A stretch of DNA of 33,558 nt from a virus. This document shows positions 1-33,558 of this stretch, piece by piece (the first letter of the stretch is position 1; every line of letters starts with the position of its first letter). The notes beneath the pieces are model-generated. The model saw only the letters and a program-made list of their open reading frames with translations, had not been told where the DNA came from and did no database searches. The stretch spans positions 1 to 33,558 of IMG/VR virus record IMGVR_UViG_3300022669_000008. The stretch is one strand, 5' to 3'. The position numbers and the translations under genes were made by a program.

Positions 1-148
1 CATGGTTTAAACATTTGAGTTTCCTTGGGTTAGTTTTTTAGTAGAAGCGAGCTCTTGGGATTTACATGGTTTAAACATTTGAATTTCCTGGTGTTGGATT
101 TTTGGGCAGGCTAGAGCTTGGAAGTTATTTGATTTTCCTGGTTTTAGG
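1..148. repeat. 64-base tandem repeat, left-end copies
   Basis: Positions 1-46 are the last 46 bases of a 64-base unit. 47-110 is a full unit, with its second half diverged. 111-148 is a degenerate continuation that again carries ATTTGATTTTCCTGG, compare 13-27 and 77-91. Landmarks of the unit are GAGCTC, GTTTAAAC and ATTTGARTTTCCT. The array continues from the right end of the window (33461-33558), so the contig was opened inside it. The leftward frame of this DNA is partly coding (see the 53-residue ORF at 7-168), but a 64-base period does not preserve a reading frame. Confidence 0.85.
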
Positions 149-168
149 TGGGTGAGATGAAGTTTCAT
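7..168 (-). CDS. Small repeat-containing ORF, 53 residues, unknown
   Basis: The start is chosen because AGGAGG at 175-180 stands six bases before the ATG at 166-168, the best ribosome site in the left end. The product is basic, with two imperfect copies of a KPxKS-led segment (KPGKSNNFQALA near residue 9 and KPCKSQELAST near residue 33), the direct translation of the DNA repeat. The stop arises where the 64-base unit shifts frame. A terminator-like hairpin (196-220) lies just upstream, so expression would need read-through from the repressor gene or an unseen promoter. I do not recognise a family. It could be a chance ORF across a repeat that serves a DNA role. Confidence 0.4.
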   Translation of the reverse strand: MKLHLTHLKPGKSNNFQALACPKIQHQEIQMFKPCKSQELASTKKLTQGNSNV

Positions 169-195
169 TGAGTACCTCCTGTTGTTTGTAAGAAT

Positions 196-220
196 AAAAA
201 GGGCTTTATGCCTTTTTTTT
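196..220. terminator. Bidirectional Rho-independent terminator
   Basis: AAAAAGGGC, loop TTTAT, GCCTTTTT forms a stem with one bulged G. It is flanked by A and T runs, so it reads as a terminator on both strands. Leftward it would end the regulator transcript (448-663). Rightward it would stop any RNA coming through the end repeats. Confidence 0.6.
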
Positions 221-243
221 CGACTCTTCGGAGTTGTTTTTTT
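221..243 (+). terminator. Rightward terminator with TTCG tetraloop
   Basis: CGACTC-TTCG-GAGTTG (one G:U pair) is followed by seven T residues. UUCG loops are especially stable. On the leftward strand the stem is followed by A residues, so it works only for rightward RNA. No rightward gene precedes it in the window, which implies rightward transcription through the end repeats. Confidence 0.65.
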
Positions 244-447
244 GGACTCACTTTTTTCATCGGGAGTGTGTTCTCTTTTGTACAATTTATAACTGTTAGC
301 GCAGTTGTATCATCAAAGCTCGGATAGCTTCTGAGCCTTGCGTGTAGCCTGGCTGGAATGAGGATTGGTTCCCTTTTTCCAGCCTTCTTTTTTAGGGTCG
401 CGCAACTTCTCCTTATAGTGAAAATATCTTTTAACGGAAACGCTTTT

Positions 448-663
448 TTAATCATGGATGATTAGCTTCTTGTCCTCTTCTCTTACTAACGTCTCTATAT
501 CCACTTGACCTTCTGTTGCTTTTAAAATATTAATTGCAGTAACAAGATTAGCTGTGACCTTTTTACTTACTACGGCTCCTAAAGAGTGAGCTTGGATGCC
601 TATTTTTTTAGCAAAGTCTTTCTTAAGAATTTTGTTTCTCCACAAATATTCATCTAGGTCCAT
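448..663 (-). CDS. Small helix-turn-helix regulator (Cro/CI-like)
   Basis: A 71-residue protein with the helix-turn-helix pattern of the Xre/Cro fold: residues about 4-20 form helix 1, KKDFAKKIGIQAHSLGAVV spans the turn and recognition helix, and a short LVREEDKK tail follows. Its size fits a DNA-binding domain with no dimerisation or cleavage domain. GGAGA lies just before the ATG. It is divergent from the rightward recombination operon, whose promoter (758-786) carries a palindrome between -35 and -10. That layout suggests it represses that promoter, possibly also the similar site near 33437. Family membership rests on motif reading; the target sites are inferred. Confidence 0.8.
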   Translation of the reverse strand: MDLDEYLWRNKILKKDFAKKIGIQAHSLGAVVSKKVTANLVTAINILKATEGQVDIETLVREEDKKLIIHD

Positions 664-906
664 GGGTCTCCTCTGGTTTGTTTGGTGTGTAGACTAGCTT
701 TTTAGGGTATCTCAAATAATTTAAAAAGGCCAGTATGAATTTTGTGATGGATATATGTTGTGGTAAATTACACTATGGTGTATATTCTGAATGTATAAGA
801 CAAGGAACACTGGCGGAAGCCAAGTTGAGTCAGCTGATTAACCACCAGCATTTAGACTTTCGGAAGACCTTGCTTAAAGTAAACGCTACACGCTAGGAGA
901 ACCAAT
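664..906. other. Divergent control region and rightward leader
   Basis: This 243-base gap separates the leftward regulator from the rightward operon. It holds the promoter/operator at 758-786, about 110 bases of leader RNA, a copy of the GCTACACGC motif (885-893), and the AGGAGA ribosome site for the gene at 907. A possible 23-codon leader peptide begins with TTG at 825 and stops at 896; I do not annotate it as a gene. Confidence 0.6.
758..786 (+). promoter_or_regulatory. Rightward promoter with embedded operator
   Basis: TTGTGG (758-763) and TATATT (781-786) are separated by exactly 17 bases and resemble sigma-70 -35 and -10 boxes (3/6 and 5/6 matches). The inverted repeat TACAC-TATG-GTGTA (769-782) fills the second half of the spacer and touches the -10, a classic repressor position. 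It would drive the recombination operon. The likely binder is the divergent 71-residue regulator, or the Xre protein at 31699. Confidence 0.65.
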
Positions 907-1245
907 ATGGAATATTACGCACCAGACTGGTGGTATGAACCAGATGTCGAACCTGAAACACCAGCCGACCACGGTTGGGTTCATGAAGATGATTTACCTG
1001 ACTTAGAGCATTGCACTGCCATGCTTCAAAGCGTCATTAACTCTGTATATGAGACCGGTGACGTTGAGCTTTTAGAGGACTGCCTTGATGAGCTCGCATC
1101 TCAGTTAAATTGCAAAATGCCAGGTAACAATATTAAGCCTCTCTTGGGAAAGAAAGGAAGTGTACGAACAGACCGTATGCTTGACTCATGGGTACAACTT
1201 AACCACGAGTACAATGAAAGTCTGAGAAAACAAGCTACATGCTAA
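907..1245 (+). CDS. Acidic protein of unknown function
   Basis: A 112-residue protein, first gene of the rightward operon. The N-terminal half is very acidic and rich in Trp, Tyr and Pro (MEYYAPDWWYEPDVEPE), followed by a helical acidic segment (LLEDCLDELASQLN) and a basic C-terminus. No known domain is recognised. AGGAGA lies eight bases before the ATG. The translation start region (AGGAGAACCAATATG) is almost identical to that of the next gene, suggesting a duplicated initiation cassette and matched expression. Small acidic proteins next to RecT/exonuclease genes are sometimes nuclease inhibitors or DNA mimics, but nothing here proves that. Confidence 0.8.
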   Translation: MEYYAPDWWYEPDVEPETPADHGWVHEDDLPDLEHCTAMLQSVINSVYETGDVELLEDCLDELASQLNCKMPGNNIKPLLGKKGSVRTDRMLDSWVQLNHEYNESLRKQATC

Positions 1246-1256
1246 GGAGAACCAAT

Positions 1257-2096
1257 ATGACTGTAACACATGAAATTGTTGCTAAAGATAAAAAAGCAGA
1301 CGTCTTAATGCAAGACATGCAAGACACTCAGAAGATGTGTCAAATGCTATTGCAATCCCCGCACTACAAAAAAATGGGTGCTGAGGGAATATTCGCAATA
1401 GTCGAAAAAGCTCGCTCAATTGGAGTGAGCCCTACTGCTGCCTTGAATGGTGGAATGTACTACGTGCAAGGTAAGGTTGAAATGAGCGCCTCTACCATGA
1501 ATGAGCTTATTCGTGGAGGCACAAAGTACAAGCATAGCATTTCTAAAGACCGTAAAAGCGATGATACCATCTGCATTCTACACGGAAAGCGTGCTGATAA
1601 TGGTGATACCTGGACTGAGTCTTTCTCTATTGAAGATGCCAAGAAAGCTGGTATCTATCGAAATCAATGGTTGAAATACCCAAGAGATATGCTATTCGCT
1701 AGAGCGTTGAGTCGCCTAGCACGTCAGCTTTTCCCTGATGTAATTCATGGATGCTATGTGTTCGGAGAAATCTCCGACGCTCCTTCTTTTGAAGAACCTC
1801 CAGCTACTATCGAGCCGGAAGAGGAGAGAGAAGTGGCAAAGCTTGCTGAAATTCCAACTTCTATTACAAACGAGGAGGCTGATGAGCTGGATAAGCTCAT
1901 AGGTGATGATTCCAAATACCGCTCCTGCGTAATGAATTTCATTAAGAAGAACGCAAATGCTGAGAAATTAAGTGATATGCCTAGGATTATCTATGACAAG
2001 ATACTTCCCGTGGCTACCAAGCTATATGAGAAAAGAACAGCTCAATCTTTAGAGTTCGTGTACGGAGAAGAAGAGCAAATGGTTATGGAGGCGTAA
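1257..2096 (+). CDS. RecT-family single-strand annealing protein
   Basis: Predicted recombinase that anneals complementary single strands during phage recombination, working with the exonuclease two genes downstream. It has 279 residues from the ATG at 1257, chosen because AGGAGA (1245-1250) is correctly spaced; an in-frame ATG at 1239 is too close to any site. The core reads like RecT/Bet proteins: an N-terminal helix with MCQMLLQSPHYKK, a GVSPTAALNGGMYYVQGK segment, and the marked block WLKYPRDMLFARALSRLARQ followed by PDVIHGCYVFGE. The C-terminal 100 residues are acidic and less conserved. The downstream gene begins on the stop codon (TAATG). Family assignment is by motif recall. Confidence 0.8.
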   Translation: MTVTHEIVAKDKKADVLMQDMQDTQKMCQMLLQSPHYKKMGAEGIFAIVEKARSIGVSPTAALNGGMYYVQGKVEMSASTMNELIRGGTKYKHSISKDRKSDDTICILHGKRADNGDTWTESFSIEDAKKAGIYRNQWLKYPRDMLFARALSRLARQLFPDVIHGCYVFGEISDAPSFEEPPATIEPEEEREVAKLAEIPTSITNEEADELDKLIGDDSKYRSCVMNFIKKNANAEKLSDMPRIIYDKILPVATKLYEKRTAQSLEFVYGEEEQMVMEA

Positions 2097-2257
2097 TGGA
2101 AAAGACTGTTTTTACGCCTAAATATACCATGATGATGGTTCAAGAAATGGAGCGCCTTACCGGGCGCCCTATTACAATGAACCAACGCATCGAGCTACAA
2201 CAACTGTTGCTGATGTGGTACTTCCAAGTCACAACCAAAGAGGAGAGAAACGCATGA
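2096..2257 (+). CDS. 53-residue protein between RecT and exonuclease
   Basis: The ATG overlaps the RecT stop (TAATG) and the TGA overlaps the exonuclease ATG (ATGA), so the ORF fills the gap exactly and is probably translated by coupling. The sequence is methionine-rich (KYTMMMVQEMERLTGRP, then RIELQQLLLMWYFQV), looks like two amphipathic helices, and has no known domain. It could be a small partner of the annealing/exonuclease pair. Its reality is supported by the flush junctions rather than by a recognised family. Confidence 0.6.
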   Translation: MEKTVFTPKYTMMMVQEMERLTGRPITMNQRIELQQLLLMWYFQVTTKEERNA

Positions 2258-3090
2258 ACTACGAAGAGTTTGTTAAATCACGTAAGAATTTTCTAGGGGC
2301 TTCTGATGCTCCTGTTGTAATGGGTGTGTCTCCTTGGAGGACACCCTACCAATTATGGGAGGATAAGTTGGGTTTAGCCCCTGATGCTCCCGACAACTAT
2401 GCTATGCAGCGCGGGCGTGAACTAGAGCCTGTAGCACGTGAAGCCTATATTCTAGAGACAGGAAATATAGTAGAACCAAAGATGGTGAACCATCCTAAGA
2501 TTAATTACATGATGGCCAACTTCGATGGTATTACAGAGGACCTACAATGCGCTGTAGAGATAAAATGTCCTGGGGAAAAGGACCACCTACTAGCAAAAGA
2601 AGGTATTGTCCCTGAAAAATATTATCCACAGCTACAACATCAGCTTGCAGTAATTGGCGTTAATCAGTTACACTATTTTTCATACAGAGACGGAGATACG
2701 GCTTTAATCGAAGTAGGGCGCGACGAAAGCTATATAAAACGTCTTGTAGCTGAAGAACGTAAGTTCTGGAAATATGTTGAGAATCTTACTCCGCCACCAT
2801 TGACGGACCGAGACTATCAGCAAAGAGATGACAACGCTTGGGCAAACACAGCTACCGAATGGGCAAAGGTATCTGCTGAGCTTGAGGCTGTCAAAGAGAG
2901 AGAAAAAGTTCTGCGAGAGACTCTCATACAACTAGCAGACAACAAGAATTCTATAGGGCAAGGAGTTCGTGTTCAGCGAGTTGTTAGAAAGGGTGTCGTA
3001 GATTACAAATCTATTCCTGAATTAGAGGGTATAGATGTAGAGAAGTACAGAAAAGAACCTATTGAAAGTTGGAGGCTTGCAGCATGTTAA
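2254..3090 (+). CDS. YqaJ-family recombination exonuclease
   Basis: 278 residues from the ATG at 2254, preceded by AGGAGA. YqaJ proteins are PD-(D/E)XK nucleases related to lambda exonuclease. They resect duplex DNA ends to give single strands for the RecT-type partner. Visible hallmarks are FLGASDAPVVMGVSPWRTP (residues 13-31), the RGRELEPVAREAY helix (53-65), D91 in ANFDG, the VEIKCPG motif (E102, K104), and the QLQHQLAV helix (126-133). The C-terminal third has a predicted coiled coil (about 215-245). The gene overlaps the 53-residue ORF upstream by four bases and a small membrane ORF downstream. Confidence in family is high. Confidence 0.9.
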   Translation: MNYEEFVKSRKNFLGASDAPVVMGVSPWRTPYQLWEDKLGLAPDAPDNYAMQRGRELEPVAREAYILETGNIVEPKMVNHPKINYMMANFDGITEDLQCAVEIKCPGEKDHLLAKEGIVPEKYYPQLQHQLAVIGVNQLHYFSYRDGDTALIEVGRDESYIKRLVAEERKFWKYVENLTPPPLTDRDYQQRDDNAWANTATEWAKVSAELEAVKEREKVLRETLIQLADNKNSIGQGVRVQRVVRKGVVDYKSIPELEGIDVEKYRKEPIESWRLAAC

Positions 3091-3188
3091 TGGCTTTCTT
3101 GGCAGGGGTTGTCATTTACCTAGTTTTTCATGTAAGCATCGCCTGTTCTGTAAAGAAGAAACGATGTGAATTGGAAGAGTGGTTTTAA
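3084..3188 (+). CDS. Tiny predicted membrane protein, 34 residues
   Basis: The ATG at 3084 overlaps the end of the exonuclease gene, and GGAGG (3071-3075) is eight bases upstream. The product is one hydrophobic helix (MAFLAGVVIYLVFHVSIAC) followed by a basic patch (KKKR) and an acidic end (ELEEWF), as in single-pass small phage membrane proteins. It sits between recombination genes and a zinc-ribbon protein. Function unknown; a holin-like or regulatory role is speculation. Confidence 0.5.
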   Translation: MLMAFLAGVVIYLVFHVSIACSVKKKRCELEEWF

Positions 3189-3190
3189 GC

Positions 3191-3370
3191 ATGAATGCAT
3201 ATCCGCATTTAGTTTGTTCTGATTGTGCTAACGAGGCTGGAGGGCAGATGCCTGAAGGCCATTTGGCAACATGGCATGTAGAGCTATGCCCTGTTTGTGG
3301 CGAAGTAAAGCCAGTGACTGAACCTAGAGATTTTGGTCGCCCTAAGTTGGAGGTAAAATATGAGTGCTGA
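3191..3370 (+). CDS. Small zinc-ribbon protein
   Basis: 59 residues with two Cys pairs, CSDC (residues 9-12) and CPVC (33-36), spaced to hold one zinc ion, followed by GEVKPVTEPRDFGRPKLE. Similar small proteins occur in early regions of many phages, usually without assigned function. I chose the ATG at 3191; a GTG at 3179 is in frame but sits right on the GGAAGA. It ends inside the start of the next gene (11-base overlap). Confidence 0.7.
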   Translation: MNAYPHLVCSDCANEAGGQMPEGHLATWHVELCPVCGEVKPVTEPRDFGRPKLEVKYEC

Positions 3371-3611
3371 GTATGCGCAAATGACTATTTGGGATGGTCC
3401 TCTAAAAGAGGAAAAGACCCTGTGGCTAGAAATGATTGACCTTAAGGAAAGGCAAAACAACCTACGTAGAGGTCTATTCGGGAGATATGACTTTATGAAG
3501 AAGGAACTTGCATCTTTAAGGGCAGAATTAGATGAATTGCGACGTATAAAGGTTCAAAGAGCTGATGAAAAGGTACAACATTATGACGATTTGCGAGCAG
3601 CCACTGGCTAG
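3360..3611 (+). CDS. Predicted coiled-coil protein
   Basis: 83 residues. After a short N-terminus (MTIWDGP) most of the chain is charged and helical, with a heptad-like stretch (KKELASLRAELDELRRIK, near residues 45-62) indicating a coiled coil. GGAGG (3350-3354) is well placed for the ATG. The gene overlaps both neighbours, as expected in a tightly packed operon. No function can be assigned. Confidence 0.72.
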   Translation: MSAEYAQMTIWDGPLKEEKTLWLEMIDLKERQNNLRRGLFGRYDFMKKELASLRAELDELRRIKVQRADEKVQHYDDLRAATG

Positions 3612-3852
3612 TTTTGCTATTGACTCTCAATGTGAAAATGCAATGAATAGGGCAATTCAATTGTATCGGGAATATTGTGAGCACATCCAAGATTGGTTTC
3701 CAATCGTAGAGATGAAAGAGAATGGAATCTGTTGTCTTGTTTTTAAAGGAGACTACGTTGACCAAGAAGTCATTGAAGAGTACTTAAGAACAAGGCCATT
3801 TACGGAGGAAAAGGATGGATTGGATTCAAGTAATCACTATAATCGCGTCTAA
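3583..3852 (+). CDS. Hypothetical protein, 89 residues
   Basis: Translation probably starts at the ATG at 3583 (AAAGG nine bases upstream). The in-frame ATG at 3565 would add six residues and lengthen the overlap with the previous gene from 29 to 47 bases. The protein has a helical N-terminus with three Cys, a compact middle (DWFPIVEMKENGICCLVF), and ends YLRTRPFTEE...; its last 38 bases overlap the next gene. No domain recognised. Confidence 0.65.
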   Translation: MTICEQPLASFAIDSQCENAMNRAIQLYREYCEHIQDWFPIVEMKENGICCLVFKGDYVDQEVIEEYLRTRPFTEEKDGLDSSNHYNRV

Positions 3853-4030
3853 CTTTGCTTTGTTCTTATGGGTCCGTTCCGAATCTAGAGCTGACAATAG
3901 AGAGTTAAGAGGCGAAATGAATAGCTTCAAGACTGAAATTAGAGGGTGGAAAGATGAAATAAATAAAGAAATGAAGGACTTCCACGGAAGACTTTGCTCC
4001 TTACAGGAAAGAAAGAGAACAGACCCATAG
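3815..4030 (+). CDS. Membrane-anchored coiled-coil protein
   Basis: 71 residues. GGAGGAAAAGG directly precedes the ATG, a strong ribosome site. Residues 3-21 (WIQVITIIASNFALFLWVR) form one transmembrane segment; the rest is a charged helix ending DFHGRLCSLQER. The layout (N-terminal membrane anchor plus helical soluble arm) resembles inner-membrane spanins and other small phage envelope proteins. It is the last confident gene of the rightward operon and lies next to a lipoprotein gene (4528-4743), so a spanin pair is possible though the two genes are on opposite strands. Confidence 0.7.
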   Translation: MDWIQVITIIASNFALFLWVRSESRADNRELRGEMNSFKTEIRGWKDEINKEMKDFHGRLCSLQERKRTDP

Positions 4031-4077
4031 TAATTTTTCTATCAATTTGGTAGATATTGGTAATAAACGGTAATAAT

Positions 4078-4173
4078 ATGGACTCTTTTTCAAACCTGTT
4101 CACAGGAATTCAGATTATTTTTGATGTCATCATTCTTTGTATGGTGCTCACATCCCTCAGAAAGCGCCTTTAA
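4078..4173 (+). CDS. Possible 31-residue membrane peptide
   Basis: A rightward ORF 48 bases after the operon's last gene. It encodes a hydrophobic helix (IQIIFDVIILCMVL) with a basic end (SLRKRL), as in very small holin-like peptides. The ribosome site is poor (ACGGTAATAAT before ATG). It lies antisense to the end of the cysteine-rich gene (4090-4317), which has the better start signal. Reported because of the clean membrane-helix pattern; it may be chance. Confidence 0.25.
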   Translation: MDSFSNLFTGIQIIFDVIILCMVLTSLRKRL

Positions 4174-4317
4174 AGCCGCTCTGTTGGTCTTTTGTTCAGT
4201 GTCTGAGGTATCATCGCCTGTACACTTAAAACAGCAGCACAGCACCCTTAAAAAGCGTGGACACCAATTACTACAATTACTATTGCATGTAATATTGACT
4301 CCTACATTGTTTGCCAT
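4090..4317 (-). CDS. Small cysteine-rich protein
   Basis: 75 residues from the ATG at 4315-4317, chosen because AAGGAGAT stands six bases before it; a longer frame upstream lacks a start signal. Ten cysteines are mostly crowded in residues 11-32 (TCNSNCSNWCP, then VLCCCFKCTG). The second half is polar and charged, with two later Cys. There is no signal peptide, so the cysteines more likely bind metal or are modified in the cytoplasm than form exported disulfides. A leftward terminator (4460-4485) isolates it from the lipoprotein gene, suggesting its own promoter (-10 TATACT, 4441-4446). Function unknown. Confidence 0.65.
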   Translation of the reverse strand: MANNVGVNITCNSNCSNWCPRFLRVLCCCFKCTGDDTSDTEQKTNRAALKALSEGCEHHTKNDDIKNNLNSCEQV

Positions 4318-4440
4318 CAGAATCTCCTTACAAAAGTTACACTGTAAATTTCTTCTTTTTCGTGTTTTTAAACTTTTTGTTTGCTCACATACACACATGT
4401 ATGCTCGTTTACTTGAATATGACCGAAAATAAGAAAATAA

Positions 4441-4446
4441 AGTATA
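4441..4446 (-). promoter_or_regulatory. Possible -10 box for the cysteine-rich gene
   Basis: Leftward TATACT matches the -10 consensus at five of six positions and lies just beyond the leftward terminator, about 125 bases upstream of the gene. No good -35 is visible, so this is a weak call. Confidence 0.3.
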
Positions 4447-4459
4447 ATTTTTATCATTT

Positions 4460-4485
4460 AAAAAACGGCTCCCGTTAAGGAGCCG
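4460..4485 (-). terminator. Leftward Rho-independent terminator
   Basis: On the leftward strand CGGCTCC-TTAACG-GGAGCCG forms a perfect 7-base-pair stem followed by six T residues. It closes the short transcript of the lipoprotein gene (4528-4743). On the other strand no T run follows. Confidence 0.85.
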
Positions 4486-4527
4486 CAAACCTAAAAAACA
4501 TAAGGAATGTCTTACATGAAAACTGGA

Positions 4528-4743
4528 TTATTCTTTGCTCGCAGGTGACAGGTCTAAATCCAACCCTGTCTTATTTTCAATCACTTGTTCGATAGATTCT
4601 TCTATTATATTATCGTCCTCTAATCCAACTTTGTGATTTAGATAAGTGCAACCACCTGTTATTGCTGATATTACCAAGAAACAGACAACTAACTTCATAA
4701 TAACCTTTTTGTGTTTTGCTACAAACATTTTGAGTTTATTCAT
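4528..4743 (-). CDS. Small lipoprotein, possible outer-membrane spanin
   Basis: 71 residues from the ATG at 4743 (AGGTGG upstream); an internal ATG (56 residues, AAAGG upstream) also has a usable site. A hydrophobic segment (VIMKLVVCFLVISAITGG) leads to Cys32 in a lipobox-like ITGGC, followed by a short acidic domain (VGLEDDNIIEESIEQVIE) ending in LDLSPASKE. Small lipoproteins of this shape occur in phage lysis regions, where Rz1-like spanins reach the outer membrane. The lipobox is not ideal (Thr at -3). It has its own terminator and faces the exported protein gene at 4861. Confidence 0.7.
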   Translation of the reverse strand: MNKLKMFVAKHKKVIMKLVVCFLVISAITGGCTYLNHKVGLEDDNIIEESIEQVIENKTGLDLDLSPASKE

Positions 4744-4860
4744 TTCAACCCACCTTGCCCATTTTTCTCTTTATCTTCTACATAAATGAATTGGTCAACT
4801 TTTTTTTCTGGGATAAATCCTTTTTTGTTGTAAGATAGAGAATATTTCGCAGGAGTGTTT

Positions 4861-5187
4861 ATGAAAAGGTACCTTATTTTTTGTTTATTCATTATGACTT
4901 CCTCTGTATTTGCAGAGTGGCACTCCTGGGAAACCCCTCCTGAGCCAGGTCAAAAATACATGTATGTTATTCTCTTTCCATGTGAAAATATCGAGGACCG
5001 TCAATACCTGGTAATTACCGCATACAATCCAGACTTTCCTGAATTCCAATGGGAACATAACGGATGGTGGGACATAAACAACAAATCGCTTAATAGATGG
5101 CTAAATGAAGGCAGTCGATTGCTTTATAGCCCTAATGGCTTGATGAGAGATAACAAGTGGAAGTATATTCTCCAAAACGCATTTTAA
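4861..5187 (+). CDS. Exported protein with signal peptide
   Basis: 108 residues. AGGAG (4851-4855) is five bases before the ATG at 4861, better than a GTG at 4855. Residues 1-18 (MKRYLIFCLFIMTSSVFA) are a textbook signal peptide with cleavage after Ala18, giving a mature protein starting EWHSWETPP. The mature part is rich in Trp, Tyr and Asn (EHNGWWDINNKSLNRWL), with no recognised catalytic motif. It is isolated on the plus strand between leftward genes, and its stop overlaps the end of the convergent tail gene. Its position and export suggest an envelope or lysis-related function, but a surface-modification (superinfection) protein fits equally. Confidence 0.72.
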   Translation: MKRYLIFCLFIMTSSVFAEWHSWETPPEPGQKYMYVILFPCENIEDRQYLVITAYNPDFPEFQWEHNGWWDINNKSLNRWLNEGSRLLYSPNGLMRDNKWKYILQNAF

Positions 5188-6368
5188 GCGTATAAAGCTC
5201 CTGCGCACCAAGATGTGGCATTGCCTGCAGTTAAATTGACAGTCTTCGTAGAGCCAGATATTTGGCTCGTAAAGGTACAAGTGTCCCCTGCATCCATATC
5301 AGCTAAGCAGTAGTTGGTTAATCCTCCCCCTCCACCAGCACCAAACGTGCCAAATGGGTCATAGGTTGTCGTTCTCCAGCTTCTGTTTGAAGTAACAATA
5401 ATCTGATTTCCAGAGGTATGACCAGAAGTAACATTGGTAAATCTTATGGCAAAGGAAAGCCAGTAAATCCCTGTAACTGGAGCAGTAAACGTCCCTGAAG
5501 TTACAAAGTCGCCACCTCTATCATATATTTCAGTTAAAGCGTTTCCGCTTCCAAAAGTGTAGACTGTTGCATCTCCAGTAACTCCTGTATCTGCTGTGCC
5601 CATATAGGCAGCAAATGAGGGTTGAAGCGGTAAGGTTCTTTCTCCAGCTGCTGACATAACAAATGTATCATTAGTGCCAAGAGCGCCGCCCTGAGATATT
5701 CTAAAAGAGTCATCAGTATCATCGACTCCTATTCTAAATTCATTGGTAGAGTTTATGTCAAACTGTATAAAACTATCGCCTGATGCTCCTGGGTCAATAT
5801 TAACTTCGCCTGCATTTACAGCGCCAGTAGCCGTAGCTGATGTAATATTGATATTAGCGTCTAGGTTTACGGTCAGGTTATCTGAAGCACCGGCAGTGTT
5901 GATGTTAGTACCACCGAGGACGTTCAATACATTCGAGGAAGGTGTTGCAGTCCCCGAATCAGTTACATAGCTATTTGCTACGTCCCCGCTCGCAGATACT
6001 GTAACCGTTGAACCTGGTCCTTGTCCTGTTACGGCTACTCCTGTTCCCCCTAATACATTGATATTACCAGATGCATCGGGGTCCACTGCTGGAGCTCCAT
6101 CATCTGTTGTCACTGTATCAATTCCTGGGGAGGATGCACCTGTAGCTAATTGAAGCCAGATGGCATTTCCGCTAGAGTCAAATCGAGCTAAATACCAAAT
6201 ATCCCCTTCTGAACCAGAACTTGGGTTTTTTCCAAGGAGCACTATTTGCCCAATAGGAAATTTTTTATCTGTAGTTCTCGGCTCTCTCGGAAAACATTTA
6301 ATAGGAACAAAATCTTGATTGGGTCCTAAATAATCTGTTGGAATGAAACGGGATATACCTACGCTCAT
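5184..6368 (-). CDS. Tail fibre protein with C1q-like C-terminal domain
   Basis: 394 residues. The N-terminal 80 residues include a compact domain (FPIGQIVLLGKNPSSGSEG). The middle is a Gly/Ser/Thr/Asn-rich beta region with the motif DSGTATPSSNVLNVLGG shared with other tail genes here. The last 150 residues look like a C1q/TNF-type jelly roll (FVTSGTFTAPVTGIYWLSF), used for trimerisation and receptor binding. The C-terminus contains Cys residues and a glycine run unlike its paralogue at 6700. It is last in the leftward block; its stop overlaps the convergent gene at 4861-5187 by four bases, leaving no room for a terminator. A role in host recognition is inferred. Confidence 0.78.
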   Translation of the reverse strand: MSVGISRFIPTDYLGPNQDFVPIKCFPREPRTTDKKFPIGQIVLLGKNPSSGSEGDIWYLARFDSSGNAIWLQLATGASSPGIDTVTTDDGAPAVDPDASGNINVLGGTGVAVTGQGPGSTVTVSASGDVANSYVTDSGTATPSSNVLNVLGGTNINTAGASDNLTVNLDANINITSATATGAVNAGEVNIDPGASGDSFIQFDINSTNEFRIGVDDTDDSFRISQGGALGTNDTFVMSAAGERTLPLQPSFAAYMGTADTGVTGDATVYTFGSGNALTEIYDRGGDFVTSGTFTAPVTGIYWLSFAIRFTNVTSGHTSGNQIIVTSNRSWRTTTYDPFGTFGAGGGGGLTNYCLADMDAGDTCTFTSQISGSTKTVNLTAGNATSWCAGALYA

Positions 6369-6377
6369 AATAAACCT

Positions 6378-6683
6378 CTATCTATTTTCGGCTGCTTTCT
6401 CTTCTATAATTCTTGCACTTCGATTCTTATAATCTGGTTGTGAGAATATTAGTTCAGCTAAAGCATCTTTATCAGTTGGAATAGAACCTGCTCTTTGTGC
6501 CAGCTTGGGTTCCCATTCTTTTTTCAACCTTTCCATACATTGCTCATATTTATGTTCAAAAATATATCTGGCTCTTCTTTCCATGTCTTCTTGAAAGAGT
6601 TCATTAGGGATGTCATTACAAATTACCTTTTTTTTCGTCTCATTTATTTCAAAGACATCTTTTCCACCTACTTGAATTTTCAT
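6378..6683 (-). CDS. Conserved phage hypothetical between fibre genes
   Basis: 101 residues, charged and helical (NELFQEDMERRARYIFEHK then CMERLKKEWEPKLAQR). A short sequence, PTDKDALAELIFSQPDYKNR, recalls small proteins often found near phage fibre genes. AAGGAG precedes the ATG well. Its position between two C1q-type fibre genes suggests an assembly chaperone or fibre-related function, but no fold is recognised. Confidence 0.72.
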   Translation of the reverse strand: MKIQVGGKDVFEINETKKKVICNDIPNELFQEDMERRARYIFEHKYEQCMERLKKEWEPKLAQRAGSIPTDKDALAELIFSQPDYKNRSARIIEEKAAENR

Positions 6684-6699
6684 TCTTTTTCTCCTTAAT

Positions 6700-7962
6700 T
6701 TAACAAATTAACGTTCCTGAAACGCGTGTTTGACCTGTTCCTCCACCAATTACATCGGATGTGTCTGCCCCTACCCCGTTAAGTTTAAGTGTAAATGTAG
6801 CAGTATCTCCGGCATCCATATCAGCTATAACTGAAATATCAGCTACTAAAGACGTAGTGGTAGGAGGAACATCTCGTTGTTGATAACTTCTGTTACTTGT
6901 GACTATTGTTACAATCCAATCAGTTGCTCCAGAAGTTCCACTTAACCTATTAGCAAACTCTAAAAAGTATCTTCCTGTTACGGGTGCTGTAAAAGTTCCG
7001 GTAGTAACGAAATCGCTACCTTGGTCAAATATTTCAGTAAAAGCATTGCCACTTCCTACTGTAAAGGAGGTATTATTTCCAGTTACATTACTATCGGTTG
7101 CGCTTAATATTCCAAGAAATGCCGGCTGAGAAGGCCAATTTACTTCGCCATCCGTTGTCATTCTCATGTAATTTGCACCATTTAATGTGTTAGCATTTGT
7201 AATCACAAGAGCATCTGAGTCGTCATTGTCAATTCCCATAGAATATTCAAGAACTCCATCAACAGCGTATCTTAAATAAGGGTCGTCTGCTGACCCTCCA
7301 CCTACGCCTAGACGTAAATTTAGTCCTGAACTTGCAGTATTACTACTGTTAGTTAACCTGTGACCAGTATTTCCTCCAGCATTTGTTCCTGCTGAGTTAA
7401 TAAGTCCAGTAGAATCTGCAATAGTGACCACAGAATTCTGGATAATTTTTCCAGTCGTTCCGTCAAAACGAGCTATTGCATTGTTGGTTGATGAGGCCGG
7501 TCCTGTGACATCCCCATCCGCATTGTCTTGCCACGAGGGATTTGAACCCGCTCCGTTGCTCGTTAAAACTTGTCCCGATGTTCCTACGCTAGAAAGGGCT
7601 GCAACATCTTTTGCACCAGAATCCCCTACTATCACTCTATATTGCTGAAGGGTTGCCGAGGCTTCTACAACATCTCCTTGTGCGATTCCAGAATCTTTAA
7701 TGAGTTTTCCTGTTACTCCATCAAAGGAAGCTAAATTTGAATCTGTGGCTGACCCCGGACCGACCACGTCTCCGTTGTTATCAGCATCTATCGTGATGGT
7801 ACCAGTACCATTGGTTACCGTGATGCCAGTTCCAGCCGTGAGCGTCGATTTTGAAAGAGTATTTCCAGTGGTATTACCAATTAATAGTTGACCATTCGTA
7901 TATGTGGTTTGTCCACTTCCGCCTTCATCTACGGCTAAAGGTGATTGTTGTTTATATCCCAT
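6700..7962 (-). CDS. Second tail fibre protein with C1q-like domain
   Basis: 420 residues, paralogous to the fibre at 5184. The N-terminus carries GGSGQTTYTNGQLLIGNTTG, a motif frequent in fibre and spike shafts, then repeated GDVVGPGSATDSNLASFDG-type segments. The C-terminal 150 residues align by eye with the 5184 product (FVTTGTFTAPVTGRYFLEF; ADMDAGDTATF), and both end in a C1q-like receptor-binding fold. The start overlaps the preceding gene's stop (TAATG) and GAGG is well spaced. Two fibres with the same knob type but different surface loops suggest either dual receptors or recent duplication. Confidence 0.78.
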   Translation of the reverse strand: MGYKQQSPLAVDEGGSGQTTYTNGQLLIGNTTGNTLSKSTLTAGTGITVTNGTGTITIDADNNGDVVGPGSATDSNLASFDGVTGKLIKDSGIAQGDVVEASATLQQYRVIVGDSGAKDVAALSSVGTSGQVLTSNGAGSNPSWQDNADGDVTGPASSTNNAIARFDGTTGKIIQNSVVTIADSTGLINSAGTNAGGNTGHRLTNSSNTASSGLNLRLGVGGGSADDPYLRYAVDGVLEYSMGIDNDDSDALVITNANTLNGANYMRMTTDGEVNWPSQPAFLGILSATDSNVTGNNTSFTVGSGNAFTEIFDQGSDFVTTGTFTAPVTGRYFLEFANRLSGTSGATDWIVTIVTSNRSYQQRDVPPTTTSLVADISVIADMDAGDTATFTLKLNGVGADTSDVIGGGTGQTRVSGTLIC

Positions 7963-8684
7963 TAGTTTACCTCATAGCTTGTGCCATTGAATACGACCAT
8001 AACAGACTGATAATCTGTATTCATTGTGTAAGAAGTGCTGCCATCAACTGTAACTACCCCACCTACAGTGGTAACCGTAATATTGTTAGTAGCGGCATCT
8101 CCTCCCATATCTTTAATATAAACCATTCGACCGGCACTCGGCGCATCTTCCAATTCTATAGTTAGAACTCCGGATGATACATCGCAGCTTAGGTATTCAT
8201 CGGTTGTGAGGACAGTGTATGGAGAGTCAGTATCATTAATTGATGTGATGGCAAGAGCTCCACCAGAATTAGCCGAAATTGTTATAGTACCTGCGCCATT
8301 AACAATAGTTACGTTAGCTCCGGCTGTCAAAGTGGCAGCAACTGGCGAAACGCCGGCGGTATCTCCTATCAGTAACTGTCCATCCGTTAACGGACCAACA
8401 AGTTCTACTGGGTTAGAGCCGTCCCCTACAAGAATTGCTCCATCTGTTAAGGAAGTTCGACCAGTGCCACCGTTATCTACTATAACGGGGTCATCTAAGT
8501 TGATTGTTACGGTGGAACCTGCTCCCGCTGTATTAATTCCTGTACCACCTGCAATCGTGATGACGCCGGCCATAGTAGGGTTAGCTGCACCAGAGTCAGT
8601 ATCAAACTCAATTGAAGCTGTACCTCTTCCTGGTCCGAGTACTCTGTCGAGCTCTCCTGTAAATGGGTTTATCTTATATGGCAT
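7962..8684 (-). CDS. Tail fibre shaft protein
   Basis: 240 residues of Gly/Thr/Asn/Val-rich beta sequence. The N-terminus (MPYKINPFTGELDRVLGPG) looks like an attachment segment. AGVITIAGGTGINTAGAG and DNGGTGRTSLTDGAILVG are shaft motifs also seen in the 6700, 5184 and 10044 products. The C-terminal 80 residues (TVLTTDEYLSCDVSSG... VVFNGTSYEVN) resemble a small capping domain common in phage fibres. It lies immediately upstream of the C1q fibre gene and may form the proximal part of the same fibre. Confidence 0.72.
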   Translation of the reverse strand: MPYKINPFTGELDRVLGPGRGTASIEFDTDSGAANPTMAGVITIAGGTGINTAGAGSTVTINLDDPVIVDNGGTGRTSLTDGAILVGDGSNPVELVGPLTDGQLLIGDTAGVSPVAATLTAGANVTIVNGAGTITISANSGGALAITSINDTDSPYTVLTTDEYLSCDVSSGVLTIELEDAPSAGRMVYIKDMGGDAATNNITVTTVGGVVTVDGSTSYTMNTDYQSVMVVFNGTSYEVN

Positions 8685-8691
8685 CTAATCC

Positions 8692-9246
8692 TCACGAATA
8701 TGTATGGTTAACAACCGCACCAAATATAACCGTTCCATCTGCACTATAAGCGGTAAATGCGCTCGAGTCTATCCCTTGTAGTTCAAAGGTGGCACCAGCA
8801 ATGTTTGCTACTGTATAAAGGTTTGAGCCATCAAAATTTACTTCTGTCATCCCGGTAACCCCCTGAATCACAATTTGGTCGCCATTTTGTAGGTCACCAA
8901 TTGAAGAAACAGTCACTACAGCTGGGTTAGCCTGTGTAATCCCAGTGATTGTAAGGTCTGAATCAGCATTCCAGATGAACTCATAGTTGGTAGAAGCATT
9001 CCCCTCGCTATTTTCCGGCCACTCCACCCTTGTAGGGGAAGAATTAGCATCCCAGGTGATTTTACGGATTTGCCACTTAGGTTGGCTGAGAGAAGTGCCC
9101 GCTTTAGCCCTTCCAAGAAAAACAGGATTACCATTAGTGTCATTAATAGCTGCTAATGCTACCTCTGAGTCCTGGACTATAAACTCGCGTCTATCTGCCT
9201 CACCATATCTAAATGGTCTATTTATTGGTCCACTACTTGCTGTCAT
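8692..9246 (-). CDS. Tail structural protein with FCCH-like module
   Basis: 184 residues. Residues 1-90 are a compact N-terminal domain (FRYGEADRREFIVQDSEVA) typical of fibre or tail-tip attachment proteins. Residues about 99-174 are a module annotated in databases as 'ubiquitin-activating enzyme E1 FCCH-like': ITQANPAVVT, then GDQIVIQGVTGMTEV, then YTVANIAGATFELQGIDSS. The same module occurs three times in the 15325 product and, more diverged, in the 19961 product. GGGAGG precedes the start, which overlaps the previous gene by four bases. Despite the name, no ubiquitin function is implied. Confidence 0.72.
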   Translation of the reverse strand: MTASSGPINRPFRYGEADRREFIVQDSEVALAAINDTNGNPVFLGRAKAGTSLSQPKWQIRKITWDANSSPTRVEWPENSEGNASTNYEFIWNADSDLTITGITQANPAVVTVSSIGDLQNGDQIVIQGVTGMTEVNFDGSNLYTVANIAGATFELQGIDSSAFTAYSADGTVIFGAVVNHTYS

Positions 9247-10010
9247 CCTGTAACCTCCCTTGAGTCAACTAGGTAATAGTCAATGTTTGCACTGACCTTA
9301 ACTCCACCCGCAGAGGATAAGGCTGTTATTGTTATATCGCTTTTTGGAGGAAGTAAAATGGGAAGAATGTTAGAAAAGCTAACCGTACTTTCAAAAAAGT
9401 TCAGCAAACGCTTCGTTTGAAATACTTCTCCGAATGGTCTAACTTTAAACCTAATTTCGCAATCATCTGACTTTGCGCATCCAATTTCTGAATGGGTAAT
9501 AATTCCATACCGATTAGCAGGGATAGAAAAATTAATCTTCAGAGTTTGGTTGTCAGTTGCATTAATCTGAGAATGGACTGTCGCTGCTGTGCTTGCAGTA
9601 GCTGTAATAACTCCAACATTACTGCCTGTTGCACCAGCGGCAATGACTACCATTCTTAAAACTCTAATAAATGCTTGTGTTGTTGTTACATCAGTTTGCC
9701 CATTCAACGTTACCGTTTCCTGCACGGGGAGCCAATTATTATCTAATCCATAGATAATTAATTGCTGAGCCCCCGTTCCGGCTGGGTCTCCATCATCATT
9801 TGTGCTTGTAGAAACAATGTCCATCGTTTCTGCTGATGAAAGATATGATTCTATTCCTCCAACATTCCAAATCTCCTCTTGGCTCGTTCCCACTGCATTA
9901 TTGTAGCCAAACTTATTATTGGCAGAATATCTAGGGAATTGCCCAAGTGTAACTCGGTCTTCGAAAGGAATAGGAGCATAGGCATCATTACCACTTTTTT
10001 GATATGCCAT
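9243..10010 (-). CDS. Virion structural protein
   Basis: 255 residues. The pattern ETMDIVSTSTNDDGDPAGTG, then an IIYGLDNNWLPVQETVTLNG region, and TTQAFIRVLRMVVIAAGATG recalls virion proteins repeatedly seen beside fibre genes in marine and environmental short-tailed phages. The C-terminal half is beta-rich (YGIITHSEIGCAKSDDCEIRF). It has a clear ribosome site (AAGGAG). It probably forms part of the tail hub or adaptor carrying the fibres; the exact position in the particle is inferred from gene order. Confidence 0.7.
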   Translation of the reverse strand: MAYQKSGNDAYAPIPFEDRVTLGQFPRYSANNKFGYNNAVGTSQEEIWNVGGIESYLSSAETMDIVSTSTNDDGDPAGTGAQQLIIYGLDNNWLPVQETVTLNGQTDVTTTQAFIRVLRMVVIAAGATGSNVGVITATASTAATVHSQINATDNQTLKINFSIPANRYGIITHSEIGCAKSDDCEIRFKVRPFGEVFQTKRLLNFFESTVSFSNILPILLPPKSDITITALSSAGGVKVSANIDYYLVDSREVTG

Positions 10011-10043
10011 ATATTCTCCTTAATTTATTTATTTTCCAGTTCA

Positions 10044-10727
10044 TTACAGAGCTACAACTTGGTAAAATATTCTTGCAGTAACTGTGGAATCATTGGAGGC
10101 ATTACCAGTGATGTTACTACCAATGTTATCCAGTACTAATGCTTGGTTTTCTGCTGATGCTGCTGCAACGATTGCATCCGCTTTAGGGATAGCATTAGTC
10201 ATCGTATCAGCTGATTGGTCAATCCAACCTGTAGTTTCAATTGCTGCTGATACTGCGGCTCCTGAATCATCAGTATATTTAACCTGTAGATTGTCACCAG
10301 ACTCAGCAAAAACTTCTGAACCGTAGTTTAATTTAAACTGTGCTCCCATGAACAATACAGCATTACCAGCTCCTTGAGCGGCGACTAACTCAATCTGAGT
10401 TGTAGCTAATGCCTTGATTTCAGCTGCTGTAAGAGTTACATCCGCATATTGCATCGCACTCGTTGAGGCATCTTGGCTAATGGTTAATGTGTTAGCTGTA
10501 GCTGAAGTTGTAAGACCTGAACCACCTGCAAATGTAATTACTCCTGCGGCAGTTGGTGTAGCACTTCCACTATCTGAAGTTGCTGTATCCATTCCGATAC
10601 CGCCTCCAGCTAGCTGAACGACCCCATCTACTACGCTAAATTGAGATGCATTGAACTGTACATCACCTTGTCTTTGTGTGCTTCCGGAGATACGTCCGGT
10701 ATAAGCTAATGGATTTCTATCTGACAT
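10044..10727 (-). CDS. Virion structural protein, fibre-like N-terminus
   Basis: 227 residues. The N-terminal 90 residues carry DSGSATPTAAGVITFAGG and related beta motifs, shared with the fibre genes. The C-terminal part (ADVTLTAAEIKALATTQIEL, then GAQFKLNYGSEVFAESGDN) looks like a globular virion domain. AAGGAG precedes the ATG. It may be a short fibre or a decoration protein; the motif sharing suggests domain shuffling among neighbouring genes. Confidence 0.68.
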   Translation of the reverse strand: MSDRNPLAYTGRISGSTQRQGDVQFNASQFSVVDGVVQLAGGGIGMDTATSDSGSATPTAAGVITFAGGSGLTTSATANTLTISQDASTSAMQYADVTLTAAEIKALATTQIELVAAQGAGNAVLFMGAQFKLNYGSEVFAESGDNLQVKYTDDSGAAVSAAIETTGWIDQSADTMTNAIPKADAIVAAASAENQALVLDNIGSNITGNASNDSTVTARIFYQVVAL

Positions 10728-10753
10728 TTTATTTCTCCTTGGTTAACCAAACT

Positions 10754-12208
10754 TTATTGTTGTTCTTCAATCTCTTCTTCCGAAAAATCCACGGTATCAA
10801 AAGGAGATTCTTGAAAACTTTTATTTAATCCATCATCTAACATTTTAATGTTTCTAGTAAAACCTGCTTTATTTTGTTTTAAAGAGGCATTAACTGTATT
10901 CATATAATAGCGTCTTAATGCTGGACTTTGTGCAATTCTTTTCATTACTTCTGCTGAATAAGCTGTGGCTGCTGCTCCTCCTAATCCACCCATTGTCGTG
11001 AGTGCTGCTGGCGCACCTAGCAATCCACCTTCAACTCCTAATGCAGTAGCTGCATAGGCGTAGTCTTTGGGTTTTATGTTCTTTTTAACCCAATTTCCTA
11101 CTTTTCTTGACAGCTCCGTGGCAGCATAAGCTTGATTTGCATCTTTCCATTTGGATAAAAATTCTGCATTTTGAGAGCCATATTCTTTTGTTGCATCGTG
11201 TAGAGCTTCTCTAATGTCAAAAAGCTTGTTTTGGCTTCTAACTAATTCTTTTCCACTAAAGATTACTTCGTTTGTGTCTTTGGTAAGCTCTAAAAGCTCA
11301 TCAACGGTAATTTCTCCGCCTTGTACTTTGTTTCTTATAGCGTCTATTTTCTGAAAAGCTTCCTTTTTGCTTGCAGCTGAAGGGTCTCCTTTACGCAATT
11401 GAGCTTCTATTTTTTTTAGTTTAGACTCCAAACCTGAAGAAGCCACTCTAGCTCCTTCTGGTACTTCGCTGCGCATATCAGTATAAAGTTCATTAATGTA
11501 CTTTTTCACTCCACCTTTGTTTCGGCCGACCATACCAGTAGCAAATAGTAACCCAAGCTTTGTATAATTTTTTGCATCTTCACCCAAAAATTCTCCTGCA
11601 ATTTCTCCTCCTGTATTAGCTACTAGCGAAGAACCTAAAGCTCTTGCAAAAGGTATTTTTCCTTTTACAGGAATAGCTAGTGCTGCGAAGTCTTGTGCAA
11701 CATCATCAGCAAAGGCCTCCCACTTATTTTGTGGCTCTAAGTAATCTCCAGTATATTTACGTGTAACACCTTCTCTTAGCTCTGAAGAAGTAGGAAGGGC
11801 TTCCGTTAGTCGTCCTAGTAAATCCCAATCAGAAGGTTTCATTTGCTCTTCAATGAAAGATTTTTCTTCGTCTGTTAAAGGTTCCTTTCCAAGTAAACCT
11901 CGCGCTTTGTCTCCTAACCAGTCACCAGCAAATTTTGTTACTTCTCTTACATCTCCTGGAAGTCCCAGCAATGTTTCTCCAACTCTTGCTGCTGTTCGTC
12001 CTGTATGTCTACGACCTTCCTCTCCAACCATAAAAGGCCCAAATAGTCCGATATCGGCTGCTCCTTCAAATGCTCTACGCGCAAATCCCTTTTCTTCTTG
12101 TGGCTTTGGTTGGCCTTGAGGTCTTTGATTTTTGATATAATCGTCAAAGTACTCAATTCCAAATTCCTCTACATCTTCATCAGGGATTCCGTTTACTGGG
12201 TTTGTCAT
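10754..12208 (-). CDS. Probable ejection (internal virion) protein
   Basis: 484 residues. An acidic N-terminus (EDVEEFGIEYFDDYI) leads into helical, Gly/Ala-rich stretches (FARRAFEGAADIGLFGPFM; YAATALGVEGGLLGAPAALT) that look amphipathic or membrane-interacting, with coiled-coil segments between (residues about 255-350). This composition, and the place next to two similarly helical genes, fit short-tailed phage ejection proteins that enter the cell with the DNA and form a conduit across the envelope. No enzymatic motif (for example lytic transglycosylase) is seen. Function is inferred from composition and gene order. Confidence 0.6.
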   Translation of the reverse strand: MTNPVNGIPDEDVEEFGIEYFDDYIKNQRPQGQPKPQEEKGFARRAFEGAADIGLFGPFMVGEEGRRHTGRTAARVGETLLGLPGDVREVTKFAGDWLGDKARGLLGKEPLTDEEKSFIEEQMKPSDWDLLGRLTEALPTSSELREGVTRKYTGDYLEPQNKWEAFADDVAQDFAALAIPVKGKIPFARALGSSLVANTGGEIAGEFLGEDAKNYTKLGLLFATGMVGRNKGGVKKYINELYTDMRSEVPEGARVASSGLESKLKKIEAQLRKGDPSAASKKEAFQKIDAIRNKVQGGEITVDELLELTKDTNEVIFSGKELVRSQNKLFDIREALHDATKEYGSQNAEFLSKWKDANQAYAATELSRKVGNWVKKNIKPKDYAYAATALGVEGGLLGAPAALTTMGGLGGAAATAYSAEVMKRIAQSPALRRYYMNTVNASLKQNKAGFTRNIKMLDDGLNKSFQESPFDTVDFSEEEIEEQQ

Positions 12209-13545
12209 AATGGTTCATACCCCTTGTTTTTAGCTTTATCAAGCTGGTCGGTCCAGATGTATACTATTTTTCCATCTGGAGAACGAGCCGGCATTTTTCC
12301 CTCTGGAGCTGCTTGTCTAGCTTCATAAACCTGTTGAGTTTGTAAGGAATCCTTATACGCTTTTCTTACAACTTCTTCGTCTTTATCTCTTAATTGTTCT
12401 GCTATTGTCTCTACTTGCTGAGTATCTAAATTCTTAAGTTTATATTTGTCATATACCGCCTTGCGACTATCGTAATACAGCTTATTTAGTGCAGCCACCT
12501 GTTGCATTTGGGCTAATATTAACCGTCTTCCTTCTTCGGTGTTCGCTAAAGTTGGCAGTCTTCTCATGAAAGTGCCAAGTTCAAAGTTGGTAACACGCGC
12601 TCCATACGTGTCTTTAGCTTTAGTAGTAAAATCGTTTACCATTTTAACGAAAGCTTGGGTCTCTTCATTTGCTAATTTCGGAAATCTTATGTCGCCTGTT
12701 GACCAATTGATATTTAGGTTTTGAAGTCCCGTAGGTAGTTTACCGCTATTATTCAGTGTTTCCATTTGAGAAAGGCGCATCATTTCATCGTCGAAACCTC
12801 TAACTTTACCAATTGTCTCTTGATAGTCCTTTGAATTATTGCTGAGGTTAAACTTCTGCATATCTGCTTGTTCTTTTCTACTCATTCCCTGAAAAGAATC
12901 CAGTTTTGGCCACTCAAACACTTCTTTTTCTTCTTCTACTGAAGAAATATCGCCAGCTCTATCAGTTGAAATCATGTCTGTTTGCTCAACGATTTCTCCA
13001 CCAAGATTTTTAAAGTCCTGGGGTTCACCCTGAGGACCTCGTTGACCCATGCTTAAATCGCCTCTTTCTAATCTGTCAAAGAAACGGTTTGCATATTGTG
13101 TCTTTCCGCCCGTAGTAAGCTTTCCATAAAGCTGGGCTTCTCTACGTGCCTGGTCATCGTCTACTCCAAAGCTAGTTAGAAGAGTAACAAGTTCATCTTC
13201 CTGGTCGATTCCGAGTCCTGCTGATTTTGTGGGCTCTCTAAGAGCTTTTTGTAGTGAGGACATGTTTTGGGCCATCTCAATCGGTAATCCTTGATTTATG
13301 GCGTCAGAATAAGCTCGAACAAAGTCCATAGAGGAAGGATTTTCGCCTAATTGGCCTAAAGTACTCTGAAGGATAGTTCCGTATTCCTTAGCTTGGGTAC
13401 TTTTTCTTTCTCTATCTTCTTGCTTTAATCGCTCTTCTCTTTCTCTTTGAGCATTTGTGGAGATAGCTTGAGCAAAGGCTGAGCCAGCTTGGCTTATACC
13501 TTGGCTAAGACCAGCGTCTCTGTCGTAAACGATTGCACTTGGCAT
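12205..13545 (-). CDS. Probable ejection (internal virion) protein
   Basis: 446 residues, strongly helical and charged. The N-terminus is Gln/Ala/Ser rich (GLSQGISQAGSAFAQAIS) followed by a Glu/Arg coiled coil (NAQREREERLKQEDRERKS). The C-terminal half has long helical segments with many Gln (LAQMQQVAALNKLYYDSRK). Start and stop are fused to its neighbours (TAATG and ATGA overlaps), implying coordinated synthesis with the 10754 and 13545 products. It resembles internal proteins of podoviruses in composition only. A scaffolding or minor head role is the alternative. Confidence 0.58.
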   Translation of the reverse strand: MPSAIVYDRDAGLSQGISQAGSAFAQAISTNAQREREERLKQEDRERKSTQAKEYGTILQSTLGQLGENPSSMDFVRAYSDAINQGLPIEMAQNMSSLQKALREPTKSAGLGIDQEDELVTLLTSFGVDDDQARREAQLYGKLTTGGKTQYANRFFDRLERGDLSMGQRGPQGEPQDFKNLGGEIVEQTDMISTDRAGDISSVEEEKEVFEWPKLDSFQGMSRKEQADMQKFNLSNNSKDYQETIGKVRGFDDEMMRLSQMETLNNSGKLPTGLQNLNINWSTGDIRFPKLANEETQAFVKMVNDFTTKAKDTYGARVTNFELGTFMRRLPTLANTEEGRRLILAQMQQVAALNKLYYDSRKAVYDKYKLKNLDTQQVETIAEQLRDKDEEVVRKAYKDSLQTQQVYEARQAAPEGKMPARSPDGKIVYIWTDQLDKAKNKGYEPL

Positions 13546-14312
13546 TATTTCTTCTCCAGTTGTACGATTTTATCGTCTAACTCCTGAATTGCGTTTATCA
13601 TAACGCTCATCAGCGCATAGAGGTCCACATGCAAGATGCCGTCTTTCTGTGCTGTTAACTCTTGTGGGAGGTTTTCAGCAATGAGACCTATCTTATTCTT
13701 TTGTCCACCTACTTCTTCTATATAGTCATACTGTTTTACTTTAAATTTCTTTAGGTCTTTTAGGCCTAATTTTTTAAAGTCTTTGATGTTCTCTTTGACC
13801 TTTTCAGAGCTCATCATTGCTGCGGCACCTATATTACCACCTGCTCCGATTAGAGGTCCAAGGATTCCTTGACCTTGTGAAACGAGTGGCTGGAAGGTTT
13901 GCTGACCCGCTAATCCTCCTAGGCCGGAAAGAGCGCTTAGTTGGTTTGCCTGCTGTTGATTGAAGAATTGTCCATACTGGGCTCCTAGTCCTGTTGTGAG
14001 GTCTTGAGCACTTTGAGACAAAGCTTGATTTAAAGCTGAACTTGAACCTGCATTAGCATCCACAAAACGTTGTTGAATGGCTGGTAAAACCTGTCGCTCA
14101 TATTGCATCATCGCAGGGTCTACAACCGCTTTATTAAAAACATCCTCGTATTGCTCGGCGCTATACGGCTGCAGGAATTGGCTGTATGCATTCCCTGCTT
14201 GCTGTCCCAGTCCTGGACTCCCGAGAATCCCTCCTAGGAACTGTTGTTGCTCCGGCGTTAGCAACGATATATTTTTCTCGTGGCTTGCTCCGCCCAATAA
14301 GGTCTTGCCCAT
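13545..14312 (-). CDS. Virion protein with C-terminal S74-type chaperone domain
   Basis: 255 residues. Residues 1-165 are Gln/Gly/Ala rich (FFNQQQANQLSALSGLGGLA), like ejection or minor head proteins. From about residue 168 the sequence changes to SSEKVKENIKDFKKLGLK, QYDYIEEVGGQKNKIGLIAE and a final helix (LYALMSVMINAIQEL), the pattern of the intramolecular chaperone/peptidase S74 domain. That domain usually ends tail fibres or spikes, helps them trimerise and may cleave itself off. The usual Ser-Asp at the cleavage motif reads Ser-Glu here, so self-cleavage is uncertain. The N-terminal 152 bases overlap the upstream gene in another frame. Confidence 0.7.
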   Translation of the reverse strand: MGKTLLGGASHEKNISLLTPEQQQFLGGILGSPGLGQQAGNAYSQFLQPYSAEQYEDVFNKAVVDPAMMQYERQVLPAIQQRFVDANAGSSSALNQALSQSAQDLTTGLGAQYGQFFNQQQANQLSALSGLGGLAGQQTFQPLVSQGQGILGPLIGAGGNIGAAAMMSSEKVKENIKDFKKLGLKDLKKFKVKQYDYIEEVGGQKNKIGLIAENLPQELTAQKDGILHVDLYALMSVMINAIQELDDKIVQLEKK

Positions 14313-14775
14313 CTTCTTCCTCCGTAAATTCCATTAAAACACTTTTTGACCTTCTAAAACCATGTCTTTCTGAGTGTTTTGGATAATTAGTTACCCAATA
14401 AACTTTGTTTAATTTAGCCTTCCTTCTAATTTCTTTTATAAAATTAGAGAGTTTTTCAACAGCCTTTCCTTTAATCCAATAATCTTTATCCATACTAAAA
14501 GTATGAATACAGATATCTTTACTAAGAGAATCTATTGTAAACCAAACAAAACCTTTTGTTATATTTTCATCATTAGCTAAAACATATAAATGATTCAGTG
14601 GATTTAAACTTGGTCCTTCTTTAGTCATTCTTAAGCAAGATTGCTCTTGATAAGCATAGAAGTCTTTAACCGTGTAATCTCTATCTCTTACTTGTTCAAC
14701 TAAGTAATTTGGAATGTGTACAGGAGTGAAAACCCTCACCCATCTCAAATTGTTTATTTTATCATGCTCTTTCAT
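14161..14775 (-). CDS. GNAT-like acetyltransferase-fold protein with overlapping tail
   Basis: 204 residues. Residues 1-153 have the size and pattern of a GNAT-type fold: a strand-helix start, LNHLYVLANDENITKGFVWF as the central strands, then a helix (KAVEKLSNFIKEIRRKAK), KVYWVTNYPKHSERHGFRR and VLMEF. Similar proteins sit in virion gene clusters of many podoviruses. The last 51 residues are encoded by DNA that also encodes the start of the 13545-14312 protein in another frame, and have low-complexity Arg/Ser/Thr composition. The real functional C-terminus is probably near MEFTEEE. AGGA precedes the start, which overlaps the upstream gene by 14 bases. Confidence 0.65.
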   Translation of the reverse strand: MKEHDKINNLRWVRVFTPVHIPNYLVEQVRDRDYTVKDFYAYQEQSCLRMTKEGPSLNPLNHLYVLANDENITKGFVWFTIDSLSKDICIHTFSMDKDYWIKGKAVEKLSNFIKEIRRKAKLNKVYWVTNYPKHSERHGFRRSKSVLMEFTEEEDGQDLIGRSKPREKYIVANAGATTVPRRDSRESRTGTASRECIQPIPAAV

Positions 14776-15328
14776 CTGCTTGTCCTATGTATCTCAAATG
14801 CCCAATGAGTTGGCCACTCGCAACAACAGCTTGGTTAGCGGTAGTAAATCCACTACCTACATTCCAGAATTCGCCTCTATAGGTGTTAGAAATGCCGTTA
14901 ACGACAATTCCTGTACCTCCTGTATAGGTAAGCGCTGAAGATTGAACGACCCCCACAAATGGTTTTTGGTTGCTTACTGCAACTTTATATGGGAGTTCTA
15001 CATAAAGGTTTCCTGCTGCACTTCCAGCAGAAGACCAGGCGACGTCAAACCAGACGTCTGTTATTAATCCTTGTCTCAAAGACCATCCAGCCTGGTGGGT
15101 ATATGTAAATGTTCCTGCCGTGCTGGTGCCTTTCAAAATAGGAGTCCATTGGAGTCTACCTTGGCCATAATCGGCTCTGATATCTCCGTTTACACCTTGA
15201 GCTAGTTGCTCATACATTTGCTGTAATGAGAAGTTCAGCTCACGTAGATATTTTTCTAAGTCTTTCGGCTCTCCACTAAGTATTTGTTCTGTGTGAAGAG
15301 GAAGAATAATATTGGAAGGAATACTCAA
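14762..15328 (-). CDS. Virion structural protein (TTG start)
   Basis: 188 residues. An N-terminal helical segment (DLEKYLRELNFSLQQMYEQL) precedes a beta-rich C-terminal domain (GTFTYTHQAGWSLRQGLITD; NGISNTYRGEFWNVG). Translation starts with TTG at 15328, supported by GGAGGA upstream and by its four-base overlap with the stop of the large gene before it. The helix-plus-beta layout is common in small podovirus tail or fibre-base proteins. Exact role unknown. Confidence 0.65.
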   Translation of the reverse strand: MSIPSNIILPLHTEQILSGEPKDLEKYLRELNFSLQQMYEQLAQGVNGDIRADYGQGRLQWTPILKGTSTAGTFTYTHQAGWSLRQGLITDVWFDVAWSSAGSAAGNLYVELPYKVAVSNQKPFVGVVQSSALTYTGGTGIVVNGISNTYRGEFWNVGSGFTTANQAVVASGQLIGHLRYIGQADERA

Positions 15329-17661
15329 TTGATGGTCCTCCTTCCTCGTGGTCTAAAGTAAGGCTTAAATCCTTCAATTTTTAACGGAGTATTGGTGCCT
15401 ACGCTTGTAATGCGGACTCTGTGTTGGAATCCAATTCCTCCAGCTAAAATGCGTTTCCAGGATTTGGTTCTATAGAATTCCTTTCTAACGACTTGTCCGC
15501 CCGTAGTGTAAGCATTAAAACCAGTCGAATCTATTCCATCTAATGTGAAGTTGTTTCCATCTACCACAGTAATAGTGTACCCACCATCTATAGAGGTCAT
15601 TCCTTTGACACCGTAGATATAGATGATGTCGCCTGTGCTTAATCCGTGCTTATTGGCTGTGACTTGTGCAGGATTGGCTTGAGTAATGTTTCCAATTTCT
15701 GCAACAAAATCTAAGGGAGGAAGGATGTCACTTTGTCGTGTGGCATAGGGTGTCACTTCTGTGTCTTTATAGAATTCAACAGTGATTTGAGTGTTTTTTT
15801 CTACGTCTACATAGAGGTCTAGGTAATTTAGCTGAGCTTCTTTACCTTCCTGTTGATAAGGATTCCAAGCATTAGTATAAAGATTGCATGAAATATCTGA
15901 GCCATCGTCACTCCCTTCAGTTTGAAGAACATAAATGATTCCATCAATGGAGCCTCCTAAAAATGCCTCTTGGTTTTCTTGCCAAAAATATGACTGCAAA
16001 GTTTCGTCATTGAGGTCGACTAGGTTAATGTCTAAATCATTAGCCGCTATGAAGTCATTTAGTCCATAATCTTCTGCAAAGTTCCCGTAACCTAGACAGT
16101 TGAACGCTATTTCATATTCCGAATAAGCTGCATCATCTTCATCGTAAATTAATGCTTTAGAGTTTTCTGTATCTTCATTATTGGCATATAAAGTCCACCA
16201 ACGCTTATTGTCATAATTTCGTGCACAATAGACCTTTTGAAACTCATCTACATTAACTTCATCAGAAGTGAAATCTTGGATTCTATTGTCAATTCGTCTA
16301 GTTTCAACGCCGTCAGTGGCTGTAATACCTCGTACTCCGAGTGCCACGACGTATCGGTCATATTGCACTGTAGCCATTCTTCCATCACAAGCACGGAAGT
16401 CATTAATCCTGTCCCATCGAAATGGTAGCGCTGGGTCAGGCACTGGACGGAGCGTCCAAACGGAATTTGTGAAAAATACAATGATAACATCTTGTAAAGC
16501 TCTAGCTGAAATTATTTGTTCCCCGGTTGGAGCATCTACAAATCCGCCCCCTCCCGCTACTGTATCATCCCAATTTGAAGGCCCTTGTGCTTGACACCAT
16601 CTTGCTCGTTGAGGAAAGTTTGTAGTTTGTGCAGTACCCGTATCGTGTTCAAATGTATTTAAAACGACTAGTCTTTGTTTGATAGCAAAGATTAATTTCG
16701 CCCCATAGAGAATTCGTGTACCTCCTAATGAAGGTCTAAATCCAAAAGTACTTACCGTAGAGGAGCTCATATCATAGTAGCGAATTCCGTCTAGATTAGT
16801 TCCATCAAAGGCCTTACCATTAGTAAAATACAGTCTATTACTAGACCCGCTATGCTGCCAATTCTCAGCCCAAATGTAATCATATTGTCCCCCTGACATG
16901 ATATCTCCCGCATCTAACGGGTTAAACCTGTCGTTTGTTCCATCGTATACGGCGGCGTTTGTCGTATCAAATGCCAGAGTCTCTTTAGAACCATCAGGAG
17001 AAAAGAACCGATAAATTCCCATGATTCGATTTTCAGGGACTAGGCCCGCTGTTCCTCCTGATGAATAAGCTGTAAAACCTGTTGAATCTACTCCGGAGAG
17101 CTCAAAAGAAGTCGCACTGGCGTTGGCAACTGTGTAAGTGTTTCCATTTACCTCTGTCATTCCTGCTACATTAGTAATGATTATTGTATCGCCATTCGTA
17201 AAATTATTAGAGCAGGTCACTACAGCTGGGTTTGCTTGAGAAATCGCCGTGATTGTCGCCGGATATACCGAGATTGAGCCTCCTGCTAAATAGGCAGTAA
17301 ATGCAGTACTGTCAATGCCTGAGAGTTCTAATGTGTTGGCTGTTACGTTTGCCGCTGTGTAGGTATTTCCGTTAAGCTCTGTCATTCCCTGTACGTTGGA
17401 AATGAGAACTTGCTGGCCATTAGCTATACCGTGTGAAGTAGATGTAATTACACAAGGATTAGCTTGAGTTGCAGCTGTTATAGTAGTACCAGGATTTGAT
17501 ACCATGTACCCAAATTTTCGATAGCCACTACGCTTTTCTATAAATCCATGTCTAACATGGAAATTATTAAGCTCTCTGAATGAATCAGGAGGGGCCATCC
17601 ACGGAGAGATATCCGTGTCTATACCTGTCTTAAATGGAGCGATTAAGATAGGTTGGGTCAT
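15325..17661 (-). CDS. Large tail/stabilisation protein with three FCCH-like modules
   Basis: 778 residues from the ATG at 17661, preceded by AGGAGGA; an upstream in-frame start would overlap the previous gene. The N-terminus (FKTGIDTDISPWMAPPDSFR...HGFIEKRSGYRKFG) is typical of podovirus tail/stabilisation proteins that cap the portal after packaging. Residues about 210-640 form a repetitive beta domain, probably a propeller (GGTRILYGAKLIFAIKQRLV; RWDRINDFRACDGRMATVQY). FCCH-like modules are inserted at residues about 60-132, 136-206 and 656-724. It is the largest gene in the window. Its role as head-tail plug or tail tube extension is inferred from family resemblance and gene order. Confidence 0.7.
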   Translation of the reverse strand: MTQPILIAPFKTGIDTDISPWMAPPDSFRELNNFHVRHGFIEKRSGYRKFGYMVSNPGTTITAATQANPCVITSTSHGIANGQQVLISNVQGMTELNGNTYTAANVTANTLELSGIDSTAFTAYLAGGSISVYPATITAISQANPAVVTCSNNFTNGDTIIITNVAGMTEVNGNTYTVANASATSFELSGVDSTGFTAYSSGGTAGLVPENRIMGIYRFFSPDGSKETLAFDTTNAAVYDGTNDRFNPLDAGDIMSGGQYDYIWAENWQHSGSSNRLYFTNGKAFDGTNLDGIRYYDMSSSTVSTFGFRPSLGGTRILYGAKLIFAIKQRLVVLNTFEHDTGTAQTTNFPQRARWCQAQGPSNWDDTVAGGGGFVDAPTGEQIISARALQDVIIVFFTNSVWTLRPVPDPALPFRWDRINDFRACDGRMATVQYDRYVVALGVRGITATDGVETRRIDNRIQDFTSDEVNVDEFQKVYCARNYDNKRWWTLYANNEDTENSKALIYDEDDAAYSEYEIAFNCLGYGNFAEDYGLNDFIAANDLDINLVDLNDETLQSYFWQENQEAFLGGSIDGIIYVLQTEGSDDGSDISCNLYTNAWNPYQQEGKEAQLNYLDLYVDVEKNTQITVEFYKDTEVTPYATRQSDILPPLDFVAEIGNITQANPAQVTANKHGLSTGDIIYIYGVKGMTSIDGGYTITVVDGNNFTLDGIDSTGFNAYTTGGQVVRKEFYRTKSWKRILAGGIGFQHRVRITSVGTNTPLKIEGFKPYFRPRGRRTIN
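15490..15696 (-). repeat. FCCH-like protein module, copy 3 of the large tail protein
   Basis: Codes for ITQANPAQVT, GDIIYIYGVKGMT and FTLDGIDSTGFNAYTTGG. It lies close to the protein C-terminus, well apart from the two N-terminal copies. Confidence 0.8.
17044..17256 (-). repeat. FCCH-like protein module, copy 2 of the large tail protein
   Basis: Codes for ISQANPAVVT, NVAGMTEVNGNTYTVAN and FELSGVDSTGFTAYSSGG. It is adjacent to copy 1 and nearest to it in sequence, indicating tandem duplication. Confidence 0.85.
17266..17484 (-). repeat. FCCH-like protein module, copy 1 of the large tail protein
   Basis: Codes for ATQANPCVIT, NVQGMTELNGNTYTAAN and LELSGIDSTAFTAYLAGG, following directly on the N-terminal portal-capping segment. 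Confidence 0.85.
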
Positions 17662-18293
17662 TAAAATCCTCCTACTACGTGGCAAAAGCCTCCGCAATCG
17701 CGTCTTGTTCCGCTATCATTCACTATAGAGACAGTAAAAGTAGTTGTATTGAGCACATTTACTTTCGCACAGCGAGAGTTACCTTCATCAAATGCGCAAG
17801 CTACAGGGACGTATTGCGTATTTGTTCTAGCTGTTGTCAATGCTACGTTGTAGAATCCTGTACTTATTTTAGAAACTGTACAGCCAAAAGCTGCTAATTG
17901 ACTCCCAGCGCTGTTCCACCTTACATAGGCAGTAACGATGTTGTTAATGCCATAGTTCACTGTTCCAGAGCCAAATCTCACAGTATTCATCTTGAAATTT
18001 GTTGAAGGACCACCAATACGGCCTCCTTCAGTAAATTGCATGATATTTCCTGAACCATCTTTGTTATAGGTTTCAGGATTACCAGCACCGTCGTCTTTTA
18101 CGTAGAATATTGAGGTATCTGCTATCGTTGCTGGGTCATTAGAAGCCGCTAAAGGCGTTCTGTTCTGTAAATTTATGGCTTGAGGCCTAAAAGTACTGTC
18201 ACCCTCTTCAATAGCAACCCAATTTGGCCGAATGACAACACCAAGATTACGAATCTTAGTTGTATCTGTTGGCTGTGTTTTATCGAATGCCAT
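17661..18293 (-). CDS. Virion structural protein
   Basis: 210 residues. The N-terminal region (RNLGVVIRPNWVAIEEGDST) and central segment (FYVKDDGAGNPETYNKDGSG) are followed by a beta-rich C-terminal domain of about 90 residues (VNYGINNIVTAYVRWNSAGS) with several Cys and Gly near the end. This two-part shape occurs in head-tail or fibre-base proteins, sometimes as a decoration domain. GAGG precedes the ATG; the stop overlaps the next start (TAATG). No specific function assigned. Confidence 0.65.
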   Translation of the reverse strand: MAFDKTQPTDTTKIRNLGVVIRPNWVAIEEGDSTFRPQAINLQNRTPLAASNDPATIADTSIFYVKDDGAGNPETYNKDGSGNIMQFTEGGRIGGPSTNFKMNTVRFGSGTVNYGINNIVTAYVRWNSAGSQLAAFGCTVSKISTGFYNVALTTARTNTQYVPVACAFDEGNSRCAKVNVLNTTTFTVSIVNDSGTRRDCGGFCHVVGGF

Positions 18294-18295
18294 TT

Positions 18296-18640
18296 TTACT
18301 TCCTCGTTAGCTTTCTAATGTCGAAAATTCCCTCATCTTCTGGAAATTCCTTCATATATTTCCTGGCATAGTATGGAAAATGGTTGTGATTAATCTTCCA
18401 TGGGCTGCCTTTTGCCCTTACTCCTGTCTCCCATCGAAGGATATGCAAGATGAAATGGGCTCCAATCTTTTTATATCCTTTTCGGGCTGCATCTTTTGTC
18501 TTTTCAACGAAACATTCCCATATATCTGGGTTCTGTTCGTCATATTCTCTAAAATCTCTCCAAGCTTTTGTCTCAGTTTCACTACCTGGTTCAGGAGGCG
18601 GAAAGAAGTAACCCACTCCTTCAGCATCAAAATAAACCAT
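18296..18640 (-). CDS. Conserved hypothetical protein
   Basis: 114 residues. FREYDEQNPDIWECFVEKTK, then GYKKIGAHFILHILRWETG, then KINHNHFPYYARKYMKEFPE is a pattern I associate with a widespread small protein of phages and prophages that has no established function. The fold looks all-helical with a winged-helix feel. It sits among head-tail genes although it does not look like a virion protein, so it may be a cargo gene. GAGGATGT precedes the ATG. Confidence 0.72.
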   Translation of the reverse strand: MVYFDAEGVGYFFPPPEPGSETETKAWRDFREYDEQNPDIWECFVEKTKDAARKGYKKIGAHFILHILRWETGVRAKGSPWKINHNHFPYYARKYMKEFPEDEGIFDIRKLTRK

Positions 18641-18646
18641 ACATCC

Positions 18647-19540
18647 TCAAAAATTTGGTGCTGCCCTAGTATTTAAAAGATTTTGGTTAGTTCTTTTAAG
18701 CACGTATGCAAGCTGCTCTTTATAAAGTGCCGTTACCTCGGCATACCCATCCATTTCACCTAAATCGGCTAGCATATCTCTTGATGCTCCATAGGCAATA
18801 CACGGTCCCCACTCAATCAATTCGGGGGTATCTGTTGCGTTAACCAAGGCGCTGACTATTGAGTAGGCTTTAACCTTAAATCTATAGGCAGTGTTTGGCG
18901 GCGGATAAAACTGAAATTGATTGTTGTATAAAAGTACCGCTGTGGGTCTTCCTGCTTTGAAGATTTCGTATGACAGGTAAATGTTTTGTCCATTAGCAGG
19001 AGCGGTTGCAAATGTAACCGTCAAGCTTCCTGTACTGTAGTTAAGTATCAATGAACCGCCAAGAGAACCAGCAATGATAACATTTGCTGTAGTCCAATCC
19101 TGGTTTGTATCTTCAAAAACTTCTGTGTCGTCTGTGATAACGGTAGTTCCTGGCATTATTGGAAAGCCAGTTACTGTTGTACTAAACACAGTAGTAGAAC
19201 CGTCTCCCGTCCAAGGCGTTTGACGGCTTATATTTTGTGGATTTTGCTCTAAGAAAGGCGCTGGGTCCTGGTACCAAAGCAAGTTTAAATTGTCCATGTA
19301 AGCAGGAGGCTCTACGTTTGTATAGAGCGTATTAGGAAAATCGTAAAAGGCTTGATTAGCTGAAGTTAAAAACTCGTAATAATCATGTTTCTTTTCGAGC
19401 TTTAGTTCTGCTGGAAAAGTATATTGATAATATTGGTTAATATATTCATCTAATCTATTATTACTAATTTCTCCAGGCGTTAACCTACCTGTTACCTGTC
19501 TTACCTTTTGACGTATGTCTGCTAGGGTCCATGTAGCCAT
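18647..19540 (-). CDS. Head-tail connector / tail accessory protein
   Basis: 297 residues. The N-terminus (TLADIRQKVRQVTGRLTPGEISNNRLDEYINQYY) and the C-terminal helices (IAYGASRDMLADLGEMDGYA, LYKEQLAYVLKRTNQNLL) fit the helical bundle of P22 gp4 or T7 gp11-like adaptors that bind under the portal. The middle contains an inserted beta domain (WTGDGSTTVFSTTVTGFPIM), common in adaptor proteins of environmental podoviruses. Gene order (capsid, small proteins, then this, then the large tail protein) agrees. Starts after GAGG. Confidence 0.7.
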   Translation of the reverse strand: MATWTLADIRQKVRQVTGRLTPGEISNNRLDEYINQYYQYTFPAELKLEKKHDYYEFLTSANQAFYDFPNTLYTNVEPPAYMDNLNLLWYQDPAPFLEQNPQNISRQTPWTGDGSTTVFSTTVTGFPIMPGTTVITDDTEVFEDTNQDWTTANVIIAGSLGGSLILNYSTGSLTVTFATAPANGQNIYLSYEIFKAGRPTAVLLYNNQFQFYPPPNTAYRFKVKAYSIVSALVNATDTPELIEWGPCIAYGASRDMLADLGEMDGYAEVTALYKEQLAYVLKRTNQNLLNTRAAPNF

Positions 19541-19548
19541 CGATTACC

Positions 19549-19905
19549 TCAATTAAATGATTGACTCATTCTGAAACGTGGCTTTACTCCCACTTTTTTC
19601 TTTGACATTCTTCCAGTTCCATCAGGTCTCCAATCCCAGATTGGTGTCCCTTTCGATTCCAGATGGCGGGCAATGAATCTTGGTAATCTGTACTTTTCTC
19701 CATGGTATAACGTAAACGTATGCTGATGACGTGTATCCCCATAAGGAAAGCGATGTGATAACCCAGGCTCTTCAAGGTTGTAAAATTCAAATTCACAGAC
19801 CTCACGAAGATACTTTTCTTCTTTTTCATTGGAAGGTTGATTTCCAACAATTGGAAGTTTAGCAATTCTTTCTTCGGGAACCTCTTTATGTCTTAGTACG
19901 CTCAT
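19549..19905 (-). CDS. Conserved phage hypothetical protein
   Basis: 118 residues from the ATG at 19905, chosen for AGGAGA at 19912-19917; a longer frame lacks such a site. The sequence has an EFEFYNLEEPGLSHRFPYGD centre and a HTFTLYHGEKYRLPRFIARH segment. It ends with a basic, Lys-rich tail. Proteins with this pattern lie between capsid and connector genes in many phages, perhaps as head-completion factors; function is not known. Confidence 0.7.
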   Translation of the reverse strand: MSVLRHKEVPEERIAKLPIVGNQPSNEKEEKYLREVCEFEFYNLEEPGLSHRFPYGDTRHQHTFTLYHGEKYRLPRFIARHLESKGTPIWDWRPDGTGRMSKKKVGVKPRFRMSQSFN

Positions 19906-19960
19906 ATCTATTCTCCTGTTAATAAAAGGGCGGGGACACAATGTCCCCTCCCTCTAGTCG

Positions 19961-20557
19961 TTAAACTACTGGCTCTTCGCCGTAGACAATCGCAACCATA
20001 GAAGCAGAGTTTGCTCCTACAGCAGATGTACCAAGAGTTAGGCCACGGATGGCTTTGTTCTCGATAGGTACTGCGTCGCCGTTTGTGTCAGAAACTCTTG
20101 TCACAGTTCCTCCAGATACATAAACGCTGTAAGCGCTTGTGTTTTCTACTAGAGTGATTGTGGTTGAAGTAACGGACGCAATAGTGAATTGACCGTTAAG
20201 GCTATTAGCCGCAGAACCATCGTCTGCTAGCTCAGCAACCTTAATAGTGTCGCCAGCTGCAAAACCAAATGTAGCTGTGTCATTCACAGTGATTACACCT
20301 GGGTTTGCGTTAGTGAAACCGCTGATAGTTGCGCCAAATGCCGCATCTTGTGACAACGGAGTCACACCATTAGTAGTGGTATATGCAAGAGTTCCGAGAA
20401 CGAAAATCGATGCATCAGCCATGTTGGCTGTCCACTCAAAACGATTTGGAGTAGTTAAATCCCAAATCTCGACCTTAGCCGCTGTAAACCCAACATCAAG
20501 GTTTCTAGCAACGGCTGGATTCGGATTTGTCCATGCAAATCTTTTTACTTGTGCCAT
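19961..20557 (-). CDS. Capsid-associated protein with diverged FCCH-like module
   Basis: 198 residues directly after the major capsid gene. The N-terminal 75 residues (FAWTNPNPAVARNLDVGFTA; IWDLTTPNRFEWTANM) and the C-terminal 45 frame a central insert (ISGFTNANPGVITV, GFAAGDTIKVAELADDG, ITLVENTSAYSVYVSGG) that reads as a diverged copy of the FCCH-like module seen in the tail genes. Its place and size suggest a head decoration protein. AAGGAGG precedes the start. Confidence 0.7.
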   Translation of the reverse strand: MAQVKRFAWTNPNPAVARNLDVGFTAAKVEIWDLTTPNRFEWTANMADASIFVLGTLAYTTTNGVTPLSQDAAFGATISGFTNANPGVITVNDTATFGFAAGDTIKVAELADDGSAANSLNGQFTIASVTSTTITLVENTSAYSVYVSGGTVTRVSDTNGDAVPIENKAIRGLTLGTSAVGANSASMVAIVYGEEPVV

Positions 20558-20569
20558 TGTGATTCCTCC

Positions 20570-21511
20570 TTATGAATGGGTAGCTTCTAAGTTCAACATG
20601 AAAGCATCGTTCAAGATTCGAGCTACGAAAGGATGCTGCCAGCCTACTGAACCACGTTGATGTAACGGGTCAGCAGCTCCAGCAGAACCTAGAGGCTCGA
20701 TATAGAACTCGCCGCTTTCACTACCAAGGTGAACTACAGCGTATGCTTCTTTACCAACGATGAAGTTGTTGTAAACTGCTGGAGATGCGCTAGATACGCT
20801 TCCAACAGATGTGTACAACCATCTTACGTTTGAGGTTGAACCCCATTCGTTGTCTAGAACTCGTTGGTTGTTTGGATAGTTAGCGGACGACAAGAAATTA
20901 CTTACACCTTCTAAATCGTCAAGTAAATCTGTGTCTAAATATCCGAAAAAAGCCGGGCGCACGGGTGCTGTGCCAAACGCATCACGTCCCGATATCACTT
21001 CAGAAATCATCTCTGCATCGTTTCCGAGAAGAGTTTTGATTGCTGCGTCGATATCTGCTTTTGTAAGCTCAGTAGGTGTGTTCCCGTTAACACCATTAGC
21101 ACACTGTAGAACAGAGCTAGTTGATGCAAGAACGTCTCTAGTAACTTCGTCCATTGTCTGAGCCAAGTTCTGAGCAAGTAGACGAGCAGATTCGTTAAGA
21201 ACTCTGTCTTCTACTGTTAGCTCTACTTGGTTTGTGATGGTCACAAAGTTACCGTAGAAATCTACGCGAGCTTTAATGTCAGTAGCTGAAAGTGGCGCTC
21301 CTGGAGGAGTGATGCCGTCTACTAACGGAATAGGTACTGTGTCTAAACGTGAATACCTACGAAATACAATGGTGTCGCCCATCTTTTCAGGGAGTACTCT
21401 CTTCTGAGCAAATCTTGTATGAATTAGCGCTGGATACGCAGTCATCAACAAAAGTCTGTCATAGTACTCCCGAACAGCTGGAGGTAACACCGCAACAGTG
21501 GTTATTGCCAT
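20570..21511 (-). CDS. Major capsid protein, N4-gp56 family
   Basis: 313 residues. The N-terminus (LLMTAYPALIHTRFAQKRVL, then KMGDTIVFRRYSRLD) and the FYGNFVTITNQVELTVEDRV segment are characteristic of the HK97-fold capsid proteins annotated as N4-gp56 family. Further family features are ARLLAQNLAQTMDEVTRDVL and a C-terminal FYIEPLGSAGAADPLHQRGS / VGWQHPFVARILND pair. It lies immediately downstream of the scaffold gene, as expected. AAAGGAG is well spaced. This is the shell subunit, expected in several hundred copies per head. Confidence 0.9.
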   Translation of the reverse strand: MAITTVAVLPPAVREYYDRLLLMTAYPALIHTRFAQKRVLPEKMGDTIVFRRYSRLDTVPIPLVDGITPPGAPLSATDIKARVDFYGNFVTITNQVELTVEDRVLNESARLLAQNLAQTMDEVTRDVLASTSSVLQCANGVNGNTPTELTKADIDAAIKTLLGNDAEMISEVISGRDAFGTAPVRPAFFGYLDTDLLDDLEGVSNFLSSANYPNNQRVLDNEWGSTSNVRWLYTSVGSVSSASPAVYNNFIVGKEAYAVVHLGSESGEFYIEPLGSAGAADPLHQRGSVGWQHPFVARILNDAFMLNLEATHS

Positions 21512-21524
21512 TGTTTATTCTCCT

Positions 21525-22196
21525 TTAAAATGCTCCGATGTTACGGTTGACCGTTGCCTTGAATTCGTCGTCACTCATGTCTTTGTATCGCCTAGCGTTG
21601 TTGATGGCTGAGTTGCTGCCTACACTGGAAAGTGAACCCGCTTGCTGCGAGTTTTGAACTATGCGTTCCGCATCAGCATTCTTTGTTGCCTTCTTTGTTT
21701 CTGACTTATATGCGTCAGAATTTTTCGCTAAGAAATACGCAAGCTCAAAGTCCTGCGAATCCTGCAATGTCTTCCGTAACCCCGGATTGTGTTTCAATAC
21801 GTCGGGTAAATACTTGGTAACTACGTCCTGGTAATCTGGGTGCTTTTGCACCATCTTTAACTCTTGGATGCTCATATTGGTCTGTGCGCTCATCTTCTGG
21901 AGATACTTCTTAGCTTCTCCGACAGTTAGAACGTCATCGTCCGATAACCCATCCATCTCGTCCTGCTGAGGTTGTTGCCTCTGCTGGTTTTGTTGAGATT
22001 GCATCAAGGCAATGTGGTCTTTAATTACCCGTAGTTCCTCTTGTAGACCCTGTCGTTGTGCTCGCTCAGCTTCTAGAGCTTTCAAAGGCACATGCCCTTG
22101 AGACCCTTGGCCTCCTTGAGATTCAGACTGCACATTGTCTACCTGAGCGGCGGCCTCAGAATTTTGTTCGCCCGAAACAGTTACTTCTTCGCTCAT
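21525..22196 (-). CDS. Scaffolding protein
   Basis: 223 residues, highly charged and Gln/Ser rich with no hydrophobic core. A Gln-rich coiled coil (residues about 45-85, LMQSQQNQQRQQPQQ) is followed by a helical C-terminal half (KMVQKHPDYQDVVTKYLPDV). A basic last segment (ARRYKDMSDDEFKATVNRNI) could bind the capsid protein. Position just before the major capsid gene and the composition together identify it. Its leader carries a strong RNA hairpin (22231-22261), and GCTACACGC lies between AAGGAG and the start codon, suggesting controlled translation. Confidence 0.82.
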   Translation of the reverse strand: MSEEVTVSGEQNSEAAAQVDNVQSESQGGQGSQGHVPLKALEAERAQRQGLQEELRVIKDHIALMQSQQNQQRQQPQQDEMDGLSDDDVLTVGEAKKYLQKMSAQTNMSIQELKMVQKHPDYQDVVTKYLPDVLKHNPGLRKTLQDSQDFELAYFLAKNSDAYKSETKKATKNADAERIVQNSQQAGSLSSVGSNSAINNARRYKDMSDDEFKATVNRNIGAF

Positions 22197-22230
22197 AGCG
22201 TGTAGCTCCTTACTATGTTTTACGCCCGAT

Positions 22231-22261
22231 TTGGCCCCTGCAAGCAGGTTGGTTCGGCCAA
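22231..22261 (-). promoter_or_regulatory. Long hairpin in the scaffold leader
   Basis: TTGGCC (22231-22236) pairs with GGCCAA (22256-22261). Inside, CCTGC and GCAGG pair across a two-base loop, leaving a one-sided seven-base bulge (leftward GAACCAA). No T run follows, so it is not a terminator. It lies about 35 bases before the scaffold start and could set RNA stability, processing or scaffold/capsid synthesis ratio. Confidence 0.6.
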
Positions 22262-22272
22262 TGTCGGCGGCA

Positions 22273-22644
22273 CTATTGTGTTACGTAAGCTCCCGGTATA
22301 GACGTAGTTTCTGTGACTACTTCCTCCGTGGGCTTAGCCCCCAAGCCTTGTAGGGCATCAAAGTCAAAAGGCCGTTGTGGCATGTTGACCTCCCATTGGA
22401 TTTGTCCAGTGGAATTGTTTACTTCACCAACAATCATCCCCACTTGTGGAGCTGGTTTGGTAAAGTAAGGCTTGATGTGTTTCATCAAAGTGGGCTTGCC
22501 TTCTACGCTAACTTTGGCTGGCTTTGCGAAAACAACAATCCAATACGGGTCAGTCTTGGCTTTATTGGCCTCGACAATTTGTTGAATCAATTTATTGTCA
22601 GCTTCAATGATTGCGTCGCGGGTCTCCCCAGTCTCTTGAGTCAT
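22273..22644 (-). CDS. Phage hypothetical protein between portal and scaffold
   Basis: 123 residues from the ATG at 22644; AGGAGA precedes it, making the adjacent in-frame GTG unlikely. The sequence has a helical N-terminus (DAIIEADNKLIQQIVEANKA) and a beta segment (YWIVVFAKPAKVSVEGKPTL), then GMIVGEVNNSTGQIQWEVNM. It has no recognised motif. Small proteins in this slot are frequent in environmental podoviruses, perhaps helping head assembly, but this is only positional. Confidence 0.68.
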   Translation of the reverse strand: MTQETGETRDAIIEADNKLIQQIVEANKAKTDPYWIVVFAKPAKVSVEGKPTLMKHIKPYFTKPAPQVGMIVGEVNNSTGQIQWEVNMPQRPFDFDALQGLGAKPTEEVVTETTSIPGAYVTQ

Positions 22645-22653
22645 CACTTCTCC

Positions 22654-22953
22654 TTAATATTTGTAATCAAAGGCTTGTCTTGGATACCCAAGATTGCCTG
22701 ATTTAAAAGGCTTTACTTCTGAAAACCCTTCCCCACAAGGCACGTCAATCTTTTTTGGAGATTTTTCGTGTCCCATGACTTTCTTATCCATACCCTTAGG
22801 CATGTACCGTTCGTTTTTCATCTTCGCGTCTGCTTTTGACATCCCACGAGACTCATCTCTTCGAGACTTGTAAGATTGAGACTTAGAGCTCTCTTTCCCA
22901 CGTCTCATTCCGAGACTCTCATCTAAACGGTCGTTATATCCCTGTTTCTTCAC
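22654..22953 (-). CDS. Small basic phage protein (GTG start)
   Basis: 99 residues, rich in Lys, Arg, Ser and Met and with little predicted structure (SKSQSYKSRRDESRGMSKAD). A more ordered end follows (GFSEVKPFKSGNLGYPRQAF). GTG at 22953 is the start, supported by GGAGG six bases before it. The gene overlaps the end of the portal gene by 20 bases. Its charge suggests nucleic-acid or scaffold contact, but no family function is known. Confidence 0.65.
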   Translation of the reverse strand: MKKQGYNDRLDESLGMRRGKESSKSQSYKSRRDESRGMSKADAKMKNERYMPKGMDKKVMGHEKSPKKIDVPCGEGFSEVKPFKSGNLGYPRQAFDYKY

Positions 22954-25024
22954 CGGATACCTCCACGTTGGTTTGTTCTAGTTCCATACCTGGCTGTCCA
23001 GGCATAGGTTGTTGCTGCATAGGAGAGGACATTCTTTCTCCTTCCGCAGAAATCATTACGTCGTCTGCTTTTACCTCTTTCTCTTTCTGAGCATTCGTTT
23101 CTTCCATTAGACGTATGATTGAGAGGTATTTAAGTAGACGGTCGTCGTCCATTGAATGAAGCTCCTTCATCGCTTTTACGCGGCTAAGAGTTGCATCAGA
23201 GCGGTCTTGTACTGCTTTGGATGCTCTTTCATCCTCAAGACCCATGTTGGCGACGGCTCTTGTAAATCTTTCCTTGGACAAAGCAACGTCTGATATAGCT
23301 TTTGCTTGAGCCATTTGTCTCTGGGAGTCGACAAGCTGCTCTTGTAGTTGTGACTGCTGTTGAGATTGTTTCGCTTGCGCTTTCTCCATAGCTGCCAGTT
23401 CTTTGATATATTCTGTTTTGCCTTGAATAGGAGCGGCTTTTGCCAGCATTTCTCCAGTGACAGGAGCTCCAAGCTGCTTGAGGTCCACAAGTTGACGGAA
23501 GTACATCTGCTTTTGAGTATCGGTAAGCATTCCCTCCGTCACGCTAACGTCATACTTTGTAAAGTCTCTGTTGTAGAATTGCTGAGTCGGCTCTTCATTA
23601 ATGATTCTTCTGACCTTCTCGGGAGACCATGTTTGAATAAGCTTTAATGCCTTTTGTGAGATTGCCTTTTGTGCAAAGCGTAGATTGTCAAAGACATCTT
23701 GAATGTTAACTAATGCTGCACCTTGACGAAGCATCATCATGATTCCAGACTCTTGGGCATTGTCTGAAATACCGAAAGAAGCGTCATTAACCCCTACTAT
23801 TTCCATCATGTCCCTGTCGAAGAGCTCTTGAAGTTGGAACATGGAGGGAGGAATCTGCGCTGGAGGGATTTTTTCGAGTGCGTTAGGAGGAGCATCCTCT
23901 CTCTTCCAGATTACCTTTCCTTGACTCGTTTGAAATAGCGAACGAGGGTTAATGACGCTGTTTTCATTCGCAATCCAACCAGAATTTATCTGAGAATCGA
24001 GCAAATCAATCATCTGAGAGCGACGACGATTAGCTTCGCGTTGAGGGTCTCTCATACATCTGATTAGGGACTGCATTTTGAGGCCCCACTGGTCCGATTC
24101 TGGTTCCCAAATGCCTACAAAAGGTACAAAAGGGTACTCATCAAGCCCATAGGGGTTCTCGTCTGTCTTCATGACAACATCATTTACGATGATATGACGC
24201 TCAATGTAGCGCTTAGGTCGCTCTACAATCTTTAAATTGTCATGAATAGACAGCATTAGTTCTTGTCTGTCTTTGGGAACGTCGAATTCCATGTATTCGC
24301 CCGTTTCCATATCTACAATCATGGGCACGTTGCGCCACTTTTGTAGGTAAAATTCATTGAAGGCCATCAAGTCTTGGCCATTTGGCTGTCTTTGGTATGG
24401 AAGCCACGTAAACTTATCGTCTCTCTCCCAACCGACCTTGTAGAGGTCCCAAACCTCCTGTTCCATCCCTGGTAAAAGAGAGGCTACTTGTTCAGGACCT
24501 AGGTACTTTCTGCGCATAATGTATCCGCAGTCAGACAAATCCAATTTGGAGAAATATGGGTCTGTGATAAATCCGTTATACGGGTCTCTTCCGAAGCGAA
24601 CGTCACCATTGATGGGGTCATCTCGGTAATCCATCCAGATAGACATAAGATTCCAGCCAGTTTTGAGAGCTCCCCCAAAAGAATCAGAAATAGTTCTGTA
24701 TCCCTCTCCATAATTCATGGAGTAGAGAAGGAGTTGGCTCAGCTGGTCGGCTGTCTCTTGGTCGGAATTTTCTATCGGTGTAACTACGGAGGAAAGACGG
24801 TGCTTACGCTGGTAACCCGTAATCATGTTGATGTTTCGACGGACGCGATTGAACACAAAAGCGTTTCTTCCTTCCTGGAAGAGCTGCCTTTTTTCTTGTT
24901 CATCCCACTGGTCGCCGAGGTAGAAACGAAGGTCTCTTTCCGCTTCAGGATAAAAAGCATCCCAAGCGTAATAGGCTTCGTTATAGAACTCGTCAAAGTC
25001 GCGAATTATTGATTGGTCTGTCAT
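22934..25024 (-). CDS. Portal protein, P22-like
   Basis: 696 residues from the ATG at 25024 (a GTG at 25033 is also in frame). The N-terminus (YYAWDAFYPEAERDLRFYLG, then GDQWDEQEKR) and RRNINMITGYQRKHRLSSVV are characteristic of the P22-type portal family. KTGWNLMSIWMDYRDD and DPYFSKLDLSDCGYIMRRKY follow, and the C-terminal 200 residues are a Gln-rich coiled coil, as in portals with a long barrel. The portal is the dodecameric DNA gate that binds the terminase. No strong Shine-Dalgarno is visible, and the leader is the structured element at 25024-25162, so start-codon access may be regulated. Confidence 0.88.
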   Translation of the reverse strand: MTDQSIIRDFDEFYNEAYYAWDAFYPEAERDLRFYLGDQWDEQEKRQLFQEGRNAFVFNRVRRNINMITGYQRKHRLSSVVTPIENSDQETADQLSQLLLYSMNYGEGYRTISDSFGGALKTGWNLMSIWMDYRDDPINGDVRFGRDPYNGFITDPYFSKLDLSDCGYIMRRKYLGPEQVASLLPGMEQEVWDLYKVGWERDDKFTWLPYQRQPNGQDLMAFNEFYLQKWRNVPMIVDMETGEYMEFDVPKDRQELMLSIHDNLKIVERPKRYIERHIIVNDVVMKTDENPYGLDEYPFVPFVGIWEPESDQWGLKMQSLIRCMRDPQREANRRRSQMIDLLDSQINSGWIANENSVINPRSLFQTSQGKVIWKREDAPPNALEKIPPAQIPPSMFQLQELFDRDMMEIVGVNDASFGISDNAQESGIMMMLRQGAALVNIQDVFDNLRFAQKAISQKALKLIQTWSPEKVRRIINEEPTQQFYNRDFTKYDVSVTEGMLTDTQKQMYFRQLVDLKQLGAPVTGEMLAKAAPIQGKTEYIKELAAMEKAQAKQSQQQSQLQEQLVDSQRQMAQAKAISDVALSKERFTRAVANMGLEDERASKAVQDRSDATLSRVKAMKELHSMDDDRLLKYLSIIRLMEETNAQKEKEVKADDVMISAEGERMSSPMQQQPMPGQPGMELEQTNVEVSGEETGI

Positions 25025-25162
25025 CGCACCCACATACAGGTTTTTTTTTATCTTTCCCCGTATGGAAAGGTGCGAGGCCGTTGATACGGCAACGAACGGG
25101 ATAGCTAGTCCCTACCTCGCGTGTAGCTCTATTTTTTTAGCACTCTAGTTGGTTCAGTGCTA
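25024..25162 (-). promoter_or_regulatory. Structured, possibly switching leader RNA of the portal gene
   Basis: Reading leftward: TAGCAC/GTGCTA closes a 13-base loop at 25138-25162. A three-way junction follows: GCGAGG (25115-25120) with CCTCGC (25072-25077), enclosing GGGA-CTAGCTA-TCCC (25098-25112) and GCCGT-ATCA-ACGGC (25077-25090). Then comes CTTTCC-ATACGG-GGAAAG (25052-25069) and an A-rich linker. TCGCACC (25069-25075), part of the junction closing stem, is also perfectly complementary to GGTGCGA (25024-25030) at the portal start codon, so the two pairings exclude each other. The loop ATACGG can pair with CCGTAT in the second hairpin. This looks like a translational switch or packaging-related element. 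It is not a tRNA: there is no D-arm and no seven-base T-loop. Confidence 0.6.
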
Positions 25163-25369
25163 TTTACTTAATAAACAAACTTCTTTTATCTCGCAAGGTT
25201 CTTGATTCTCCTGGCAATATTCGCATTCTAATGAACACATATATTTTCTAGTTGGTTCTCGAAACTCAAGCCTTGCGCCGGACATCGGACATTTTTCAAA
25301 GCAGTCATCGGTATACTTCAAAAACTTAACCGTGTTTCCGATAGGATTGTTAAAATCTGTTTTTATCAT
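25160..25369 (-). CDS. Small cysteine-rich (zinc-binding) protein
   Basis: 69 residues with seven Cys: CFEKC (residues 23-27) and a second cluster, CSLECEYC, followed by EPCEIKEVC, spaced as in zinc-binding knuckles. CPMSGARLEFREPTRKYMCS is the recognisable core. No good Shine-Dalgarno precedes the ATG. The gene sits between the terminase region and the structured portal leader, and its stop codon lies inside the first hairpin of that leader. Function unknown. Confidence 0.6.
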   Translation of the reverse strand: MIKTDFNNPIGNTVKFLKYTDDCFEKCPMSGARLEFREPTRKYMCSLECEYCQENQEPCEIKEVCLLSK

Positions 25370-25448
25370 ATTTATTTAAAGGTGAGCTGTATAAACGCTT
25401 TAAAACCATTTATTATACCCCAAGTACCTCAGCCCACAAAATCTACTA

Positions 25449-25637
25449 TTACTTCTTTTTTTTATTCATACCGCGAAGTGTCTTTGCAAGTCTAGCTCTT
25501 TCTCCAAGTTTTCCTGGTTTTTTAGCTGCTTCCTTTAACTTCTTCGCAGGAATGTCTTGCCCCTTCTTGACACCAAGCGCCTGTCTTAGTGCTCCAGGCT
25601 TCTTAATTGCCTTTTGAATCCATTTCTTATCTGCCAT
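25449..25637 (-). CDS. Small basic DNA-binding-like protein
   Basis: 62 residues, more than a third Lys/Arg. The pattern KWIQKAIKKPGALRQALGVK then LKEAAKKPGKLGERARLAKT and a Lys-run end is shared by tiny proteins present beside packaging genes of many phages. It likely binds nucleic acid or a virion component non-specifically. GAGG precedes the ATG. Confidence 0.75.
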   Translation of the reverse strand: MADKKWIQKAIKKPGALRQALGVKKGQDIPAKKLKEAAKKPGKLGERARLAKTLRGMNKKKK

Positions 25638-25707
25638 ATTTATAACCTCATTTTGACTGATACTTAACTCACTTTCAAGAATTTTTACTTAATAAAGAAA
25701 AAAATGT

Positions 25708-26964
25708 TTAATTCCTTTTTATGTAATACGCTCGCTCTATGCTTTCTGCTTCTTCTTCAGACATTCTTTTGCCTCTGATTTCAAAGAAATGGGTGTAAAG
25801 CGCATACCTTTCAGCATCTTTCGTATGGTCGTGCTGTTTTACGGGTTTATCTTCCCCTCTTTGGCTTGCTTTACTATCCCAAACATAATTTGTATATTCT
25901 TTAATTGTCTCGACGCAATTTGAACATATTTTATACGTTCCATTAGTGAGTAGTTGTCCCTGGAATCGGATTCCTGGGAGAACGTCGTTGGTGGCATCTC
26001 GAATATGTTGTACATCGTTCCGTCGAAGTTCTTGCTTAAACGACGCAGCTGAAGGGTCAATATAGATGGCCTCCACATGGTATCCATCAATAAATTCGAT
26101 GAGGTCCTTTGAATACTCATAATCACTCTTTTGTTTTAATGTTTGCTTACTGTCATAGACGTATTCTTTTTCCAGCCACATATTTGGATAAGCACTAGGG
26201 TTATAACCAATCATGACGAATACGCAAGGGTTGGTAGTACCGTAATCGACCCCTACTATGTAGTAGTTGGCTGGACTTGTTGGCATAGGGATGACATTGA
26301 TGTCTTCATCAAAGAAGTCATAGACGGACCCTTCAGCCATAACCCACTTTCCTTCGATGTATCTTTTGTACCAAAGTCCTTGATACTCTTTTTTAAGTTC
26401 ATCTTTGTATTCTTCGGAAAGCGATGGGTTATCATCGATATTGAAGCTAAAGACTTTACAATTAAGCTCTTCTTCTCTATCAATGAGGTCTGTTTTAACC
26501 CAGTGGAACGGCGAATCTGGGTTAGTCGATGCAAATAAGGCTGCCTTAGGTATCGAAAGCCTAGAAAGTAGCATCTTGCAAAAGTTCTCTGGAAGGAGTG
26601 TAAGTTCATCGATAAGCGCACCAGCAAACTCAGACCCTCGTATTTTCGCTTCTGCTCTATCATCGTTAGCTCCTATAACGTACATGGTTCTGTCGAACAT
26701 TTTGACCTCACCCTTTCCTATGGAGTACTTAACGGCATCGCCTACCAAGTCCTGGAGCGGGTTGATTATGTTTCTCTTAATGGTTTTGTCCGTACGACCG
26801 CATATCACAAGAGGGCCCGGCGGACCATTCCTACAAAACTCAAGCCATCTAAGAAGCGCAATAAAAGACTTACCTGCGCGAACTGGACCCTCAAATATGT
26901 TAATACGAGCGTCTGAGTCCTGAAATGAGTTTATCTGCTTGTCGCTTAATGAACTAATCTGCAT
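25708..26964 (-). CDS. terL: Terminase large subunit (packaging ATPase-nuclease)
   Basis: 418 residues. It cuts concatemeric DNA and pumps it into the prohead through the portal. ATPase motifs: Walker A GPVRAGKS (residues 26-33), Walker B ALIDE (116-120, catalytic E120) and coupling motif STNPD (146-150). The RNase H-like nuclease has D240 in GVDYGTTN, D303 in IDPSAAS and D383 in HDHTKDAERYAL, the usual metal-binding trio. Size and motifs fit the Terminase_6 / PBSX-like group. The start overlaps the small gene before it by 11 bases and lacks a strong ribosome site, so translation may be coupled. Confidence 0.93.
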   Translation of the reverse strand: MQISSLSDKQINSFQDSDARINIFEGPVRAGKSFIALLRWLEFCRNGPPGPLVICGRTDKTIKRNIINPLQDLVGDAVKYSIGKGEVKMFDRTMYVIGANDDRAEAKIRGSEFAGALIDELTLLPENFCKMLLSRLSIPKAALFASTNPDSPFHWVKTDLIDREEELNCKVFSFNIDDNPSLSEEYKDELKKEYQGLWYKRYIEGKWVMAEGSVYDFFDEDINVIPMPTSPANYYIVGVDYGTTNPCVFVMIGYNPSAYPNMWLEKEYVYDSKQTLKQKSDYEYSKDLIEFIDGYHVEAIYIDPSAASFKQELRRNDVQHIRDATNDVLPGIRFQGQLLTNGTYKICSNCVETIKEYTNYVWDSKASQRGEDKPVKQHDHTKDAERYALYTHFFEIRGKRMSEEEAESIERAYYIKRN

Positions 26965-27163
26965 AAATCTTTAGCTCTTCAAGTTCATTCTTTAAAGCCT
27001 CAATGTGTTCTTCTATCACTTGATACAAATCAAAAAAAGGCTCATCTTCTTGAAAAGAATCCATTAAAGGACTATTAACTGCTATGTGATAAACATCCAT
27101 TAACCCTTTTATCCTCGTTAGGAGCTCCTGTGCTGGAACTATTTCTCGTTTTCGTATCGCCAT
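26954..27163 (-). CDS. Small hypothetical between terminase subunits
   Basis: 69 residues from the ATG at 27163, for which GAGG is correctly placed. A helical protein (DLYQVIEEHIEALKNELEEL) without recognised domain. Its first 89 bases overlap the end of the small terminase gene in another frame. The C-terminus of that gene is low-complexity, so one of the two reading frames was probably extended secondarily. It could be a packaging accessory factor; this is inferred from position only. Confidence 0.6.
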   Translation of the reverse strand: MAIRKREIVPAQELLTRIKGLMDVYHIAVNSPLMDSFQEDEPFFDLYQVIEEHIEALKNELEELKIYAD

Positions 27164-27557
27164 CTTTGTCCTCAAATTGTTTTTCTGATTTTATGCTTCC
27201 TAGCATGTCGAGAAGTTCAGCAAGTTTGCCGTTAAATTTCTCTATTTCCTCAGGTATATCTCTTTGACCAAGCTTTTGTTTTCCTAGCCAAATAGCCATG
27301 GAAGCATTTGTTTTACTCAAATTCAACTGATTACGACGAAGGGAAGCTTTCCCCCCGTCTGAAAATCTTTTATAGACAATAGAAAATGCTTCCCCATATG
27401 TGCGCTTGCACCATTTTGCAATCGTCTCTCTATTTGCTTGGAGAATGCTTTCTATTTCATCCCATGTACACCATATATGGCACAGTCCTTCAAAGACCTT
27501 TTTGTCAAACTCCTTCAGGGGTCTACCTGTAGGGTTTCCTGTTGGTTTACGAGCCAT
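27075..27557 (-). CDS. terS: Terminase small subunit (probable)
   Basis: 160 residues. The N-terminus MARKPTGNPTGRPLKEFDKK leads into a helix-turn-helix (VFEGLCHIWCTWDEIESILQ, then ANRETIAKWCKRTYGEAFS) like the DNA-recognition domain of small terminases, and a helix with SLRRNQLNLSKTNASMAIWL typical of the family core. The C-terminal 50 residues are polar. It would recognise the packaging site and recruit the large subunit, whose gene is next but one. It starts on the stop of the ParB-like gene. Confidence 0.78.
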   Translation of the reverse strand: MARKPTGNPTGRPLKEFDKKVFEGLCHIWCTWDEIESILQANRETIAKWCKRTYGEAFSIVYKRFSDGGKASLRRNQLNLSKTNASMAIWLGKQKLGQRDIPEEIEKFNGKLAELLDMLGSIKSEKQFEDKDGDTKTRNSSSTGAPNEDKRVNGCLSHSS

Positions 27558-28105
27558 TACATTACCTTCACTTTATATGAGGCGCCCGTATACGCATCGA
27601 CTATTGTAGCTATTTCGTTTTCTGCTTCTTGAAGATGACCAGCATCCATGAATGTGATTGTCATCGTTGCTTTCTGTGCAGGCTTTTGTTCGCCTTCTGC
27701 ACCTTCATCTTCAGGTATATTTTCTAGATGAAGCTCCTCCATAGAGAAGCCCCACTCTACCAAATCTTCTGGATTCCACTGATTAGCAAGAATGTCAAAA
27801 TCCCAATCGCCAGAGTTTTTATTGAGGCGGATGTTGAGTTCGTCCGCCTCTTCCTCACTGAGTGGGGAACTGGGTAGGTATACAGCGACCTCTTTTTCCC
27901 CCAGCTTCTTGAGTGTACGTACTCGCTGGTGACCCCCGATGATGGTACCATCCCAATTAATGACAATTGGTTCACAGACTCCGAACTTTTCCATGGAACG
28001 TTGCAGCTGCTGAGCGTCTGCCTTTGATAATTTTCTGGGATTTTTTTCATTGAAATGCAGGTCCTTTATTAGCCTAGTTTCAAGCTTCCACGATATATTG
28101 CTCAT
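27557..28105 (-). CDS. ParB-like nuclease-domain protein
   Basis: 182 residues. LHFNEKNPRKLS (residues 16-27), VCEPIVINWDGTIIGGHQR (43-61) and a following VRTLKKLG helix are the ParB N-terminal (ParB/Srx) fold, with the GGHQR nucleotide-binding motif intact. The rest of a chromosomal ParB (central helix-turn-helix) is missing. In phages such single-domain proteins lie next to terminase or methyltransferase genes; they may bind CTP or DNA, or act as a nuclease. The C-terminal 60 residues (MTITFMDAGHLQEAENEIAT) form an extra domain. It overlaps both neighbours by a few bases. Confidence 0.85.
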   Translation of the reverse strand: MSNISWKLETRLIKDLHFNEKNPRKLSKADAQQLQRSMEKFGVCEPIVINWDGTIIGGHQRVRTLKKLGEKEVAVYLPSSPLSEEEADELNIRLNKNSGDWDFDILANQWNPEDLVEWGFSMEELHLENIPEDEGAEGEQKPAQKATMTITFMDAGHLQEAENEIATIVDAYTGASYKVKVM

Positions 28106-28347
28106 ATCGCCTCCGCTTTTCTTTTCCAGGCAATTACTTTATCTTCTGCCTTTTTACGTTTTGCCTCCCATGCTCCTCCAGACCACCAGCCGTTATAGCC
28201 GACTTCCTTTCCTTTACGCAGCACACGAATGGCAACCAGGTCAAATGCTAAAGGCTTGAACTTCTTTGGGTCAGCCCAACCATCGACATTATATGTTACT
28301 TCTTTGTAGGTGAATGCATACTTCTTCCCTACCTCGCGCATAGCCAT
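28102..28347 (-). CDS. Small Trp-rich hypothetical protein
   Basis: 81 residues. A beta-type N-terminus (YAFTYKEVTYNVDGWADPKK) and a central VAIRVLRKGKEVGYNGWWSG segment precede a basic helical end (EAKRKKAEDKVIAWKRKAEA). GAGGGAAAT stands before the ATG. The end overlaps the ParB-like gene by four bases. Unknown function; small proteins of this kind are common before phage packaging genes. Confidence 0.7.
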   Translation of the reverse strand: MAMREVGKKYAFTYKEVTYNVDGWADPKKFKPLAFDLVAIRVLRKGKEVGYNGWWSGGAWEAKRKKAEDKVIAWKRKAEAI

Positions 28348-28381
28348 ATTTCCCTCATTGTTGGTTCAGGGATTAATAAAA

Positions 28382-28612
28382 TTAAGTGAGCACCTTCCGC
28401 TTTCCATAAGCTGGTCCTCTCCAAATCTCGCTTAGTCCTTCTTTAAGCTGTTGAAGAACTGTGGGGTCATCGTCCCCATCGAGACCAGATTCTCTCAAGA
28501 AATCCTCGAGAGCGTTCTTTTCAAGCTGTGCAAGCCTCTTCCTCTCGTATTGAAGGCTCTCCATCTTGTCCAGGTATCTCTTCTGAGCTTCCGCTATTCT
28601 CTGTTTGTTCAT
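28382..28612 (-). CDS. Coiled-coil hypothetical protein
   Basis: 76 residues. The first 40 form a charged helix (IAEAQKRYLDKMESLQYERK) suited to a coiled coil; then an acidic stretch (SGLDGDDDP) and a short basic end. GAGGAA lies eight bases before the ATG. Its first 92 bases overlap the end of the preceding gene in another frame. No function recognised. Confidence 0.6.
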   Translation of the reverse strand: MNKQRIAEAQKRYLDKMESLQYERKRLAQLEKNALEDFLRESGLDGDDDPTVLQQLKEGLSEIWRGPAYGKRKVLT

Positions 28613-28823
28613 GTGAAATTTCCTCGTTTACGGGTTCCAAACCAAAAAATTCAATATAGCGTACTTTTTCTAAGTTTAGCCAGAAACCTCTTAACATCTT
28701 TTCATCGTGCCAGTAAATTTGGCCTTTATTTAACTTTTCGAAAAATCCTTTAAGTTTTTGCTCCTCGATGACAAAGTCAATGTCCTTACCATCAAGATAT
28801 GTAAACTTTATTGTGTATTCCAT
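28521..28823 (-). CDS. Hypothetical protein with polar tail
   Basis: 100 residues. Residues 1-65 look like a small folded domain (MEYTIKFTYLDGKDIDFVIE; IYWHDEKMLRGFWLNLEKVR). The last 35 are acidic and low-complexity and overlap the next gene. AGGAGA precedes the ATG well. The overlapping tail may be non-essential. Confidence 0.65.
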   Translation of the reverse strand: MEYTIKFTYLDGKDIDFVIEEQKLKGFFEKLNKGQIYWHDEKMLRGFWLNLEKVRYIEFFGLEPVNEEISHEQTENSGSSEEIPGQDGEPSIREEEACTA

Positions 28824-28831
28824 CTTATCTC

Positions 28832-29095
28832 CTATGGGGTTATTGGATTTCCCCAGTCTTGCTCTTCTGCAGTCTCTGGGGCCCTTAACGCTTCCATTAT
28901 GCGTTTATTTTCTTCTTCACGTATTTTTTCCTCGTGAACCTTACAACACTCATCACAGATATGACGCATTTGTCCTTTCTCTATAACAGTCCCAAGTTTT
29001 CTGACCTTTTTGCAGTCAGCACACGTAGCACGCTTGTTGTGCTTGTTGCATTTCACCTGACATTTACCGCAATGGCATATAACTAAGGGTTGCAT
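28832..29095 (-). CDS. Small zinc-finger protein
   Basis: 87 residues with several Cys pairs: CHCGKC (residues 7-12) and CNKHNKRATCADC (16-28), then CDECCKVHEEK (48-58), enough to bind two zinc ions. The remainder is a charged helix. It starts within the end of the preceding gene (13-base overlap) with GGAGG upstream. Possibly a nucleic-acid- or protein-binding early factor. Confidence 0.72.
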   Translation of the reverse strand: MQPLVICHCGKCQVKCNKHNKRATCADCKKVRKLGTVIEKGQMRHICDECCKVHEEKIREEENKRIMEALRAPETAEEQDWGNPITP

Positions 29096-29346
29096 GGCTT
29101 ATCCTCCAGCTCTTCTACAAATACTGGCTTCCATGCAGTGATATAATGAGCAGCTTCTTGGTCTATGTTGGGAGTTCTCCAGTTTTGTTGTTCACCATTA
29201 GGCTCATAATATGCCTGTATTTGGCTTACAAGTTTCACGCTACATAACTGGCCTTTTTCTGGTTGTTTTTGGTTGATGCTTGTCCAACCATCTCGACAAG
29301 TACACTCAATCGTGTGCTCTCCGCATCCTTCACATTCTCCGCTCAT
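29083..29346 (-). CDS. DUF551-like protein with Cys-rich N-terminus
   Basis: 87 residues. A short Cys-rich leader (CEGCGEHTIECTC) precedes GWTSINQKQPEKGQLCSVKL and, at the end, HYITAWKPVFVE, the opening and closing signatures of DUF551-like domains common in phages and prophages. Function of that domain is not established. The ATG overlaps the stop of the 49-residue membrane protein (ATGA). Confidence 0.68.
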   Translation of the reverse strand: MSGECEGCGEHTIECTCRDGWTSINQKQPEKGQLCSVKLVSQIQAYYEPNGEQQNWRTPNIDQEAAHYITAWKPVFVEELEDKPCNP

Positions 29347-29492
29347 ACATGTCCTTTTTTATTTTTTTTTACTAACTTTATTAGTTGTTTTGCTAACCTT
29401 TCTAACGCAAGAAACCATATGTAGGTAACCGGCATTAGGATGTAAGTCATCACACACATAAAAACTAAAATATCAAAGGTCTCTTCGCTCAA
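29343..29492 (-). CDS. 49-residue membrane protein with TTG start
   Basis: The TTG overlaps the stop of the preceding gene (TTTTGA, with GAGG upstream) and the TGA overlaps the next ATG, so it fits the operon exactly by translational coupling. The protein has a hydrophobic core (ILVFMCVMTYILMPVTYIWF, residues 8-27) and a basic amphipathic tail (LAKQLIKLVKKNKKGHV), a single-pass design with the tail inside. It could be a holin-like, membrane-regulatory or superinfection protein; no family recognised. Confidence 0.6.
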   Translation of the reverse strand: MSEETFDILVFMCVMTYILMPVTYIWFLALERLAKQLIKLVKKNKKGHV

Positions 29493-29824
29493 AATGGTAC
29501 CTCTTCCTCTTCAAATGAACTGGCTGCTCCAACAGCTGGTTCACTTTGGGGTTGATTTTCAGAACACCATTTATCAATTGCGTTCTTCGCTTCCTCTACG
29601 AATTTATTCCAGTGCTCCTTGTTCCTGAAATAGAAGAAAGCTCTATGCTTTTTATTTCCTTCTGCGTCTTCATATTCGCTTCCAGGTGCATTGACCCATC
29701 TTCTGCCGTCTTTCATCCATAACGTAAATCCTGGGATTTCTAATCCCCAAGCAGAAATATAGAGGTCTGCAAACCCTTGTAAACAGCCCTTTTCGTGGCT
29801 TTTAAATCGCGTACATTCAATCAT
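29489..29824 (-). CDS. Conserved early phage protein
   Basis: 111 residues. KGCLQGFADLYISAWGLEIP and the GRRWVNAPGSEYEDAEGNKK segment form a recognisable pattern of a small beta-rich protein widespread among phages, with a helical end (EHWNKFVEEAKNAIDKWCSE). It resembles SpoVG-like or single-strand-binding folds in size but I cannot confirm either. AAGGAG stands six bases before the ATG. Confidence 0.72.
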   Translation of the reverse strand: MIECTRFKSHEKGCLQGFADLYISAWGLEIPGFTLWMKDGRRWVNAPGSEYEDAEGNKKHRAFFYFRNKEHWNKFVEEAKNAIDKWCSENQPQSEPAVGAASSFEEEEVPF

Positions 29825-29833
29825 TGGTACTCC

Positions 29834-30139
29834 TTATTTCTGGTTTGTGATACACTCATTTTCTAAATAGCTTAAAGGGTTTGGAAGAGCCTTTTTTTCA
29901 TAAGCCAACTTGGTAGATTTTGGAATCTCTGCACAGAATTGCTGTACTAACGCATCGACTTGCTCTTCCTTTCCTTCGGTTGCTAGGACACATCCAATTA
30001 ACCTTAGTAAAATCAGACCTAATGCATAACGTTTTAGCTCTGGTGTTGCTTCGAATTCATCGTTCCAAGCGTGTATCGTGTTGAACAAGCGTAATTCTAT
30101 TTCACTTGCTAGCTTCATTGTGTTTTCTTTATCCGACAT
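29834..30139 (-). CDS. Helical hypothetical protein
   Basis: 101 residues, predicted all-helical (ASEIELRLFNTIHAWNDEF; LKRYALGLILLRLIGCVLA), with no known domain. GAGGAGG stands five bases before the ATG, one of the strongest ribosome sites in the block. It overlaps the end of the upstream gene by 25 bases. The two neighbouring proteins are similar in size and helical character and could be partners or diverged copies. Confidence 0.68.
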   Translation of the reverse strand: MSDKENTMKLASEIELRLFNTIHAWNDEFEATPELKRYALGLILLRLIGCVLATEGKEEQVDALVQQFCAEIPKSTKLAYEKKALPNPLSYLENECITNQK

Positions 30140-30396
30140 TCATCCTCCTCTTTGGTAAATGCTTTTCTAAGCCTTAAGGCACTTTGTACGAACATGTGCA
30201 ATCCCACTTCGTAATGCTTTTGGCTCGTTGAGATTTCGGCCAATATCTTTGACAGCTCTTCTCCTAAGCAATAGAGCGCCACGGCATATCTTTCGTCTGG
30301 TTCGAGTCTGGTTAAGGTGTCTTCGTCCTCTAGGAACTTCCTCAAACTTTTGAGAAACGCGTCGCATTCTTCGCTAAACTTCAGCACATCTTTCAT
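30115..30396 (-). CDS. Helical hypothetical protein
   Basis: 93 residues, charged helices throughout (SEECDAFLKSLRKFLEDED; ERYAVALYCLGEELSKILAE). No recognised domain. Weak resemblance in layout to the following protein (both have a RYA-led hydrophobic helix in the middle), so an old duplication is possible. GGGGAAATA precedes the ATG. Confidence 0.65.
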   Translation of the reverse strand: MKDVLKFSEECDAFLKSLRKFLEDEDTLTRLEPDERYAVALYCLGEELSKILAEISTSQKHYEVGLHMFVQSALRLRKAFTKEEDECRIKKTQ

Positions 30397-30411
30397 TATT
30401 TCCCCTTTTTC

Positions 30412-30720
30412 CTACTTTTTACCTTTTTTTTTGGGAGTTTTGCGCTTTTTGGCGTCTCCTTCTCCCATTCTTTCGCCATTTTTGGCATGTTGGCGTACAT
30501 GTATTTTTTCTGTGCTTGGCTTTTGAAGGGCATCTTCAATCTCCTTTTTTCGGGCCTCGAGTTCTTTTAGTGATTTGGCCTCTTCTTTCTTTTTTTCTTC
30601 GATAACTTGGTAGTTATCTTCTTGCGGAACCCCTATGAATCCTCGCTGACAGCCTAAGCAAATTCCCGTGTTATTTGTTTGCACGATACCTCTGCAGCTT
30701 TGGCATTCCATGAAATGCAT
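30412..30720 (-). CDS. Zinc-ribbon protein with Lys-rich tail
   Basis: 102 residues. CQSC (residues 6-9) and CLGC (21-24) make a single zinc ribbon at the N-terminus. A long Lys/Glu coiled coil (EEKKKEEAKSLKELEARKKE) follows, ending in a very basic Lys-run. The combination suggests RNA or DNA binding. It begins on the previous stop codon (TAATG), with GGAG upstream. Confidence 0.7.
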   Translation of the reverse strand: MHFMECQSCRGIVQTNNTGICLGCQRGFIGVPQEDNYQVIEEKKKEEAKSLKELEARKKEIEDALQKPSTEKIHVRQHAKNGERMGEGDAKKRKTPKKKGKK

Positions 30721-30929
30721 TAATCTACTCCTTCAACGTAAAGAATTTCTAAGAGTTCCTCTAAAAAGTTTTCCTCTTCTTCAGCGATGTTTTCCGCATA
30801 TTTTAGTCTTTGTCGAATGCGTTTTCTTGATGAATGAATAGAAGAAAGCATGTCGAAAGAGTGGATAACAGTTTTCAGGCTGTCCATGTCCTCAAAGAGG
30901 TCTCCATTAAAGGAGATTTGAACGCTCAT
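30720..30929 (-). CDS. Small helical acidic protein
   Basis: 69 residues. A short beta start (MSVQISFNGDLFEDMDSLK) is followed by a basic helix (SRKRIRQRLKYAENIAEEE) and an acidic end (NFLEELLEILY). Coupled to the RusA gene by a four-base overlap. No function assigned. Confidence 0.65.
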   Translation of the reverse strand: MSVQISFNGDLFEDMDSLKTVIHSFDMLSSIHSSRKRIRQRLKYAENIAEEEENFLEELLEILYVEGVD

Positions 30930-31540
30930 TGTTCTCCCACGCTTTGGGGTTGAGGCTTCATTGCTTCTGCTTCGAAGTAAATATGCCTTCCTTCATCGTC
31001 TTCTTGCATATAAACCCGCACTACTTCACGGTTATGGCGACCCAAGCGGTTCGCTTTTTTTATCAAATAGTTAAGGTCTTCTACCGAAACCTCTCCTTTG
31101 ACTGTTATTGCATGTTCGTTTATCATGTTCTCCCCCAAGGGTTGAATATAAATCTCCACTCTAGGTTCATCGGAGTAGAGCTTTTTGCAGCAGATGCATG
31201 CAATGAGATTGTCGTCTTCATATGCAATCCCATTCAAAACATCCGCATAAAATTTGACATAGTTGTCGAGGTCTGGCTTTCGATAATTGTAAGTGCCTCT
31301 GAGGGCTGTTTTCTTGGCCTTAGAGAGACTTTTAGGTATTGGGGTATAGCAAAGTACCGTGAACTCGATTGGTTCGTTAGAGAGCATTTTAAAGCCATTC
31401 TCGCGCATTTGCGACGCGAAGTGCCATTTAAGGCTTCTTTTGTCTTTGTATTGCTCGTCATAAGTGATTACTTTCCCTTTGTTTCTTCCAAACCTGGGTC
31501 TTTTCTTCGCTATGGGTTCATGTATTACAGTCAAAAACAT
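30926..31540 (-). CDS. rusA: RusA-family Holliday-junction resolvase
   Basis: 204 residues. RusA dimers cut four-way DNA junctions; phages use them in recombination and to prepare branched DNA for packaging. The N-terminal 138 residues match the family: IAKKRPRFGRNKGKVITYDE, then the acidic active-site run RKPDLDNYVKFYADVLNG (D90, D92, D100) and YEDDNLI (D109/D110). The remaining 66 residues (NEHAITVKGEVSVEDLNYLI...) are an extension not usual in RusA and may be a fused small domain. GAGG precedes the ATG. It probably works with RecT and YqaJ from the opposite arm. Confidence 0.88.
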   Translation of the reverse strand: MFLTVIHEPIAKKRPRFGRNKGKVITYDEQYKDKRSLKWHFASQMRENGFKMLSNEPIEFTVLCYTPIPKSLSKAKKTALRGTYNYRKPDLDNYVKFYADVLNGIAYEDDNLIACICCKKLYSDEPRVEIYIQPLGENMINEHAITVKGEVSVEDLNYLIKKANRLGRHNREVVRVYMQEDDEGRHIYFEAEAMKPQPQSVGEQ

Positions 31541-31736
31541 CTTTATGCCTCATTCTGTACTTTGCATTATATTTCTTACGATGTTCAAGGACTTTGTCTT
31601 TGTGATGTTTACGCCAAAGCATGACGTAATCTTTGTGACATTCCTTGCATCGTTGCATTCTTTTCCCTTTGCTCCAGTAAAAGTCATCTGTCGAGTCCTT
31701 ACACTGCCCGCAGAGGCTGCATTTCGTTTGAGCCAT
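31518..31736 (-). CDS. Small zinc-finger protein
   Basis: 72 residues. CSLC (residues 6-9), Cys12 and a second pair CKEC (30-33) followed by HKDY form a zinc-finger seen in small phage proteins and in the N-terminus of endonuclease VII-like enzymes. The nuclease part of such enzymes is absent. The C-terminal half is a basic helix (VMLWRKHHKDKVLEHRKKY). Overlaps the RusA gene by 23 bases and the regulator gene by 38. AAGGAC is at the start. Confidence 0.7.
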   Translation of the reverse strand: MAQTKCSLCGQCKDSTDDFYWSKGKRMQRCKECHKDYVMLWRKHHKDKVLEHRKKYNAKYRMRHKDVFDCNT

Positions 31737-32043
31737 GAATAGTCCTTATTTTTTTTCTCACTGAGCGTTCTTCACAGTGCTCTAGAGCTTTTTTCTCTAA
31801 AGTATTTTGGTTCAGGTCGTACAACCTGGCTAATCCTTGGATTTCAGATTGTGTTGGCATGTCACGGAAATAGCCTGTTTCCAGGTTTTTTAATCTCCCA
31901 CATGTGATACCGATGAACTCTGCAGCTCGATACTGCTTAAGCCCTATGGCATCTCTTGCGTCTCTGATTGCTTGAGCAAAGTCTTTCTCTTCCACAGTGG
32001 AATGAAAGTTAGATAGTGCATCTTCTAAAACAAGTAATGGCAT
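31699..32043 (-). CDS. Xre-family transcriptional regulator
   Basis: 114 residues. The helix-turn-helix lies at residues about 22-75: DFAQAIRDARDAIGLKQYRA, then AAEFIGITCGRLKNLETGYF, with a final helix IQGLARLYDLNQNTLEKKAL. It follows the helicase loader gene directly, with GAGGAG before the ATG. A second regulator besides the 71-residue one at 448 suggests a two-protein switch between early and late or lysis-lysogeny states, or a late timing control. Targets unknown; the palindromes at 769-782 and 33437-33454 are candidates. Confidence 0.75.
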   Translation of the reverse strand: MPLLVLEDALSNFHSTVEEKDFAQAIRDARDAIGLKQYRAAEFIGITCGRLKNLETGYFRDMPTQSEIQGLARLYDLNQNTLEKKALEHCEERSVRKKIRTIHGSNEMQPLRAV

Positions 32044-32595
32044 TTAATTTTCTCCTCTTAAGTCTGGTCCATCAAAAATCATCCAGCGAAAATCTTTGAA
32101 CCTTGAGAAAATCCTTTTTCCGTATTGGTTCTCTATTTCGCGAGCATTTAAATTTGTGCTGATGATGGTTATCCTTTCGTCTTCCCAACGACCATCAATC
32201 AGTTCGTAGTAGTCTCTTTCCGAACGCTCTGTACTTCTATCCATACCAAAGTCATCAATAAATAAAAAATTAACTTCAATTAGGCATTGAATTGTATAAC
32301 TACAGGAACCGTATTTCTTAGTATCTTCCACTAAACGGTCATCTAGCGTCTTTGATTTAAACCAACGAGTGCTCGCGATGCCGTATCTTTCGATAAGCCC
32401 CCTAGCCAGACAGTAAGAAAAGTAGGTTTTTCCTCGTCCTGCTTGTCCTGTCAGCACTAGGCTCACTGGTTTGTGTATTAATTCTTTGCCCTTCTCAATG
32501 ATTTCACGAGGGAGCTTATCTGCCGTAGCTAGCGACACAGAAGCGAATCGTTTTTTTATTCCATTGAGTTGAACAAAATCATTCCAAGGTGTCAT
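32044..32595 (-). CDS. DnaC-like helicase loader ATPase
   Basis: 183 residues. Walker A GQAGRGKT (residues 50-57), Walker B FLFIDDFG (110-117) and sensor-I ISTNL (145-149) identify an AAA+ ATPase of the DnaC/IstB group. A loader delivers the replicative helicase to the origin; phages that lack their own helicase use such a protein to recruit the host enzyme. The start overlaps the initiator stop by four bases (ATGA). The pair resembles lambda O-P in layout, although lambda P itself is not an ATPase. Confidence 0.85.
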   Translation of the reverse strand: MTPWNDFVQLNGIKKRFASVSLATADKLPREIIEKGKELIHKPVSLVLTGQAGRGKTYFSYCLARGLIERYGIASTRWFKSKTLDDRLVEDTKKYGSCSYTIQCLIEVNFLFIDDFGMDRSTERSERDYYELIDGRWEDERITIISTNLNAREIENQYGKRIFSRFKDFRWMIFDGPDLRGEN

Positions 32596-33383
32596 TCAGC
32601 TGCCCAATTTGAAGGTGTCCATTCGTCCTTTGGGTGTGCTTCTTCCCAGCCTCTAAGTTTTCCTTTCGGATTGTTCCCTGTCTGGGAGCGATATGCTTTT
32701 TTGTTTTCTGCTTTTTCGTTGGCTCGAGAGAACCAAGATGTAAGAAATTTCCTCCAGAGCTTCTTTCTGCTTTTGGTTGGGTTGCTTAGAACCCATTGCT
32801 CGGCACGGATAATCTCTTGAGAAATGTCAATATCAGGGAATGCAAGCTTCCACGCATCAATGTCGTTTTTGGTGATGCCTTTAAATTTGCCATCAGATGA
32901 AGAAAAAGCGAACTCAGGTCGCTGCTCATGTTCGTGCGAAGCACCGGACTGAGCTATATTCTTATCTTTACTCTCTTCTTTACTATATATAATAGGAGAG
33001 GATGGATTTTTATCCATGTCAGCATTGGATTTAAATCCAACCCCCTTTGGATTTTTATCCAACCCTGCATTGGATTGACTTTCAGCTACCGCCTCATTGA
33101 GTGTAGCCCTTATTACCCTGGTTCTACCGTCAAAGCTAACATCTGCCAGTAGATTAAGCTTTCTTAGCTTTGTTAATGACTTTGCAACTGTGTTTTCCTT
33201 AGCTCCAAGTTTTGAGGCTAGGTATTCGTTGCTGGCAAAGCATCCTCCATGATTTTTGCAATAGAGGGCGTCAATCCAAGAAAGTAAAAACTTCTCCATT
33301 AGGGTTAATTCTTCTCTTTCAAGAATCTCTGCTGGGATGAATATCCCAGTAAAACGAGGTTTTGGCGTAGGTGTGTTACTCAT
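32592..33383 (-). CDS. Replication initiator with N-terminal winged helix
   Basis: 263 residues. Residues about 10-95 are a winged helix (FIPAEILEREELTLMEKFLL; GGCFASNEYLASKLGAKENT; VAKSLTKLRKLNLLADVSF) of the kind in phage initiators. Residues 103-128 (LDKNPKG, FKSN, MDKNPSS) are coded by palindromic iterons, and the next 15 by an AT-rich stretch. The C-terminal domain (DIDAWKLAFPDIDISQEIIR; KSRKKLWRKFLTSWFSRANE) resembles DnaT/DnaD-type helicase-loader contacts. So, as in lambda O, the N-terminus probably binds the origin inside its own gene and the C-terminus recruits the loader. First gene of the leftward block; a GGGGG-rich ribosome site precedes the ATG. Confidence 0.8.
   Translation of the reverse strand: MSNTPTPKPRFTGIFIPAEILEREELTLMEKFLLSWIDALYCKNHGGCFASNEYLASKLGAKENTVAKSLTKLRKLNLLADVSFDGRTRVIRATLNEAVAESQSNAGLDKNPKGVGFKSNADMDKNPSSPIIYSKEESKDKNIAQSGASHEHEQRPEFAFSSSDGKFKGITKNDIDAWKLAFPDIDISQEIIRAEQWVLSNPTKSRKKLWRKFLTSWFSRANEKAENKKAYRSQTGNNPKGKLRGWEEAHPKDEWTPSNWAAE
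32953..33075. other. Replication origin with iterons inside the initiator gene
   Basis: Three palindromes and one half-site: ATGGAT-TTTT-ATCCAT (33002-33017), TTGGAT-TTAA-ATCCAA (33025-33040), TTGGAT-TTTT-ATCCAA (33047-33062), and TTGGAT alone (33070-33075). Centres are 22-23 bases apart, about two helical turns. Immediately 3' in the gene lies an AT-rich run (32953-32995, including ACTATATATAATAG), suited to unwinding. The layout is that of lambda ori in gene O. Activity is inferred. Confidence 0.78.
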
Positions 33384-33404
33384 GACCGCCCCCTTTATTT
33401 TCTA

Positions 33405-33434
33405 TATATAAAAAGGTATGGCGGAAAAGTTCAG
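33405..33434 (-). promoter_or_regulatory. Candidate promoter of the leftward block
   Basis: Leftward CTGAAC (33429-33434) and TATATA (33405-33410) are 18 bases apart, giving a weak sigma-70-like promoter about 22 bases before the initiator gene. The palindrome at 33437-33454 lies directly upstream of the -35, where a regulator could act. No other clear promoter was found in the 28-kb block. Confidence 0.4.
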
Positions 33435-33436
33435 GT

Positions 33437-33454
33437 GTGTTATAGTGATAACAC
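33437..33454 (+). promoter_or_regulatory. Palindromic operator with extended -10 promoter
   Basis: GTGTTATAGTGATAACAC is a perfect inverted repeat (7-base arms, 4-base centre). Read rightward it contains TGTTATAGT (33438-33446), an extended -10 (TG-n-TATAGT) that can work without a good -35. The same palindrome sits before the leftward promoter, so one protein could control both directions. It shares the CACTAT/ATAGTG core with the site at 769-782. Rightward RNA would cross the end repeats to the terminators at 196-243. Confidence 0.5.
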
Positions 33455-33460
33455 TGAAGA

Positions 33461-33558
33461 GCGAGCTCTTGGGATTTATATGGTTTAAACATTTGAGTTT
33501 CCTTGGGTTAGTTTTTTAGTAGAAGCGAGCTCTTGGGATTTACATGGTTTAAACATTT
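33461..33558. repeat. 64-base tandem repeat, right-end copies
   Basis: A full unit (33461-33524) and the first 34 bases of the next (33525-33558). 33480-33558 equals 2-80 exactly; the base before differs (T at 33479, C at 1). The units are separated from the initiator gene only by the palindrome and promoter. A direct repeat at both ends means a circular or terminally repeated molecule opened within the array. Confidence 0.9.

Follow-up and report, generated by a model that had tools for sequence, protein, structure and literature searches.

A conserved two-state RNA leader upstream of the portal gene in an uncultured tailed-phage family, probably a translational switch

Introduction

The packaging RNA (pRNA) of phage phi29 is a three-way junction with loop-loop pairing, and is associated with the portal. 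Translational riboswitches have a compact domain with a conserved loop and kissing loops, and one strand can belong either to that domain or to a helix covering the start region, so that an on/off logic is expected. In phage T4, RNA structure lies between the Shine-Dalgarno (SD) sequence and the ATG of genes 25 and 38, as one hairpin with a spacing of 22-27 nt, and the operators of gp32 and gp43 are described in the same excerpted account as gene-product binding sites made of simple hairpins or a pseudoknot (PMC3014915).

The leader reported here comes from a 33.6-kb viral record of an uncultured tailed-phage family; the whole of this stretch is referred to below as the window. Two alternative folds can be drawn for it. 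Fold A is a three-way junction of helices P1, P2 and P3, together with a hairpin, P4, and a 6-bp kissing interaction between the loops of P3 and P4 (L3:L4). Fold B breaks P1: the P1 3′ strand (TCGCACC) pairs with GGTGCGA over the start codon, forming P5, and P6 arises between the L4 strand and a second L3-like copy in the AU-rich linker.

Judged by this architecture, the leader appears to work like a translational riboswitch. It has a covarying structured domain in a 5′ leader and a mutually exclusive platform that overlaps the domain (P5 covaries, and P1 is lost once the start strand is present), and it is the P1 3′ strand that alternates between the domain and the start-region helix. Unlike described translational riboswitches, it falls in no Rfam class, would control phage structural genes rather than metabolism, and has a second coordinated exchange, that of the L4 strand between L3 and the L3 copy in the linker. 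The three-way junction, the loop-loop pairing and the association with the portal are shared with phi29 pRNA; however, the leader has no Rfam homology, lies ahead of the portal gene, where it pairs with the start codon, and is dispensable across relatives. As far as the excerpted account of the T4 gene 25 and 38 sites goes (PMC3014915), they resemble the leader in belonging to phage late genes, in being structure-bridged and in their patchy occurrence among related phages, but here the spacing is about 95 nt, and the structure comprises a junction and a kissing interaction and has two mutually exclusive folds. The gp32 and gp43 operators are, like the leader, phage mRNA structures at a translation start that control a virion or replication protein, and a protein trigger is possible for the leader too; the leader exchanges two states, whereas none such is described for these operators in the same excerpts (PMC3014915).

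At the gathering score, Rfam 15 finds no family in the whole window, and permissive thresholds give only sub-threshold chance matches for the leaders of the window and of two homologues (L128, L140). A DNA search of the isolated phages in INPHARED, whose portal relatives are about 20-26% identical, found no related leader, and the literature searched holds no description of such a portal leader and no riboswitch-like control of tailed-phage capsid or portal genes. The leader is best described as a new family of a known kind of RNA, with an unusual double strand exchange.

Results

On the minus strand of the window, two small ORFs separate the gene for the terminase large subunit from the leader; the portal gene comes next and, further on, the major head protein gene (Table 1). 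The portal product belongs to the PHROG 156 portal family (E=2e-74), and its profile matches solved portal structures (best 8jov, E=7e-21); the structural operon of the phage normally begins with the portal gene. No terminator was found near the leader, and a -10-like sequence is not enriched in the region upstream of hairpin P0. The P0 motif is present at the equivalent site in many relatives, with or without the switch.

Table 1. Positions in the window of the leader elements and flanking genes.
Feature	Position	Strand	Remarks
Terminase large subunit	25708-26964	minus	
P0 upstream hairpin AGCACT-GAACCAACT-AGAGTGCT, GAACCA loop motif	25139-25161	minus	seen in folding
Leader (P0 in addition)	25022-25125	minus	
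TACAC + GCGAGG, P1 5′ strand	25115-25125	minus	GCGAGG itself at 25115-25120
P2 hairpin GGGA-CTAGCTA-TCCC	25098-25112	minus	covariation z=6.8
P3 hairpin CGTTG-CCGTAT-CAACG	25079-25094	minus	covariation z=15.0; loop L3 = CCGTAT at 25084-25089
CCTCGC, P1 3′ strand	25072-25077	minus	common to P1 and P5
TCGCACC, P5 5′ strand, start-sequestering helix of fold B	25069-25075	minus	score 603 vs permuted 470 +/- 17
P4 hairpin TTTCC-ATACGG-GGAAA	25053-25068	minus	covariation z=7.4; loop L4 at 25058-25063
CCTGTATG, P6 3′ strand, second L3-like copy in linker	25033-25040	minus	L4:linker covariation z=5.8; present in minimum-energy fold
GGTGCGA, P5 3′ strand	25024-25030	minus	covers bases just before the start codon and the A of ATG
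Portal protein gene	22934-25024	minus	ATG start 25022-25024; ORF also open from GTG at 25033

Hairpin loops starting with GAACCA precede several genes of the window (25150-25155, 22250-22255, 366-371 and 28362-28367, minus strand), and many relatives without the switch have them ahead of the portal too; they are possibly a family-wide regulatory hairpin. The word TACACGC, with five copies against 1.7 expected, occurs beside GAACCA motifs or start codons (22198-22204, 340-346 and 25119-25125 on the minus strand, 887-893 on the plus strand). A near-exact direct repeat, GGAAA(T/C)TCAAATGTTTAAACCATG, lies close to the end of the record (window 1-120, minus strand).

Searches based on the portal yielded about 100 distinct related loci. 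A covariance model built from 23 leaders, a search that a sequence-only reading of the window had proposed for the region upstream of related portals, gave 37 matches in 94 sources (E 3e-19 to 0.0024). Two more leaders, L140 and L145, were found among contigs fetched by DNA pattern, and precede the same divergent portal type; when sequence away from portals was scanned, pattern matches that the model did not confirm were rejected as chance. The leader is thus present in about three dozen phages of the uncultured family and in two Chlamydiota genomes.

The leader is a conserved structured RNA. In 35 hand-segmented homologues, each strand was scored with its own partner and with permuted partners; none of 20,000 permutations was as good as the true pairing for P1-P4, L3:L4, P5 or P6 (z about 6-15; 8.8 for P1, 10.7 for L3:L4, the others in Table 1), in tests that ignore kinship among the phages. 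The four stems that the sequence-only reading had placed before the portal gene can all be located on the minus strand, and where that reading had named an absence of covariation in relatives as grounds for rejection, all of these pairings covary. In the P1-P3 junction, 92.8% of cells are paired, 12 of 15 pairs have double changes, and the covariation score is 0.471 as against 0.170 when shuffled, a signal abolished by sliding the register. Across homologues, P1-P4 contain 27 G-U cells and 4 A-C cells, and the element therefore acts as coding-strand RNA.

With P3 drawn as in Table 1, and not as CCGT/ACGG, the entire 6-nt loop CCGTAT faces the entire 6-nt P4 loop ATACGG. Across homologues this L3/L4 pair takes the forms CCGTAT:ATACGG, CCGCTA:TAGCGG, CTACCA:TGGTAG, CCACCA:TGGTGG, CTATGA:TCATAG, CCAAAA:TTTTGG and CCGATA:TATCGG. 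P1 and P3 (6+5 bp) run alongside P4 and L3:L4 (5+6 bp), 11 bp in both cases, so that an intramolecular kiss fits the geometry. Of the two loop pairings put forward in the sequence-only reading, this one stands; the other, between TAGCT in the P2 loop and AGCTA just upstream (25124-25128 area), was rejected, with z=0.2 and a AGCTACAC-like sequence also present before portals that lack the structure. Nor did covariation among the 35 homologues reveal any pairing of the P2 loop with L3.

The P2 loop, L2, is palindromic: TAGCTA in the window, mostly TGATCA, also TAATTA (AGCT, GATC and AATT cores), and elsewhere a 4-nt palindrome. Its self-complementarity was matched by 12 of 20,000 permutations. 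Such a loop would allow a kissing homodimer and could equally reflect a binding site; the homodimer idea is kept as a lead, because independent changes in L2 are few.

The perfect complementarity of TCGCACC and GGTGCGA at the portal start, which the sequence-only reading had pointed out, is confirmed, the final A of the latter being the A of ATG. P5 has changed repeatedly with its pairing kept, as in TCGCATCC:GGATGCGA, TCTCATCC:GGATGAGA, TCTCTTCC:GGAAGAGA, TCGCAACTT:AAGTTGCGA and CCCGCACCTT:AAGGTGCGGG. Some changes in the trinucleotide common to P1 and P5 run through all three competing strands: GCG/CGC/GCG has become GAG/CTC/GAG in L010 and L015, and separately in L018, and GCA/TGC/GCA in L023. 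Such changes in separate lineages are the best answer to the relatedness that the permutation tests ignore. Since both P5 and P6 covary, the exchanges from P1 to P5 and from L3:L4 to P6 are both under selection. On this comparative evidence, both folds are evolutionarily maintained, mutually exclusive pairings at the portal start codon, as had been suspected from the window by itself. P5 is weak in L069, L107, L118 and L126, and absent in L088, whose fold A stays intact (L088:1876-2000).

The 161-nt leader region folds at -47.7 kcal/mol (z = -3.68), below all 200 shuffles, a thermodynamic check that the sequence-only reading had also proposed. For the RNA through P4 alone, the probability of P1 is above 0.5 in 34 of 35 homologues (median about 0.99); with the start region added, it is below 0.5 in 33 of 35 and about zero in the window. 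In the minimum-energy folds of 33 of 35 homologues, the partner of the start strand is the P1 3′ strand. In the window, fold B lies at least about 10 kcal/mol below fold A in energies that leave out the kissing loop, which the folding programs used ignore; L3:L4 taken as a duplex would be worth roughly -2 to -10 kcal/mol, and after allowing for it fold B is still lower. With so large an advantage for fold B, fold A can matter only if a strong trigger acts or if it is kinetically trapped. In these folding models, fold A would arise early, as a kinetic product, and give way later to fold B as the ground state, unless fold A is held in place.

Each of 19 phage records tested has exactly one leader copy. 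It directly precedes the portal start, save where another gene has been inserted, and there it directly precedes the inserted sequence. A small, winged-helix-like gene lies between leader and portal in L057:1704-1996 and L098:1690-1990, with the P5 strand kept at the start codon of the inserted gene; the leader therefore serves whichever start codon follows. An apparent HNH-type gene is found on the opposite strand just before the portal in L022:4280-4990, L126:1060-1990 and L131 (upstream of 5001), and in the first two of these it comes between leader and portal.

On a portal tree of 73 rows, leader presence needs 12 state changes, at least 8 of them forced by supported branches, as against 23 in shuffles. 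Apparent leader remnants, consisting of P1 strands or GGGATGCGATGG only, lie upstream of the portal in L067 (1920-2000), L074 and L097, and would represent apparent decay of the element. These state changes and remnants indicate an old element that has often been lost and that the portal itself can do without. It is absent from the distant portal group L162-L177.

Of 234 Chlamydiota genomes, 11 contain the portal family, and two of these 11 also have the leader (E=1.6e-14 and 1.5e-11); in a third genome (G105), a match to the leader model (E=0.005) has no leader pattern and looks like chance. The two leaders precede truncated portals (G178:C1:19126-19526, L201 and L204; G176:C53:2698-2999, L202). 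The G178 copy lies on a 125-kb chromosomal contig, with ung, dapA and purB among the chromosomal genes around it. It consists of the leader and the first ~98 portal codons, at which point an apparent IS3-type transposase gene seems to cut it off. The sequences suggest that both are tailed-phage remnants in Chlamydiota. A broad genome scan found a single relative, likewise in a Chlamydiae MAG. Chlamydiota are the likely host of the phage family, the phylum-level search having covered Chlamydiota genomes.

Discussion

The leader is very probably a real, previously uncatalogued gene switch. The comparative and folding evidence points to a riboswitch-like translational switch that probably acts in cis on whichever gene opens the structural operon, as a rule that of the portal, with fold A as the on state and fold B as the off state. 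Fold A (P1, P2, P3, P4 and the L3:L4 kiss) would form first during transcription, because all its parts are transcribed before the linker and start region, and would leave GGTGCG-ATG free, making initiation possible. The emerging linker and start region would then invade: GGT would pair with the unpaired ACC beside P1 as a toehold, the CGC pairing of P5 would displace P1, and the L3 copy in the linker would take the L4 strand from L3. The outcome would be fold B, predicted to be the ground state, which would sequester the start codon and SD-like bases. A trigger of some kind presumably exists, and portal output may be set by a stabiliser of fold A (a small molecule, a protein or an L2-L2 kissing dimer) or by the lifetime of fold A. 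It is possible, if doubtful, that the leader represents a new ligand- or protein-sensing riboswitch class, perhaps acting as an L2 kissing homodimer, that times the start of virion assembly in environmental Chlamydiota phages.

The position of the SD sequence bears on the nearest alternative, a split ribosome-binding site with the sign reversed: fold A would hide a GCGAGG SD (off), and fold B would free it and bridge it to a normal distance from the ATG, with P2, P3 and P5/P6 looped out (on). The sequence-only reading had seen no clear SD, and this holds beside the ATG of the window, where the hybrid is weak (-3.0 kcal/mol), but not for the P1 5′ strand, which is a better SD (-6.5 kcal/mol) and corresponds to that of relatives without the RNA. 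There the same TACACGCGAGG serves as SD, 5-9 nt before the ATG, so that the RNA looks inserted between SD and ATG. Fold B leaves roughly 8 unpaired bases outside helices between GCGAGG and ATG, and structure-bridged SDs are documented, in the excerpted account, for T4 genes 25 and 38 (PMC3014915). However, the SD would lie about 95 nt away across three hairpins, far beyond the T4 spacing, and the A of ATG is itself paired in fold B. Moreover, the 35 leaders divide into 19 with a good SD in the P1 5′ strand and 16 in which that strand is a poor SD (weaker than -4 kcal/mol), for example GCGACG, GCGTAG and GCGCGG; two of the 16, L080 and L100, have a strong SD beside the ATG. Given this division, the split site ranks second to a switch with fold A on, and is unlikely.

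The other functions considered for the leader are rated lower. An RNA-processing or stability element, in the form of an RNase cleavage site or a protective 5′ structure, would suit an intercistronic, one-stranded position between the terminase and portal cistrons, with the P0 hairpin upstream and an AU-rich linker; it would leave the covarying start-codon pairing and the partner exchanges P1/P5 and L3:L4/P6 unexplained, and is improbable. Rated lower still is a trans-acting structural RNA like the phi29 packaging RNA, in which L3, L4 and the palindromic L2 would kiss intermolecularly at the portal. In its favor are the interlocking loops of a three-way junction next to the portal gene and an L2 whose self-complementarity has been kept through changes, but Rfam gives no match of any kind, many close relatives lack the leader, L3:L4 fits one molecule with its two 11-bp stacks, and a packaging RNA has no need of a covarying P5. 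Least probable of all is a DNA feature (a packaging recognition site or cruciform), an alternative that the sequence-only reading had raised from the location between terminase and portal genes: the excess of G-U over A-C cells is expected for coding-strand RNA only, pairing is kept though the sequence is poorly conserved, and the leader also stands before non-portal genes and is lacking in many relatives whose packaging is presumably normal.

For the cis-acting switch favored here, both folds of a bistable RNA are independently backed by compensatory evolution, three-strand cases included, which makes the mechanism directly testable. As a natural case of two coordinated strand exchanges (P1 to P5, L3:L4 to P6), the leader would be unusual. 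If this reading is true, the phages of this family would exert RNA-level control over the start of virion assembly.
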